Source: Okeania sp. SIO2C9 (GTDB taxonomy: Bacteria > Cyanobacteriota > Cyanobacteriia > Cyanobacteriales > Microcoleaceae). Taken from it: a stretch of DNA of 64,000 bases. The translations under genes were made by a program, and so were the position numbers. Of the stretch, positions 1 through 64,000 are shown piece by piece (within the stretch, counting starts at the first letter, position 1; every line of letters starts with the position of its first letter). The notes beneath the pieces were generated by a model. The model ran no database searches. It had not been told where the DNA came from and was given only the letters and a program-made list of their open reading frames with translations. Where the stretch lies: assembly GCF_010672455.1 (NCBI RefSeq), contig NZ_JAAHGO010000024.1, forward strand, positions 1 to 64,000, written 5' to 3'.

Positions 1-245
1 TTAAAGGTCCCGCGTGGAATTTTGATCAAAAGCGTGGTAGAGAAATTTTCTACCACATTGGGAGATACCCCCTCAGTAAGTTAATCTTGCTGTGCATTGT
101 TAACAATTGTTAGCAAAATAGTATCGGTGACCAGGATCTGACCGGAGCTATTATTGTTTCCAATACCTCTGCGGATGGCAATGGCCAGCCAAATGGAACA
201 CCAGTCAGCATTGCAGCTGTTTGGGGACAAGATCCACCGCGCTCG

Positions 246-2513
246 TTGTCTGGTGATGGCGAAGCTTTAGATTTAGGAACGGCGATCGTGCCATTGGCGA
301 ATCCCGCTATTAATAAGGAAGCCGTTAGCGTTACCAATCCAGATGGTACCCCGGATAGCGATGGCATTGTAGACCAGGTTGGCGATGTCATTAATTATGA
401 GATTGCGGTTAGTAATGCCGGTTTCCAAGACCTAACAGGTGTCGTGGTCACAGACCCCCTCTTAGGCGGAAATCTGAGTAACCCTGTTGAATCTATAAAC
501 AATGATGGCATTTTAGAGCGTGGAGAAACTTGGACTTACACAGGAAGCTATACAGTTCAGCAGTCTGACATTGATAGCAATGGTGGTGGTGATGGGGATA
601 TCGACAACATTGCCACAGTTGATACCGATCAGACACCTCCGAGCAGCGATTCTGAGGAAGTGCTGATAAATCTGAGCAGCATTAGCGGTAATGTTTCAGA
701 GGATATTGACAACGATGACACTGGTGATGTCAACCTCGAAAACGTCACGGTGGAATTGCTTGATGACCAGGGTACAGTCATTCGTACTACCACAACGGAT
801 ACCGATGGTAACTATGAGTTCACTGACTTAGAGGCGGGTGATTACACTGTTCGTCAAGTTAACTTGGGTGGCTATTCTGATGTCAGCGATACCGATCCTC
901 CCAACGATAACTTGATTAGTGTTACGTTACCAGGAGATGTAGATTCCACGGGTAATGATTTTGTGGATGAGCAAGTTGGTTCCATTTCCGGTCAAGTTAC
1001 CGATGAAAATGGCAATGGTCTCGGTGGCGTGACCATTGAGTTACAACTACCTGATGGTACACCGGTCGGTAGTCCGATTACGACTAATCCCGATGGTACA
1101 TATGAGTTTACCGGTGTAGAACCTGGAAACTACAACGTCATTGAAACCAATCTACCGAACTACAGTGATGTATCGGAAGTAGATGGTGGTGATGATATGG
1201 ACAATCCAGATAATGAGATTGTGAATAACATCCCGGTTACCGTAGACCCTGGTGAAGCAGATACTGGTAACGACTTTGTGGATCGGCAGCAAGCAGACCT
1301 ATCTGTGGAGAAGACAGTAGATAATGCCAATCCCAATGTGGGTGAAGACATTACCTTCACCATTGAATTAAATAACGCTGGTCCCAATGATGCGACCAAT
1401 GTAGATTTGGAAGACCTCTTACCTGATGGTTTAACCTTTGTTTCTGCTACTCCTAGTGAAGGTACTTATGACGAGGTAACTGGTCTTTGGGATGTAGGTA
1501 CTGTCGAAAATGGTGATACGGAAACTTTAGAGATAACAGCAACAGTTGATTCTGCTGAGGCGATTGAGAATATTGCTCAAGTCACTGCTTCTGACCAGTT
1601 TGACCCTGATTCGACTCCGGGTAATGATGTACCTTCTGAAGATGACCAGGATAGTGCAACGGTTTCTCCAGAGGAAGTAGCAGACCTATCTGTGGAGAAG
1701 ACAGTAGATAATGCCAATCCCAATGTGGGTGATGACATTACCTTCACCATTGAATTAAATAACGATGGTCCTAATGATGCCACAAGTGTGAATGTCGAAG
1801 ACCTCTTACCTGATGGTTTAACCTTTGTTTCTGCTACTGCTAGTGAAGGTACTTATGACGAGGTAACTGGTCTTTGGGATGTAGGTACTGTCGAAAATGG
1901 TGATACGGAAACTTTAGAGATAACAGCAACAGTTGATTCTGCTGAGGCGATTGAGAATATTGCTCAAGTCACTGCTTCTGACCAGTTTGACCCTGATTCG
2001 ACTCCGGGTAATGATGTACCTTCTGAAGATGACCAGGATAGTGCAACGGTTTCTCCAGAGGAACCTACTCCTAACATAATCGACGGTACCAGTGGTATGG
2101 ACATGATTACAGGAACTGCAGGTGACGACATCATAACTGGCTTTGAGGGCCGGGATGAGCTAACTGGAGGTGGTGGAGATGACATATTTGTCTACACACA
2201 ATTATTGGATCAACGAGATGACATAACTGACTTCCAGAGTGGTAGCGATCAACTTGATTTCCGTATTCTACTTGGGAATGAATCAAACTTCTATGACCAA
2301 TTCCCAGAAGGAACTGTTCAAGATGCAATTGATAATTCATACATCAATCCCGTTGATTTGGGAGCATTTGGAATGGATGCAACATGGTTCCAAATCGACC
2401 CTGATGGGAACACTGGTGGACTAGTGCCAGAAAATATCGTTGTTCTGAATGGAGTTTCATCCATAAATCCTGACGGCAATGTGTTTAATCCGAACACAGA
2501 TCTAATTGTCTAA
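246..2513 (+). CDS. Large secreted protein with SdrD_B-like, DUF11 and RTX modules (5' truncated)
   Basis: Acidic, Asp/Asn-rich repeat protein. In order it shows a DUF11-like segment (about residues 20-140), two SdrD_B/carboxypeptidase-regulatory-like modules beginning SGNV and SGQV (about 145-350), two almost identical 129-residue DUF11 repeats beginning ADLSVEKTVDN (about 350-605), then nonapeptide-type calcium-binding motifs (GTAGDDIITG, GGGGDDIF) and a C-terminal tail typical of type I secretion substrates. A surface or extracellular structural or adhesive role is likely, but only by family analogy. The nearest start is TTG at 246 without a ribosome binding site. The same frame stays open, and DUF11-like, upstream to 114, where an in-frame TAG (111-113) stops it. 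The true N-terminus is therefore missing and the gene may be a 5'-truncated remnant. Confidence 0.75.
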   Translation: MSGDGEALDLGTAIVPLANPAINKEAVSVTNPDGTPDSDGIVDQVGDVINYEIAVSNAGFQDLTGVVVTDPLLGGNLSNPVESINNDGILERGETWTYTGSYTVQQSDIDSNGGGDGDIDNIATVDTDQTPPSSDSEEVLINLSSISGNVSEDIDNDDTGDVNLENVTVELLDDQGTVIRTTTTDTDGNYEFTDLEAGDYTVRQVNLGGYSDVSDTDPPNDNLISVTLPGDVDSTGNDFVDEQVGSISGQVTDENGNGLGGVTIELQLPDGTPVGSPITTNPDGTYEFTGVEPGNYNVIETNLPNYSDVSEVDGGDDMDNPDNEIVNNIPVTVDPGEADTGNDFVDRQQADLSVEKTVDNANPNVGEDITFTIELNNAGPNDATNVDLEDLLPDGLTFVSATPSEGTYDEVTGLWDVGTVENGDTETLEITATVDSAEAIENIAQVTASDQFDPDSTPGNDVPSEDDQDSATVSPEEVADLSVEKTVDNANPNVGDDITFTIELNNDGPNDATSVNVEDLLPDGLTFVSATASEGTYDEVTGLWDVGTVENGDTETLEITATVDSAEAIENIAQVTASDQFDPDSTPGNDVPSEDDQDSATVSPEEPTPNIIDGTSGMDMITGTAGDDIITGFEGRDELTGGGGDDIFVYTQLLDQRDDITDFQSGSDQLDFRILLGNESNFYDQFPEGTVQDAIDNSYINPVDLGAFGMDATWFQIDPDGNTGGLVPENIVVLNGVSSINPDGNVFNPNTDLIV
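1293..2066 (+). repeat. Two 387-bp in-frame tandem repeats within the DUF11 gene
   Basis: The unit starting GCAGACCTATCTGTGGAG at 1293 starts again at 1680. The period of 387 bp equals 129 codons. The copies are nearly identical even at silent positions, differing at a few sites such as EDI/DDI and the SATPSEG/SATASEG block, so they arose by recent duplication or are being homogenised. Confidence 0.9.
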
Positions 2514-2648
2514 GCTTCCTGTTACTTAGTTCCTTGAGCAGGTTTCACAGATAATCCGTTGGCTTCGGAGTAATATAATTCTGTTGATCGTCATACAATG
2601 TGTAAGGGCGAATGGCCATTCGCCCCTACAGTTCTTTAATACTGAATA

Positions 2649-2778
2649 ATATCATGTTCGGATAATTACTTATAATAAAGTTTTTGTTTGTAGTTGGGCT
2701 TTAGCCCTTACAATGCTTAGTATTAGGACTAAAGTCCAACTACGAGCCTAATTATAACTGTTCTACCGAACATAATAT
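2649..2778 (+). mobile_element. MITE-like element, terminal repeat ATATCATGTTCGG
   Basis: A 130-bp segment starts ATATCATGTTCGG and ends CCGAACATAATAT. An inverted, highly similar copy lies at 16873-17033. No ORF is present, so the element is non-autonomous. The same ends recur at 44877-45004 and as single ends near 6990, 13190, 17040 and 56176. Confidence 0.7.
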
Positions 2779-2880
2779 AACACCGATGCTACCGGATTTG
2801 ATATCACAGATAATCCGTTCCCAAGTCTGGTAGCAATTCTCATAGAGACGTTGCGTGCAACGTCTCTATAAATCTAACAA

Positions 2881-3300
2881 TATGAACTCTGCGAACAGGA
2901 AAAAGAGCAGAAATTATACGCAAGCATTCTAGGAAATCATTTGCTATAATTTTTTTAGGTGCATTTGAGTAGGTTCACTTCAAGACATCCGAGAATATGA
3001 ACTCTGCAAACAGGAAAAAGAGCAGAAATTATACGCAAGCATTCTAGGAAATCATTTGCTATAATTTTTTTAGGTGCATTTGAGTAGGTTCACTTCAAGA
3101 CATCCGAGAATATGAACTCTGCGAACAGGGAAAAGAGCAGAAATTATACGCAAGCATTCTAGGAAATCATTTGCTATAATTTTTTTAGGTGCATTTGAGT
3201 AGGTTCACTTCAAGAAATCCGAGAATATGAACTCTGCAAACAGGGAAAAGAGCAGAAATTATACGCAAGCATTCTAGAAAATCATGTGCTATAATTTTCA
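2881..3300 (+). repeat. 115-bp tandem repeat, about 3.6 copies, upstream of the PEP-CTERM gene
   Basis: TATGAACTCTGC(G/A)AACAGG begins at 2881, 2996, 3111 and 3226, an exact 115-bp period; the last copy breaks down near 3300. Every unit contains TTGCTATAAT, which reads as an extended -10-like hexamer followed by a T-run. The array ends about 110 bp before the next start codon. A promoter-multiplying or regulatory role is possible but not shown. Confidence 0.9.
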
Positions 3301-3408
3301 GTTAAGGTAAACTTGAGTACCTTCAATAGAACACTCCACTCCATCGGTTTCCCATAATAGAACTTCAATCAACCCTCAATTTCTTTAATTAATTCAAATA
3401 CAAAAATC

Positions 3409-4299
3409 ATGTTCAAACTTTTATCAACTTATAAATCCGTTTTCCGTGGTATTTCCTTGCTTCCAGTTGCTACCCTCAGCTTACTGAGCTTAGGAACTCT
3501 AGCTTCTAAACCAGTTCAAGCAGCAGCATTTAACAACGGCAGTTTTGAATCAGAGTTCACTGGTTGGATGACTACTGGAGATGTTAGTACAGTAAGTACT
3601 TTCAATGGCTTCGATCCAACAGATGGCTCCTTTCAGGCTTTGTTAACCACTGCAGTAACTATCAGAGATGACGATGGTGTTGGTAATGGTGCATATAATT
3701 TTTCAGGTACTGATGCCACTCTTGCCATTGTCAACGACGACGTAGACGGTCAACCACAAGCTCTACTACAAGCATTCTTGGGTTTAGATAATGATGCTTT
3801 ACAAATTGATACACCTATAACTGCTTTCACTGGGATTCAATTAGATTCTAAAGAAGGGTCAGCGATCAAACAATCTTTTTCTTTCGAGCATGATTTTAAT
3901 CTGAGTTTTGATTGGAAGTTTCTTACTAACGATGGAAACACAACTGGTCTATTTCCTCTTCCTGCAGACCGTGCGATTGTAACTATATTTGACGGCACAG
4001 GTACGGTGATTGAGACTTTTGCCCAAAGTGAAGGTAATTTCCCTGCACCAGGTTCCCTGACATCACCTGAATTTGATAAAAAATCTCAAGGAACATTCTC
4101 AAAAGCTCTTGCTGCTGGTGATTACACAGTGGGTATAGCAGTTTACGATTTAGATGGAACTGATAAGACCTCAGCTTTACTGATTGATAATGTTGTTGTA
4201 GACAAGTTATCTGTCAAGACTCCTGAACCAGTTAATATTTTAGGAATAATGGTAGCTGCTGGTATTGGTTATTTGACAAAGCGTCGCCGGGATAATTAA
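3409..4299 (+). CDS. PEP-CTERM sorting domain-containing exported protein
   Basis: The 296-residue protein has a Sec signal peptide (positive start MFKLLSTYKSVFRG, hydrophobic core, cleavage near VQAAA at about 38). The central domain is predicted to be beta-rich. The C-terminus has the tripartite PEP-CTERM signal: PEP at about 273-275, a hydrophobic stretch (NILGIMVAAGIGYL) and a terminal basic cluster KRRR. Such proteins are processed by exosortase and end up on the cell surface or in exopolymer. The middle part does not identify a specific function. ATG at 3409 follows an A-rich leader with no strong ribosome binding site. A strong terminator follows at 4373-4408, so it is probably monocistronic. 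Confidence 0.85.
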   Translation: MFKLLSTYKSVFRGISLLPVATLSLLSLGTLASKPVQAAAFNNGSFESEFTGWMTTGDVSTVSTFNGFDPTDGSFQALLTTAVTIRDDDGVGNGAYNFSGTDATLAIVNDDVDGQPQALLQAFLGLDNDALQIDTPITAFTGIQLDSKEGSAIKQSFSFEHDFNLSFDWKFLTNDGNTTGLFPLPADRAIVTIFDGTGTVIETFAQSEGNFPAPGSLTSPEFDKKSQGTFSKALAAGDYTVGIAVYDLDGTDKTSALLIDNVVVDKLSVKTPEPVNILGIMVAAGIGYLTKRRRDN

Positions 4300-4372
4300 A
4301 CTCCTAGTAGGTTTCTCAGAAGGGCGTTGAATGAGGGGGCTAAACCTGCACCTGCTGTTATTAGTGGAACCT

Positions 4373-4408
4373 AAAAACCCGGTTTCTTGAAGAAACCGGG
4401 TTTTTTTT
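4373..4408 (+). terminator. Rho-independent terminator after the PEP-CTERM gene
   Basis: A near-perfect inverted repeat AAAAACCCGGTTTCTT / AAGAAACCGGGTTTTT is followed by a run of eight T. The rest of 4300-4738 holds no convincing gene; a short open frame overlapping the terminator looks spurious. Confidence 0.9.
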
Positions 4409-4738
4409 CAACTCCAATTAATATAAAACGCGAACATTATAGACAAGTCATAGGTGAGTCTTGGTTGGGCTTTTTCGGGAGAAAAAATATATGGAAAAAT
4501 ACATTTGTTTTGACAAATTCAGTAGTTTTACTTAGGTACTATGATTCTTTCTCCTTTCTGCCTTCTGCCTTCTGCGGGGGTGCTTAAAATTGTTTGGGGT
4601 TTGTAGAACGAAGTGGCCGGTTGTTAACTATCCATAAGTAATTTTCCATTCTGCCTTCTGTCTTCTGTATTCTTCAAGTTTGTAGCTAAAATCTAAGAAA
4701 TACTATCATAGAACAAATATGCTAATTGATTGCTGATT

Positions 4739-6808
4739 ATGAATCCTCGCATCAATTCTCACAGCCAAAATCCAGAAGACCCTGACAATAACATTGTCAG
4801 TAAAAATGAGACAATAGGTGGATTATCAAATTGTCCACCCATACTCAAAGAACGCTACCAAGTAATCAAACCCTTGGGCGAAAGTGTCTGGAGCCATACA
4901 TTTCTAGCCGTTGACCAAGACAAACCTTCCAAACCGCCGTGTATTATTAAGGAGTTTGTCAACCTAGACGACAGAAAAGACCTAGTTTTTCAGGGTCAAG
5001 AAGTTATTCCGACCTTTAGTTGCAACCCAGTACAACTAGACAAAATCGGAAAACATCCCCAGATTCCAGAACTATTAGCCTCTGTAGAACATGATGGCCA
5101 TCGTTATCTGGTACAAGAGTACATCGAAGGCCGTGATTTGGCCACAGAACTTATAGAAGATGGTGTCTTTAGTGAACATAAAATTTGGCAAATATTAAAC
5201 CAGTTGTTGCCAGTCTTAGAGTTTATCCACGACCATCACCTGATTCATGGGGATATTAAACCAGAGAATATTATTTGTCGGACAAAACCAGAAACAAATA
5301 CTCAAGAATTTGTTTTAGTAGATTTTGGTGTGACAATTTCCGCTACTGGAGATTTATTATCAATAGGTAGTATTAATGGTTCTGCTGAATATGCTGCCCC
5401 AGAACAAACAAAAGGGAAAGTCTACCCCAACAGTGACATTTATAGTTTGGGAGTAACTTGTCTCCACCTATTGACTATGGTTTCACCCTTTGAACTATTT
5501 GATATTAAAGCAGATAAGTGGGCGTGGCGAGACTATTTAAAACATCCCATTAGTCGCCATCTGGGTCGGATTTTAGACAAAATGGTACAGCGAGACCATC
5601 GTCAACGCTATCAGTCTGTGGCAGAAGTTATTAAAGATATCAAATATGGACCAACACCCGTAGATGTTATTCTACAGAAACCACGGTGGACTGTAACTGC
5701 TTGGGGAGCAGCAGCGATCGCTCTGTTATCTTTAGTTATTAGTTCTCGCTTACCATCTCCCCAAACTCAGCCATTATCTTCATCCAATAATATTCCTAAG
5801 TTAGAACCAAGGCCACCTCAACTAAAAGTAGATGATTTTGACTCTAGTATTAGTACCCTCCCTCCCATATCTCCATCTACGGGAATCATAGACCGACTTT
5901 CCCCACTGCAAACTTTGGCGACTACTTCTGGCCCAGTTTGGTCAATCGCAGCTAGTCCTAATGGTCGTATTATTGCCAGTGGCAGTACGGATGGAAATAT
6001 TCAACTATTACATCTGCGTAGTGGTAAAAATCTGGGTAAATTATCAGGACATGATGGACCTGTGTGGTCTGTTGCTGTTAGTCCCGACGGTCGTACTCTG
6101 GTCAGCTCTAGTAGTGATAGTACGATTAAAATTTGGAATATCTACAGTGGTACTTTGAAAAATACATTGTATGGTCATCTGAAGGATGTGTTTTCTGTAG
6201 CTATTAGTCCAGATGGAAATACTATTGCCAGTGTGAGTAAAGATAAAACTATTAAATTGTGGGATTTGAATAGTGGTTTACTTTTATATACTCTTTATGG
6301 ACATTTAGATGAGGTTCAGTCTGTTGCTTTTAGTAGCGATGGTAAGACTCTGGCTAGTGGTAGTAATGATGGTACTGTTAAGCTATGGGATTGGCGTTAT
6401 GGTAGATTATTACGCACACTCAGAGGACATGATGGGCCAGTATGGTCTGTTGCTATTAGCCCAGATGGTAAGACTTTAGCTAGTGGTAGTTGGGATAATA
6501 CGATTAAACTTTGGGATTTGGACAGCAATAGTCCCCGACGAGTTATTAGGCGTTCTCAACGTACTTTGATTGGTCATTCGGAGAAAGTACAGTCTCTCGA
6601 GTTTAGTCCAGATGGTAAGACTCTAGCTAGTGGAGATTTTGGCGGTACAATCAAACTCTGGCAAATAGACACAGGTGGTTTGATGGGAACGCTGAAGGGA
6701 CATTCGGCTTGGGTGAATTTGACTTTTGACCCTAGAGGCAAAACTCTGATTAGTGGTAGTTTTGATGACACGATTAAGGTGTGGCGTTTTTCTCCTTCTA
6801 GGTTCTAG
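4739..6808 (+). CDS. Serine/threonine protein kinase with C-terminal WD40 propeller
   Basis: Residues are counted from ATG 4739; a TTG three codons upstream is also possible. An N-terminal eukaryotic-type kinase domain spans about 38-310. The glycine loop is degenerate (LGESVWSHTF), the likely catalytic lysine is K71 (CIIKEF), the catalytic loop is HGDIKPEN (170-177; HGD instead of HRD), and DFG is at 195-197. A single transmembrane helix (about 323-341) follows. Then come a Pro/Ser linker and seven WD40 repeats (about 385-689) with GH...WD spacing and SPDGKTLASGS signatures, enough for one propeller. The layout suggests a membrane-anchored signalling kinase whose propeller binds a partner or ligand. 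Multi-domain kinases of this kind are common in filamentous cyanobacteria. The substrate is unknown. Confidence 0.9.
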   Translation: MNPRINSHSQNPEDPDNNIVSKNETIGGLSNCPPILKERYQVIKPLGESVWSHTFLAVDQDKPSKPPCIIKEFVNLDDRKDLVFQGQEVIPTFSCNPVQLDKIGKHPQIPELLASVEHDGHRYLVQEYIEGRDLATELIEDGVFSEHKIWQILNQLLPVLEFIHDHHLIHGDIKPENIICRTKPETNTQEFVLVDFGVTISATGDLLSIGSINGSAEYAAPEQTKGKVYPNSDIYSLGVTCLHLLTMVSPFELFDIKADKWAWRDYLKHPISRHLGRILDKMVQRDHRQRYQSVAEVIKDIKYGPTPVDVILQKPRWTVTAWGAAAIALLSLVISSRLPSPQTQPLSSSNNIPKLEPRPPQLKVDDFDSSISTLPPISPSTGIIDRLSPLQTLATTSGPVWSIAASPNGRIIASGSTDGNIQLLHLRSGKNLGKLSGHDGPVWSVAVSPDGRTLVSSSSDSTIKIWNIYSGTLKNTLYGHLKDVFSVAISPDGNTIASVSKDKTIKLWDLNSGLLLYTLYGHLDEVQSVAFSSDGKTLASGSNDGTVKLWDWRYGRLLRTLRGHDGPVWSVAISPDGKTLASGSWDNTIKLWDLDSNSPRRVIRRSQRTLIGHSEKVQSLEFSPDGKTLASGDFGGTIKLWQIDTGGLMGTLKGHSAWVNLTFDPRGKTLISGSFDDTIKVWRFSPSRF

Positions 6809-7158
6809 TTTTTTTTAACCACGGCTATTATCAATATTTGAATTAGAGCGATCGCTACTTTTGTCAGTTTATACTTGGGCAAATGAAAGGCGATCGCTTT
6901 CTCCAGAAGGAAGAAGGAAGAAAGAAGAAGGAAGAAGAAGAACTGAAGTTGAAGGAGAAAGTTTTTTATCACTAATTATCCGGACATGATATTAGCGATC
7001 GCTTAATTATTTGTAGATTAATATTTTTGCAGTTGCTAATTTGTTAATCTTCTTTTTTAGTCTAAAAAATCGTACATATCTGTCGAAGTATTCCGTAGGA
7101 AATTCTGGCTCCTACTCTTACCAAAAGACTTTATTCAGCAAACCCTAATTATTAATTA
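6809..7158. other. Intergenic: HIP1 sites, GGAAGAA-rich purine tract, one MITE end
   Basis: No gene seen. There are GCGATCGC-type HIP1 sites near 6849, 6890 and 6995, an AGAAGGAAG purine tract at about 6903-6960, and a single CCGGACATGATAT end at 6990-7002 that belongs to the ATATCATGTCCGG family without a recognisable partner end. Confidence 0.6.
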
Positions 7159-8334
7159 TTAATTATATTTAACCCACTGTTCAAATATTTTTGCTCCAAT
7201 TTTATACTGCTCATCGTCAATTTTTTGAATTACTCCTGTACCAGCTAATACCTCAAGAGCGTCTGCTATTTCTCCAATACTTAAATCAATTTCTTGAGCT
7301 AGAGATTCAGTTGTCCCCATTCTCTTTTCTATCAATTTTAAGTAAACCGATCGCTCAATTGCACTAAAACTATAACTCTTTTTTTTATTATCCCACCAAG
7401 CAGAAAAATCTCCATCATACTGACGAATTAAGTTGTTCATTAAAGCATCCATTACATAAGATTGATCGGAATTTTTATAATCAAAAATTGTGTTGAGTAA
7501 TTGTTGAATCAAATAAGGATGACCCCCAGACCATTCAATTATTTGCTCAATTTCTTCGTGAGTGAGGAAAATATTTTCAATTTGACGACGGTAGGCAATT
7601 AGTTGTTGCATATCTGCCTCTTTTAATGCTCCTAACCATTCTACTTCAGCAATGTTAAGCAGGGGAGAACCAACTTTTTGTTGATAATCTTTTAAGTCTT
7701 GATAACCAGAAAAAATCAAACCGACAAATGGTTTGAGAGCAGTGTCAGTATCCTTCAATGCTCGGAGGTAACTCCAAGCATCGTTTGCCCATTCCTGACT
7801 CACAATAAATTCTGCACCATCTATTAAATAGCAAACACCCACAAAATTTTTCTTTTGCAAAGATTTCAGTATTCTTAGTAAGTCTTGGCGAAAATCTTCA
7901 TTTATCAAGCGACGTTCGTAGTCTGGGTTAGTCACTTTTAGGGAAATACCTACTTTTTTTATCTCTCCTCCCGAAATTTGTCGCAGTAAACGACGGTAAC
8001 TTTTACGCCAATGAGATAACCTACCTTCTTTATATTCTGCTAAAGCTTCTTGGAGACGGGCAATCATTAAATAGCGCAGATGGTCTAAATTTTCTGGTCG
8101 CTCTTGTTGCAAGTTGAATAACACTGGAAATGCTCGGTAGTCGGAATTGCTAGAGGTCAGAAACCGATGTTGAATCTCATTTAACAAGCTGGTTTTTCCC
8201 AGACGATGACCTCCTAATAAAATGCGTACTGAAAAAGGCGATCGCTCAATAGCTTTCAAAATATCATCTCGCCCAAAAAAGTAACGGGTGTCTGATATTG
8301 GCAGTTTAAAATCTGGTCTTACCAAAGTTGTCAC
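7159..8334 (-). CDS. AAA-family ATPase with C-terminal winged helix (STAND/ORC-like)
   Basis: The 391-residue protein has a Walker A GGHRLGKTS at about 41-49 and a Walker B-like strand CYLIDGAEF at about 173-181. A sensor-type region has SGYQDLKDYQQK, and GGHPYLIQQLL is the motif typical of AAA_ATPase-like/STAND NTPases. The C-terminal 60 residues form a probable winged helix (EIADALEVLAGTGVIQK). It lies downstream of a second ATPase gene on the same strand. That gene's tail overlaps a duplicated copy of this gene's own first 18 codons (see 8468-8524), so the two were probably once directly overlapping. Function is unknown; regulatory or conflict-system NTPases share this architecture. Confidence 0.8.
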   Translation of the reverse strand: MTTLVRPDFKLPISDTRYFFGRDDILKAIERSPFSVRILLGGHRLGKTSLLNEIQHRFLTSSNSDYRAFPVLFNLQQERPENLDHLRYLMIARLQEALAEYKEGRLSHWRKSYRRLLRQISGGEIKKVGISLKVTNPDYERRLINEDFRQDLLRILKSLQKKNFVGVCYLIDGAEFIVSQEWANDAWSYLRALKDTDTALKPFVGLIFSGYQDLKDYQQKVGSPLLNIAEVEWLGALKEADMQQLIAYRRQIENIFLTHEEIEQIIEWSGGHPYLIQQLLNTIFDYKNSDQSYVMDALMNNLIRQYDGDFSAWWDNKKKSYSFSAIERSVYLKLIEKRMGTTESLAQEIDLSIGEIADALEVLAGTGVIQKIDDEQYKIGAKIFEQWVKYN

Positions 8335-8467
8335 TCTTAAAGCTCCTATTGTTTAAAAAAGTGGTCAGCAGTCAGGGGTAATCTTATTTCTTTTTCTCCT
8401 TAAAAGCAGAGACTTTCAACTTTTGGGGATTAATTATCAATTATCCATTATCAATTATCCATTATCC

Positions 8468-8524
8468 ATTGGTAACGGGTGTCTGATATTGGCAGTTTAA
8501 AATCTGGTCTTACGAAATTTGCCA
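8468..8524 (-). pseudogene. Duplicated 5'-end fragment of the downstream AAA ATPase gene
   Basis: Reading the minus strand from 8524 gives MANFVRPDFKLPISDTRY, almost the same as the start of the gene at 8334 (MTTLVRPDFKLPISDTRY). 42 nt are identical between 8281-8322 and 8472-8513. The fragment stops in a GGATAATGGATAATTGATAA-type repeat. It has its own GGAGGTG ribosome binding site inside the tail of the upstream ATPase gene, whose stop codon lies within the fragment. Confidence 0.85.
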
Positions 8525-10771
8525 TTCTTGCACCTCCTGTGGTTTCATTTGCATCCGCAACCATTGAGACAGAAGCGGTAATTTTATTTGATACTCATCT
8601 TCTTCTCCTGACTCTTGCTGTAGGATTAAACCAACTGATTCTAACCACAGCAAAGCATCCAAACACTCACTTTCTGTGAATTGATTTTGCAGTTTTTTCA
8701 GTATACCAGATGATGGAATTCCTGACTCAAGTTTTTCATTGCAAGCAAGCAACCGAATAATTGCCATTGCTGACTGAAACTCCCGTTTTTCTATATCGCT
8801 CCAAATATTTTGCCCGCAGTAATCTTTTAATACTCCTGAATAAGTGAATGGTTTGCTCAAATAACGTTGGGCATCAGCAAACTGGATATTACTTTCATTC
8901 TCTTTTGCTACTTTCTTGCACAATAAACTTGCTAATTGCCGAGAGACAAAGGGATGTCCGCCACTTCTAATATGAATTTCACTCTGAGTTTCTTCGTCAA
9001 AAGTAATTCCCATTAAGTTTCCAATATCAGTCAACATTCGAGTCGTTTCATCCGCAGAAAAGGGTACGACAAAAATTTCCTTGAAAAAGTTAAACACAGG
9101 ATTAGTGGGTACATTAGGTTGCTTCCATTGATTGATGCGGTTAATATCTGGATGAACATCCGCCACCAGTAGGGAAAGAGAACGTTTTTCCTGACTGACT
9201 GCTCGTAAAGCTCCGAAGAAAGCATTGCACTCCTCCGCTCGCTCCTTTGCATCTGTCTCAGTGGGAATGATGCGATCAATTTCATCTAGAAAAATTAGAA
9301 TGGGAAGTTGATAACCGACTTCAGTGAGTTGTTGAGTCAAATTTTGCAACTGTTGAGTAAATTCTGTTGTGAGATGGGCAGCAGGGCGATCGCTATCAAA
9401 TAATTTAGGGTGACTCACCATTTTTGCGGAACGGGACTCAATTAGTTGAAACAGTTTTGACAAAATTTGATTAAACAACTCTGCACCATAATGTGGTTTG
9501 CTGCCGTAAGTTTGCAAGTCAATATGAACTAAAGGATTTTCTCGCATTGCAAATCCCAATTGCAACAACAAGGAAGTTTTCCCAGACTTGCGCAAACCAA
9601 AAATGCCAATACCTTGACCTCGACGTAGATTTTCTTCCAAACGTTGTAGTAGTTCCCCTCTACCAAAAAATGTGAGAGTATCGCCGATGGCATTGCGGTC
9701 ATCAAATAGGTCTGCTCCTGGTAAATAGCGTTCTGTGTAATCAGCTAAAAGTCCTGAAGATTCTTTCTCCTCTTGTAGTGATTTTTCCACTGCTGTTAGA
9801 GGAATGGGAATGAGGATAAAGCGATCGCGCAATCTTACTTCCGCCATTCGCAGTCGGAAAAGAATATCTGGAGGTTCCCGATAGAAAATAATTCCTGCTT
9901 GTTGTTGGTTGGATTTTTTCATTTTGGTTGCTTGTTGCACTAGATCGACTACATCTTGAGCATCAGGTTGTTCTATTGCTAGGGAGACAGGTATGGGAAT
10001 GTAGGATTTTAGCTTGCCTGCAGCAGAGGTGATTTGCAATCCATGTTTACCATTGTCGCTAGTTGTTGCCCCTGCTTTTTGCAGAAATTTTTGTACCTCA
10101 ACTTTTAATCTATCTGTCGCTTCTTGAGCTAATTGCTGAAATGCTAGATTTCGCACCTCAACTTTTAATCTATCTGTCGCTTCTCGATCTAATTGTTGAA
10201 ATATTAGATTTATTACTATATCTACAAATTTATTTTGAAATGTGATTATAATCCGACGTAGAAATAAATTCGGGCGATACTGTAGATACCAGAATAGTAC
10301 ACCTCCAGCTAACACTATGGAACTTAAAATTAGGAACACAACTCGGCGGAAATTTCTAGCATAATGACTTCTAATCTCTGACTTATCATCAGGTTTTGAG
10401 ATTTGACTATTGATATATCGGTCAAGTGATTCCCTGATATTCTCAAATTCATCCTTAGACTCCTGAGATTCCTTAAAATCTGGATGATAACCCATATAGT
10501 TTTCAAATTTCAAAACACCTTGAACATTTGCTTTGCCAATTTCTCCCATTCCAAATTCTTTTAAGAATATAGCTTCCAGTTTCAAAGCAGAATCATTAGG
10601 CTCTGGATCGGGATATTGTTCCTCTAGTTCCTTCACTTTTTGTGCAATTTCCCTATCAATCTCCTTTTCTAACAGAGAAGCTAGAAGATTTCCTCCTATC
10701 ATCCAGAGCGCCACCAACCCGATGACACTAAACACCAACCAACGAAAAAATGTGAGTTTAGATTTAAACAT
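8510..10771 (-). CDS. Membrane-anchored AAA-type ATPase
   Basis: The 753-residue protein has an N-terminal transmembrane helix (about 11-33), an acidic/coiled region, a second transmembrane helix (about 143-163), and an internal duplicated amphipathic motif (EATDRLKVEV twice, about 195-232). A P-loop ATPase follows: Walker A FGLRKSGKTSLLL at about 392-404 and Walker B LIFLDEIDRI near 480. The motif GGHPFVSRQLASLL is shared with its neighbour's GGHPYLIQQLL, and a winged-helix-like C-terminus ends the protein. Start ATG 10771. It is co-directional with the ATPase at 7159-8334 and the two look like paralogous NTPase modules, one membrane-tethered and one soluble. They could work together in membrane-associated signalling or defence, but this is inference. 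Confidence 0.8.
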   Translation of the reverse strand: MFKSKLTFFRWLVFSVIGLVALWMIGGNLLASLLEKEIDREIAQKVKELEEQYPDPEPNDSALKLEAIFLKEFGMGEIGKANVQGVLKFENYMGYHPDFKESQESKDEFENIRESLDRYINSQISKPDDKSEIRSHYARNFRRVVFLILSSIVLAGGVLFWYLQYRPNLFLRRIIITFQNKFVDIVINLIFQQLDREATDRLKVEVRNLAFQQLAQEATDRLKVEVQKFLQKAGATTSDNGKHGLQITSAAGKLKSYIPIPVSLAIEQPDAQDVVDLVQQATKMKKSNQQQAGIIFYREPPDILFRLRMAEVRLRDRFILIPIPLTAVEKSLQEEKESSGLLADYTERYLPGADLFDDRNAIGDTLTFFGRGELLQRLEENLRRGQGIGIFGLRKSGKTSLLLQLGFAMRENPLVHIDLQTYGSKPHYGAELFNQILSKLFQLIESRSAKMVSHPKLFDSDRPAAHLTTEFTQQLQNLTQQLTEVGYQLPILIFLDEIDRIIPTETDAKERAEECNAFFGALRAVSQEKRSLSLLVADVHPDINRINQWKQPNVPTNPVFNFFKEIFVVPFSADETTRMLTDIGNLMGITFDEETQSEIHIRSGGHPFVSRQLASLLCKKVAKENESNIQFADAQRYLSKPFTYSGVLKDYCGQNIWSDIEKREFQSAMAIIRLLACNEKLESGIPSSGILKKLQNQFTESECLDALLWLESVGLILQQESGEEDEYQIKLPLLSQWLRMQMKPQEVQEWQIS

Positions 10772-10860
10772 GACGACAACAGAAAGTTCAAAAGTTTAAG
10801 AAAGCTAATTCTATCAAGTCATTATTAAGTTTACCTCACTATACAAACAGGTAAAAATTC

Positions 10861-11620
10861 CTATTGCGACATACGCAATAAAACCAACAATAGAACTGAG
10901 TAAAAACTCCTATTGCGACATACGCAATAAAACCAACAATAGAACTGAGTAAAAACTTCTATTGCGACATACGCAATAAAACCAACAATGGAACTGAGTA
11001 AAAACTCCTATTGCGACATACGCAATAAAACCAACAATAGAACTGACAGGACTTATGCGCGGACACTAAATCGAGAGGGCGAATGGCATTCGCCCCTACA
11101 GATGACGTTTTCAAGGTGAATTTGCGTAAGTCCTGACTGAGTAAAAACTCCTATTGCGACATACGCAATAAAACCAGAAATGGAACTGAGCAAAAACTCC
11201 TATTGCGACATACGCAATAAAACCAGAAATAGAACTGAGTAAAAACTCCTATTGCGACATACGCAATAAAATCAGAAATGGAAGTGAGTAAAAACTCCTA
11301 TTGCGACATCCGCAATAAAACCAGAAATGAAACTGAGCAAAAACTCCTATTGCGACATACGCAATAAAATCAGAAATGGAAGTGAGTAAAAACTCCTATT
11401 GCGACATCCGCAATAAAATCAGAAATGGAAGTGAGTAAAAACTCCTATTGCGACATCCGCAATAAAACCAGAAATGGAAGTGAGTAAAAACTCCTATTGC
11501 GACATCCGCAATAAAACCAGAAATGAAACTGAGCAAAAACTCCTATTGCGACATACGCAATAAAACCAGAAATGAAACTGAGCAAAAATTTCTATTGCAA
11601 CATCCGCAATAAAAATCGTG
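10861..11620 (+). repeat. 49-bp tandem repeat array, 14 units, hairpin in each unit
   Basis: CTATTGCGAC starts at 10861, 10910, 10959, 11008, then 11151, 11200, 11249, 11298, 11347, 11396, 11445, 11494, 11543 and 11592 (the last degenerate), an exact 49-bp period. Each unit contains ATTGCG-ACAT(A/C)-CGCAAT, a small hairpin. Units before the MITE end in ACCAACAATAG; most later ones read ACCAGAAATG, indicating local expansion. 49 is not a multiple of 3 and frames close quickly, so it is non-coding. There are no variable spacers, so it is not CRISPR. Confidence 0.95.
11047..11135 (+). mobile_element. MITE, ends CAGGACTTATGC / GCGTAAGTCCTG, inside the 49-bp array
   Basis: An 89-bp element with inverted ends is flanked by ACTGA on both sides (11042-11046 and 11136-11140). 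The gap between array units here is 143 bp, which equals 49 + 89 + 5. Insertion plus a 5-bp target duplication therefore accounts exactly for the spacing. The interior holds the palindrome GGGCGAATGGCATTCGCCC. Confidence 0.95.
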
Positions 11621-11643
11621 CTATTGAATGGATTTGATATTAG

Positions 11644-11850
11644 TTAGTCGTCTGGAAATTGCCAACAAGAAATACGTTCGATATGGGAACTTTTGCAGCT
11701 CGGACATATCTCTTCAAATGAGGAATCTACCCATTCATATCCACAGTTGTGACAATGACAAAAGATATTATTAGTATTAGCTAACTCAATTTTTTTCTGC
11801 CAAGCTTGCAATAATGAAATATCTTCTTTTTTATTATTAGTTTCTGACAT
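11644..11850 (-). CDS. Small zinc-ribbon protein
   Basis: The 68-residue protein has a C-terminal half carrying CHCHNCGYEW and CPSCKSSH, i.e. two CxxC knuckles about 16 residues apart, a rubredoxin/HypA-like zinc ribbon. The N-terminal half is a charged helix. A metal-binding or protein-binding adaptor role is likely, with no specific pathway recognised. It stands alone between the repeat array and another repeat cluster; the start at 11850 follows AAGAGAAATG without a strong ribosome binding site. Confidence 0.65.
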   Translation of the reverse strand: MSETNNKKEDISLLQAWQKKIELANTNNIFCHCHNCGYEWVDSSFEEICPSCKSSHIERISCWQFPDD

Positions 11851-11872
11851 TTCTCTTGATGATATTCAAATT

Positions 11873-12127
11873 AAGGCGTTGCTGAATTGAAGTATGAATG
11901 CGTGATTGTTTGGTTCTGGTCAAACCCCATAAATCCCCTAATTTTGGGGGACTTTTAGAGTCTTATTCCCCCCAATTTTGGGGGGCTAGGGGGGCAAAAT
12001 CATACCCAGAATCACCAACACCTCAAGCCCCCGCGCATCCCCCATTTTGGGGTACTTTTAGAGTTTTATTCCCCCCAATTTTGGGGGGCTAGGGGGGCAA
12101 AATCATACCCAAAATCAGCAACACCCA
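11873..12127 (+). mobile_element. MITE-like element, ends GGCGTTGCTGA / TCAGCAACACC
   Basis: The left end GGCGTTGCTGAATTG and right end ATCAGCAACACC are inverted repeats. The interior is a direct duplication of a block containing CCCCCCAATTTTGGGGGG, with first copy ending in ATCACCAACACC (about 12022) and second copy ending at 12127. A further copy starts at 63852 and runs off the window. No gene lies here; open frames across it are repeat artefacts. Confidence 0.65.
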
Positions 12128-12235
12128 AATTAAAATATAGAACTACAGGATAATAATTGGTAATATAAAGCATACAAAACTTTTGAAAAGTCACATTAAT
12201 AACTTCTGACTTCTGACTTCTAACTTCTGACTTCG

Positions 12236-12994
12236 TTAACTCTTTCCTAACCAAGCAAAAGCTCGACGCAACTCAGCAGTGCCATTTTCTTCATACCATT
12301 TTCCGTGAGATAAAATAATTTTTTGAGGCTCCCATTTTAACATCTGCTTGAAACAGTCACGAGCTTGATTTTTTCGCCCCCAAAATGTTGCTCGCAAATC
12401 CAGTGGTGTTTTACCATTTGGAGCTGCACAACCAATCAACTTTATTAGAAAACCAAATTTTTTACTAACTTTATCCAGCTCAAAATTTTCAATCAAATCT
12501 GTCAAAATAAGTGTAGAACTTTGGCGATGAAAAAAAACTACTTCATCCATAAATCTACTACCTCTAAAAATTAATTGAGCAATTTCTTCTGACCATTCAA
12601 TAGGTGCTTCATCTGCTAAAAAAGTATGAAAAGTCACCTCAATTTTCTGTTGTGCTGCTCGTTCTAAAACTCCTGGTGATGCCCATGCAGTAGCTTCTGG
12701 ATAAGCTTTTGCCCAATTATGAATGTAAGTATAATGAATTTTGTTAGGTGAAATTAAGTGACGCACTACACCTAATTTATCAATTTATGCTTTTAATTGT
12801 GGGGTTAATTCTACAGGAGAATGACACCATAATTCACCATTTTTTAGTCGCACAATTGTCATGCGTGTAGGAAATGGAATCCTGGTTCCATACATTGCCA
12901 TTGTGACAATTCCTCCATCAACAATCCAAATGTTTTCATCTACTATTTTAGGAACATTAATTGGTTCATATAAATCGACAATATTTTTACTCAT
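12236..12994 (-). pseudogene. DUF4336 family gene interrupted by one in-frame stop codon
   Basis: The first part reads MSKNIVDLYEPINVPKIVDE through VELTPQLKA, then TAA. The same frame continues directly with IDKLGVVRHLISPNKIHYTY and runs to 12236. The two parts join in one frame of 253 codons. The TAA (12785-12787) occupies a position where GAA (Glu) would fit, so one G-to-T change explains it. DUF4336 proteins are metallo-beta-lactamase-like and common in cyanobacteria; the histidine motif HTYIHNW-like region follows the stop. No other damage is visible, so the mutation is recent or is a sequencing error. A short protein could restart downstream but would lack the N-terminal strands. Confidence 0.85.
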
Positions 12995-13315
12995 AGGAAA
13001 TTTTTTTTTTAGTTTTATCCTTAAGAAGGAAGAAGTAAGAAGGAAGAAGTAAGAAGGAAAAATATTGCTCTGAACTTTAAGCTTTTGATATGTCTCAACC
13101 TTTTGTTTAACTGCTATAAACCCATCGTAAATTTTAATTCCTAGCTAATAACCAAAGTAATTTCAAAAATAATTATTGAGGACTGATATTATGTCTGGAT
13201 AATTAGCTATAGAACTCCGTTTCACTCCGCGTTAACGCAGTTTTGCCCCAGCAAACAAAAAAAAATTCACCTTTTCCTCCTCTTTCTTCCCTCCTGACTC
13301 CTGACTCCTGACTCC
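12995..13315. other. Intergenic, simple purine/pyrimidine repeats
   Basis: Nothing gene-like seen. It contains GGAAGAAGTAAGAA repeats (13025-13060), one GATATTATGTCTGGATAATTA MITE end near 13187 and a CTCCTGACTCCTGACTCC tract just before the next gene's stop. Confidence 0.5.
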
Positions 13316-13900
13316 TCAACAATTAGAAAACTGCTGTAATTTACTCACTAAATGGTCAAAATAAGGAGCTAATTCTGTTTGCTTTTCATCAGGAAATCTT
13401 TTTAAGCTAGCAGTTTTAATAGCTTCTAAACCTAACACCATTGCTGATAGTGGTACAAGCAATTCTTGATAAAGTAAATTCATATAATGCAGACCTTCAG
13501 CACTGGTAAAATCTGTGCGATCGCCAGCAATTCCATAAGTAATACAACGTAAAAAATGCCAGAAGTCTCGCCAACAAGCTTCAGCTCGTGCTGGTGGATA
13601 TAAATCGCCTCCTTCTGCTGTAATATTCGGATATTTCGCTAATACTTTTCCCCTAGCTTCATCAACAATTTCTGCTGCACTATCTCGAAGCAAACTAGCA
13701 GTTTCAAGAGAAAAATTTGGAATTTTTGCATATTTTTTGAGTGTCTGTAAATCATCATCTGTTAAATAACGACTTTCATCATCAGCCATTTGAAATAGTT
13801 GAATTACTTCTGTTGATAAAACCTCTTCCCAAGTTTTAAAACTAACTATTCTCGCTTTAGGAATTAATTGTTTGGCAGTTTCAGTTAATTGTGTAGTCAT
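13316..13900 (-). CDS. Phycobilisome-family (PF00502-like) protein
   Basis: The 194-residue protein has a globin-like phycobiliprotein fold signature. The segment ARAEACWRDFWHFLRCITYG aligns with the AxCxRDxxYYLRxxTYG region of allophycocyanin subunits, including a Cys at the usual bilin-attachment position and the following Arg-Asp. It is longer than ApcA/ApcB (about 160) and divergent, so it is probably an accessory or bilin-binding paralogue rather than a core antenna subunit. The NblB-like gene 0.8 kb away on the other strand, a family linked to phycobilisome turnover, makes a role in antenna or bilin metabolism plausible. No phycobilisome operon is present. Confidence 0.7.
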   Translation of the reverse strand: MTTQLTETAKQLIPKARIVSFKTWEEVLSTEVIQLFQMADDESRYLTDDDLQTLKKYAKIPNFSLETASLLRDSAAEIVDEARGKVLAKYPNITAEGGDLYPPARAEACWRDFWHFLRCITYGIAGDRTDFTSAEGLHYMNLLYQELLVPLSAMVLGLEAIKTASLKRFPDEKQTELAPYFDHLVSKLQQFSNC

Positions 13901-14061
13901 TTCAGTTATCAGTTATCAGTTATCAGTTATCAGTTAGCCTCCTATCGGAGGAACTGCGTTAACAATACCTCTGCAATAAGAAGGCTTGATCTCAGAAATA
14001 TTATCTTTTTTTATGAGGCTTGAGACCAAAATTTTTCGGTCATAATTATAAATATTTTAGG

Positions 14062-14213
14062 TGTTCAACAATTAATTATTAATTATTAATTATTAATTAT
14101 TAATTATTAATTATTAATTATTACCTTTCCTTTAAAACGGATAGGATAGATGAACAGAAAAATTTTTCTTTATTATCTCCTGAGAAGGGGAGGCTTTAAA
14201 CCACAATTTTTCG
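14062..14213 (-). mobile_element. TTAC-targeted palindromic element (family P), copy 1
   Basis: On the minus strand TTAC (14214-14217) is followed by CGAAAAATTGTGG, then a CCTCCCCTTCTCAGGAGATA hairpin, then AT-rich tail ending in ATTAATTATT repeats. It has the same left end as the copies inside the tnpB relic at 28276 and 28692. Confidence 0.65.
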
Positions 14214-14296
14214 GTAACTGTTAGGTTTTGTAGTAGTTGACAAAATTTTTTGGTAGTCTTGTATGGTAATGGTGAGGATATGTATGTTTTAATTTC

Positions 14297-14374
14297 TCCC
14301 CATCTCCCCATCTCCCCATCCCCCCATCCCCCCATCTCCCCATCTCCCCATCTCCCCATCCCCCCATCTCCCCA
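14297..14374 (+). repeat. CCCCATCT minisatellite
   Basis: Tandem CCCCATCTCCCCATCCCCC units sit directly after the stop side of the small minus-strand gene at 14380. On the minus strand it is G-rich (GGGGAGATGGGG) and could form a quadruplex. Confidence 0.85.
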
Positions 14375-14379
14375 CATTA

Positions 14380-14610
14380 CTAAGCTGTAGGTTGTTGCGA
14401 GCGCAGGTCTTTCAGGGTTTTATCAATGAAGGACAATTCTGGGTGTTCTTCCAACTTGGCCATTACCTTGGCTTTAGGCATCTTAACTTTTTTCGCTTTT
14501 TCTATAGTTTCATTGATCATACGCTCCTTCAATTGCTCTAAACCTTTGATTACTTCTTCTATTTCTTGAGTTGTTGGTGTTGAAGTATTGGCTTCTATAG
14601 TTTCAGACAT
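14380..14610 (-). CDS. Small charged hypothetical protein
   Basis: The 76-residue, Glu/Lys-rich, mostly helical protein (EIEEVIKGLEQLKERM, KKVKMPKAKVMAKLEEHPEL) has no recognised domain. It is divergently transcribed from the NblB-like gene with 110 bp between starts, which would allow a shared control region. It is probably real because of its composition and position, but its function is unknown. Confidence 0.5.
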   Translation of the reverse strand: MSETIEANTSTPTTQEIEEVIKGLEQLKERMINETIEKAKKVKMPKAKVMAKLEEHPELSFIDKTLKDLRSQQPTA

Positions 14611-14720
14611 AATGACTTTCTCATCAATTTTTGTATTTTCCTGAAATTTATCATCCCAGATTGAGGGATTAGTTGCTAGTATTTGTAAAGAAACGTAAAT
14701 AAAATTAAGGAAGCCTTAAC

Positions 14721-15377
14721 ATGGAAATGAACCAAATTCAGTTATACTTAAATAGCTCTAATTCTCAAGAAAGACTCAAAGCACTGACCGAGTTGAGAAA
14801 CTACGAAAGTGAAATAGCAATTCCTTTGCTCATAACTAGACAGCGAGACCCAGAATTTATAGTACGTTCATTTGTAGCAATGGGGTTGGGCAATAAACGC
14901 AGCCCAGAATCATTTAAAATATTATTGGAAATGATGAAAAATGACCAAGACTACAATGTGCGAGCTGAAGCTGCAAACTCCTTATCTAAATTTGGAGAAG
15001 AGTCAATTCCTCATTTACTGGAAATATTCCGTCAAGACGATAATTGGTTAGTGCGTCGGAGTATTCTTGCTCCTCTTACAGAAATGCCATTTCCTGAAGC
15101 ACTCTATGAAGTATGTATTTGTGCGATCGCAGGGGAAGATTTGACTGTCAGGGAAGCTGCTATTCATGCTTTAGGTGCTTTGGCAGGAACAATTAAAGAA
15201 ACTGAAGCTTTACAAAAACTTTTAGGTTTTGTCAGTGCCAAATCTTGGATGACCAGGTTACGAGTTGCTCAGGCGTTAAGGAAATTTGAAGACCCTCAAG
15301 CAAAAGCCGCTTTAAGTTATTTGAGCAAAGACGAAGACCATAGGGTAGTAGCTGTAACTTTGGAGAGTTCCTTATAA
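14721..15377 (+). CDS. nblB: HEAT-repeat protein, NblB / PBS-lyase-like
   Basis: The 218-residue protein is almost entirely HEAT/PBS-lyase HEAT-like repeats (signatures such as DPEFIVRSFVAMGLGNKRS, DYNVRAEAANSLSKFGEE, DDNWLVRRSILAPL, EDLTVREAAIHALGAL, SWMTRLRVAQALRKFEDP). Length and repeat layout fit NblB, involved in phycobilisome degradation or bilin handling under nutrient stress; other bilin-lyase-like HEAT proteins remain possible. The start ATG 14721 is preceded by AAGGAAG. It lies next to the phycobilisome-like gene on the opposite strand. Confidence 0.65.
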   Translation: MEMNQIQLYLNSSNSQERLKALTELRNYESEIAIPLLITRQRDPEFIVRSFVAMGLGNKRSPESFKILLEMMKNDQDYNVRAEAANSLSKFGEESIPHLLEIFRQDDNWLVRRSILAPLTEMPFPEALYEVCICAIAGEDLTVREAAIHALGALAGTIKETEALQKLLGFVSAKSWMTRLRVAQALRKFEDPQAKAALSYLSKDEDHRVVAVTLESSL

Positions 15378-15595
15378 CAGATAAAATATAGACCGCGATT
15401 TGAATGAGAGTATCAATTTAAGAAATGCGGTCTGCTTGAGAGTTGATACCTATGGAGGTTCTGCTGGTTTGCGTAGCATTCCGCAGGAAAGCAGAAACTA
15501 AACATTAAAATGTAGCTATATAAGGTTTTATATAGCATCCTGCTGCTGCTATAATACGAAATATAATGGGTGCTAACGCTATTTAAGGAGATACA

Positions 15596-15949
15596 ATGAC
15601 TGTAGAATTTAAGCACGTGATGCTGATGGTAAAAGATGTACTGGCATCGGTGAAGTTTTACTCGGAGGGTTTGGGACTAACGGTTAAAACTGCTAGTCCA
15701 GGCTGGGCAGAACTGGATGCAAACGGTACGACTATTGCCCTCCATGCAGCGGAAAATCCACAAGGCAGTGATTCTCCGATTCTTAGTTTTCATGTAGAAG
15801 ACGTACTAGGAGCGATCGCAACTTTGGAATCGATGGGGGGTGCATTAGAGGGAAGAGTTCGAGAACCATCATTCGGGAAAGTAGCAGCTATGCGCACTCC
15901 AGATGGTTATCTAGTGAGCCTTTTGCAACCTACAAAAGTCAGTAAGTAG
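15596..15949 (+). CDS. VOC / glyoxalase-like protein
   Basis: The 117-residue single VOC module has the beta-alpha-beta-beta-beta pattern: KHVMLMVKDVLASVKFYSEG at the start, LHAAENPQG in the middle, and AMRTPDGYLVSLLQP at the end. Glyoxalase/bleomycin-resistance folds act as dimeric metalloenzymes or binding proteins. His and Glu positions are only partly conserved, so the substrate cannot be told. The start ATG is well supported by TAAGGAGATACAATG. Downstream, an imperfect hairpin (CCAGGT...ACCTGG then TTTCTT, about 15975-16006) may terminate it. Confidence 0.8.
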   Translation: MTVEFKHVMLMVKDVLASVKFYSEGLGLTVKTASPGWAELDANGTTIALHAAENPQGSDSPILSFHVEDVLGAIATLESMGGALEGRVREPSFGKVAAMRTPDGYLVSLLQPTKVSK

Positions 15950-16534
15950 TAATATATATCTATGTATCCTAGAAGCCAGGTTTTTCAGATATACCTGGTT
16001 TCTTGATACTTCAACAGTCTATTTTTCCGTGGCAAAATAGCTAGTCATCAGATTTGGATCATTGAGGATATACTTAGAGCTTGCTAATTAATAAGTCTAT
16101 TCGAGAGGAAATTAGTAGCGCTAAGGCAGTTACTTCTTCTATTTAAAGTCAAGGCGATCGCCTCTTAGGGATGAGAATGCTCTGGTAGTCCTATTGCACT
16201 TTAATTACGATGAAATTAAAATCAATGAACAGAACTAATACCATGTTATACCAAGAACTCAACCCAGTGAAAGATAATTGAGAGTTTACTGAAGTATGGA
16301 TCGATCCTACTTTGTCTCCTCCCTATATTCTTTTGTTATACCAATTTGAAAAAAGAATGCTATGAAAAGTGCCTCTTGATCGAATCTGTTTAAAAATAGT
16401 GGCTATCGTTCATTTTAGATAGTTATTTCTATCGTTTTCACCTTTTGTTTAATATTTCTTCCTTCTTCCTTCTTTCTTCTTTCTTGCTTCTACTATTTGT
16501 AACAAACACTTATCAAATTGGTATTACTGAGTGC

Positions 16535-16680
16535 TACAGACAGAAGGTGTCGCATTTACAACCCCGCTGAAAATTATCGGGTGATTTTTGAGAGTGATAA
16601 TTATGATGATGCTCAGTTTTGGTTACTTGAGGATGAGTATGAACTTTTGGAAGGAAGACTGAACGCATCGGAGTTAATTT
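16535..16680 (+). pseudogene. C-terminal relic of a small acidic protein
   Basis: A plus-strand frame reads RCRIYNPAENYRVIFESDNY, then DDAQFWLLEDEYELLEGRLN and ASELI before TAG. It has a clear protein-like pattern but no start codon and no ribosome binding site, so it is probably the tail of a lost gene. Confidence 0.45.
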
Positions 16681-16872
16681 AGGAAATGGGGCAAGCGATC
16701 GCCTCTTGGAGATGAGAATGAGGGATTGCTCTCTTAACTTTAGCACTCTAGACTTTTCTCATCAAAGAAATTCGTTCGATTTCACTCTTGGAAAAATTCC
16801 CAATTTCTACTGGTAATTTTATGAGCTGACCTCGGTTAAATTCCGACACCATTTTGTAAAGTTTAACGGCTA

Positions 16873-17033
16873 ATATTATGTTCGGTAGAACAGTTATAAT
16901 TAGGCTCGTAGTTGGACTTTAGTCCTAATACTAAGCATTGTAATTGCTCAAACCCAACTACAAACAAAAACTTTATTATAAGTAATTATCCGTTAGCGTA
17001 GCTCCCCCTCCGGGGGAACATGATATAATTCTT
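16873..17033 (-). mobile_element. Second copy of the ATATCATGTTCGG MITE, with a nested small repeat
   Basis: It is an inverted homologue of 2649-2778 (AGGCTCGTAGTTGGACTTTA block shared). Near the right end, the expected ATTATCCGAACATGATAT is split by about 23 bp (TTAGCGTAGCTCCCCCTCCG...), which looks like a nested small dispersed repeat. Confidence 0.75.
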
Positions 17034-17184
17034 AGTTTAATATCATGTCCGGATAATCAGTGATCAAAAAACTTTATCCCTTCTAATCTTTTCTTCCCTT
17101 CTGCTTTCCTTAGAATACTTGTTTAGTCTTTTGTTCAGAGATGCAATTCCAAAAATACTGCCACTAATTACCGTAGATTTTTTA

Positions 17185-17760
17185 TCAATGCCTAAAATAC
17201 CGCCACCAATTACCGTAGATTTTTTCACCTACATACCCTAAAGATTGATAATTTTCTACACACTCTTCCTCACCAGATGGTACATAAACTAAACCCCATT
17301 CAGAGAGAAACATTGTGTCAGTCATAAAAAAAGTGCATTCCATTTCTCTACGAGGAGTACCGTAAACATAGAATAATCCAATCCGACTATTGCCTCTACA
17401 TGAAGAAAGATTTTCTACACATTTAAGCAACGAACTTTCTGATAGCTTTAACCTAGTTGTACCTCTAGGAAATGTAAAAACGATACATAAAACCAGCAGT
17501 ATAGGTATAACTGTAATTTTGATTAAAGTTCTGATTTTAGAATATTTAAAATGGTGGTTTCTTAAACTGTAGATAGCAATTAAAATTACTTGAAATAGCC
17601 AATAAGCTCCAAATATGACAATACCTGGCCAAAGAATTAAAAAATCTAAAAAAAAATCCATACCACCGAAAAAAATATGTAATTCTACCCCTACACAAAA
17701 AAATAACCAAATTAATACTAAAAACTGTGGCAAGTAGTTTTTTATGAGTTGATAATTCAA
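17185..17760 (-). CDS. Hypothetical membrane protein
   Basis: The 191-residue protein has three predicted transmembrane helices (about 11-28, 38-66, 82-100) followed by a soluble C-terminal domain of about 90 residues with four or five cysteines (CVENLSSC, MECTFF, EEECVENY). No family was recognised. Immediately downstream, the last 37 bp or so of the gene is duplicated in tandem (ATTACCGTAGATTTTTT at about 17167 and 17208). Confidence 0.65.
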   Translation of the reverse strand: MNYQLIKNYLPQFLVLIWLFFCVGVELHIFFGGMDFFLDFLILWPGIVIFGAYWLFQVILIAIYSLRNHHFKYSKIRTLIKITVIPILLVLCIVFTFPRGTTRLKLSESSLLKCVENLSSCRGNSRIGLFYVYGTPRREMECTFFMTDTMFLSEWGLVYVPSGEEECVENYQSLGYVGEKIYGNWWRYFRH

Positions 17761-17960
17761 GAGAAAATCTCCTTCTGAAAACTTTAACTTTTGACTAATT
17801 TTAAACGATTATTTCATTTGAGGTATGAAACTATTTGTGATATACAAAGTGAAACACTATATTTAGTTAATGGTGCAGGTGGTGGTCTATTATAATTATT
17901 TTGATCGAGAACAAAAGTAGTGGGAGCATCTTGCTCCCTTGTTCGTATCTTGCTCCCTTA

Positions 17961-18186
17961 TAATACCATTTCTCAAACATTTTTCTTTTCTACATTTTGT
18001 TGAGTAGGGGAGTAGGGGAGTGGGTAGGGACGTTGCATGCAACGTCCGTACAGGGAGAAGCAAACATAAGAATAATTAACATTAACGCAAGCTAAAATTA
18101 GCATGCAAAGTGATTTTGCTTGTACTGATCGGTTGACAACTGAAGTACTGCCCAAGTATAGCAATAATGCATGAGAATTGGTATAA
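17961..18186 (-). mobile_element. MITE-like element (family T), ends TATACCA / TGGTATTA, copy 1
   Basis: It runs from TAATACCATTTCTCAAA to GAATTGGTATAA. It is an inverted homologue of 32082-32326 and of 63594-63812; all carry an ACGTTGCATGCAACGT-type palindrome and the shared block AGTATAGCAATAATGCATG. Confidence 0.75.
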
Positions 18187-18256
18187 GAGCGTGGTAAAAA
18201 AACTTTCTCCTTTTTCTTCTTTCTTTCCTCCTGACTCCTGACTCCTGACTCCTTCT

Positions 18257-19825
18257 TCAATCCTTCAAAGTCGATCGCATAGTCGGGAACATAATGGCAT
18301 CCCGAATACTTTGAGTATTAGTCAATAACATCACGACACGGTCAACTCCAATACCCATTCCACCACAACTAGGCATTCCTAAGGATAACGCTTGAATAAA
18401 GTCTTCATCCATTGGATGTGCTTCATCATCTCCTGCATCTCTCTGGGCAATTTGTTCCTCAAAACGTTGGCGTTGGTCTTGGGGGTCGTTTAACTCGGAG
18501 AAACCATTGGAATATTCTGTACCGTGGATAAATAACTCGAATCTTTCCACAAAACCTGGTTTGCTGTGATGTCTTTTTGCTAACGGACTGACTTCTACAG
18601 GAAAATCAATTATAAAAGTAGGTTGAATTAAAGTTGACTCTACTTTTTGGTCGAAGACAGCATATAAAAGATAACCCAAGCTTTGCGTTTCTAACTTGGA
18701 TAATTTTAGGTTTAATTTTTCTACAGCTTTAATAGCTTCTGGCAATTCTAAGTTATCAAAATCTAGTCCTGTTTCATCCTTAACTGCTTCTACCATTGTT
18801 TTAACTTGCCAATGTTTACCAGTGAAATTAGGATATTTTTGACTATGGTCATATTGACGTTCTAAGTTAATAGTTTGTCCTTGATATTCTATCTCTTTTA
18901 TATCTCCTAAAACATTGTTCATACAATAACAAATAACATCTTCTACCAAACCCAAAATTTCAAAATAATCTGCATAAGCTTGATAAACTTCTAGGGAGGT
19001 AAATTCAGGATTATGGGTACTATCTATTCCTTCATTTCTAAATACTCTACCTAATTCAAATACCCGTTCAAAACCACCACAAATTGCCCGTTTTAAAAAT
19101 AATTCTGTAGCAATTCGCAGATATAAATCTACATCTAAAGCATTATGATGAGTGGTAAAAGGTCGAGCAGCAGCACCTCCATAAATTGCTTGTAAAACTG
19201 GTGTTTCTATTTCATAAAATCCAGCATCCCAAAGATATGTACGAATACTTTGTAAAATTTTACTCCGCATTCTAAAACGCTTTAAAGATTCGGCATTTCC
19301 AGCTAAATCCATTTCTCGATGACGACGACAAATTTCTGGGTCATTTACACCATAATAAGAGTCAGGAAAAGGAATAATAGCTTTGGAAATAATCTCAAGT
19401 TTATTTACCTGAATTGATAACTCACCTCGGTTAGTACGACAACCAATTCCTTCGGCACTAATAAAGTCTCCCACATCCAGAAGTTTTTGTATTTGTTTAA
19501 AGCCTAAACCAGGGTCTCCTTTAACTAATTTTTTCTCAATTTTAAGTTGAATTTTTCCACTTTCATCTGTTAGTTTAATAAAACCAATACTACCACTATC
19601 GCGCTTAGAAGTAATACGACCACAAACTTTTAATAATTTTTCATCAGGGTCTGCTTCCCCTGGTTCTAATTCTTTTGCTGGTGGGGAAAATAGGTCTATA
19701 ACTTGTTGAGCAGTGTGCGATCGCTCTACTGCTTTACTAGGATAGGGGTCTATTCCCAGGGTGCGTAATTCTTCAACTCTTTGTGAACGAACTTCTGTTT
19801 CGTTCCTGGTTTCGCTGTTAGGCAT
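18257..19825 (-). CDS. lysS: Lysyl-tRNA synthetase, class II
   Basis: The 522-residue enzyme charges tRNA-Lys with lysine in the cytosol. An N-terminal anticodon-binding OB fold (VCGRITSKRDSGSIGFIKLT, about 68-87) is followed by the class II core: motif 2 FELGRVFRNEGIDSTHNPEF (about 258-277) and motif 3 GMGIGVDRVVMLLT near the C-terminus. Length is usual for bacterial LysRS. The start ATG 19825 lies in an AT-rich leader. The C-terminus is short and ends just before repeat DNA. Housekeeping gene; no operon partner is adjacent. Confidence 0.97.
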   Translation of the reverse strand: MPNSETRNETEVRSQRVEELRTLGIDPYPSKAVERSHTAQQVIDLFSPPAKELEPGEADPDEKLLKVCGRITSKRDSGSIGFIKLTDESGKIQLKIEKKLVKGDPGLGFKQIQKLLDVGDFISAEGIGCRTNRGELSIQVNKLEIISKAIIPFPDSYYGVNDPEICRRHREMDLAGNAESLKRFRMRSKILQSIRTYLWDAGFYEIETPVLQAIYGGAAARPFTTHHNALDVDLYLRIATELFLKRAICGGFERVFELGRVFRNEGIDSTHNPEFTSLEVYQAYADYFEILGLVEDVICYCMNNVLGDIKEIEYQGQTINLERQYDHSQKYPNFTGKHWQVKTMVEAVKDETGLDFDNLELPEAIKAVEKLNLKLSKLETQSLGYLLYAVFDQKVESTLIQPTFIIDFPVEVSPLAKRHHSKPGFVERFELFIHGTEYSNGFSELNDPQDQRQRFEEQIAQRDAGDDEAHPMDEDFIQALSLGMPSCGGMGIGVDRVVMLLTNTQSIRDAIMFPTMRSTLKD

Positions 19826-20321
19826 TGGTAATTGTTCTCTATATTTGGTTAATGAGGTTAGTATAATACCATAGTTTTTCTGTTTCTAGGAGGTTATAAA
19901 GATTAAATTATTCCAAAGTTATTTGGCGATGATAAAGTTGGGAATTGAAGAAGGAATAAGGAAGAAGAAAAAAATTAATTTTAGCGGTATAAAATTAGTA
20001 GTGAGTAACAATATCCCACTAATTTTAACTTCTGACTTTCGGTCTGAATGCGGAGCTAATACACTTCTGATTTCTAAGTTATTGAATGGAGGTTATTTTT
20101 GTTTTTGATAAGATTTTAAATCTACAAAAAATTAATGGTAAATCAATCTTTTTTAGATATCAATATTTTAATTTATGCAGTGGGAAAAAGTTTAAGTTTT
20201 GAGGTTTTTATAGTTTCAATACTTTCGTAGCTAGAGCCACATTTTCTAGACTTATTTAGAATACTGCTTGACGTATCTTACTAAAGTAGGGGCGAATGGC
20301 CATTCGCCCCTACAGGGTTTT

Positions 20322-20628
20322 GGTTATCTCAACGTTGGTTGAAGACCCGCGCTCTCCCGAAGGGGAGCGTCGGGATGTTTGCGCAGCATTCCGCAGGAAA
20401 AACCAATCAATAAGAGCGGTTCTTACAATAGTGTGCTATCCTGAATAGAATAAAGCTGCTGAGCTAGCAGTGTCAGTCTGTGGAGCGACCGTAAGACCGA
20501 AAAGAGGTTCGGCCTCGGAGGTAGGTGCTATGTTAGCGCAGCTCCTCTGTCAAGAGGAAGCAGAAAGTCCCTATCAGTGATTTTAGGGAATCCCGAGCTG
20601 TCTCATAGAGCAGCGTCGGGAGGATTTC
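20322..20628 (+). ncRNA. Putative structured RNA / IS200-IS605-type right-end element, copy A
   Basis: The roughly 305-bp block from CTCAACGTTGGTTGAAGACC to CGTCGGGAGGATTTCAA is present as an inverted homologue at 39841-40148. It has several potential stems, including CCCGA-GCTG-CTC-ATA-GAG-CAGC-TCGGG (20592-20620). In copy B the apical CTC/GAG pair is CAC/GTG, a compensatory change. The end GGAGGAT(T/G)TCAA resembles the right ends of tnpB/iscB-type elements (compare GGGGAGTGTCAA after the tnpB relic at 29228). No ORF lies inside. Candidate omega-RNA-like or orphan RNA; the family is not proven. Confidence 0.6.
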
Positions 20629-20733
20629 AAGACCATGTGGTTTATCAATCAGCAAAAGCGCTGTAAAACTCAGACAACGCCAGATTTTCTCTTCTGCGTT
20701 CTTCAAGTTTTTACTACTCTCCTACTCCCTTAC

Positions 20734-21058
20734 CGAATTATTAATAATTAATAATTAATAATTAAATAATTATGGTTTAAAGCCTCTCCTTTTAAGGGGA
20801 AAAAAGCGGTCGAGGGATGGCGCCATTCGGAGCGGCTCTGTCAAGAGCGGGTCTCCTCGCCATATCCAATCGACCAAGAAAAGAAATAATATCTCCTTAT
20901 ATTCAATTCCGGGTAGTGGTGCATTGTAATTTTTTCGGTAAGGGTATAGCAAGCATTTCAGCCACCATTCACCATTACTATACAGGACTACCCAATTCCG
21001 TAGCGGTTAAAACCCGAGGTAATTATCAATTATCCATTATCAATTATCAATTAATGAA
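20734..21058 (+). mobile_element. TTAC-targeted palindromic element (family P), copy 2, with cassette
   Basis: TTAC (20730-20733) is followed by CGAATTATTAATAATTAATA, a CCTCTCCTTTTAAGGGGAAA hairpin, and the GCGGTCG...CGCCATATCCAATCGACCAA cassette, ending in ATCAATTATCAATTAATGAA. The region from 19826 to 21061 holds no protein gene that I can support; it is this element, the structured element before it, and a GGGGCGAATGGCCATTCGCC palindrome at about 20288. Confidence 0.6.
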
Positions 21059-21061
21059 TCC

Positions 21062-21982
21062 CTACTCCCCCGCTCCCCGCTCCCTTCCCAAAGCAGCAGG
21101 AGGGGTAGATTTACCTGATAAACCAATTAAAGCTAACAAAGCAATAACATAAGGCAACATCTCTAAAAATTGATAGGGAATATTCAGATTAAAAGCTTGA
21201 ACTCTCAATTGCAAAGCTTCTGTTGCTCCAAATAATAAACAAGCTAAAACTGTATTAAAGGGATGCCATCTACCAAAGATTATGGCTGCCAAAGCAATAA
21301 AACCTTTTCCACTACTCATACCTTCGGTGAAAAATTTCACATGAACTAATGCTAAATAAACTCCACCTAAACTTGCCAAGCAACCACTAAAACCTACGCT
21401 TAAATAACGCACCAAATTAACAGATATTCCTGCTGTTGCTGCTGCTTGAGGATATTCACCAACTGCTCTTAAAGCTAAACGCCAACTGGTATGAAAAATC
21501 AGATAAGTACAAACCGGAATTAACAATAAAAGTAAATAAAATAGTGGGTCTTGATTGAAGAATATTCCTAAAATTGGCAAATGTTTTAATCCCAAAAAAT
21601 TGATAGTTTCAATACCTGGTAAAGCAATTGTGCCACTGTCAAATAACACCCTCGCTCCATAAGCAGTTAATCCTGATACTGCTAAATTTATTGCTAAACC
21701 AGAGACTAATTGATTGACTTTTAAACTGACACAAAGATAGCCATGAATTAAACCTAAAATTCCCCCGGCAAAAATTGCTACTAATGTTCCTATCCAGACA
21801 TTTTCAGTGGAAATAGAAACAGCCGCACTGACAAAAGCTTCTGTTAATAACATTCCTTCTAAAGCAATATTAAGAATGCCGGAACGTTCGGAAAATATTC
21901 CACCTAAAGCGGCAAAAGCTAGAGGAACAGAAAGTCGAATTGTGGCAGATAAATAGTCAGAGAAAAAATCTATATTTGTCAT
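21062..21982 (-). CDS. ABC transporter permease, nucleoside / BMP type
   Basis: Integral membrane permease of about 306 residues with some 8-9 hydrophobic segments. The signature GGIFSERSGILNIALEGMLL near the N-terminus and LRAVGEYPQAAATAGISV in the loop are typical of the BPD_transp_2 permeases that partner BMP-type lipoproteins for nucleoside uptake (YufQ/NupQ class). I chose ATG 21982 (MTNIDFFSDYL). A GTG eight codons upstream would put the N-terminus inside a MITE whose terminal repeat starts at 21996. The other transporter parts are not in the window. The C-terminus (STPPAALGRERGAGE) reads into a CCCCGCTCCCCGC repeat, so the native stop may have been altered. Confidence 0.85.
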   Translation of the reverse strand: MTNIDFFSDYLSATIRLSVPLAFAALGGIFSERSGILNIALEGMLLTEAFVSAAVSISTENVWIGTLVAIFAGGILGLIHGYLCVSLKVNQLVSGLAINLAVSGLTAYGARVLFDSGTIALPGIETINFLGLKHLPILGIFFNQDPLFYLLLLLIPVCTYLIFHTSWRLALRAVGEYPQAAATAGISVNLVRYLSVGFSGCLASLGGVYLALVHVKFFTEGMSSGKGFIALAAIIFGRWHPFNTVLACLLFGATEALQLRVQAFNLNIPYQFLEMLPYVIALLALIGLSGKSTPPAALGRERGAGE

Positions 21983-21995
21983 TTTAGTCCAGTAG

Positions 21996-22123
21996 TAGAC
22001 TGACACACCTTAAATGGTGGATTAGATGGGGGTGTGGGGAGTGTGGGGAGTGTGGGAAGGGTGGGGAGAAAAAGACACCTAGAAATAAAAATAAGAGTGC
22101 ACAGTTTTAGCTGTGTCAGTCTA
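21996..22123 (+). mobile_element. MITE, ends TAGACTGACACA / TGTGTCAGTCTA
   Basis: 128 bp with perfect 12-bp inverted ends, flanked by GTAG on both sides (possible 4-bp target duplication). It contains a GTGTGGGGAGTGTGGGAAGG tract. Confidence 0.8.
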
Positions 22124-22170
22124 GTAGGGTGCGTTAGCAAAGCGTAACGCACCGAACATTGTGCCAGAAC

Positions 22171-22368
22171 GGTGCGTTACGACAGATTACTGAATTTCCT
22201 TCAAAATCTGAATTTCAGCCGTCTAACTGAGCATACAAATTTTGCTGATGGCTGAGTGCTTTTTGAGAAGAGGCGGTGCGTTACGACAGATTACTGAATT
22301 TCCTTCAAAATCTGAATTTCAGCCGTCTAACTGAGCATACAAATTTTGCTGATAGCTGAGTGCTGAGT
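22171..22368 (+). repeat. 104-bp direct tandem duplication before the gcvP stop
   Basis: GGTGCGTTACGACAGATTAC starts at 22171 and again at 22275 and is nearly identical through AAATTTTGCTGAT(G/A)GCTGAGTGC. Non-coding; it sits a few bases downstream of gcvP's stop codon. Confidence 0.9.
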
Positions 22369-22379
22369 GCTGACCGCTT

Positions 22380-25292
22380 TTAACTATAAGCTTCTATCGG
22401 CAAACAAGAACACACAAAGTTACGATCGCCAAAAGCATTATCAACCCTTCCCACAGCAGGCCAAAACTTATGCTCCCGCGTCCAAGGTGCGGGATAAGCA
22501 GCACGTTGTCGAGAATAATCATGTTTCCACTCATCCACCATCAAACTCTCAGCAGTATGGGGTGCATTTTTCAACAAATTATCCTCTTTATCTGCTTTCC
22601 CAGTTTCAATTTCTTCTATTTCCTGGCGAATCAAAATCATCGCTTCACAAAAACGGTCTAACTCTTCCTTAGACTCACTCTCTGTTGGCTCTACCATAAT
22701 TGTACCCGCCACAGGCCAAGAAACTGTCGGTGCGTGAAAACCATAATCCATCAAACGTTTGGCAATATCTTCTACTTCAATACCAGCCAACTTTTTCAAC
22801 GGACGCAAATCCAAAATGCACTCGTGAGCAATAAACCCATGCTTACCCTTATACAAAACAGGATAATAACTCTCCAACCGTTGAGCAATATAATTAGCAT
22901 TCAAAATTGCTACTTTAGTTGCTTCAGTCAAACCATCCGCACCCATCATGGCAATATACATCCAAGAAATTGGCAGAATACTCGCACTACCCCAAGGTGC
23001 AGCAGATACCGCTCCACTAGAATTTTCTCCACCAATATTAATCACAGAATGTCCTGGTAAAAACTTTGCTAAATGAGATTGAACTCCGATCGGACCCATT
23101 CCCGGACCACCGCCACCGTGAGGAATACAAAAAGTCTTGTGCAAATTCAAATGACAAACATCTGCTCCTATTTCTGCGGGGCGACATAAACCTACCTGAG
23201 CATTCATATTCGCTCCATCCATATAAACTTGACCGCCGTTAGCATGGATAATTTCGCATATTTCAGAAATTTCTTCCTCAAATACACCGTGAGTTGAGGG
23301 ATAAGTAACCATAATGGCGGCTAAGTTATCTTTGTGTTTTTCTGTCTTCTTCTTTAAATCTGCAATATCTATATTTCCTTGTTTATCGCATTTGACAACT
23401 ACTACTTTTAACCCACTCATCACCGCTGAAGCAGGGTTTGTACCGTGAGCAGATTCGGGAATCAAACAAATATTGCGATGTGCTTCTCCTCGGTGAGCGT
23501 GATATTCGCGAATTACTAATAAACCTGTATATTCTCCCTGGGAACCTGCATTTGGTTGTAGGGAAATGGCGGTAAAACCTGTGATTTCTGCTAACCATTC
23601 TTCTAGTTGTTCAAACATTATTTGATAACCTTTGGTTTGAGAAGTGGGGGCGAAAGGGTGAATTTTGGCAAATTCCGGCCAGGTTACAGGTATCATCTCT
23701 GCTGTAGAGTTGAGTTTCATTGTACAGGAACCTAACGGTATCATTGATGTTGTTAGGGATAAGTCTTTTGCCTGTAAACGGTGGAGGTAACGCAATAGTT
23801 CGGTTTCTGAGTGGTAGCGGTTAAATACTGGGTGAGTTAAATAACTGCTGGTGCGGGAATATGAATTCTGAGCAAGAGGGGAAATGTTTTCGATGTCTGG
23901 TAATGCTTTCCCACCAGCAAAAATTTCCCACAAATTTTGCACATCTATATTATTAGTAGTTTCATCTAGAGAAATGCTGAAAGTTTGATCGTCGAGACTC
24001 CGGAGATTAATACCTGCTGTTTCAGCAGCATCAATAATTTCTTTTGCACTTTTCTGGGGAGAGTCAGCACCTAATTCTACCCGAATAGTATCAAAAAATG
24101 GTTCTTTACCAATTTGATAACCAAGCTGTTTTAAACCTGCTGCCAGTTTCGATGTCAAATTATGGATATTTTCGGCAATTTCTTTTAAACCATCCGGACC
24201 GTGATAAACCGCATACATACTTGCCATTACTGCCAGTAAAACTTGAGCAGTACAAATATTACTCGTTGCTTTTTCCCTACGAATATGTTGTTCCCGCGTT
24301 TGCAATGCCAACCTTAGTGCAGGGTTGCCGTTAGCGTCTTGAGAAACTCCGACAATACGACCTGGAGTTTGTCGTTTATAAGCTTCTTTTGTCGCAAAGT
24401 AGGCAGCATGAGGACCGCCATATCCTAGAGATACGCCAAAACGTTGAGTATTTCCTACAGCAATATCAGCACCAAATTCTCCGGGAGGTGTTAATAAAGT
24501 TAGACTGAGTAAGTCAGCAGCAACAGTAACTAAACCTCCCACTTCGTGAACTTTTTCCACAAATTCGCGGTAGTCGTAAATTGCTCCGTCGGTGGCAGGA
24601 TATTGGAGGAGTGCGCCGAATATTGGTTTGTCAAAGGTGAAGGTGCGAAAGTCGCCAACGATAACTTCTATTCCTAATGGTTGCGCTCTAGTTTTCACCA
24701 CTTCAATATTTTGAGGATGGCAGTTAGAGTCAACAAAAAAAGCTTCTGCTTTAGTTTTACACTGACCGTAACTCATACTCATTGCTTCCGCTGCTGCTGT
24801 AGCTTCGTCGAGTAGGGAAGCGTTAGCTATTTCTAAACCTGTTAAGTCTGTAATCATGGTTTGAAAATTCAGCAATGCTTCCATTCGTCCTTGGGCGATT
24901 TCTGCTTGATAGGGAGTGTAAGCAGTATACCAACCAGGGTTTTCTAGGATATTGCGGAGGATGACTGGTGGGGTTATGCAGTCGTAATAACCCATTCCTA
25001 TGAAGGAACGAAATACTTGGTTTTTGGAGGCTATTTCTTTGATTTTGGCAAGAGCAGCAGTCTCACTCAGAGATTTTGGTAAATTTAGGGGTTTTTGGTA
25101 TCGAATTACTTGTGGAACTGTTTTGTCAATTAGGTCATCTAGGGAGGAAATACTTAATACTGTCAACATTTTTTGAATTGCGTCAGAGGCTGGGCCAATA
25201 TGCCTTGGGCAAAAGTTAGTAGACTTTTGGCCTTTATTCTGGTGTTGTGGTTTAGGGGTTGACTTTGTATTAGATTTGTGTATGGCTACCAC
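22380..25292 (-). CDS. gcvP: Glycine dehydrogenase (decarboxylating), P protein
   Basis: The 970-residue PLP enzyme decarboxylates glycine and passes the aminomethyl group to lipoylated H protein (gcvH, 29233-29631). Both halves of the homodimeric-type P protein are present. The PLP-lysine region is [20 protein letters not shown], and the conserved [18 protein letters not shown] and [12 protein letters not shown] segments are intact. In cyanobacteria the complex supports photorespiratory glycine breakdown and C1 metabolism. Length is typical. It is separated from gcvH by about 3.9 kb of inserted genes and repeats; gcvT is not in the window. A G-rich minisatellite lies about 100-240 bp upstream. 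Confidence 0.97.
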
Positions 25293-25395
25293 TTTATATA
25301 TTCCTTGGGGTTAACTTCTGATTAAGTTTTAACAAAAATTCATAACTTCATGGGAGATAAAATAATTTTGGTGCTGCATAGTAATGCTAGAGAGG

Positions 25396-25535
25396 GTGTG
25401 GGAAGTGTGGGGAGTGTGGGAAGGGTGGGAGGTTTGGGAAGTGTGGGGAGTGTGGGAAGGGTGGGGAGTGTGGGAAGTGTGGGGAGTGTGGGGAGTGTGG
25501 GAAGTGTGGGGAGTGTGGGAGGTTTGGGAAGAAAT
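25396..25535 (+). repeat. GTGTGGGGA minisatellite upstream of gcvP
   Basis: About fifteen units of GTGTGGGGA/GTGTGGGAA/GGGTGGGA. The G-run density would permit G-quadruplexes on the plus strand. Related tracts occur at 22028-22068 and, on the other strand, 63735-63775. Open frames through it are repeat artefacts. Confidence 0.9.
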
Positions 25536-25796
25536 TAGAAAATATAGCAATGAGCCCTGGTATATTTACAAATTGCAGGAAAGGCCAAATAGCTAAAAGT
25601 CTTATATTATCGGCAATTTATTCCCCCTGTTGCCTTCCGGAGCTGTTGCCAGATGAGCTGCGCACAGCGCTATATATATCTTCTTTGAGTTTAGAGGCCA
25701 AATTTTGGGATTGACTATTTCTCAAAAAGTTTTCTACATTTTATTGAGCAGTAGGGACGTTGCATGCAACGTCCCTACACAGATTTTTATTATGAA

Positions 25797-25911
25797 CAGG
25801 ACTTACGCAAATTAATCTTGAAAGCGCCATATGTAGAGACAAATGGCATTTGTGTTCCGCAAAGCTCCGAATTGCGCCCTCACTGGATTTAGTGTCCGTG
25901 CGTAAGTCCTG
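25797..25911 (+). mobile_element. MITE, ends CAGGACTTACGC / GCGTAAGTCCTG, copy 2
   Basis: 115 bp, flanked by ATGAA on both sides (25792-25796 and 25912-25916), a 5-bp target duplication. It belongs to the same family as 11047-11135 and 54866-54996. Just upstream (about 25709-25780) is a partial family T copy with the ACGTTGCATGCAACGT palindrome. Confidence 0.9.
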
Positions 25912-25932
25912 ATGAAGATTTTGTTAAAGTTT

Positions 25933-25959
25933 ATACTATTCCTGTAATAGTATTTTTTT
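25933..25959 (+). terminator. Terminator-like hairpin immediately before a start codon
   Basis: ATACTATT-CCTGT-AATAGTAT is followed by seven T, ending four bases before ATG 25964. It may terminate transcription coming from the MITE, act as an attenuator, or be the promoter region itself (TATACT could be a -10). Confidence 0.5.
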
Positions 25960-25963
25960 GACT

Positions 25964-27055
25964 ATGAAAAGAAAATTTATTGCTGCTGGCTTAGGAATTT
26001 TGAGTACTATATCAGTATCAGTTAGTGTAGTTAAGTTACGGCAGAATCAAGCATTTGATAATACTATTAATTATGCTCAAATTGAAACTTGGCAGTATGA
26101 CTCAAGAGAAGATTTTTTTAATTGGGAATATATTATAGAGCAAATTAATAGTTTGCCTTTGTTCAGATATACTATAGGAATTACTTTTGTATTTTTCTTT
26201 ATTTTTGTCTTTGCAATCTATCGGGAAAAAGAGTTAAACCCGATCACAATGAAGCCAGAAAGAGTTCATCCAGTTATCTACTTAAATAACCTCTTATCCT
26301 CTATAGCTAAGAAAGAACCTTGGGAAGTTTTTGAGAAAATATTTTTGCCTGTTTTTATCGGTTTAATTGCCAGTTTTATTACTTACGATTTAGAACAAAT
26401 TCAAGAACAAATTGCTGATAAACGCCTCCACGAACAAATATGGGAAAACTACCTGAAAGAAATACGAGAAATTTTGGTAGACCGACCAAATATTAATAAT
26501 ACTGATACAGATAAATTTGATTATTTAGATTTAATTAGGGCTAATACATTAGCTTTATCAATTCGTTTAGAAGATAATAAAATACTCAAAGGATTATTAT
26601 TAAAATTTCTATATGATACAGAATTAATTCGATGCAGAGAATTAGATGCAGATTGCAATCGAATAGTTTCTCTGGATGGAGTTAATCTAGAAAATGCTCA
26701 ATTAATGAATGCTAATTTAGAAAAAGCCAAGTTGAGTGGTACTAACTTTACTAATGTAAAATTGAAAAATTCAACTTTGGTAGAAGCTGATTTAAGTTAT
26801 GCAAAATTAGTGGGAGCTGAACTTAGGAATGCCAACTTAAATCAAGCAAATCTTAGTTTTGCTACATTAAATAATGCTGATTTGCGAGGTGCAGATTTAA
26901 GTCAAGCTAACTTAACTAATGCAAATCTTACTGGTGCAAAAATGGATAAAAAAACAACGTTGTTATTTGCTACTTTGTGTCAAACAATTATGCCAGATGG
27001 AAAAATTTCTAATCAACAATGTCCTGAGCGATCGACCAGGGTTATATCACAGTAA
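25964..27055 (+). CDS. Membrane protein with C-terminal pentapeptide repeats
   Basis: About 363 residues from ATG 25964 (a TTG two codons upstream is possible). It has an N-terminal hydrophobic segment, a second helix (TIGITFVFFFIFVFAIY, about 70-86), a third (FLPVFIGLIASFITYDL, about 127-143) and a coiled acidic region. Pentapeptide repeats A(D/N)LxX run from about 245 to 340 (LENAQLMNANLEKAKLSGTN, ADLSYAKLVGAELRNANLNQ). The repeats fold as a right-handed beta-helix and are very common in cyanobacteria; no enzymatic domain is seen. A Cys pair near the end (CQTIMPDGKISNQQC) might form a disulphide. Confidence 0.8.
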   Translation: MKRKFIAAGLGILSTISVSVSVVKLRQNQAFDNTINYAQIETWQYDSREDFFNWEYIIEQINSLPLFRYTIGITFVFFFIFVFAIYREKELNPITMKPERVHPVIYLNNLLSSIAKKEPWEVFEKIFLPVFIGLIASFITYDLEQIQEQIADKRLHEQIWENYLKEIREILVDRPNINNTDTDKFDYLDLIRANTLALSIRLEDNKILKGLLLKFLYDTELIRCRELDADCNRIVSLDGVNLENAQLMNANLEKAKLSGTNFTNVKLKNSTLVEADLSYAKLVGAELRNANLNQANLSFATLNNADLRGADLSQANLTNANLTGAKMDKKTTLLFATLCQTIMPDGKISNQQCPERSTRVISQ

Positions 27056-27191
27056 ATTCTTTGGCGTTTGACAATAAATTTGAGTAGTTTGTGCAGCATT
27101 CCGCACCGGAATTGGCAGTAAGGAGTAGGAAGGTTGCATGGGAGGAATGTCCGCGCCCTATTTGCGTAGTTCTATAGATGAAGCAGATCTT

Positions 27192-27302
27192 CAACAATTA
27201 ATTATTAATAATTACTTCGGCTGAAAACGGATAGGATTGGCAAACATAATTTTTTTTCTTTATTTCTTTAAAGAAGAAGAGGCTTTCAAGATTAATTATT
27301 CG
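27192..27302 (-). mobile_element. TTAC-targeted palindromic element (family P), copy 3
   Basis: On the minus strand TTAC (27303-27306) is followed by CGAATAATTAATCTTGAAAG and a CCTCTTCTTCTTTAAAGAAA hairpin, and ends in ATTATTAATAATTAATTG. Nothing else gene-like is seen between 27056 and 27393. Confidence 0.6.
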
Positions 27303-27393
27303 GTAAAAACTATAAATATTTCAGAGAATAATTATGGTCAATTCCTGCTTTAGTCTAATAACTTTTACCAAAAGTAATCAGTTGAAAACTATT

Positions 27394-27741
27394 TCAAAAC
27401 ATTGAATTTTCATTAACACTTTGCCAGATTTGTTTACAACGCTCTGGATTCAGTGTTTGGTCAAAATACTTTCCCTCTCTCTCTGATTTTTTTAAGATTT
27501 CCAGACTTTCATTACTATCTATATCTCCGTTATCAATAGCCTTCTTAAGTGCCATTGTTCCAGCACGTCTAGCAGACTGATAAATAGATGCTTCTGAAGG
27601 ATTTTTAGCAGCATTATTTGTACACCAACTCATAGCACCAATCATCTGAGAAATTTTTTCCCCATTCCATGTTTCTGCTTTTACAGATATAGGTATTAAG
27701 CTGATTATGACAGTTAAACTAAACCATATATATTTTTTCAT
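27394..27741 (-). CDS. Small secreted hypothetical protein
   Basis: The 115-residue protein has a clear Sec signal peptide (MKKYIWFSLTVIISLIPISVKA, cleavage after about 22). The mature part of about 93 residues has two cysteines (SWCTNN and PERCKQ) that could pair. No family was recognised. It is located between the pentapeptide gene and the tnpB relic and is read on the opposite strand. Confidence 0.65.
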   Translation of the reverse strand: MKKYIWFSLTVIISLIPISVKAETWNGEKISQMIGAMSWCTNNAAKNPSEASIYQSARRAGTMALKKAIDNGDIDSNESLEILKKSEREGKYFDQTLNPERCKQIWQSVNENSMF

Positions 27742-28275
27742 TGTACTACCCCGACTATATTTTTTTATATATTCCTATTATATCATATCACCTTCAAACT
27801 ATCATAATCCGGGAATTAAGATAGGCACATTAACTGAAAAAGTATACACCATACTTAACCAGATAAATTCACAAAAAACAATTTTCGACGAGGCATAAAA
27901 TAACATTAATGCCACTAACTTAAGAAGATAAAATAAGGCAGAAAGGTTAATAAAGACAGATAACGTAAATAATCCGAAAAATAGTTACCGAAAAAGTTCG
28001 AGAGCTGGAAAGCCCGGTCACTTCAGTCCAGGTATGAAAAGCGATACGGCGGTTGCCTCCTGGGGAGGAGCTACGCTATCAACCGCCAGTAAACATATTC
28101 TATGAGTATAGCAGTACCTTCTTTAGCGCTTGACAATAAAATTGCTGATAGTTCTGGAAATGTGGTTGAATCTCCAAGATACTATCGAAAAGCATCAAAA
28201 AGATTAAACCGATTAAATAGGAGAAAGTCTAGGAAATACCGGAATCCAGGTAAAGGAAAAAAGGGAGCCAAAATG

Positions 28276-28492
28276 TTCAACAATGAATAATGAATAATGA
28301 ATAATGAATAATGAATAATTACCTCTCTATGAATTGAAATTGAAGAGGATTGACAAATTCATGAAAATTTTTCTTCACAGGAGTCGATTGGATATGGCGC
28401 AGGTTTCCTCGGCATCCCATCCTAACGGACTGCTCCGCAAACGACCGCTTATTATCCCCTGAAAAGGGGAGGCGCATACCCACAATTTTTCG
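28276..28492 (-). mobile_element. Family P element, copy 4, inside tnpB
   Basis: 217 bp from TTCAACAATGAATAATG to CACAATTTTTCG. Removing it joins AAAATG directly to GTAAAGGTTCCC, restoring the TnpB frame region. It contains an approximately 80-bp cassette (GTCGATTGGATATGGCGCAG ... AAACGACCGC) absent from copy 5. Confidence 0.85.
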
Positions 28493-28691
28493 GTAAAGGT
28501 TCCCAAACAACGACAGTCAAATAATTATCACAAAGCTAGAGTTAGATATGCACGAAAACATTTAAAAGTAAGTAGGCAGCGTGAAGAGTTTGTCAAGAGA
28601 GTGGCCAACTGCGTCATCCAGTCTAATGATTTGGTCGCCTATGTAGACACGGAGTGGCGTGCCGAAGGCAGATTTGAATGTAAAAGGCATG

Positions 28692-28822
28692 TTCAATAAT
28701 GAATAATGAATAATGAATAATGAATAATTACCTCTCCATGAATTGAAGAGGATTGACAAATTCATGAAAATTTTTTTTTATTATCCCCTATCCAAGGGGA
28801 GGCGCATACCCACAATTTTTCG
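28692..28822 (-). mobile_element. Family P element, copy 5, inside tnpB
   Basis: 131 bp from TTCAATAATGAATAATG to CACAATTTTTCG. Removing it joins GGCATG to GTAAAAAATCAG, i.e. TnpB residues GM-VKNQ. On the minus strand the element begins right after TTAC. Confidence 0.85.
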
Positions 28823-29232
28823 GTAAAAAATCAGAATTTAGCGAAGTCGATAAATGATGCAGGATGGTTAACATTTAGAAGATGGTTAGAACGTTTTGGT
28901 AGAAAGTATGGAAAAGCAACTGTAGCGGTTCCGCCACATAATACTAGCCAAAATTGTTCTAGTTGCGGTCAGACAGTCAAGAAGTCTCTATCTTCTACAA
29001 ACCCACATTTGTGATCATTGTGGGTTTGTAGAAGATAGAGACATAAATGCAGCATTGAACATTCTGCAAAAAGGACTTTCTACGGTGGGGCACACCGAAA
29101 GTAACGTTTGGGGAGACACACCCTCTAGTTGTGTAGGAGAAATCCTGCATAATTATGGTGAGTCATTGTTCGCGCAGCGTTGCGCCAGCAAACCAAGAAT
29201 CCTCGTCGCCTTAGCGCGGGGAGTGTCAATAC

Positions 29233-29631
29233 CTACTCTCCTTCTACCATTTCACGATACTCCTCAGCAGAGTAAATATCATCTCCTTCTAATTCATCAG
29301 GGTCTTTAACACGCACCTTCAGAAGCCAACCCTCTATGTATGGGTCCTCTTCTGATAAACGTTCTGGACTTTCTAATATTTCCTCATTACGCTCTACAAC
29401 TGTACCAGTAATAGGAGCTTTCAGGTCTTCAACTGCCTTCACAGACTCAATACTGCCACAGGAGCCTTCTTTTTCTATTTGGTCTCCCTCCTCTGGAAGT
29501 TCCAGAAATACAATATCTCCCAACTGCTCAATAGCAAAGGAACTAATACCAATAGTGGCAATTTCGCCATCCATTCTTACATACTCGTGGGTTTCAAGAT
29601 ACTTGAGGTCATCTGGAAATTCTAATTGCAT
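29233..29631 (-). CDS. gcvH: Glycine cleavage system H protein
   Basis: The 132-residue lipoyl carrier shuttles the aminomethyl intermediate between P, T and L proteins. Lipoylation site lysine is K65 in [12 protein letters not shown]. The conserved start [20 protein letters not shown] and the [14 protein letters not shown] strand are present and length is normal. It is read in the same direction as gcvP but 3.9 kb upstream; the intervening tnpB relic ends a few bases from its stop codon. The start ATG 29631 lies shortly after TGCGAGGAATATAA, where GAGG may serve as ribosome binding site. Confidence 0.95.
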
Positions 29632-29737
29632 TTATATTCCTCGCAATAGTACAAATAATGCTAGCCAGCTCAACACTAGACCTGCGTTACAAATTATTCC
29701 GTATAGAATAATATAGGTAAATATCCAGTTCTTTCTT

Positions 29738-30562
29738 ATGGATAAGAAAAATATTATAGGACTACTTATAGGGAAATTTTCTGTTCTTAGGCTAATCAGA
29801 TCTACCCTAATTATCTATGTCCTTGTAGGTTTCTGGGCTTTCTTTTTCTCAGATCGGCTGATTTTTTTACCTCGTCTATCTAGCTATCAAGAAAACCAGG
29901 AATTTGTCAAGCTTCAGTCTAGCGATACAGTCCAAATTACAGGTGTTTATTTAGCATTACCCAAAGCAAAGTATACAATTCTCTACAGTCATGGTAATGC
30001 TGAAGACCTAGGGGAAATTTTACCCAGGTTGCGAGATTTGCGAGATATTGGGTTTAATATATTTTCCTATGATTATCAGGGTTATGGAACAAGTCAAGGA
30101 TCTCCTTCAGTTAAAAATGCCTACCAAGATATTAATGCAGCTTATGAATATTTGACCCAGCAGTTGGGCATACCTGCAAACCAAATTATTGTTTATGGAC
30201 GTTCAGTTGGTGGGGGGCCTTCAGTAGATTTGGCATCCCGGCAGTCTGTGGCTGGTTTAGTAGTTGAAAGTTCATTTACAACTGCGTTTCGGGTGGTGAC
30301 CCGCATCCCTATTTATCCCTTTGACAAGTTTCGCAGTATTGATAAGATAAAAAATGTTAACTGCCCAGTTTTGGTAATCCACGGAAATTCTGACCGAGTG
30401 ATTCCTTTTTCCCAGGGGAAACAACTTTTTAACACAGCTAATGAGCCTAAGCTTTCCTTTTGGGTCGATGGTGCTGGTCATATTGATTTATTAGAAGTTG
30501 CGGGCGAAAAGTATGAAAAAGTGATGATTGAGTTTGCTAATTTGGTGCAACAAAATCAATAG
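29738..30562 (+). CDS. Membrane-anchored alpha/beta hydrolase (ABHD13/BEM46-like)
   Basis: The 274-residue protein has an N-terminal membrane helix (about 20-40), then an alpha/beta hydrolase core. The oxyanion region is LYSHGNAEDLG, the nucleophile elbow is GRSVGGG (Ser about 156), the acid is Asp in HGNSDRVIP, and the His is in DGAGHIDLL. All three catalytic residues are present. The family includes serine hydrolases of unknown or lipid-related substrate. Standalone plus-strand gene divergent from gcvH, with about 105 bp between starts. Confidence 0.85.
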   Translation: MDKKNIIGLLIGKFSVLRLIRSTLIIYVLVGFWAFFFSDRLIFLPRLSSYQENQEFVKLQSSDTVQITGVYLALPKAKYTILYSHGNAEDLGEILPRLRDLRDIGFNIFSYDYQGYGTSQGSPSVKNAYQDINAAYEYLTQQLGIPANQIIVYGRSVGGGPSVDLASRQSVAGLVVESSFTTAFRVVTRIPIYPFDKFRSIDKIKNVNCPVLVIHGNSDRVIPFSQGKQLFNTANEPKLSFWVDGAGHIDLLEVAGEKYEKVMIEFANLVQQNQ

Positions 30563-31077
30563 TAGCAATTAAGTTTGACTCAAGAATAATTTTAAGTTTC
30601 TTGATACTTATATGATGTCCAATTAAATACTTATAAATAGGGTCTGCGTATGGAAAGTCTTTTTGCTCTTTGTAGGAGACAGGAGGAACGGGGAATGTAG
30701 AGGAGCTAGGAGCAAGAATTGTCTCTCAATTTTTCTGCCATAATCATCCCAAAATACCAGCATGCATGAGCTTTTTCCACCAAAAAGTTGGTACTTTTTT
30801 CAACTCTAAAACGCTAAAACCTGTATCTGTAAATACTTTTAGAATTAATCAGCAAGCCCTAAATAACAATCGAGGAGTCAGGAGTCAGGAGGGAAGAATC
30901 AGGAAGAAGAGCAGAAAGTTTTTCATCACGCTATTAAACGGAAATAATATTACCTAAAACCTGATAGATCCAATCATCTATAAACTGTGAGTTAATATTT
31001 ATGATCAAGCTGAAGCTTAACTTTTATTCCCTATTGGCTAAAACCTATAAATTTGTATTTCATCCAGTTTATAACTG
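30563..31077. other. Intergenic, no gene recognised
   Basis: AT-rich spacer with GGAGTCAGGAGTCAGGAGG tract (about 30873-30892) and a CAACTCTAAAACGCTAAAACC motif. Short open frames show no protein-like pattern or ribosome binding site. Confidence 0.5.
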
Positions 31078-31887
31078 CTATACATACTTCTTTTTTTCCC
31101 TTGCTAATTGTACTTTTGCATTTTGCCACATTTGTTCAAACTCCGCCAAAGTATACTCAGAAAGAGGACGGTTGCACATTTTTTCTACTAAAGCAAACCG
31201 TTTCAAAAATCGATGATTAGTTCCTTGTAAAGCTTGTTCTGGATTTAAATCATACCACCTTGCCAATTGCACTAAAACAAATAAAATATCTCCCATTTCT
31301 GCTTGTTGATGTTCCTTATCTTCAGATTTTAAAGCTTCTTCAAACTCTCCAACTTCTTCGTTAAATTTTTCCCAAACTCCTTCAATATTTTCCCATTCAA
31401 AACCAAGAGCAGCAGCTTTTTTAGAAATTTTCATTGCTGCCATAAGTGGAGGTAACTGTCGAGCGTATCGACTGAGTTTTGTACTAAATAAATCATTAGT
31501 TTCTCCTTTTTCTGCTGCTTTGATTTGTTCCCAATTTTGCTTAACTTCTTCTGTACTATTTACTTTCACATCTCCAAATACATGAGGATGTCTTCTAATC
31601 ATTTTTTTATTAATATTTTTAGCGACTTCAGCTAAAGTAAAATCATTTGCTTCACTAGCTATTTGTGCTTGCAAAACCACCTGTAATAATAAATCTCCTA
31701 ATTCATCAACTACTGCTTCTTTATCTCCGCTTTTTATGGCATCAACTGCTTCATAAGCTTCTTCAATAATGTAAGGAGTTAAAGTTTCTGAAGTTTGAGC
31801 TAAATCCCAGGGACATCCCCCATCTGGAGAACGTAATTTTGCTACTATTTCTATTAGTTCTTGTAACGCAGTCAATGTTGAATCCAT
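31078..31887 (-). CDS. mazG: Nucleoside triphosphate pyrophosphohydrolase
   Basis: The 269-residue all-alpha NTP pyrophosphohydrolase has two MazG repeats. The first begins LRSPDGGCPWDLAQTSETLT with the acidic helix EEAYEAVDAI...EELGDLLLQ-like segment (VDELGDLLLQVVLQAQIA). The second is around EVGEFEEALKSEDKEHQQAE with MGDILFVLVQLARWY. It hydrolyses NTPs to NMP and pyrophosphate (house-cleaning). Length fits E. coli-type MazG (about 263). Start ATG 31887. No relA or toxin neighbour. Confidence 0.95.
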   Translation of the reverse strand: MDSTLTALQELIEIVAKLRSPDGGCPWDLAQTSETLTPYIIEEAYEAVDAIKSGDKEAVVDELGDLLLQVVLQAQIASEANDFTLAEVAKNINKKMIRRHPHVFGDVKVNSTEEVKQNWEQIKAAEKGETNDLFSTKLSRYARQLPPLMAAMKISKKAAALGFEWENIEGVWEKFNEEVGEFEEALKSEDKEHQQAEMGDILFVLVQLARWYDLNPEQALQGTNHRFLKRFALVEKMCNRPLSEYTLAEFEQMWQNAKVQLAREKKKYV

Positions 31888-31938
31888 ATTAGATCACAAA
31901 ATAGTTTAATTTTAATATGAAATAAGTAAAATCCTTAC

Positions 31939-32081
31939 CGAATAATTAATAATTAATAATTAATTATTAATTATTAAATAATTCGCGCTTTGAAGCCTCC
32001 CCTTTCAAAGGGAAAATAAAGAAATAATATTTCCTTACATTCAATTCCGTAACGGTTTTAACCAGAGGTAATTATACCAAT
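31939..32081 (+). mobile_element. TTAC-targeted palindromic element (family P), copy 6
   Basis: TTAC (31935-31938) is followed by CGAATAATTAATAATTAATA, a CCTCCCCTTTCAAAGGGAAA hairpin, and the tail ATTCCGTAACGGTTTTAACC AGAGGTAATTA. It abuts a family T element at 32082. Confidence 0.65.
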
Positions 32082-32326
32082 TCCCATGCATTATTGCTAT
32101 ACTTGGACAAGACTTAAGTTCTTAACTAATTAGCACAAGTAAAATCACTTTTTTACTAATTTCACCTAAGTTCATGTTAATTATTCTTGTGTTTGCTTCT
32201 CCCTGTACGGACGCCCTTATGCAACGTCCCTACCCACTCCCCCACTTCCCCTCCTGGGAGGGGGAGGGGCGAGGGGTGGGTCTGCTGATCAACAAAATGT
32301 AGAAAAGTTTTTGAGAAATGGTATTA
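32082..32326 (+). mobile_element. Family T element, copy 2
   Basis: It starts TTATACCAATTCCCATGCAT, ends GAGAAATGGTATTA, and is homologous in inverted orientation to 17961-18186. The central palindrome is degenerate here (GTACGGACGCCCTTATGCAA). Confidence 0.75.
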
Positions 32327-32408
32327 TCCATTAATGAATAATGTTTACCCTATCGTCTATAAAGCAGACTTCCAAACTCATTACTAGAATATTTTTGTCC
32401 TACAGTAA

Positions 32409-32615
32409 TTTTGCTGTTATTTAAGTTTAAGGAAAAAAACAGTATTTATAGCTAATTTAAGAGGATTTGATCTAGGAGCCATCTTTGATGATTATATAAA
32501 AAATATTCTGGAAAAAGGCAGCGTGGATAAAGATGTTAAAACTGTTTATCTAGAACGTTTAGGATTTATGACAACTCTTACGGGTGAGTACTTGTATTTC
32601 TATTTAAGTAAGTAG
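32409..32615 (+). pseudogene. Coding relic of unknown family
   Basis: The frame reads KKTVFIANLRGFDLGAIFDD, then YIKNILEKGSVDKDVKTVYL, ERLGFMTTLTGEYLYFYLSK and TAG. It has protein-like amphipathic composition but no start codon; an in-frame stop lies just before it. Possibly the remnant of a gene replaced upstream of the histidine kinase. The remaining stretch 32616-33033 is AT-rich with no gene seen. Confidence 0.35.
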
Positions 32616-33033
32616 GTAAGCTTAGTTAATCCATATATCCTAACTATTAGTTATAGATAAAAATATTGAGTACTTTGCTCAATTTACTTACTTAAATTCT
32701 ATAAGAATAATTACTGATTTACAGTCATAAATTTATCATAGTATCCAACTATATAGATTATTATCTATCAAGTAGTGTGCAATGAAATAATTAAACCTTT
32801 TTTTATTTGTGACCAAGATATAGGCCACATAATCTATACATATTATATAAAACAAACAAATATATTAAGAAATAAAATTAAGCAATTTTTATCAGCTCTG
32901 ATGATCTTCTGAGGATTGTGCTAGAAAAGTTAAAGATAGCCATGATAATATATTCCAGATGTGCAAGCAAACTATCAGGAATATTTTGATAAATCGTATC
33001 TATTGATACAAAAATACTAGGAATTCCCTTAAT

Positions 33034-34368
33034 ATGTTTGCTTTGTATGAGTCATATTCAGATTCATTTATTGTGCCTAATTTAGAGGTTAAAAGTCAAT
33101 TTCTATCTTTAGAGTCAACTATACAGGAACTACCTCTGCAAGACTTTCAAATTGCATCTAGCTACCTTGGGAAAGATATTGCACCTGTGTTTGAATCCAA
33201 CCCTTTGCTGCCTGGCGTGATTTTGAGAGATCGGCAAGATAAATTAGTTGGTATGATTTCTCGAAGATTATTTTTTGAAAAAATGGGAAGTCGCTATGGT
33301 ATAGAGATGTTTTACAAGCGGCCTATAGAAGCTTTATATCGTGTCTCCAAAACAGATATATCTATTCTTCCTGGTAATACGTTGATAGTAGAAGCAGCAC
33401 AAAAATCTTTGCAGAGACGGCCTGAGTTATTATATGACCCAATTGTTGTAGAAATAGAAGCTAATGTTTATAGACTTTTGGATGTGCATCAGTTATTAGT
33501 CGCTCAGTCAAATATTCATGAACTTACGAATCATCTACTACAAAAACAAACTCAGGCAAAAGCTATTCAAACGGAGAAAATGGCAAGTTTGGGAAGAATG
33601 GTTGCCGGGGTAGCCCATGAAATTAGAAATCCTGTTAACTGTATTTGGAATAATTTGATATTTCTAACTTCTTATTTAGAAGAAATTACTAAGCTTTTAT
33701 CTGCTTATGATGAAATATCAGAGCCATCTCCAATTATCAATCGAATTAAAGAACAAATAGATTATGATTCTTTACAAGAAGAATTAGCTGAGACGACTCA
33801 AGGTATTAAACTTGGCTCAGAACAACTGCTGAAAATTGTGAATAGTCTTCGCAATTTTTCTCACATGGATGAGTCTCAAAAGAAACAAGCATATATCCAT
33901 GAATGTATAGATAGTAGCTTACTTATTTTAAATAATCGTCTTAAAAATGGTATCAAAATTCTTAAGAATTATTGTACAAATTTACCAATGATTAGTTGCT
34001 ATTCTGGTCAACTTAGCCAAGTATTTATGAATCTAATTAGTAATAGTATTGATGCACTTAATGAAAAATTAGCTGAATTGGACTTGTGTGATTGGCAACC
34101 TCAAATTGAAATAAGTACAGAAGTCATAGTTAGGAAAGAGTCTGATTTGCTGACTATTAGAATAGCTGATAATGGGCAAGGTATTCCTCTAGAAATACAA
34201 GATCGAATCTTTGAAAACTTTTTTACCACTAAACCTGTAGGTAAAGGAACAGGTATGGGTCTAGCTATTTGTTACCAAATTATTACTGAAAAACATGGTG
34301 GAAAGCTTAAACTAAATTCCTTACCAGGCAAGGGTACTGAATTTGAAATTATTATACCAATAGTTTAA
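33034..34368 (+). CDS. Sensor histidine kinase
   Basis: The 444-residue soluble kinase has an N-terminal CBS-like or ligand domain (about 20-165; [20 protein letters not shown]). A dimerisation/phosphoacceptor helix carries the H box [13 protein letters not shown] (phosphorylated His about 196). The HATPase domain has an N box ([14 protein letters not shown]), G1 (IADNGQGIP) and G2 ([14 protein letters not shown]). All catalytic elements look intact. No transmembrane helix, so it is a cytoplasmic sensor; signal and partner regulator are unknown, with no response regulator adjacent. ATG 33034 lacks a strong ribosome binding site. Confidence 0.92.
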
Positions 34369-34955
34369 TTGAATACTGTTCACGCTCTAGAAAAGAAAAA
34401 ATATAAATCAGACAGTCCTTACTGAAAAAAAAAGATCAGAGGATCTTTACCAAGAGAATTTATTAAAAGTCTGAAGCGGAAATTATAGACGTATTATTTA
34501 TAGATATATTATTTCCAATAGATATCTCCATAAATTAGATTTTTACCTATACAACAGGATAAGGGTTTCAGATTCTTTTTCACATATATGTAATAGTAGT
34601 ATACTGCAAATTATAAAATTTTTAGGGTAAAAACAGAAGCTCAAATCCTACCTAAATATACTCTTTCCCTACTTTTTTTCAAATTTTTTAGTGGTAAATG
34701 GCAAAACTTCTGTTATACTTGAATTACTAGGTGGAGTTCTCACCAATTTTAAACCTGTGGACGAAGATAAGTTACAGACTGGGGTCAGTGGTCTTCAGTG
34801 TTTGCGCAGCATTGCGTCAGCACGCGCAGGAAGCTAGCTCCAAAGCTCAAAATACCGTTTTGGGTAAGTTTGGGTAAGTTTAGTCGAATTTTATCCTATC
34901 ATATTATATACTTTATACTTTCAACTAAACTTCTTAACCATAAATACTCTTTACC
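34369..34955. other. Intergenic, no gene recognised
   Basis: AT-rich spacer with a GTTTGCGCAGCATTGCG small dispersed repeat near 34799 and a direct repeat TTTGGGTAAGTTTGGGTAAG at 34859. No protein-coding pattern seen. Confidence 0.5.
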
Positions 34956-35846
34956 GTGCCAAATCGAAATTTCTTAGTTTCTTTATTCATTACCCTTGGC
35001 CTATGGGGCACTACAGTGAAACCGATGCTGGGACAAGCATTAGTTCCTCACATACTACAGCTAAACTCAGCTCAATTGGAACAAACGGGTTTAAGTTTAG
35101 CTGAGGAAGCTGTACAGTTAGCAAGATTTCAACAATTTGAGTTAGCTTTATCAAGAGCTGAATTGGCCACTGAGTTAGCCCCAAATAGTCAACAGACCTG
35201 GGCACTATTAGGCAGTCTTTACATTCAAGCTGAAGAGTTAGAAGAAGGTATTATAGCTCTAGAACAAGCTCAAGAAATTGATCCAAGTAATGCTGATATT
35301 CGATTTGTTCTTGGTAGAGCTTACTTTCAAAAAGCTGAGTATGGAGAAGCTATCAAGCAGTTAAGAGCAGGTTTGAAGTTCAAACCAGATAGTCCTGGTG
35401 CTTTATTCGATCTAGGTAATGCTTATTACAAACGTGGTAAGTTTAAAAGAGCGATCGATCAATATGAAGAAGCTTATGAGTTAGAAAAAAATCTATGGCC
35501 TGCAATTAACAATATTGGCTTAGTTAGATACGAGATGGGAGATGTGGATGATGCGATCGGAAAATGGCGTGAAGCTGTTTCTTTAGATAGTAAAGCAGCA
35601 GAACCACTTCTAGCGCTATCAGTAGCTCTCTACACTAAAGGTGATAAACAACAAGGTTTTGCTATGGGAGAAGAAGCTCTACGACTAGATAGCAGATATG
35701 CAGATATTGATTATCTTGACCAAAACTTGTGGGGAAAACGCTTGCTGGAGGATGCAAAAAGGTTTTTCGCAACTCCGCGTATTCAGGAAACCTTAGCTCA
35801 AATAGAAGACTTACCTCCCTCGTCTCCATCTCAGGTATCTCCATGA
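34956..35846 (+). CDS. Exported TPR-repeat protein
   Basis: 296 residues from a GTG start at 34956. It has an N-terminal signal peptide or anchor (FLVSLFITLGLWGTTVKPML, cleavage near GQA), then about five TPRs (e.g. AWALLGSLYIQAEELEEGII-type helices, DIRFVLGRAYFQKAEYGEAI, ALFDLGNAYYKRGKFKRAID, AINNIGLVRYEMGDVDDAIG). It is a periplasmic or membrane-attached protein-interaction scaffold, as is common in cyanobacteria; no specific partner can be named. A Pro/Ser tail (PPSSPSQVSP) ends the protein. Confidence 0.85.
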   Translation: MPNRNFLVSLFITLGLWGTTVKPMLGQALVPHILQLNSAQLEQTGLSLAEEAVQLARFQQFELALSRAELATELAPNSQQTWALLGSLYIQAEELEEGIIALEQAQEIDPSNADIRFVLGRAYFQKAEYGEAIKQLRAGLKFKPDSPGALFDLGNAYYKRGKFKRAIDQYEEAYELEKNLWPAINNIGLVRYEMGDVDDAIGKWREAVSLDSKAAEPLLALSVALYTKGDKQQGFAMGEEALRLDSRYADIDYLDQNLWGKRLLEDAKRFFATPRIQETLAQIEDLPPSSPSQVSP

Positions 35847-35924
35847 TATAGAGTCATCTTCAATATTTAACTGTTGCAGAAACCTCACGCCATTATCAAG
35901 TAGCTAATCGTAAAATAGCTAGAT

Positions 35925-36055
35925 TTCGAGAGTATTTTTTGCACAAGCTGTCCTGCGTGGCAGTCGCTACAATGCCATCCCATCCTAGGTCATGCTGCGC
36001 AAACGACCGCTTATTATCCCCTATCCAAGGGGAGGCGCATACCCACAATTTTTCG
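35925..36055 (-). mobile_element. TTAC-targeted palindromic element (family P), copy 7
   Basis: On the minus strand TTAC (36056-36059) is followed by CGAAAAATTGTGGGTATGCG, then the CCTCCCCTTGGATAGGGGAT hairpin and a GCGGTCGTTTGCGCAGCATG cassette. The left boundary is uncertain. Confidence 0.6.
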
Positions 36056-36293
36056 GTAAAAGTATGAAAAGTTAGTTTCAATCATACTATCCGGCGATCG
36101 CTAACTCGATCTATAAAAAAATATTTTCACCTCTTTCAAGCTCTCGATAATTTGTGACAAATTGGAAAAATGTAGGTCGCTCAAACCACTTTAGTGATAA
36201 ATAATATTTTTTCAGAGCAATTAAAGTTGCTATAATTGCTAAAACCTCGAAAATATAAAAATTTTATTTTTTTTCCTTCTGTCAAAATAAGCT

Positions 36294-39188
36294 ATGACAA
36301 ATTATCAATATCAAGTTGGTGGATGTTTGCCAATTGATTCTCCTACCTATATTAAACGTCAAGCAGATTTAGAATTATATCGTGGATTAAAAGCAGGAGA
36401 ATTTTGTTATGTTCTTAATTCTCGACAGATGGGTAAGTCTAGTTTGCGAATACAAACTATGGAAATTTTACAAACGGAAGGAATTATTTGTGCTGGTATC
36501 GATCTAAGTGCAATTGGTAATTTAGACATTACTCCCGAACAGTGGTATGCAAGTGTAATTGACAGTATTATTAGTAGTTTGGATTTATACGATCGCTTCG
36601 ATTTAACAAGTTGGTGGTTTGAGCATAATAATTTATCTTATGGGCAGCGTTTTAGCAAATTTATTCAATCGATTATTCTCAAGTTAATTTCCCGAAATAT
36701 TATAATTTTTATTGATGAAATTGATAGTACCCTCAGTTTAAAATTTCAAGTAGATGATTTTTTTAGGGTGATTCGCTCTTGTTACGATAAAAGAGGGCAA
36801 AATCAGGAATATAAGCGTTTAACTTTTTCTTTTTTTGGTGTAGCTACTCCTGCCGATCTAATTAGAGATAAAATTGGGAGTCCTTTTAATATTGGTCGTG
36901 GAATAGAATTAACTGGTTTTAGTTTCAAAGAAGCTCAACCTTTAGTAACAGGATTAGCTACAAAATATAATAATCATCAACAAATATTACAAGCAATATT
37001 AAATTGGACTGGGGGGCAACCTTTTCTGACTCAGAAGCTATGCCAACTCATCCTAAAATCTGAGTCTTTTATTCCCCTTGGTAAGGAGAAAGAATGGGTA
37101 GAAAATTTTGTCCGAAGCATGATAATAGATAATTGGGAAAGTCAGGATGAACCACAACATTTACGGACTATTCGCGATCGCTTCTTATTAAGTAATCAAC
37201 GTCAGAAGTTATTATTGTTATATCAAAAAATTTTGCAGACAAAAGGAGTAAAAGTTAATCAAAGTCCTGAACAATTAGAATTAAGATTAACTGGGTTAGT
37301 TATTCATGACCGAGGTAAGTTAAAGGTTTATAATCGCATTTATGAAGCAATTTTTAATCTAAATTGGATAAATAATGTTTTGCCAGAAGCGGGAATAGTA
37401 AAAGATAGTAAATATCTGCGAAATTCGGATACTAACTTATCAATAAATCGGCAGGAATACCGAAATAGTCAGATATTGTTGAACAAGGTAAAAAATTATT
37501 GGGTTAAAGGTGTTTTAGAAACTTCCTTGCACGGCAAAGTATTAATTGAACTAGGATTAGAAGAACGAAAAAATGCAGTAAATCGTCCTTGGGGTTTACT
37601 GTGGTCAGACTTAGAAAATCCCCAACAAGAATTACCGCCTGGTACTCGAATTATTGATAAATTTGATGAATTAGGCGCGGGGCGAACTTTATTAATTTTG
37701 GGTGAACCTGGTTCTGGCAAAACGACAACTTTATTAGAATTAGCACGAGACTTAATTAATAGAACTGAAGCTGATTTAACTCAACCAATACCTGTTGTTT
37801 TTAACTTGTCTTCTTGGGAGGGTAAAAAACAAGCGATCGCTGATTGGTTAGTTATAGAATTACATACTAAATATCAAGTGTCTCAACAAATTGGTAAAGC
37901 TTGGATACAAGAACAAAAGTTACTTTTATTGCTGGATGGTTTAGATGAAGTTAGTAGAGAAAAACGAGAAGATTGTGTAGATGCTTTGAATAAATTCTGT
38001 CAAGAATACGGGCAGACAGAAATAGTAGTTTGTAGCCGGATTCGTGATTATGAAGCTCTTTCAAGTAAGTTAAAATTTCAAGCAGCTATATATTTACAGC
38101 CCTTAAGTTTAGAGCAAATTCAAGAGTATTTAAAAAATGCAGGTTCAGAATTAGTAGCAGTCAGAAAAGCATTAGAATCTGATGTTAAATTACAAGAATT
38201 TTCTCGGTCTCCTTTGATTTTAAGTATTATCAGTTTAGCTTATCAAGGAATATCAATTGAAGAATTACCTAGTCCCAGTAATACTGAACTAAGGGAACAT
38301 TTATTTAATGCTTATATTGAGCGAATGTTTAAGCGTCGTTCGGTTAATATTCTCTATTCTCAAGAGAAAGTAAAAAAATGGCTAATTTGGTTAGCAAAGC
38401 AAATGGTAAGCGAGTCAGAAACTGTATTTTTAATTGAAAGAATTCAGCCAACTTGGCTACGAAATAAAATTTATATTATTGGTTATATTATTACTCTTTT
38501 GACGATAATATTATTCGTATTATGGAACCTATTTTATCGATTTTTAACTTTGCCTAAAATGGCGTTACTTGTAGCATTTTGTTTTGTATATTTTTGGCGT
38601 TTTTTTGGATTTAAAACTATTCAAACAGTCACTACTTTGAGATGGTTAGGAAAATATACTATCAACCAAGTAGTTATTGGCATAACTATCGGACTAATTT
38701 CTGGTATATTATCTGCAGTTATTTTCTACTATAATTTAAAAATTCCTAATCAAATTAGTCATCCTCTACTTAGAGGAGTAATAGCTGGATTAAGCTTAGG
38801 GCTAATTCTAGGAATAGTTCGTGGTATGACAGGTCCAGGAATAGAAGAAGTAACTGTTCCCAATCAAGGAATTTGGCAGTCAACTAAAAATGCTTTTATC
38901 TTTGGTTTAGTTGGTGCAATAGTAATGAGTTTAGCTGCTAAATTATTAGACTGGTACTTCTTAACTTGGGGTGAATATGGGTTGATTTTCGGATTAGCTG
39001 TGGGAGGAGGGGAAGCTTGTGTAAAACATTTTATTTTACGAATTATTTTGTATTTTAATGGTTATATCCCTTGGAATTATACTCGTTTTCTCGACTATGC
39101 AACCAAGTTAATATTTTTACAAAAAGTAGGAGGTGGCTATATTTTTATTCATAGATTATTGTTAGAACATTTTGCCAGAATGCCATGA
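36294..39188 (+). CDS. Double-NTPase membrane protein: AAA-like domain fused to NACHT and transmembrane region
   Basis: 964 residues. The N-terminal AAA-like NTPase has Walker [12 protein letters not shown] at about 43-53, Walker [11 protein letters not shown] near 135-144, [14 protein letters not shown] and a winged helix, ending near 370. After a linker (about 370-425) comes a NACHT domain: Walker [16 protein letters not shown] at about 472-486 and Walker [14 protein letters not shown] at about 541-553. A HEAT-like arm follows, and then a C-terminal membrane region with about six hydrophobic helices (about 720-960). The layout is that of STAND-type signalling NTPases. The membrane end may be the effector or anchor. 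ATG 36294; no operon partner. Confidence 0.88.
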
Positions 39189-39840
39189 AGAAGGTCTTAT
39201 ATAGAATCCGGGTAATTAGTTATCGTATTACTGAGGAGTAAGGAGTAAGGAGTAACGAGTAACGAGTAACGAGTAATATCAAATCCAGTTGAATACTTAA
39301 TTGTATTGTTGGGGGAGATGGGGAGATGGGGAGATGGGGAGATTGAATAATGAACATATACTATATAACCGGATTCTATATTAGGTGTTAGGTTTTAGGT
39401 GTTATACCAAGCGTGAAAAAAGAATGTTACGAATAGTAAGAGGAATAAAAAAACACGTGCAGGATATTCCCCTTTGGCAAAGCGGTCGATCTTCGGAGCT
39501 TCCCGTAGGGTGGGATGGCGAGGAAACCTGCGCCATATCCAATCGACCAAGAGAGCGGTGCGACCCCGCGACGACGCCAGTCGCACCTGGTAGCGCACCA
39601 AGACAAAAGAATGATTTCCAACCTGAAAAATAATGGTATTGAAGCTATTCCCGTGTGACTCGGTCTTCCTGACTCCCCCTCCTGGGAGGGGCGCGCGGGT
39701 GGGTTGACTCCTAAGAAATATCCTAGCTATTTGTAGCAAATATTTATCAATTTAGTATTATATCAAGTCTCATTAATTAGCCATAATAAAAATGTTCTTT
39801 TCTTGAGAAAGAATATTTTTTTGGTGCGGAATGCTGCGCA
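39189..39840. other. Gene-free stretch with nested palindromic repeats
   Basis: Contains GGAGTAACGAGTAACGAG and GGGGAGATGGGG tracts (39236-39345) and one copy of the GGCGAGGAAACCTGCGCCAT-ATCCAATCGACCAAGA cassette (about 39480-39560) outside a recognisable family P element. No gene supported. Confidence 0.5.
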
Positions 39841-40148
39841 ATTGACATCCTCCCGACGCTGCACTTGCGTGACAGCGCGAGATTCCCTAACATCACTGAT
39901 AGGGGTTTTCTGCTTCCTCTTGACAGAGGAGCTGCGCTAACATAGCACCTACCTCCGAGGCCGAACCTCTTTTCGGTCTTACGGTCGCTCCACAGACTGA
40001 CATTGCTAGTCCAGCAGCCTTATTTTATTGAGTATAGCATACTATTGTAAGAACCGCTCTTATTGATTGGTTTTTCCTGCGGAATGCTGCGCAAACATGC
40101 CCTAGCTCCCCTACGGGAGAGCGCGGGTCTTCAACCAACGTTGAGATA
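39841..40148 (-). ncRNA. Putative structured RNA / element right end, copy B
   Basis: Inverted homologue of 20322-20628 over its full length. The minus strand shows GCTGT-CAC-GCAA-GTG-CAGC where copy A has CTC-ATA-GAG, and ends GGAGGATGTCAAT. It is preceded on the same strand by GTCTTCAACCAACGTTGAGA. No ORF. Confidence 0.6.
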
Positions 40149-40479
40149 AATTTATCCCTGCTCCTTACTCCTTAAATTTTTTGGTGGTGGTGCATAGTAA
40201 TGGTAGAGAGAGTGTGGGAAGTGTGGGAAAAAATTAAAAAATATATATCTTCACACCTTAGGGAGCAGGACAACTAATTTTTTATTGTGATTATTCAAAG
40301 ATAATGGATAAGCTGTGGTAAAATTTATCAACCCAACCTGCTAAATCTTCAATTTTTGATATTGAATCAGATTACTATAAGCGTAAAAAAAATCTGTAGC
40401 TAAAATTGCTATTCATACTAGAAAAATTAGTTATCTTATAGAAAAGTAAACTTATAACCAAGACAGTACGTTAATCATA

Positions 40480-41181
40480 ATGCTGACACAAATAGTTCGT
40501 CCCATGGTTCGGACCCAGGTTCGGTTATTAGCAAACTGTCACTCAACCCGTCTAACGTTAATTCATACAATTGCTAAATGGCTAGGTTTTTTGGGAGTAA
40601 AAGCAGAAGTAATCGAACTTAATGCTAATCTAGACAAAAAAATAACTATTTCCTTAACTGTAGAAAAACCAGAATCTTGCGATAACCAAGATTGGCAAAA
40701 AATTGTCGATGGTATTAATATAGAAAAACCTCAAAATAGTTCCCAAGAAATAACTGCGACCGAACCGATCCAAATAATGACAGCCAAGCAACAAGGAAAA
40801 CTGCAAAGGTTGATAGCTTATCTTATTCAAGCAGGGGAACCAAATCAGAAAATTAAATGGGAAGAAATATGTCCTAATTTACAACAATTGGGATTAGATG
40901 AAAATATGTTAGACGGAATTCGCTCTGCGATTAGAGTACCTCAGTCTATTGATTTATTAGTTGAAGAATTAGAGCCAGATGTAGCAGCGATCGCTCTTCC
41001 TTTAGCGATGAATATTGCTCTTTTTGATCGGCAAGTCAACTCATCTGAAGATTATGCTTTAAATTCATTATTACAGGTAATGAAACAACCTACAAAACCT
41101 ACAATTGTAGAGAAAAATGTAGAAAAAAATTTTTTCAGGCATAAGCTATATTGGCTAATAACTTCAGTTATTCCTAGATAA
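40480..41181 (+). CDS. Hypothetical protein with TerB-like C-terminal half
   Basis: 233 residues with an N-terminal beta-rich part (about 1-70), an acidic linker, and a helical C-terminal part (about 100-210; LVEELEPDVAAIALPLAMNI, ALFDRQVNSSEDYALNSLLQ) that resembles TerB/DUF533 helical bundles with acidic residues. I cannot name a confirmed family. ATG 40480. It stands alone, and its stop is a few bases before a family P element. Confidence 0.6.
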   Translation: MLTQIVRPMVRTQVRLLANCHSTRLTLIHTIAKWLGFLGVKAEVIELNANLDKKITISLTVEKPESCDNQDWQKIVDGINIEKPQNSSQEITATEPIQIMTAKQQGKLQRLIAYLIQAGEPNQKIKWEEICPNLQQLGLDENMLDGIRSAIRVPQSIDLLVEELEPDVAAIALPLAMNIALFDRQVNSSEDYALNSLLQVMKQPTKPTIVEKNVEKNFFRHKLYWLITSVIPR

Positions 41182-41191
41182 TGGTACTTAC

Positions 41192-41535
41192 CGAATAATT
41201 AATAATTAATAATTAAATAATTCGCGCCTTGAAGCCTCCCCTTGGATAGGGGAAAAAAGCGGTCGAGGGATGGCCAGGTCCCCTCGCCATATCCAATCGA
41301 CCAAGACAGCGGTCGTTTGCTTTTGCTTCGCAAAACTGGCGTAACGCAACGCTGACGCGAAACGCGACAGCGGAACGGAGTTCTCTCTTCGGAGCTTCCC
41401 ATAGGGTGGGATGGCGCAGGTTTCCTGCGCCATATCCAATCGACCAAGAAAAGAAATAATATCTCCTGATATTCAATTCCGTAGCGGTTAAAACCCGAGG
41501 TAATTATCAATTATCAATTATCAATTATCCATTAA
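41192..41535 (+). mobile_element. TTAC-targeted palindromic element (family P), copy 8, with enlarged cassette
   Basis: TTAC (41188-41191) is followed by CGAATAATTAATAATTAATA, a CCTCCCCTTGGATAGGGGAA hairpin, and the GCGGTCG / CCATATCCAATCGACCAAGA cassette in two nested copies (41262-41310 and 41400-41450). The tail is ATCAATTATCCATTAATGAA. Open frames here are artefacts of the repeat. Confidence 0.65.
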
Positions 41536-41779
41536 TGAAAGCACTTTTCAGATTGGTGAACCACACATTCAAAATAATAATACTTGTAGGGACGTTCCAT
41601 GGAACGTCCCTACTGTGGTCGATTCAAATGAAAACTGCTGTAGACATTTTTTCGGCTATAAACTAGCCAAAAAAATGTCTAGGCAGGGGAAAGACGTTAA
41701 AGCCCTAAAATTGGCTAAAACCCTTATCAATACTGGATTTATACCTTTTTTGCCTAAAAGTCTATCTTTAGAGTCTGGA

Positions 41780-42040
41780 TACCAAAACCAGGAAAGGATG
41801 AAAAACGACCGCTGGGAATTCCAACAATATACGATCATGCATTACAAGTCCTGGTGAAATTAGGTATGGAAGCAGAATGGCAGGGACGTTTTGAACCTAA
41901 TAGCTATGGTCTTTTCCGGTGGCCAACGCATGATGCCATAGCAGCCATCTATGCCAGCATCAACAAAAAATCTAAATATGTGCTAGATGCTGACATATCC
42001 AATGGGTTCTATAAAGCGTTTTGGCATAGTGGCGTTCGTG
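41780..42040 (+). pseudogene. Group II intron reverse transcriptase/maturase relic
   Basis: Frames read VWIPKPGKDEKRPLGIPTIY, DHALQVLVKLGMEAEWQGRF, EPNSYGLFRWPTHDAIAAIY and NKKSKYVLDADISNGF. This is the LtrA-type N-terminal RT region (IPKPGK, RPLGIPT, FEPNSYGFRPGRS-like, VLDADI). The RPGRSCHDA block is corrupted to LFRWPTHDA. The region with the YADD active site, maturase and endonuclease domains is absent. Dead fragment; intron RNA domains V/VI not identified. Confidence 0.8.
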
Positions 42041-42250
42041 GAGCGTGGTGGAGCGCCGTATCGCTCTTTTTTTCTTCAACTTGATTATACACTAACGATG
42101 CAACCAGACATGATATAATTCGCGATCGCTCTTCAGATGTAAAATACACTTCAAATATTGAAATTGTTGCCAATGGTGTTATCTTGTGGAAAGGAAAATA
42201 TTGTAAAAATGTTGGTTGTTTGAATAGCAACTAATTTATCACGCTCACCG

Positions 42251-43465
42251 ATGGAAAAATCTAATATAAACCAGCTAGTCTTAATCGCAAATAATCAAAC
42301 TCCAGACCGCATTCCACGAATAATATCAATAGACCTTTTGCGTGGACTCGTAATGGTGCTAATGACATTAGACCATGTACGAGGATTTTTTTCCAATGCC
42401 GACTTTAACCCCTTAGACCTGACTCAGTCAAACATTCCTCTATTTCTAACACGGTGGATAACTCATCTTTGCGCTCCCACATTCATTTTTTTAGCAGGAA
42501 TTAGCGCTTATCTCTCTCTCAAACGTGGCAAAACTAAACAACAACTTTCTCGTTTTTTGTTGCTCCGAGGACTGTGGTTAGTATTTCTAGATTTAACAGT
42601 AGTACGTTTGAGCTGGAGGTTTGACTTGAATTTCACTTTTTCTGCTGCCGGAGTATTGTGGGCGATCGGATGGTCGATGATTTTCTTAGCAGCAATAATT
42701 TATCTTCCTACTCGGACAATTTTGGCGATCGCAATTTTCCTGATAGTCGGACATAATCTTTTTGATAACGTACAAGCAGAACAATTAGGAAATATTGGTT
42801 GGATTTGGACAATACTTCACGAGCAAAAAATGATTGAACCAATTTCTGGGTTTCGTTTGTTTATCCTTTATCCTCTTATTCCTTGGATCGGAGTAATGGC
42901 ATTAGGTTATGCTTTCGGAACACTATTTGAAATGGAAAAAGAACGGCGACTTCAGCTATTAAGAAACATCGGTTTAAGTACGATTGCTGCTTTTATCATT
43001 ATCCGAGCAACTAATATTTATGGCGACCCCAATCCTTGGTCAATCCAGTCTAACTTTCCTAATACCTTACTATCCTTTATCGATTGTCATAAATATCCGC
43101 CTTCTCTACTATATTTACTAATAACACTCGGTCTAGCAATATTATTACTTTATTGTTTGGAAAAAACAAAAATACGTTATTTTAAACCATTAATTATATT
43201 AGGTCAGCAACCATTATTTTTCTATGTTATACACATCTACTTAATTCATCTAACTGCTATTTTATTTGCCCTTTCTAGATATGGGATAGAACCTTTTACT
43301 TTCTCCCAAGTAGGCATCAGTTGGAAACCAAAAGAATTTGGGTATGATTTACCAATTGTTTATCTAATTTGGTTGTTAATAACCTTCCTTTTATACATTA
43401 TCTGTGACTGGTTTGCTAAGTATAAGAAAAAGCATCGAAGCAAGTGGTGGTTGAATTACCTATAA
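42251..43465 (+). CDS. DUF1624 / HGSNAT-like multi-pass membrane protein
   Basis: 404 residues with about ten transmembrane helices. The N-terminal signature RIISIDLLRGLVMVLMTLDH, followed by FLTRWITHLCAPTFIFLAGI, is typical of the DUF1624 (heparan-alpha-glucosaminide N-acetyltransferase-like, YeiB-related) family. Members transfer or are thought to transfer acyl groups across membranes; the His in LDH is the family's conserved residue. Substrate unknown. ATG 42251 follows CACGCTCACCG. The last 54 bp of the gene are duplicated downstream at 43526-43579. Confidence 0.85.
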   Translation: MEKSNINQLVLIANNQTPDRIPRIISIDLLRGLVMVLMTLDHVRGFFSNADFNPLDLTQSNIPLFLTRWITHLCAPTFIFLAGISAYLSLKRGKTKQQLSRFLLLRGLWLVFLDLTVVRLSWRFDLNFTFSAAGVLWAIGWSMIFLAAIIYLPTRTILAIAIFLIVGHNLFDNVQAEQLGNIGWIWTILHEQKMIEPISGFRLFILYPLIPWIGVMALGYAFGTLFEMEKERRLQLLRNIGLSTIAAFIIIRATNIYGDPNPWSIQSNFPNTLLSFIDCHKYPPSLLYLLITLGLAILLLYCLEKTKIRYFKPLIILGQQPLFFYVIHIYLIHLTAILFALSRYGIEPFTFSQVGISWKPKEFGYDLPIVYLIWLLITFLLYIICDWFAKYKKKHRSKWWLNYL

Positions 43466-43525
43466 AAATAGGGTTTTCCTAGCCTTCTACTGAATTAGAA
43501 GGTACTGATAACTGATAACTGAAAT

Positions 43526-43584
43526 GACTGGTTCGCCAAGTATAAGAAAAAGCATCGAAGCAAGTGGTGGTTGAATTACTGATA
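43526..43584 (+). pseudogene. Duplicated 3'-end fragment of the DUF1624 gene
   Basis: GACTGGTT(C/T)GC(C/T)AAGTATAAG...GGTGGTTGAATTAC recurs 120 bp downstream of its position in the intact gene (43406). The spacer contains CTGATAACTGATAACTGAAAT repeats. It encodes DWFAKYKKKHRSKWWLNY and then TGA. Confidence 0.9.
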
Positions 43585-43687
43585 AAGACCAGTTATTGAC
43601 CGAAAAATTCTGGATTATAAAATTTCATCACCAACTGATATACTATCTGATCAACAAATTTAAGTTTTATCAGATTAAAATTTATCT

Positions 43688-44761
43688 ATGGGTTATCCTT
43701 CTTATACTCCTCCGTGGTTCCTGAAAAATGGTTTAGCAATGACTCTTTATGCAGCCTTTTGGATACCCCGTTTTTGGGAAGAAACTACTACATTTCCTAA
43801 GCCTTCTTACCAAGATAAAATTTTTATTGGAGCAAATGATGTGCCAATTTTTGGCTGGATGGCTATTCCAGAAAACCCAAAAGGTACAATTATTGGGACT
43901 TATGGAATTACAGGAGAGTTAGATAATCAATGGTTCTTACAACTATTAGGACGCAAAGCTTATGCTCAAGGTTATGCTGTTATTTTATTTGATTGGCGTG
44001 CCCATGGCAAGACAGCATTACTATCAGAAACTCTAACTTCAGATGGTATTTATGAAGGGCAAGATTTTGTTCATATTGCTGCTCAAGCAAAAGCAATGGG
44101 TTGTCCGCCTAATTTTTGGTTTACTGCATATTCTTTGGGAGGACAACTAGCACTTTGGGGTGCAAAAGTAGCAGAAAGTTTGGCTCCAGAATTAGGGTTA
44201 GCAGAAACAGATATTGGTGGTTGTGCAGTTATTTGCCCCAGTCTGGAAGCTCAACGTTCTCTATCTTACTTAGATAGCTCTCCTTTAGGAAGATACTTGG
44301 ATAAAGGAATTACTAAAAACCTCAAAAAATTAGTTTGGTTAATTCACGAACATCATCCAGATTTTATCGATCCAGAAGCAATAGAGCGTGCTGATTCTAT
44401 CTGGAAATTTGATGAAGAATTTGTTATTGAAAAGTTAGGATTTTCATCAGTAGAAGATTACTATCAAGCAACAAGTCCTCTATATTTTTTACCTCATATA
44501 AAAAAACGAACATTGATTATTTATGCTGAAGATGACCCTATGTTTGACCCAACAATTGCAGCAGATTTAAAAGCTGCTTGTGACAGTAATTCTGCCATTG
44601 ATTTAATGTTAACTCGTTACGGTGGCCATGTAGCTCATGTTAGCAGTAAATCTTGTCAAGCTAATGCTCAAGATCCTGATATTTGGTGGGCATTGAATCG
44701 AGTTTTTGAATGGATTAAACAAAATGAAATGTCAAAATTAAGTACTTCAGTTACTTATTAA
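43688..44761 (+). CDS. Alpha/beta hydrolase, YheT-like
   Basis: The 357-residue protein has a hydrolase core with TYGITGELDNQW at the oxyanion strand, a nucleophile elbow AYSLGGQL (Ser about 151), acid in YAEDDPMFDP, and His in RYGGHVAH. The triad is intact. This layout resembles the YheT/AB-hydrolase 1 group. Substrate unknown. ATG 43688, short A-rich leader. Located just after the duplicated gene fragment. Confidence 0.85.
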   Translation: MGYPSYTPPWFLKNGLAMTLYAAFWIPRFWEETTTFPKPSYQDKIFIGANDVPIFGWMAIPENPKGTIIGTYGITGELDNQWFLQLLGRKAYAQGYAVILFDWRAHGKTALLSETLTSDGIYEGQDFVHIAAQAKAMGCPPNFWFTAYSLGGQLALWGAKVAESLAPELGLAETDIGGCAVICPSLEAQRSLSYLDSSPLGRYLDKGITKNLKKLVWLIHEHHPDFIDPEAIERADSIWKFDEEFVIEKLGFSSVEDYYQATSPLYFLPHIKKRTLIIYAEDDPMFDPTIAADLKAACDSNSAIDLMLTRYGGHVAHVSSKSCQANAQDPDIWWALNRVFEWIKQNEMSKLSTSVTY

Positions 44762-44876
44762 AATTAATGATTTGGAATTGGGTTATAATCCTAATTCCTG
44801 ATATTTATTAGTTGCTCATTTTGTAGCAAATATTTAGCCAATTAATTTTACTACTGCAGGATGGCAGAAATAACTA

Positions 44877-45004
44877 ATATCATGTCCGGTTGAACAGTTA
44901 TAAATAAACGACGAAGGAGTCAGGAGACAGGAGACAGGAGACAGGAGGGTAGAAAGAAGAAGAAGGAGAAAGTTTTTTTATCACTAATTATCCGGACATG
45001 ATAT
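44877..45004 (+). mobile_element. MITE, ends ATATCATGTCCGG / CCGGACATGATAT
   Basis: 128 bp with perfect 13-bp inverted ends. The interior is mostly GGAGACAGGAGACAGG and AAGAAGAAGGAG filler. Best-preserved copy of the family at 2649 and 16873. The rest of 44762-45175 holds no gene. Confidence 0.85.
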
Positions 45005-45175
45005 AACCAGTTAAAAAATCCTAAAAGCCTTACCAATCAATACTTTTAACTTTTGACTGTCAGATGTGTGTCTTACATTCTGGAGGGGCTGTGTGCGGAA
45101 TTACTTCCGCACTTTATACGCCCCGTAGGGGACCTCAGAATTACACACTCGATGCATGACTTCCGCGTAGCGGCA

Positions 45176-47760
45176 CTACCTAATTTGAAAATTATTCGCC
45201 TCCAGAGAAATATCATTATTCAAAACTGCAAATTGAGCGCCATCTCCTAAACCAAATTCACTACCATTAGGATTATAAAATAATGCGCCACTGGCAGAAT
45301 TATAAACAATAAAAGCACCATTAGTGGCAACAGCATCATCACTTTCAACTATGGCAAAATCTGTTTCCACACTAAAACCTTCACCTGCATCACTCTCTAA
45401 AGCAGTGAATGTTTTTTTGTCTAACAAAATCAAGTCTCGTTGTACATCAAAATCTGTAATTATATCTATACCTATTGCGGCGGTTTCAAACTCTTGGTTA
45501 GTGTTGAAGATAAAGCTGTCAATGCTAGCTCCACCTGTGAGAGTATCGTTGCCTGCACCTCCGTTGAGGCGATCGCGACCAATACCACCGTTTAAAATAT
45601 CGTCGCCATTGCCACCGAGTAAGATATCAGACCCAGGGCGGCCTTCGATTATGTCATTGCCATCGTTACCACGGAGCAAGTCTTTGCCTCTACCACCGAT
45701 GATTTGGTCTGCACCACTACCACCATTAACAGTATCGTTACCACCACCAGCTTTGAGAATGTCATTGCCGTCGTTACCATTAACACGATTATTTGCTACA
45801 TTGCCTGTGATGGTATTGTCTAGGTTATTGCCTTGACCGTTAATGGCGTCGTTGCCTGTGAGATTGAGATTTTCTAAGTTATCTCCTAGAGTGTAAGTGA
45901 TGGAGGAATTGACAGTATCATTACCTGCATCAGCTAGTTCTATGACGGTATCTTCTGAGTTATCTACCACATAAGAATCATTGCCAGGCCCACCAATCAT
46001 TATGTCTATTCCTGAGCCGCCATCAAGTTGATCGTCGCCAGCATTACCTATGAGGGAGTCGTTGTCAGTATTGCCCAGAAGAGTATCATTTCCCCCTGCA
46101 CCGTCAATAGTATCGTTGCCTGCTAATCCATCAATCAATTCGTTTGCGGAGGTGCCAGAGAGATTATCGTTTTCTGGAGTGCCAGGAGGTCCGGTAGTAT
46201 TGAGTAGTATTGAGACAGTACTAGGGGAAAAACCAGCTATGGCTAAATCGAGATTGCCATCTCCATTGAATTCCCCTACTGCTATCGACTCTGGGAATTC
46301 TCCCGCTGCAAAGTTAGTAGGTTCAGAAAAAGACCCATCTCCATTTCCTAATAATACTGACACATCATCGGAGAAAATGTTAGCAGTAGCTAAGTCAAAA
46401 TTGCCATCTCCATTGAATTCCCCTACTGCTATTGATATTGGGCTGTCTCCCACAGCAAAATTAGTAGCATCAGCAAAAGAGCCATCTCCATTTCCTAATA
46501 ATACTGACACATCATTGGATATATTATTAGCCACAGCTAAGTCGAGATTGCCATCTCCATTGAATTCCCCTACTGCTATTGATATTGGAAAATTCCCACA
46601 GCAAAATTAGTAGGTTGAGAAAAAGAACCATCTCCATTTCCTAATAATACTGAAATCTCATCGGAGGAAATGTTAGGCAAAGCTAAGTCAAGATTGCCAT
46701 CTCCATTGAATTCCCCTACTGCTATTGATATTGGAAAATCTCCCACAGCAAAATTAGTAGGTTGAGAAAAAGAACCATCTCCATTTCCTAATAATACTGA
46801 AATCTCATCGGAAATGTTAAGCACAGCTAAGTCAAGATTGTCATCTCCATTGAATCCCCCTACTGCTATTGATCTTGGGAAATCTCCCACAGCAAAATTA
46901 GTAGGTTGAGAAAAAGAACCATCACCATTTCCTAATAACACTGACACATCCTCGGAGGAAGTGTTAGCAGTAGCTAAATCAAGATTGCTATCTCCATTAA
47001 ATTCCCCTACTGCTATTAAGTCTGGGTTATTCACCGCAAAATTAGTAGGTTGAGAAAAAGAACCATCACCATTTCCTAATAATACTGAGACATCATTGGA
47101 ATTCAAATTAGCCGTGGCTAAATCGAGATTGCCATCTCCATTGAATTCTCCTACTACTATTGATTCTGGGGAATTTCCCACTGCAAAATTAGTAGGTTCA
47201 CTAAAGGAAACCGCAAACACCCCTGAATACTCCTGAATAACTTCCGGCAAAAACGCCAACCGAGAATTCACCAGTCCTATCCGAACTTCTAACTGCCAAC
47301 TGCCACCTTTAGCAATATTTCCCACCCGGTGCGCAGATGCTGCAATATTTGCTCCTGTTAACTGGTGGAGAAAATTGAGAAATTGGCGATCGCCACCGAC
47401 ATTACAACCATAAAGCAAAATCTCCTCAACTGCCCATTCTTGCAGTAACCCTCTATATTGATAAATATTCTCCCGACTCACAGGAGTTTTACCCAAGTAC
47501 AAAACACCATCAGCACCGTGAGCAACTATATGAATACTGGTAGCTAGCTCATCTGATAACGCTGCTGTTATTTGCTCAATACCGTCTTTTCTCAAATCCA
47601 ACACCACCACTTTTGTGTCAGGATAAGTCCCCGAAACCAACTGCTGATAATTATCCACACGGGGGTCAATAATTACTAACGTCTGTTTTGTTTTTTTTGG
47701 TGCAGTTATTTCCCTAACTGTTGTTGTGGAGTTTGTATCGTCAACTCTCGTAAAAATCAT
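45176..47760 (-). pseudogene. DUF4347 / FG-GAP (VCBS) / RTX protein, split by a one-base deletion
   Basis: From ATG 47760 (GGGAGG ribosome binding site eight bases upstream) the protein begins with a DUF4347 domain (TLVIIDPRVDNYQQLVSG, IHIVAHGADGVLYLGKTPVS, ILLYGCNVGGDRQFLNFL). It continues with about eight VCBS/FG-GAP repeats (VLLGNGDGSFSQPTNFAVG...FNGDGNLDLA), then RTX nonapeptides (GGXGNDXLX) and a C-terminal type I secretion tail. At about 46592 the frame breaks: other units read GGGAGATTTTCC at this point, here GGGAATTTTCC, so one base is lost and NFAVG is followed by IFQYQ-stop. The downstream part (45176 to about 46590) is open in the next frame. One ancestral gene of about 860 codons; the break may be real or a sequencing error. 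Function: secreted calcium-binding surface protein, by family. Confidence 0.85.
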
Positions 47761-47775
47761 TACTAATCCTCCCAA

Positions 47776-48876
<1,101 letters not shown>

Positions 48877-49377
48877 ATGTGGGAGTATCTACCACAATTA
48901 AACGATCATTACTTGCCTTACCCAGATACAATACATCCCATTGTTGTCCACTTCGTAATAGCGATGGTATTATTTGCTTTTGTATGCGATCTTATTGGTT
49001 ATTTTACTCATAATTACCGTTTATATGAAGTAAGCTGGTGGAATATGTTTTTCGCCACAATTTCTATTTTTATCGCCATAATATTTGGTCAGTTTGAAGC
49101 AGGTCTGGCACAACCCTACGAAGCAGTCCAACCAGTCCTAAATTTACATACCTTGATTGGTTGGTCTCTGTCAGGAATAATCGCTGCACTTACTGGTTGG
49201 CGGTATGTGATTCGTTCAAATAATACAGAAAAACTGCCGATGCCATATCTAGGATTGGGGTTGGTGCTAGTAGGTATAGTTTTCTTCCAGGTATATCTTG
49301 GAGATAAACTGGTGTGGGTATATGGGTTACATACAGTGCCAGTAGTGGAAGCGATCGAGGAGGGAATTTTACAATGA
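48877..49377 (+). CDS. DUF2231 membrane protein 1
   Basis: 166 residues, four hydrophobic helices (about 25-45, 56-75, 93-110, 123-143). The motif YPDTIHPIVVHFVIAMVLF matches the DUF2231 start (HPxxVHF), with conserved His residues that might bind haem or metal. ATG 48877 follows GAAGGAGAAGACT, a good ribosome binding site. Translationally coupled to the next gene by an ATGA overlap. Position at the head of the oxidase operon suggests a role in, or electron delivery to, the oxidase. Confidence 0.8.
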   Translation: MWEYLPQLNDHYLPYPDTIHPIVVHFVIAMVLFAFVCDLIGYFTHNYRLYEVSWWNMFFATISIFIAIIFGQFEAGLAQPYEAVQPVLNLHTLIGWSLSGIIAALTGWRYVIRSNNTEKLPMPYLGLGLVLVGIVFFQVYLGDKLVWVYGLHTVPVVEAIEEGILQ

Positions 49378-49979
49378 ACCCAGAATTAATAGATAGTTTG
49401 AGTTCTCAGTTGGGAGCAAATGGTCTCCCATACAGCATCCCAATTCATCCTAATTTAGTTCACCTGACTTTAGGTTTGTTTATTATGGGGATCGCCTTTG
49501 ATATCGTGGGAATACTCTTTCCTCTACAAAAACCAGTCTTTAAACTTTTAGCAATATCCACTACTCGTTCTAATTTTTTTGATGTAGGTTGGTACAATAT
49601 GCTCGCCTCATCAATAATTACATTTTTCACGGTAGCAGCAGGGTTTTATGAAATCATGCTAGCGAGACCATCCGCAGAGCTAAAAAGTGCCTGGGGATTC
49701 GGAGCTATGGATACTATGATTTGGCACGGTGTTGGTGGTGTGTTCCTTTTAGCCTTCATTGTGGGCATGACAATCTGGAGAGGATTTCAACGCTATATAT
49801 GGTCTAAAGACAAACTCCAACAAGTGCAGTGGAGCTATTTAGCAGTGGGTTTATTCATCATGTTTCTGATGTATGTTCACGGGACTCTGGGAGCACAGTT
49901 AGCTGCTGAGTTTGGAGTACATAATACTGCTGATGCATTGCTAAAACTAGGCGAAGACCCCAACCAAGTGCTTAAGTAA
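49374..49979 (+). CDS. DUF2231 membrane protein 2
   Basis: About 201 residues from ATG 49374, which overlaps the previous stop (ATGA) and follows GAGGAGGG; frames starting earlier lie inside the upstream gene. Four hydrophobic helices; the motif YSIPIHPNLVHLTLGLFIMG parallels HPIVVHF of the first gene, so the two are paralogues that probably form a heterodimer. A third His is in MIWHGVGG. Confidence 0.8.
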   Translation: MNPELIDSLSSQLGANGLPYSIPIHPNLVHLTLGLFIMGIAFDIVGILFPLQKPVFKLLAISTTRSNFFDVGWYNMLASSIITFFTVAAGFYEIMLARPSAELKSAWGFGAMDTMIWHGVGGVFLLAFIVGMTIWRGFQRYIWSKDKLQQVQWSYLAVGLFIMFLMYVHGTLGAQLAAEFGVHNTADALLKLGEDPNQVLK

Positions 49980-50027
49980 TTTAGTATGGTATTTTGATGT
50001 CAACGACCCAAAACTAATTCCTAGAAT

Positions 50028-50245
50028 ATAGTGTAGGCTTGATAAAGCTAGTCTCTAATTAAGTCTTAGTTGACCCGTCTAAGTGTTCATTCACTACGTT
50101 ATTTAAGTCACGATACCTGCAAATGCTCCAACAGTTTGTTGCTCTATCGGTAGTCATTAAACATCTTATTTGGGCATTGGAAGTGTGGCCACCTGAAAAA
50201 GCTTAAATAACATTGACAAGTTGGACATTACCCTAGCAATAGGAG
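50028..50245 (+). ncRNA. Putative omega RNA (HEARO-like) of the iscB element
   Basis: The 270-bp non-coding leader directly upstream of iscB can fold with nested long-range stems: GTTATTTAAG (50098-50107) with CTTAAATAAC (50202-50211), and inside it AATGCTCCAA (50122-50131) with TTGGGCATT (50170-50178; one bulged T). IscB genes are known to be preceded by such guide-bearing RNAs. The exact 5' end and the guide are not determined. Confidence 0.7.
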
Positions 50246-50251
50246 ATTCTT

Positions 50252-51703
50252 ATGTTAAACAAAAATTCAGTTTTTGTTCTAAATAATAACAAAGTACCTT
50301 GTGACCCAATTCATCCTGCTAAGGCCAGAAAATTATTATCGGAAGGTAAAGCAGCAGTATTTAGAAACTATCCATTTACTATTATTTTGAAGTCGGAATC
50401 AAAACCCACAAAAAATTACAGAATTAAGGTTGACCCCGGTGCAAAATTTACTGGTTTAGCTTTGCTATCAAATTCTAATATAATTTGGTGTGCTGAACTT
50501 GAACATAGAGGCTTTCAAATATCTGAATCATTAATTAAACGTAGACAAGTTAGACGTTTTCGTAGAAACCGTAAAACCAGATATCGTCAACCTCGGTTTC
50601 TCAATAGAACTAGACCGAATGGTTGGTTGCCACCTAGCTTAATTAGTAGAGTTCAAAACATTAAATCTTGGGTTGATAAGTTAATCAAACTTGTTCCAGT
50701 TTCAGCAATATCAATGGAATTAGTTAAGTTTAATACCCAGAAGATAGTTAATCCAGAAATACAAGGAACTGAATATCAAAAAGGTGAGTTATTTAGTTAT
50801 GAGGTTAGAGAATATCTACTTGAAAAGTTTAATCGCACTTGTGTTTATTGTGGGACTAAAGAAGCTGTATTTAATTTAGACCATTTCCACCCTAAGTCTC
50901 GTGGAGGTAGTGACAAAGTATCTAATTTAGTTCTTAGTTGTGTTCAATGCAATCAAAATAAAAGAGCTAGATTACCGACTGAATTCCTGTCAGACAGACC
51001 TAAATTACTAGCATTAATAAATAAGCAAAGAAAGTTACCTTTAGCTGATGCTGCTGCTGTTAATGCTACTAGGTGGAAACTGAAATTAGTCTTAGAATCT
51101 ACTGGATTAGAAATAGAGACTGGCTCTGGTGGTTTAACTAAATACAACAGGAAACGTAATGGTATTAGTAAATCTCATTGGACTGATGCTGCTTGTGTTG
51201 GTACTTCTACTCCAGATAGTTTAAATATTAGTAACTATCAGCCATTAATAATCAAAGCTATGGGTAGAGGTAATAGACAAATGGTTAAGCCAGATAAATA
51301 TGGTTTTCCTAAAACAAAGCCTAAACTAAGACAGAAATTATTCTATGGTTTTCAAACTGGAGATATTGTCAAAGCTGTTGTTACTAAAGGTAAAAAGATT
51401 GGCACTTATGTTGGTCGAGTTGCTGTTAGAAAGACTGGCAATTTTAATATCAAAACTCAAACTGAAACCGTGCAAGGAATTAGTTATAAGTATTGTAAAA
51501 TAATCCATAAATCAGATGGATACATTTATAGTTTTGGTGAATTAGTTAAACAGGAAAGTACTAACTTTGTCAAGAAGGTAGTTAAAGTTTTAAATACTCC
51601 AATTCAACTTAATTTGTTTGATACTTCTGAGTTAACTACTGTTGGCGTTAGCGTTGCAAAGGAAAGTACAAGCAAAAGTCAAAAGGAAAAAGAAAAAGTT
51701 TAA
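50252..51703 (+). CDS. iscB: IscB: RNA-guided HNH/RuvC nuclease
   Basis: 483 residues with all IscB parts in order: PLMP-type N-terminus (VFVLNNNKVPCDPIHPAKAR), RuvC-I KVDPGAKFTGLAL (D61), arginine-rich bridge helix (RRQVRRFRRNRKTRYRQPRF, 97-116), RuvC-II AISMELVKF (E156), HNH with CVYC (197-200), LDHFHPKSRGGS (H211) and CVQCNQNK (230-237), RuvC-III HWTDAACVG (H307, D310), and a C-terminal domain. Both nucleases look intact. ATG 50252 follows AATAGGAGATTC. No tnpA in the window. It lies inside the oxidase operon between the DUF2231 pair and ctaC, in the same direction. Length is typical for IscB. Confidence 0.93.
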   Translation: MLNKNSVFVLNNNKVPCDPIHPAKARKLLSEGKAAVFRNYPFTIILKSESKPTKNYRIKVDPGAKFTGLALLSNSNIIWCAELEHRGFQISESLIKRRQVRRFRRNRKTRYRQPRFLNRTRPNGWLPPSLISRVQNIKSWVDKLIKLVPVSAISMELVKFNTQKIVNPEIQGTEYQKGELFSYEVREYLLEKFNRTCVYCGTKEAVFNLDHFHPKSRGGSDKVSNLVLSCVQCNQNKRARLPTEFLSDRPKLLALINKQRKLPLADAAAVNATRWKLKLVLESTGLEIETGSGGLTKYNRKRNGISKSHWTDAACVGTSTPDSLNISNYQPLIIKAMGRGNRQMVKPDKYGFPKTKPKLRQKLFYGFQTGDIVKAVVTKGKKIGTYVGRVAVRKTGNFNIKTQTETVQGISYKYCKIIHKSDGYIYSFGELVKQESTNFVKKVVKVLNTPIQLNLFDTSELTTVGVSVAKESTSKSQKEKEKV

Positions 51704-51737
51704 TGGTACTGATAGAGAACAAATTTAATTGTTCTAA

Positions 51738-51785
51738 TTTATTGGAGGAAAGTAATTTATTTGCTGGTTGCTTTCCCCCTAGCAC
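51738..51785 (+). other. Hairpin-like right end of the iscB element
   Basis: GGAGGAAAG (51744) and CTTTCCCCC (51770) can pair across a loop ATTTATTTGCTGGTTG. The sequence TATAGTGTAGG follows at 51798-51808 and also occurs at 50027-50037, bracketing the element as an 11-bp direct repeat. Confidence 0.5.
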
Positions 51786-51827
51786 TAAATCATAGATTAT
51801 AGTGTAGGTCTCCAGCAACTATTTTAG

Positions 51828-52733
51828 ATGAAAATCCGGACTATTTTGACATTGGGAGCGATCGCTCTCGTTTTAACTGCTGTGAGTATTTGGGTTGGAC
51901 GACTATCCTATTCATGGCTCCCACCTCAAGCAGCAGCAGAATCTATATTGATAGATGACTTATTTAGCTTTCTCGTCACCCTCGGTACATTTATCTTTCT
52001 GGGGGTAACTGGAACCCTAATGTATTCAGTTCTATTCCAACGTGCTGCCAAATATGACTACAGCGACGGCCCTCATATTGAAGGCAACATCACCCTAGAA
52101 GTTGTTTGGACAGCAATTCCTATTTTTCTCGTATTTTGGATTGCTGCTTATAGCTACAATATTTACCAACAAATGGGAATTCAGGGACCGATGGAATTAG
52201 TACATCTGCATACACCATTAGAAATGGAATCAGCAATTGCAGACACACTAAAACCTGTAACTGAACCTGTAGAGGAAATCGAAGTCTTTGCCAAACAATG
52301 GTCTTGGGTATTTAGCTATCCAGAAAATGGGGTTACTAGCACCGAACTACACTTACCAGCAAATAAGCGAGTACGGGTAGCATTAAATTCAGAGGATGTG
52401 CTGCATGGATTTTATATTCCAGCATTCCGACTGAAGCAAGACATTATTCCCAACCATTCAATAAATTTTGAATTTACTCCCATTCGTGTTGGCAAATATA
52501 GTCTAACTGATTCACAATATAGCGGTACTTATTTTGCCACAATGATAGCAGATGTAGTTGTTGAATCTCCCGATGACTATAAAAATTGGTTGGCAAAAGC
52601 AGCAAATACTAAATTATCTCCAGCCAAAAATCAGGCACAGACTGAATATGTTCAAAAATTAGAAGCTCCAGTCAAACCAGGTTGGCCTTCAGTTATACCT
52701 GCTGCACCTCCTATTGTTAATTATCATAGTTAA
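51828..52733 (+). CDS. ctaC: Terminal oxidase subunit II lacking CuA ligands (ARTO type)
   Basis: 301 residues: N-terminal signal/anchor helix (about 5-25), second transmembrane helix (about 46-70), third (about 91-110), then a periplasmic cupredoxin domain (FAKQWSWVFSYPENG, VLHGFYIPAFRLKQDIIPN). The CuA loop reads KYSLTDSQYSGTYFATM (223-239): Cys, Glu, Cys and His are replaced by D228, Q230, S232 and F236. Without CuA it cannot accept electrons from cytochrome c in the usual way, which fits alternative respiratory terminal oxidase subunits thought to take electrons from quinol. ATG 51828 directly follows the iscB element. Confidence 0.9.
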   Translation: MKIRTILTLGAIALVLTAVSIWVGRLSYSWLPPQAAAESILIDDLFSFLVTLGTFIFLGVTGTLMYSVLFQRAAKYDYSDGPHIEGNITLEVVWTAIPIFLVFWIAAYSYNIYQQMGIQGPMELVHLHTPLEMESAIADTLKPVTEPVEEIEVFAKQWSWVFSYPENGVTSTELHLPANKRVRVALNSEDVLHGFYIPAFRLKQDIIPNHSINFEFTPIRVGKYSLTDSQYSGTYFATMIADVVVESPDDYKNWLAKAANTKLSPAKNQAQTEYVQKLEAPVKPGWPSVIPAAPPIVNYHS

Positions 52734-52841
52734 GAAGTCAAAAGTCAAAAGTTAGACTCGGACGGCTAAAAACTTTGATAAGACAATAGTTTCAGACAAT
52801 TATTTGACATTTACAGGAGCGAGACTATTTGCAGAGATCGA

Positions 52842-52950
52842 GAAAAAAATTATTCCATGAAAGAAATAACCATCGACAGCATCAGTAGTAAGGTAGGTTG
52901 GGTTGACGTTTACGGAAACCCAACATCATATAGATGTTATGTTGTCTGAC
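52842..52950 (+). pseudogene. Duplicated 5' end of ctaD
   Basis: AAAAAAATTATTCCATGAAA...ATCGACAGCATC (52842-52885) repeats the leader and first nine codons of ctaD (53066-53109). From its ATG (52858) it reads MKEITIDSISS and then enters a MITE and stops. Confidence 0.85.
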
Positions 52951-53041
52951 AGCCACCTTTAACCCAACTTATACTTAAGCAAGCAAACCTAAAATTATGT
53001 ACTTGTTTTGTTGGGTTGCGCTCTGCTTAACCCAACCTACA
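52893..53041 (+). mobile_element. MITE, ends GTAGGTTGGGTT / AACCCAACCTAC, copy 1
   Basis: About 149 bp bounded by GTAGGTTGGGTTGACG and TTAACCCAACCTACA, lying between the duplicated 5' end and intact ctaD. Second copy at 60095-60284. Confidence 0.75.
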
Positions 53042-53081
53042 GAAATTTATATCTAGATACTCAAGGGAAAAAAATTACTCC

Positions 53082-54776
53082 ATGAAAGAAATAACAATCG
53101 ACGGCATCGGTGATGTCACGGAAAAACCAGAACATGAACAACCGCCTAACTGGCGACGATATTTCAGCTTCAGTACCGACCACAAAGTTATCGGTATCCA
53201 ATATCTAGTTACCTCTTTCCTATTTTTCCTAGTAGGTGGAATATTCGCCATGGTAATTCGTGGCGAACTAATGACACCAGAATCAGACCTGGTAGACCGC
53301 ACGATTTATAACGGAATGTTCACCATGCACGGCACGATCATGCTGTTTCTGTGGACATTTCCATCTTTAGTTGGTCTGGCAAATTATCTCGTACCGATAA
53401 TGATCGGGGCGCGAGATATGGCATTTCCCCGTCTAAATGCTGCTGCATTTTGGATGGTGCCAGTAGTTGGCATCCTGATGATAGCCAGTTTTTTTGTTCC
53501 TGGCGGGCCCGCACAGTCAGGTTGGTGGGCCTATCCTCCAGTAAGTATACAAAATCCCACGGGTAATTTAATCAATGGTCAGGTACTATGGATACTTGCT
53601 GTTGCCATTTCTGGTGTTTCCTCCATTATGGGTGCGGTCAATTTCGTCACAACTATTGTGAGAATGCGAGCGCCTGGTATGACATTTTTCCGGATGCCAG
53701 CTTTTGTTTGGACAGTATTTGCTGCTCAGATTATTCAATTGTTCGGACTGCCAGCACTAACAGCAGGTGCAACGATGTTACTATTTGACATCACAATGGG
53801 AACTGGATTTTTTAATCCTGCAAACGGAGGAAACCCGGTTCTCTTCCAGCATTTTTTCTGGTTTTACTCCCACCCAGCAGTTTATGTGATTATTCTGCCT
53901 ATTTTTGGCATTTTTTCCGAAATATTCCCAGTCTACAGTCGCAAACCACTATTCGGGTACAAAGTGGTAGTAATTTCATCAATGCTCATTGCTGCGGTAA
54001 GTGGTTTAGTTTGGGTACACCATATGTACGCGAGTGGTACTCCTCCCTGGATGCGGATGATTTTTATGCTGTCAACTATGTGTGTTTCTGTACCTACTGG
54101 AATTAAAGTATTTGCTTGGGTGGCAACTATTTGGGGTGGAAAAATTAGACTGAATACTCCCATGTTGTTTGCTTTGGGTGGGTTGATCATGTTTGTGTTT
54201 GCTGGTATTACTGGCATTATGCTCTCTGCTGTTCCTGTAGATATTCACGTTAATAATACTTATTTTGTGGTGGGTCACTTCCACTATGTTCTCTATGGCA
54301 CCGTGACCATGGGAATGTATGCTGCCATTTACCATTGGTTCCCCAAAATGACTGGGAAAATGTATTATGAAGGTTTGGGTCAGTTGCATTTTTGGCTTTC
54401 ATTCATCGGTACTAACCTCAATTTTTTACCCATGCACCCATTAGGTTTACAGGGAATGTTGCGCCGAGTTTCTTCTTATGCACCTGAGTATGAATTTTGG
54501 AATTTGGTTGCAAGTCTGGGGGCATTTTTATTAGGAATGTCTACTTTACCGTTCATTTTAAATATTGTCAGTTCCTGGATACAAGGAAAGGAAGCACCTG
54601 CTAACCCTTGGCGAGCGATCGGTTTAGAATGGATGATTTCTTCCCCACCAGATGTAGAGAACTTTGAAGAAATTCCGATAATTATTGCGGAACCCTATGG
54701 TTATGGTAAGTCGGAACCTTTGACTTCTAATGACCCCAACGGACATCATGCAGAAGTTCCCGAACCTGTTAATTAA
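53082..54776 (+). CDS. ctaD: Terminal oxidase subunit I, A2-type haem-copper oxidase
   Basis: 564 residues, 12 helices expected. Haem ligands include H83 (FTMHGT) and the HFHY pair near 396; CuB site H264 with Y268 (YSHPAVY, 262-268), and VHHMY near 315. The E of canonical GHPEVY is replaced by Ala and preceded by Tyr-Ser, the hallmark of A2-type oxidases (YSHPxVY). D112 at the mouth of the D channel is present (NYLVPIMIGARDM). ATG 53082 is chosen because the leader ACTCCATG is shared with the duplicated fragment. It catalyses O2 reduction to water in the membrane together with ctaC and ctaE. Confidence 0.95.
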   Translation: MKEITIDGIGDVTEKPEHEQPPNWRRYFSFSTDHKVIGIQYLVTSFLFFLVGGIFAMVIRGELMTPESDLVDRTIYNGMFTMHGTIMLFLWTFPSLVGLANYLVPIMIGARDMAFPRLNAAAFWMVPVVGILMIASFFVPGGPAQSGWWAYPPVSIQNPTGNLINGQVLWILAVAISGVSSIMGAVNFVTTIVRMRAPGMTFFRMPAFVWTVFAAQIIQLFGLPALTAGATMLLFDITMGTGFFNPANGGNPVLFQHFFWFYSHPAVYVIILPIFGIFSEIFPVYSRKPLFGYKVVVISSMLIAAVSGLVWVHHMYASGTPPWMRMIFMLSTMCVSVPTGIKVFAWVATIWGGKIRLNTPMLFALGGLIMFVFAGITGIMLSAVPVDIHVNNTYFVVGHFHYVLYGTVTMGMYAAIYHWFPKMTGKMYYEGLGQLHFWLSFIGTNLNFLPMHPLGLQGMLRRVSSYAPEYEFWNLVASLGAFLLGMSTLPFILNIVSSWIQGKEAPANPWRAIGLEWMISSPPDVENFEEIPIIIAEPYGYGKSEPLTSNDPNGHHAEVPEPVN

Positions 54777-54865
54777 TTAGGTGGTAGGTGGTAGGTTTTA
54801 GGTAGTAGGTTTTAGTTGGTAGGTTTTAGGTAAACTTTTCTCATCTACAACGAGTAATAAATAAT

Positions 54866-54996
54866 CAGGACTTACCCATGCTTCACCTTGAAAACGCCAT
54901 ATGTAGGGGCGAATAGCATTTGCGCTCCAAAGCTCCGCTTTATATGTTGCGGAACAAAACGCCCTCACCCGATTTAGTGTCCGTGCGTAAGTCCTG
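54866..54996 (+). mobile_element. MITE, ends CAGGACTTAC / GCGTAAGTCCTG, copy 3
   Basis: 131 bp flanked by ATAAT on both sides (54861-54865 and 54997-55001). Further on, 55020-55100 repeats a block of 2550-2630 (CGGAGTAATATAATTCTGT and the palindrome GGGCGAATGGCCATTCGCCC). Confidence 0.9.
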
Positions 54997-55263
54997 ATAA
55001 TATCAAATCCGTTGACTACGGTTTTCGATAAATCGGAGTAATATAATTCTGTCAATGGTCATACAATGCTTAAGGGCGAATGGCCATTCGCCCCTACAAT
55101 CTTTACTTTTTTCTGAGCATATAGCAAGGAACGAGTTGGTTAGGACATAGATTGATGATGAACCGTAAGACAGAGAAATGCTTTTCCCACTTTTGCCTGT
55201 TGCCTGTTGCCTGTTGCCTGCTATAACAAGGATAAAACCAGTAAATTAAAGGAGAATTAAAAT

Positions 55264-55878
55264 ATGGATAGTTCGATCGCCTCAGAACAACTAGAAGAAC
55301 CTTTGCATTCAGCAGTTGCCGAACATACTCACGATGAAGAAGGTAATAGTATGTTCGGGTTTATCGTTTTCCTACTTTCGGAAAGCGTAATTTTCTTGAG
55401 TTTCTTTGTCGGATACATTATCTACAAAACAAGTGCCACGGACTGGTTGCCACCCGGTGTGTCTGGTTTGGAAGTTAGAGAACCTGCTATTAATACAGTG
55501 ATTTTGGTTTCGAGTAGTTTCGTTATCTATTTTGCCGAAAAAGCTTTAGAGCGTAACGACCTGAAATGGTTTCGCATATTTCTGTTTGCCACAATGGCAA
55601 TGGGAACTTACTTTGTAGTGGGTCAAGGAATTGAATGGAATAGTCTAGAATTTGGTTTCACAACGGGAGTATTCGGTGGAACTTTCTATCTGTTGACTGG
55701 TTTTCACGGTCTGCACGTTATGACTGGTATTTTGTTGCAGGGTATTATGTTGGGTCGCTCTTTCATTCCTGGCAACTATGATAACGGTCACTTTGGCATC
55801 AATGCTACTTCTTTATTTTGGCATTTCGTTGACGTAATTTGGATTATTTTGTTTATCCTCATTTACATTTGGCAGTGA
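55264..55878 (+). CDS. ctaE: Terminal oxidase subunit III
   Basis: 204 residues, five hydrophobic helices. The signature FGFIVFLLSESVIFLSFFVG at about 32-51 holds the conserved Glu of subunit III, and TGFHGLHVMTGILLQGIMLG and ATSLFWHFVDVIWIILFILI are the classical helices IV-V motifs (HGxHV, WHFVDxxWI). It stabilises subunit I. ATG 55264 follows AAAGGAGAATTAAAAT. Separated from ctaD by 487 bp of MITE DNA. Confidence 0.95.
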   Translation: MDSSIASEQLEEPLHSAVAEHTHDEEGNSMFGFIVFLLSESVIFLSFFVGYIIYKTSATDWLPPGVSGLEVREPAINTVILVSSSFVIYFAEKALERNDLKWFRIFLFATMAMGTYFVVGQGIEWNSLEFGFTTGVFGGTFYLLTGFHGLHVMTGILLQGIMLGRSFIPGNYDNGHFGINATSLFWHFVDVIWIILFILIYIWQ

Positions 55879-56248
55879 AATAATTAGGAATTCAGGAGTC
55901 AGGAGTCAGGAGTTAGGAGTCTAGGAGTTAGGAGTTAGGAGTCAGAATAAATTTTTTGTGTAAAAGAAAACATAATGTTGACAAAAGGGGACTCTCCCTT
56001 ATCCACGGGAGCTACTCCAAAACGGGAGCAAGATGCTCCCACTACTCAAAAATTGAATTTTAATGACTCCTAATATGATCTCCAGATCAACATTAACTAT
56101 AAAGTCATTGCGACTGGAACGGAGTGGAAGGAAGCAATCTCATATTTTAGATATTTATGCTATTTATTCCTAATGATAACTATTCAACCGGACATGATAT
56201 AACTCCTTCTTCAATACACTCAAAAAAAATTACTAAAGGAAGAATAAA
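55879..56248. other. Intergenic with small palindromic repeats
   Basis: GGAGTCAGGAGTCAGGAG tract, the palindrome GGGAGCAAGATGCTCCC (56023-56039) also seen at 17919, 57806, and a single ACCGGACATGATATAA end near 56186. No gene. GGAAGAATAAAATG supplies the next gene's ribosome binding site. Confidence 0.55.
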
Positions 56249-57766
56249 ATGATTATTGACGACCAACATTATGATGTAATTATTGTCGGCACAGGTGCAG
56301 GAGGAGGAACATTAGCCTCTAAACTTGCTAGTACCGGAAAAAAAATACTCATCTTAGAAAGGGGTGATTTTATGCCCCTAGAAATTCAAAATAGAGCTCA
56401 TGTTGATATCTTCAAAAAAGAACTTTATCGTGCCCCCGAAAATTGGTATGACAATGCAGGGGAACCCTTTTCTCCTCAGACAAATTATGCCGTAGGTGGC
56501 AATACCAAAATCTATGGTGCTGCTCTCATTAGGATGCGGGAAAAAGACTTTGAAACAGTAAAACATCAAGAAGGAATTTCTCCAGAATGGTGTCTCAAAT
56601 ACAAAGACTTTGAACCATATTACACTGAAGCAGAAAAACTTTATAAAGTTCATGGTCAAGTTAGCAAAGACCCAACCGAACCTACCCACAGTTCAGAATA
56701 TCCTTATCCCGCAGTTGACCACGACCCAGAAATTAAAAAAGTTGTCGATGCGATCGCCGGGCAAGGTTTACATCCAGAAACTTTACCATTAACTCTCACC
56801 CGCGAAGAGGAAGACCCCACTGGAGACTCGGAAGTATTCGGTATTGCACCACTGCTGGACTCTCCTAACATTACTATTAAAGCTAATGCAAAAGTAGTCT
56901 GCTTACTCACTAACTCATCTGGTAATACAGTTAAAGCAGTAGAAGTAGAAATTGGCAAACAATCATTTCTATTTTTTGGAGATATTGTCGTACTTGCTTG
57001 TGGAGCAGTAAATTCAGCAGCATTACTATTACGTTCTGCTAATGAAAAACATCCAGATGGTTTAGCAAACAGTTCCGGACAAGTGGGACGCAACCTAATG
57101 AAACATCTGATGACTGCCGTAGTGCAACCTAGTCCCAAACCAAACTCTGGGAACTTTCTCAGAAGTGTGAGTGTGAATGACTTTTATTGGGGGGATGAGA
57201 ATTTTGCGTATCCTATGGGTCACATAGAAAATACAGGTGGTCTGCTGCAAGATATTACTTTTGCTGAGTCTCCACCAATTTTATCTGTGTTAGCAAAAGC
57301 AATGCCAGGGTTTGGCTTGAAACAGTTAGCATTGCGTTCCATTGGTTGGTGGTTGCATTCGGAAATAGTACCAGACCCCAATAACCGAGTTGAAGTCAAA
57401 GGGGATAAATTGTTTTTCCATTACACTCCCAATAACTGGGAAGCACATGATCGCTTAGTACATCGTTGGATGGATGTATTGAAGTTGGTAGACAAAGAGG
57501 TGGGAAATGCTGTTTTGAAGCGCGGCAGTATTTATCCCCGTGGGGAAGTTCCCATTGAAGTTGTAGCAAACCAATGTGGTACTTGTCGGTTTGGGGAAGA
57601 CCCGAAAACATCGGTTTTGGATATTAACTGTCGTACCCACGATGTTGATAATTTATATGTTGTGGATAGCAGTTTTTTCCCATCAAGTTCGGCAGTAACT
57701 CCTGCACTGACAATTATTGCTAATGCTCTGCGGGTAGGGGAACATTTGAAGGAAAGATTACAGTAA
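56249..57766 (+). CDS. GMC-family FAD oxidoreductase
   Basis: 505 residues. FAD-binding Rossmann motif DVIIVGTGAGGGTLASKLAS at 9-28 with the Glu of LILERGDF. GMC signature around NYAVGGNTKIYGAALIRMRE. The C-terminal domain has NQCGTCRFGED and LYVVDSSFFPSSSAVTPALT. It probably oxidises an alcohol or sugar-like substrate and passes electrons to quinone or another acceptor. As the last gene of the oxidase cluster it may feed the CuA-less oxidase via the quinone pool; this is inference. Start ATG 56249 with AAAGGAAG upstream. Confidence 0.88.
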   Translation: MIIDDQHYDVIIVGTGAGGGTLASKLASTGKKILILERGDFMPLEIQNRAHVDIFKKELYRAPENWYDNAGEPFSPQTNYAVGGNTKIYGAALIRMREKDFETVKHQEGISPEWCLKYKDFEPYYTEAEKLYKVHGQVSKDPTEPTHSSEYPYPAVDHDPEIKKVVDAIAGQGLHPETLPLTLTREEEDPTGDSEVFGIAPLLDSPNITIKANAKVVCLLTNSSGNTVKAVEVEIGKQSFLFFGDIVVLACGAVNSAALLLRSANEKHPDGLANSSGQVGRNLMKHLMTAVVQPSPKPNSGNFLRSVSVNDFYWGDENFAYPMGHIENTGGLLQDITFAESPPILSVLAKAMPGFGLKQLALRSIGWWLHSEIVPDPNNRVEVKGDKLFFHYTPNNWEAHDRLVHRWMDVLKLVDKEVGNAVLKRGSIYPRGEVPIEVVANQCGTCRFGEDPKTSVLDINCRTHDVDNLYVVDSSFFPSSSAVTPALTIIANALRVGEHLKERLQ

Positions 57767-58082
57767 TGGTTGTGCATTGTCATTATTTTTTTGACGAACC
57801 ATAACAGTGGGAGCATCTTGCTCCCGTGTCAATTTCTTGTTCCTGCATACTATTACTATTGAGGACTACCAACACTTACAGTGCTTCCCGTTGTTATGAG
57901 GTACACCCCGAAGCGGGCAAGATGCCCGCACTACCATATTTTCATTACTTACCCTGTATCTCATTTGCCCAAAATATGCTGTATAATAACAGCTCGTAGT
58001 TGCCCTTTAGCACCTCAAATATATCTAGCAGCGCTGAAGCGCAACTACAAACAAAGACTTCATTGTCCGAATATAATATTAC
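57767..58082. other. Intergenic with palindromic repeats
   Basis: Holds GTGGGAGCATCTTGCTCCC (57806) and a relative GCGGGCAAGATGCCCGC (57912). No gene supported. Confidence 0.5.
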
Positions 58083-58502
58083 TCAAGAATTATTCATCTG
58101 TTCAAATAACTGTTGAACTGACAAAATAGGCAGACTTGCATCAACAAAATAATCAGCATTGCGAGTAACAATAGCATCAACATTCTCAGCATAAGCACAA
58201 GCTAGTTGCACTGCATCTCCAAAGTCTCTCAAATTAGTAGCAAAAGCAGTTTCTAAAATATTACGATGAACGTCACAAATTTCCATTAATTCTAATGTCA
58301 TAGCAACTGCTTCCCTTGCTCGTTCAACACTTTTAGTTTGTTTTCTAACAATGTAGAAAATATTAGTTAAAGTTGTTGCTGTAACATATCCTTCTATTTG
58401 CTGAGATTGAATAGCTGTTAATAAAGTCTTTGCATCCTGAACAAATGCTTCCCGTTCTATAAATGCGTCTAAAATAATATTTGTGTCTACTAAAACTCTC
58501 AT
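58083..58502 (-). CDS. PIN-domain toxin (VapC-like ribonuclease)
   Basis: 139 residues. PIN fold with MRVLVDTNIILDAF (Asp6) at the N-terminus, an acidic residue in the middle (LELMEICDVH) and LRDFGDAVQLACAYAENVDA with a conserved Asp. It should cleave RNA when freed from antitoxin. Start overlaps the stop of the antitoxin gene upstream (ATGA), so the pair is translationally coupled. Confidence 0.88.
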   Translation of the reverse strand: MRVLVDTNIILDAFIEREAFVQDAKTLLTAIQSQQIEGYVTATTLTNIFYIVRKQTKSVERAREAVAMTLELMEICDVHRNILETAFATNLRDFGDAVQLACAYAENVDAIVTRNADYFVDASLPILSVQQLFEQMNNS

Positions 58503-58735
58503 TTTAGGTATTTCTCCACTAAACGTTCTTCGAGCATAGCTTCAACTTCCGCATCATTTGGAGGTGGACTGTCTGTTTTTCCTATCCCAATCATCCTGTC
58601 TACAAAATCAGGAGGTAACTGTGGGCGAGGGCGAAGTTCTCGGTACAAAGAATCTGTAATGGCCTTAAGTAATAACAGGCGATCGCTTACTGATAAATTC
58701 AAAGCTTTTTTTCTTAACTCTTGTAGTTCTGACAT
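58499..58735 (-). CDS. Antitoxin of the PIN toxin, paralogue 1
   Basis: 78 residues, starts MSELQELRKKALNLSVSDRL, ends VEAMLEERLVEKYLK. The N-terminal half (ALNLSVSDRLLLLKAITDSL) resembles addiction-module components with an LSxxERxxLL-type helix; the C-terminal tail likely threads into the toxin. It directly overlaps the toxin gene. Closely similar to the two upstream genes, so all three are tandem duplicates. Confidence 0.8.
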   Translation of the reverse strand: MSELQELRKKALNLSVSDRLLLLKAITDSLYRELRPRPQLPPDFVDRMIGIGKTDSPPPNDAEVEAMLEERLVEKYLK

Positions 58736-58791
58736 AATTTTTATTCCTTCAAACGATTATTTTTATCTAAATATTATAGTATATATTTTAC

Positions 58792-59031
58792 TCAAGATTT
58801 TAAATATTTCTCAACTAAATGTTCTTCGACCATAGCTTCAACTTCCGCATCATTTGGAGGTGGGTTATCTATTTTTGCTATACCTCGGAACTTGTCTAAG
58901 AAATCAGGTGGTAACTCTGGGCGAGGGCGAAGTTCTCGGTACAAAGAATTTGTAATGGCCTTGAGTAATAACAGGCGATCGCTCACTGATAAATTCAGAG
59001 CTTTTTTTCTTAAATCTTGTAGTTCTGACAT
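58792..59031 (-). CDS. Antitoxin paralogue 2, no toxin partner
   Basis: 79 residues, MSELQDLRKKALNLSVSDRL...VEEHLVEKYLKS. About 80 percent identical by eye to paralogue 1. It has its own TTTTTATTCCTTCAAA-type upstream region shared with the others (read on the plus strand). No toxin follows it. Confidence 0.75.
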   Translation of the reverse strand: MSELQDLRKKALNLSVSDRLLLLKAITNSLYRELRPRPELPPDFLDKFRGIAKIDNPPPNDAEVEAMVEEHLVEKYLKS

Positions 59032-59084
59032 GATTTTTATTCCTTCAAATTGCTTTTATCTAAATATTATAATATGTATTTTTA

Positions 59085-59321
59085 TCAGGATTTTAAGTAC
59101 TTCTCCACTAAACGTTCTTCGAGCATAGCTTCAACTTCCGCATCATTTGGAGGTGGACTATCTGTTTTTCCTATACCTCGCAAACCTTCTATAGCAGCTT
59201 TGAGGTCGCGACGGGGGCGTAATTCTTCGTTCAAATAATCAGTAATATCCTTGAGTAAAGAGAGGCGATCGCTTACTGATAAATTCAAAGCTTTTTTTCT
59301 TAATTCTTGTAGTTCTGACAT
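59085..59321 (-). CDS. Antitoxin paralogue 3, divergent middle
   Basis: 78 residues. The first 20 and last 25 residues match the other two, but the middle is different (EELRPRRDLKAAIEGLRGIG). The spacing to paralogue 2 (290 bp start to start) is close to the 296 bp between 1 and 2, showing duplication of a gene-plus-leader unit. Confidence 0.75.
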   Translation of the reverse strand: MSELQELRKKALNLSVSDRLSLLKDITDYLNEELRPRRDLKAAIEGLRGIGKTDSPPPNDAEVEAMLEERLVEKYLKS

Positions 59322-59430
59322 GATTTTTATTCCCTTAAATATTCTGCTATAATATTAGCAGAAATTATTCTAACTCTATTTCCTATTCCCTATTCCCTAA
59401 TTATGAAATTTGTAAGTCCTAAACTTGATT

Positions 59431-60003
59431 ATGCCTTTAAAAGAATATTCGGCTTTAATAACATTACAAGAATTTCTGCAACTGCCAGAAACGAAACCAG
59501 CAAGTGAATACATTAATGGAGAAATTATTCAAAAACCTATGCCAAAGGGACGACATAGCCGCTTGCAAGCAAAACTCTGTGCCACGATCAATCAAGTGGC
59601 AGAAGAAACAAAGATTGCCTATGCTTTCCCAGAGTTGAGATGTAGTTTTGGCGGGCGATCGATTGTTGCCGATGTGGCGGTCTTTCGGTGGGATCGTATC
59701 CCGTTTACACCAGAGGGTGAGGTTCCAGACAATTTTGACCTACCGCCAGATTGGACGATTGAAATTCTCTCCCCTGAACAAAGACCAAACAAGGTGATAG
59801 GTAATATTCTCCATTGTCTAGAGCATGGAAGTCATCTAGGGTGGTTTGTTGACCCAGATGACCTCAGCATTTTGTGCTTACGACACCAAAAACAACCTGT
59901 GTTGTGTAGAAGCGATCGAGTCCTTCCAGTATTTCCCGATTTAGAATTAACTCTCACTGTCGATCAAGTATTTGGCTGGTTAAAAATGGGTTCAAGAATT
60001 TAG
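59431..60003 (+). CDS. Uma2 family (DUF820) putative endonuclease
   Basis: 190 residues from ATG 59431 (a TTG two codons upstream is possible). PD-(D/E)XK-like core: EYINGEIIQKPMPKGRHSRL, FPELRCSFGGRSIVADVAVF (conserved Asp), PPDWTIEILSPEQ (conserved Glu). Very numerous family in cyanobacteria, often near mobile DNA; biochemical role unclear. Divergent from the antitoxin cluster. Confidence 0.85.
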   Translation: MPLKEYSALITLQEFLQLPETKPASEYINGEIIQKPMPKGRHSRLQAKLCATINQVAEETKIAYAFPELRCSFGGRSIVADVAVFRWDRIPFTPEGEVPDNFDLPPDWTIEILSPEQRPNKVIGNILHCLEHGSHLGWFVDPDDLSILCLRHQKQPVLCRSDRVLPVFPDLELTLTVDQVFGWLKMGSRI

Positions 60004-60070
60004 AATTTAGAATTTAGAATTTAGAATTACCTATCCTTTAAAAGGGGAGACTTTATACCACAATTTTTCG
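60000..60070 (-). mobile_element. TTAC-targeted palindromic element (family P), short copy 9
   Basis: On the minus strand TTAC (60071-60074) is followed by CGAAAAATTGTGGTATAAAG, then a CTCCCCTTTTAAAGGATAGG hairpin and TTAGAATTTAGAATTTAG tail. Confidence 0.6.
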
Positions 60071-60094
60071 GTAATGATTCATTATCAATTTTCC

Positions 60095-60284
60095 CGTAGG
60101 TTGGGTTGAGCTGGCGTTAGCGGAGCTTATCCGGAGAATAAACCCAACAGATGCCTGTTTCTTGTTAGGTTTCCTTAACGTCATCTTACAAAAGTTGTTT
60201 ATGGGGAAAACCCCAAGATGACACTTTCGCACAACGCAACAGATACACATTGGTGTTGGGTTTCCTTTCGTCAACCCAACCTAC
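60095..60284 (+). mobile_element. MITE, ends GTAGGTTGGGTT / AACCCAACCTAC, copy 2
   Basis: About 190 bp bounded by GTAGGTTGGGTTGAGC and TCAACCCAACCTACA. It ends three bases before the stop codon of the minus-strand NACHT gene. Confidence 0.75.
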
Positions 60285-60287
60285 AAG

Positions 60288-63200
60288 CTACTCTTCTTCC
60301 TGACTTGCTGTCTCCGACTGAGCAACTGCTGCGGCAAATTCTGGATTTTGTTGTAGGTCTTCTGAAACTTCTCTTGCTTCATGTAAACCAATAGCATCTG
60401 ACCACTTAGTATAGTTATCCCATTTGATATCACTAAGGTCGGCACCACTGAGGTTGGCAGCAAAGAGATCTGCACTACTAAGGTCGGCATCACTGAGGTC
60501 TGCATAAATGAGATCAGCACCACTGAGGTTGGTAGCAAAGAGATCTGCACTACTAAGGTCGGCATAACTAAGGTCGATACCATTAAGGTCAGCATAACTA
60601 AGGTTGGCATCACTGAGGTTAGCACTACTGAGGTTAGCACTACTGAGGTCGGCATCACCGAGGTAGACACCACTAAGGTTAGCACCACTAAGGTAGGCAC
60701 TACTGAGGTCGGCACGAATGAGGTCAGCATCTCTGAGGTCAGCATCTCTGAGGTAGGCACTACTGAGGTCGGCACGAATGAGGTCAGCACTACTAAGATC
60801 GACACCTCTGAGAAAACTACCTACTATTTTCACAAAAACAACAACTTTAGGACACTTGCTATAAGCAATAATTCGCAGTAATCTTCTTCGATCAAAATCT
60901 TCACTGCCAGGTTGACCACAAGGATAAAAATGCAACTGCTCCCGCAACTCTTCCTGAGACTGCCCATAACGATGCAACTCAAACAACAAAATCATTACAT
61001 TCAACCCCGTATAAATATCCACCCGACGTTGCCCAGACTCAATACCCCACTGCTGCAACTGCCTCCCCTTCTTCTGAGGTAAAGTTTCCTCCGTCGCCTC
61101 AATAAACTTTCGATCACTCCAATTCCAATAAAATTCATACAACCGCTCAAACAACACTACCAACTCAACCTCACTTTTCACCAACAACGCCATCAAATAT
61201 TCCACAACTTCCGCTGTCAAACTCCCATAACCAAACAGATCGTAAACCTGCCATTCCAACTCTTCATCAGATACTGCATAAGTTTTACGTCGCTTCCCTG
61301 TTTTCTCCGTCAAATCTTCCAGACTTTCCACCATCCGTTTTGCACAGAGAAACTCACCAAAACTCTTGTGGAAAAACTCCACCGAATTTTCTGCTTTTGC
61401 TGCCGATTTCAAATAAAACGCAGCTAAAGCATTTTTCAATCCATCCTCTCGTTTATCTTGCCGAGCATTCTCAATTAAATCCTGCAACTCCTTATATCCC
61501 TGTTTCACCAGTCGGTCTTCAATCATTTTTATGGCAGCATATTCCCCACCAGACTGCACCACACATAACCCCGCTTCTGCCAACAAAATTTCTAAATCTT
61601 CTGGGTCTAATTTCGTAATTTTCGGATTAAAATTTTTACCCTCTTCTACTCGCTGCTTCTCCAGCACCCATTTCAACGCCTGCTCATAAATCAAAACTTT
61701 CGCCCCACCAACATCAGCATGAGCAAACATCTCTACCTTTAACTGCTTATCCCGGTGCATTGCAGCGAGCAAATACAACAAAAGTGGTTCCCGTGCCAAC
61801 TCCTGAACCTGCTCCGGACATTTTTGACTCTGCAAAAATTCCCGAAATTTTTTTGTTTCCTCTTGCGCAACAATAGTCTGCCACTTCTCAAACCACCGTT
61901 GCTGAATTTCGTCACCCATTGGCAAAATACTCACCCGCTCCAAATTAGGAGGCATCAACCTTTCAATTCCATAAAGTGCCAAAGGTCTACCAGTAATTAA
62001 AACGCGATGACCGCGTTCGTTATTTTCTGCTGCCTGTTTCTGAAACTGCGCCACCTGGTCTAAAAACACCTTCAACTCATTACTTGCACCGCGCTCCAAC
62101 AACAACTCATCAAACCCATCCAGCAAAAACAGAAACCGAGTATTGTGGTCTGTCAACCAACCACTATCGCTAGTAACAAAATCTCTACCCACTGCATCAG
62201 CTAGAGTCTCATCAATATTTGCTGCAAAATTTCTCACATCCCGCAACCGAATTAAAATCGGCGTATATATAGGATGTAATTCCTGACGTACCCAGTCGGC
62301 AAACATTCGACAAAATACACTCTTTCCTCTTCCCGGTCCTGCTTGAATAAATAAAACCTGTTTGTCTTTTTTGTCTTGATTTTTCTTTTTATGCGAATTT
62401 TCATCCAAGTTTTCATCCAAGTTTTCATCCGAGTTTTTATCTAACAAAATAGTTTTTGCCCACTCTTCAATGTTCTGGGGTGTTGCTGTTTCTTCAACCT
62501 TCCCATCGGAGTTGACAGGTTTAACTTCTAGTGGTACATAAATCTGCTGAAAAGTGAAATTTTCATCAAATACTTTTTCGTCTGGTTTAGTAGCGATATT
62601 TTCTTTCAAATATTTATCAATACTGCCATAAATTTCCAAACATCGTTGCCACCCATACCCATAAATTCCGGCTAATTTTTTAGCATTGTCTTTCACCTCT
62701 ACCACTGCTTCTTTCATATAACGGTGGGTACTGCGAGAAATTCTTTCGGCAACAATTTTGGCTTTATTTTCAGCTAAACCAGATTCTTTAAAACGTTCAA
62801 TCAAAATTTCATCAAACTTTTCCCTCCAAGGTGAATCATAAAAACAAATTAAAGTATCCTTAGCATCTCGGTCATTAAAATTAATTTCTTCATCCAAATT
62901 TTTAATCCGTTTTTGTACCGCTTCCGAAGCCTCAGTTTCTGTCAACTTTTCCGATATTTCAGGATGGCTTATTAAAAATTTTCGTAAACTTTCTAAATAA
63001 GCCACCTGAACCACCAATTGTACTTCATCTTCTAAAGTAGGCTCTTTACGAGTTTTTTTCAATAATAAAAGTAATAATTCCAGTTGGAATAGGCAAAAAA
63101 GGTAAGCTAGCTCCGGCAACTTTTCCCAGGGGAGAATTTAACACATCCAAAACTGAATCAATATTCTCAATAAAAGGTTTTAACTCTTTAGCATCCTTAT

Positions 63201-63333
63201 TTTCTTGTAGAGCTTTTGCTATTTCCAAAACCGCCTTCGTTGACTCAACCCCACCTTTAACAGTTTCTGATAAATTCAATTCTATTTCTGTGTTGAGAAC
63301 TCGCCAAATATTCCGCCAGAGTTTACTTGCCAT
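60288..63333 (-). pseudogene. NACHT NTPase with C-terminal pentapeptide repeats, frameshifted near its 5' end
   Basis: The N-terminal 95 codons (from ATG 63333: MASKLWRNIWRVLNTEIELN) run in one frame to ITFIIEKNS-stop; the rest (LLLLKKTRKEPTLEDEVQLV onward) is in another. With six instead of seven A at 63053-63059 the frame reads IIEKTRKEP without a break, giving about 1014 codons. Later domains: NACHT with Walker A IQAGPGRGKSVFCRMFADW and Walker B LFLLDGFDELLLERG, helical arms, then pentapeptide repeats near the end (SSADLIRADLSSAYLRDADL and similar). If translated from an internal start it would lack the N-terminal helix region. A homopolymer error or transcript slippage could restore it. 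Confidence 0.85.
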
Positions 63334-63593
63334 AGTAAATATTTCCTGCTTTAATTTTTGCCTAATATATTTGGATATCTACAGTTTAATTTCTGTAAAT
63401 TCCTGATGTCATTTCAGTTAGCCTCCTCCGGAGGAACTGCGTTAACAGTTATCGGTACATAAAAGTCCAGTAATAGACTGCTTTAGAGGATGTTTGAAAA
63501 GTTGTTTAATACTGAATTTTGCCCCCCTAACCCCCCAATTCTGGGGGGAAAAAGAATCCATTAGCTGGTAAAAGTTCCAGAATTTAGGGGGAT

Positions 63594-63812
63594 TTATACC
63601 AATTACCATGCATTAATGCTATACTTGAGCTATATTTCAACAGTCAAATAGGTACCAAGATAAAAAGTTTGTTTTTGACAATTATTAGTTGGTTAGTATA
63701 GATTTTTCGTAGGGACGTTGCATGCAACGTCCCTACTCTCCCCACACCTCCCACACTTCCCACACTTCCCCACCCAATCAGATATAGAATTCTTGCGTGA
63801 GAAATGGTATTA
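63594..63812 (+). mobile_element. Family T element, copy 3
   Basis: It starts TTATACCAATTACCATGCAT and ends GAGAAATGGTATTA. Contains the ACGTTGCATGCAACGT palindrome (63715) and a CTCCCACACTTCCCACAC tract. Regions 63334-63593 hold a CCTCCTCCGGAGGAACTGCG small repeat and CCCCCCTAACCCCCCAATTC DNA, no gene. Confidence 0.75.
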
Positions 63813-63851
63813 GGCGACTTTGATGTAGCAAATGAGACTTCTCAGACAACA

Positions 63852-64000
63852 GGTGTTGCTGAATTGAAGTATGAATGTGCGATTGTTTGGTTCTGGTAAA
63901 GCCCCCGCGCATCCCCTAATTTTGGGGTACTTTTAGAGTTTTATTACCCTGTTTGGTTCTGGTAAAGCCCCCGCGCATCCCCCAACTTTGGGGGACTTTT
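63852..64000 (+). mobile_element. GGTGTTGCTGA-ended element, runs off the window
   Basis: GGTGTTGCTGAATTGAAGTA begins here and matches 11873 onward (including GTTTGGTTCTGGT and CCCC(A)ATTTTGGGG blocks). The right end is outside the window. Confidence 0.65.

Follow-up and report, generated by a model that had tools for sequence, protein, structure and literature searches.

Two short insertions in a decayed tnpB gene of Okeania sp. SIO2C9 are very probably non-autonomous IS200/IS605 (IS608-type) elements, or PATEs, that travel as single-stranded DNA with the help of a TnpA transposase acting in trans. This interpretation is favored because precise empty sites exist in a sister genome, the boundaries at TTAC and TGAA are sharp, the feet of the subterminal hairpins resemble guides, and a TnpA element of sister Okeania has nearly the same left end. 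The window analyzed, 64,000 nucleotides of a single contig, is part of a 10.88 Mb genome in 317 contigs.

Both inserts lie on the minus strand, element 1 (217 bp) at 28276..28492 and element 2 (131 bp) at 28692..28822. As originally predicted, each separates ATG from GTAAA on the plus strand and starts directly after TTAC on the minus strand (28496-28493 and 28826-28823, respectively); both are located exactly between TTAC and C, in the minus-strand context TTTAC-element-CAT. The right-end tail of element 1 (28276..28321) consists of (TTATTCA)n ending TTGTTGAA, with a putative cleavage site TGAA at 28279-28276. Its right guide CAAT (28349..28352) adjoins a hairpin at 28348-28322, and TGCG occupies the left guide position (28473..28476) next to a hairpin at 28472-28456. 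In element 2, the heptad tail spans 28692..28730, with the guide CAAT at 28755-28752 and a hairpin at 28751-28731. In both inserts a stem is present at the left and at the right end, and the sequences of the two ends differ, so that there are no terminal inverted repeats. Three of the four hairpins are no more stable than shuffled sequences (z -0.77 and -0.12 at the left and right of element 1, and -0.84), and the right hairpin of element 2 has z -2.12. Among 124 two-ended copies described below, the +1 base is A in 41, C in 32, G in 27 and T in 24; given this lack of strong preference, the ATG common to both inserts is probably chance beyond TTAC. Longer copies (28384-28450; inverted kin near 39501-39547 and 41390-41444) contain an extra GC-rich module of about 70 bp, GCGGTCG...ATCCAATCGAC, that occurs elsewhere too; it is a small repeat nested within them and may be comparable to the SMR elements reported in Haloquadratum PATEs.

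The inserts are carried by a decayed tnpB-only (IS1341-like) element at 27989..29229 on the plus strand. Its ends are IS608-like: TTAC lies outside the left end (27985-27988), the left guide reads AAAG (28009..28012), the right guide GAAT (29197..29200) precedes the right hairpin (29201-29223, z -2.16), and the last bases are the cleavage site TCAA (29226-29229). The relic was compared with a related tnpB element at locus L175 of a sister Okeania genome (G002), in which AAAG is identical and forms the foot of CCCTG..CAGGG, followed by AT; the relic's own decayed left hairpin does not fold as drawn (z -0.53). Homology between the two starts exactly at the junction of TTAC with CGAAAAAG and stops exactly at GTGTCAA. 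Since two copies at different loci share these exact limits, we take them as the boundaries of the element; the tnpB relic that was first placed at 28102-29228 is thus real, with limits that had been drawn too narrowly. The last piece of the relic matches PF07282 (TNB domain, E 1.9e-9), and a Pfam search of its first piece gave no match. Compared with L175, the relic would be broken even without the inserts, its 5' part being deleted. It also has about 25 extra GC-rich bases near 28646-28670, CGGAGTGGCGTGCCGAAGGC, resembling a small dispersed repeat, and a palindromic change at 28984-29042, where a palindrome that is imperfect in the relative's tnpB has turned perfect in the relic, in the manner of a template-switch (quasipalindrome) mutation.

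At L175 the tnpB frame is open for 418 codons (PF07282, E 1.8e-21; PF01385, E 5.2e-18) and is uninterrupted at both insert places, where GGAGCAAAAATG is joined directly to GTAAAAGTT and TTAAGGGTATG to GTAAAAAAT. The open frame runs continuously through GAKMVKVPK and VKGMVKN at these places, which bears out the expectation that removal of the inserts restores TnpB reading locally. The search for empty sites in relatives, proposed along with the prediction, has therefore yielded two, and from them it follows that the inserts are precise, without duplication or loss; the target duplication typical of a DDE transposase is absent at both. L175 is related to the relic but lies at a different locus, so these are empty sites of the gene and not an orthologous locus: the next ORF at L175 is presumably acetate kinase, and the neighbor of the relic in the window is gcvH-like, unlike the L175 locus. 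Taken with the TTAC kept at the left end, the hairpin-plus-guide ends and the sharp boundaries, the two empty sites without duplication support the IS608-like transposition first proposed.

The left-end motif TTACCGAA occurs 11 times in the window including both inserts; the nine others, one of which is the tnpB element's own left end, compare with at least seven further copies originally claimed. Further copies are found on the minus strand at 14064..14213 (guide AAAG, TTAC target, TTAATTA-type heptad tail) and, more diverged, at 27190..27302 (AAAG, TTAC target). Left ends with unrecognized right ends lie on the same strand at 36011..36055 (TGCG) and 60026..60070 (AAAG), both after TTAC. Relatives after TGAC are found at 14038 on the minus strand and 43601 on the plus strand; the former, 13958..14038, has a CAAG guide and a provisional right boundary. 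A second family is represented on the plus strand at 41192..41539, an extent inferred from repeats, with a TTAC target, TTATCAA heptads at both ends and ends TTAATGAA; a scripted end search of the window found no match for its right end. At 20730-20941, TTACCGAA stands at either end in opposite orientation, possibly a composite of two families. Elsewhere in the window, a 483 aa ORF at 50252-51703 resembles IscB in its motifs, a 15-bp array at the end of a long ORF (60432-60836) appears by eye to code for pentapeptide-like repeats, and 49-bp tandem repeats (10750-11712; 14 register copies) adjoin an ORF.

A genome-wide motif search, following the earlier proposal to compare all copies, gave 308 exact left-end motifs in the genome (reversed control, 0), with TTAC directly preceding 298. 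Target choice had been thought strict but is not entirely so, as the other 10 lack an exact TTAC, and so do the TGAC kin in the window. A looser pattern gave 203 matches among the collected loci, of which 79, including chance matches, had no right end and were excluded. In the remaining 124 two-ended copies (60 from this genome, 64 from other Okeania) the four positions of TTAC are conserved in 122, 120, 124 and 123 copies and all four together in 119, and nothing else outside the left end is strongly conserved. At the right boundary, where the copies end TTGAA, the information content is 2.0 bits inside and drops to 0.03 bits at the first outside base; the TGAA end was built into the search pattern, so only the drop outside is a free test. 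The L175 empty sites place the TGAA end at the same position. For 55 of the 60 copies of this genome that have a near full-length partner, closest-pair identity has a median of 95.1% and a maximum of 98.4%. Two-ended copies are mostly 115-294 bp, with three parsed as longer (368-407). In the collection of species genomes, the left-end pattern was found in Okeania only among the matches listed (at least 63 stretches). A related TTAC element also lies within a tnpA gene of the same genome (L034, about 1875-2005).

Between the right hairpin and TGAA there is a heptad array, made up mainly of TTATTCA and TTATTAA units, whose length is 4+7n in 123 of the 124 copies and which spans 25 to 102 bases, or 3 to 14 units in steps of 7. 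The cleavage site lies in the terminal unit, TTGTTGA plus A, and TGA is found in none of the 11 internal unit types listed. IS608-like right ends that we examined in this taxonomic order have few bases between hairpin and cleavage site. The tail may be an array made by slippage that is looped out between hairpin and cleavage site; internal units would remain uncut because they have no TGAA, and growth would be tolerated because the guide selects the terminal unit only. The chances are about even that slippage produced the array passively and that it plays no role in transposition, as the variable number of units in steps of 7 would suggest; against this, position, period and the CAAT/TGAA pair are kept though the units differ (TTATTCA, TTATTAA, TTATCAA). 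The strict 7-base-period right-end tail is new here: we found no paper tying heptad arrays to IS200/IS605 right ends in the mostly open-access literature searched.

A source for the transposase was sought in this and related genomes. Locus L281 (G001) is a complete TnpA/TnpB element of 1714 bp that begins CAGAAAATTGGGTTTAAAGCCTCCCCC directly after TTAC, with AAAG, an intact tnpA and an open tnpB frame of 421 codons. L280 (G004) begins CGGAAAATTGGGTTTAAAGCCTCCCCC after TTAC and has AAAG, an intact tnpA and a broken tnpB; L285 (G004) is a partial third member with TGAC and CAAG. The AAAG class of inserts starts CGAAAAATTGTGGTTTAAAGCCTCCCC, nearly the same left end as L281. The match is confined to the left end, as the right end of L281 consists of GAAT, a hairpin and TCAA without heptads, unlike the inserts. 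We regard the L281-type TnpA of sister Okeania as a candidate helper. No close TnpA was found in the SIO2C9 assembly, where the best relative of the L281 type has 46% identity, so that the copies of this genome look orphaned, with no helper beside them. The flanks (1.5 kb) of its 20 PF01797 (Y1 transposase) matches, L031-L050, were searched for the family's ends. L031, L032 and L033 are open and full-length, and L041 is open at positions 6-119 with a weak match (E 1.6e-9); the family's left end is absent within 1.5 kb of all four. The autonomous tnpA element with matching ends that had been suggested thus has counterparts at the left end in sister Okeania (L280 and L281) and none in this genome. 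Another candidate, L210, was dropped, as it has His at the catalytic Tyr position and its guide does not fit. The TnpA lineage reached via L210 was traced in 42 of 148 genomes of the order at E 1e-25 or better, and its left ends are laid out like those of the inserts. L225, which has a TnpA of this lineage, shows a CRISPR-like array (GTTTCAATACCTCATAGGCATTATACGTTATTTCAAG) close by in its right part.

In IS608, bases 1 and 2 of the left guide AAAG pair with positions -3 and -4 of TTAC, according to the accessible part of PMC5934647; that guide base 4 pairs with -1 is our reading of the rule. The AAAG two-ended copies, 66 of 70 of which are at TTAC, fit this pairing. At the right end, CAAT is found at the hairpin foot in 115 of the 124 copies, and the terminal bases are TGAA; compared with GAAT/TCAA in IS608, guide base 1 differs, and so does base -3, in a way that preserves their pairing. 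Covariation of guide and site among IS200/IS605 elements has been discussed before, and no novelty is claimed for the rule itself. Thirty loci of the TnpA lineage together with L210, L280, L281 and L285 were examined with the guide sequence left unconstrained. Left ends could be parsed in 25 of these 34, giving 14 TTAT/AAAA, seven TGAC/CAAG, two TTAC/AAAG and two misfits (L210, which has TGAC with AAAG, and L246). All three pairs are satisfied in 23 of the 25, and 72 of 75 pairs overall; in shuffles of the guides the mean was 50.3 and the best 65, with none of 20000 reaching 72, a result to be taken as support and not as a probability because related sequences are not independent. Of the nine unparsed loci, L227, L247, L251 and L252 are consistent by eye, and L233, L240, L241, L253 and L254 are without a clear end. 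This count supersedes a narrower one that demanded AA and left out 9 of 30 loci (54 of 57 pairs; best shuffle 53). A scan for guide, hairpin and site gave many chance matches, useful as a lead only; applied to 30 tnpB matches out of at least 150, it found little. Since the TGAC and TTAT kin have matching guides, the target appears to be encoded by the guide and not to be fixed. Within one transposase lineage (TTAC, TGAC, TTAT) there is thus natural evidence that IS608-style guides and cleavage sites change together.

The most numerous class of this genome is less easily accommodated. Among the first 100 of the 308 left ends, classed by eye, 58 have TGCG, 34 AAAG and 8 others. The T and G of TGCG are unpairable as the rule asks, and TGCG therefore does not match TTAC; all 46 two-ended TGCG copies and all 50 TGCG left-end matches are nevertheless at TTAC. 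It is possible, though we are inclined to doubt it, that this majority subfamily is off the guide rule, its target being set by TnpA, by an upstream GTA (complementary to TAC) or by another contact; the GTA match is three bases long and may be chance. TGCG is a large natural class that seems to break the IS608 guide rule, and this is testable.

If the inserts are PATEs, TnpA would bind both subterminal hairpins. The left guide would pair with the TTAC left outside the element and with the TTAC of the new target, the right guide CAAT would pair with the terminal TGAA, and the element would travel by a single-strand route and insert 3' of TTAC without duplication. The TnpA lineage of L281 may have moved the copies seen here. 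A very improbable alternative is that these are REP/REPIN-type elements, mobilized by a domesticated TnpA(REP); such elements likewise have a hairpin with a foot tetranucleotide and many copies. Against this, the feet here are AAAG/TGCG and CAAT, not the GTAG-type tetranucleotides described for REP elements in the available portion of PMC6006769, the copies have clean boundaries at mostly 115-294 bp, and the kin TnpA of L280, with the motifs DHVH and YIQNQ, comes close to class 1.1 as defined there. MITEs of the ordinary kind, mobilized by a DDE transposase and likewise short, non-coding, genome-wide and of high copy number, are hardly credible, given two precise empty sites without target duplication and ends that are asymmetric, TTAC being fixed at only one of them.

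Relatives in the same genome end in (TAACTGA)nAATGAC, and the 20-base sequence TAACTGATAACTGAAATGAC occurs in 228 copies (control, 0). In L035, which is complete, TGAC flanks the element, CAAG stands at the left foot and again ahead of the right hairpin, and the last bases are TGAC, in agreement with the pairing prediction. Apparent hybrids (L267, L270 and L278) combine a TTAC-type left end with a TAACTGA/TGAC-type right end, which suggests end swapping. A recount of TAACTGA arrays gave 42 in Okeania loci, 32 of them fetched without an AATGAC-containing pattern and 10 with one. Among the 32, AATGAC is the end of 16, the foot sequence precedes 13 (random, 0.05%), CAAG lies upstream of 11 (9.1%) and a left end upstream of 10 (3.3%), and seven have both left end and CAAG (0.4%); the whole structure is accordingly absent in 25. 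The 10 pattern-fetched arrays showed the foot in four, CAAG in three, a left end in four and both in one. In another genus (G109, G126; 13 arrays) CAAG was found three times, a left end twice and the foot never, and the link there is weak. A free hairpin test gave 16 of 26 arrays in the Okeania group, here all loci outside the other genus and possibly including further genera, and five of 12 in the other genus, neither above the random 67%. The exact 20-base pattern occurs in three of 291 genomes of the class examined, so no wide spread of the link is seen. The sequences thus point to a partial link, new and in Okeania, between TAACTGA repeats and transposon right ends. For some of the heptad repeats, at least, this link offers an origin in mobile elements, where no mechanism of spread had been known. 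We suggest, tentatively and with considerable doubt, that TAACTGA and related tandem heptads, in cyanobacteria and giant sulphur bacteria alike, could largely be right-end tails of single-strand transposons, built of units that nearly copy the heptad of the cleavage site, in which only the last unit would match the guide among decoys and the array would grow freely.

In the accessible text of PMC4679880, translational regulation is suggested for TAACTGA, a transfer mechanism is described as not evident and mobile elements are merely possible; in that of PMC4853749, the heptamer and IS605 remnants are treated separately. The heptad of the TAACTGA repeats of Beggiatoaceae and Cyanobacteria (PMC4679880) is identical to that of the TGAC-type relatives here, but some of the arrays described here have a CAAG-footed hairpin on one side and a TGAC end on the other. 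With IS608 (ISHp608) of Helicobacter pylori, as presented in the portion of PMC5934647 available, the family shares TTAC as left cleavage site and target, subterminal hairpins, the absence of target duplication and, in one subfamily and the candidate helper, the left guide AAAG. It differs from IS608 in having CAAT/TGAA in place of GAAT/TCAA, a heptad tail, no genes and a TGCG majority. Non-autonomous IS200/IS605 elements are known as PATEs in Haloquadratum walsbyi (PMC3119063, available part). Like the elements described here, these are transposase-free, with near-terminal palindromes, no terminal repeats and no duplication, and IS605-type elements are among their targets. Here, in addition, guide pairs, a candidate helper and a strict 7-base tail could be identified, and a single motif finds 308 left ends, compared with at most 194 PATEs in any one genome of that study.
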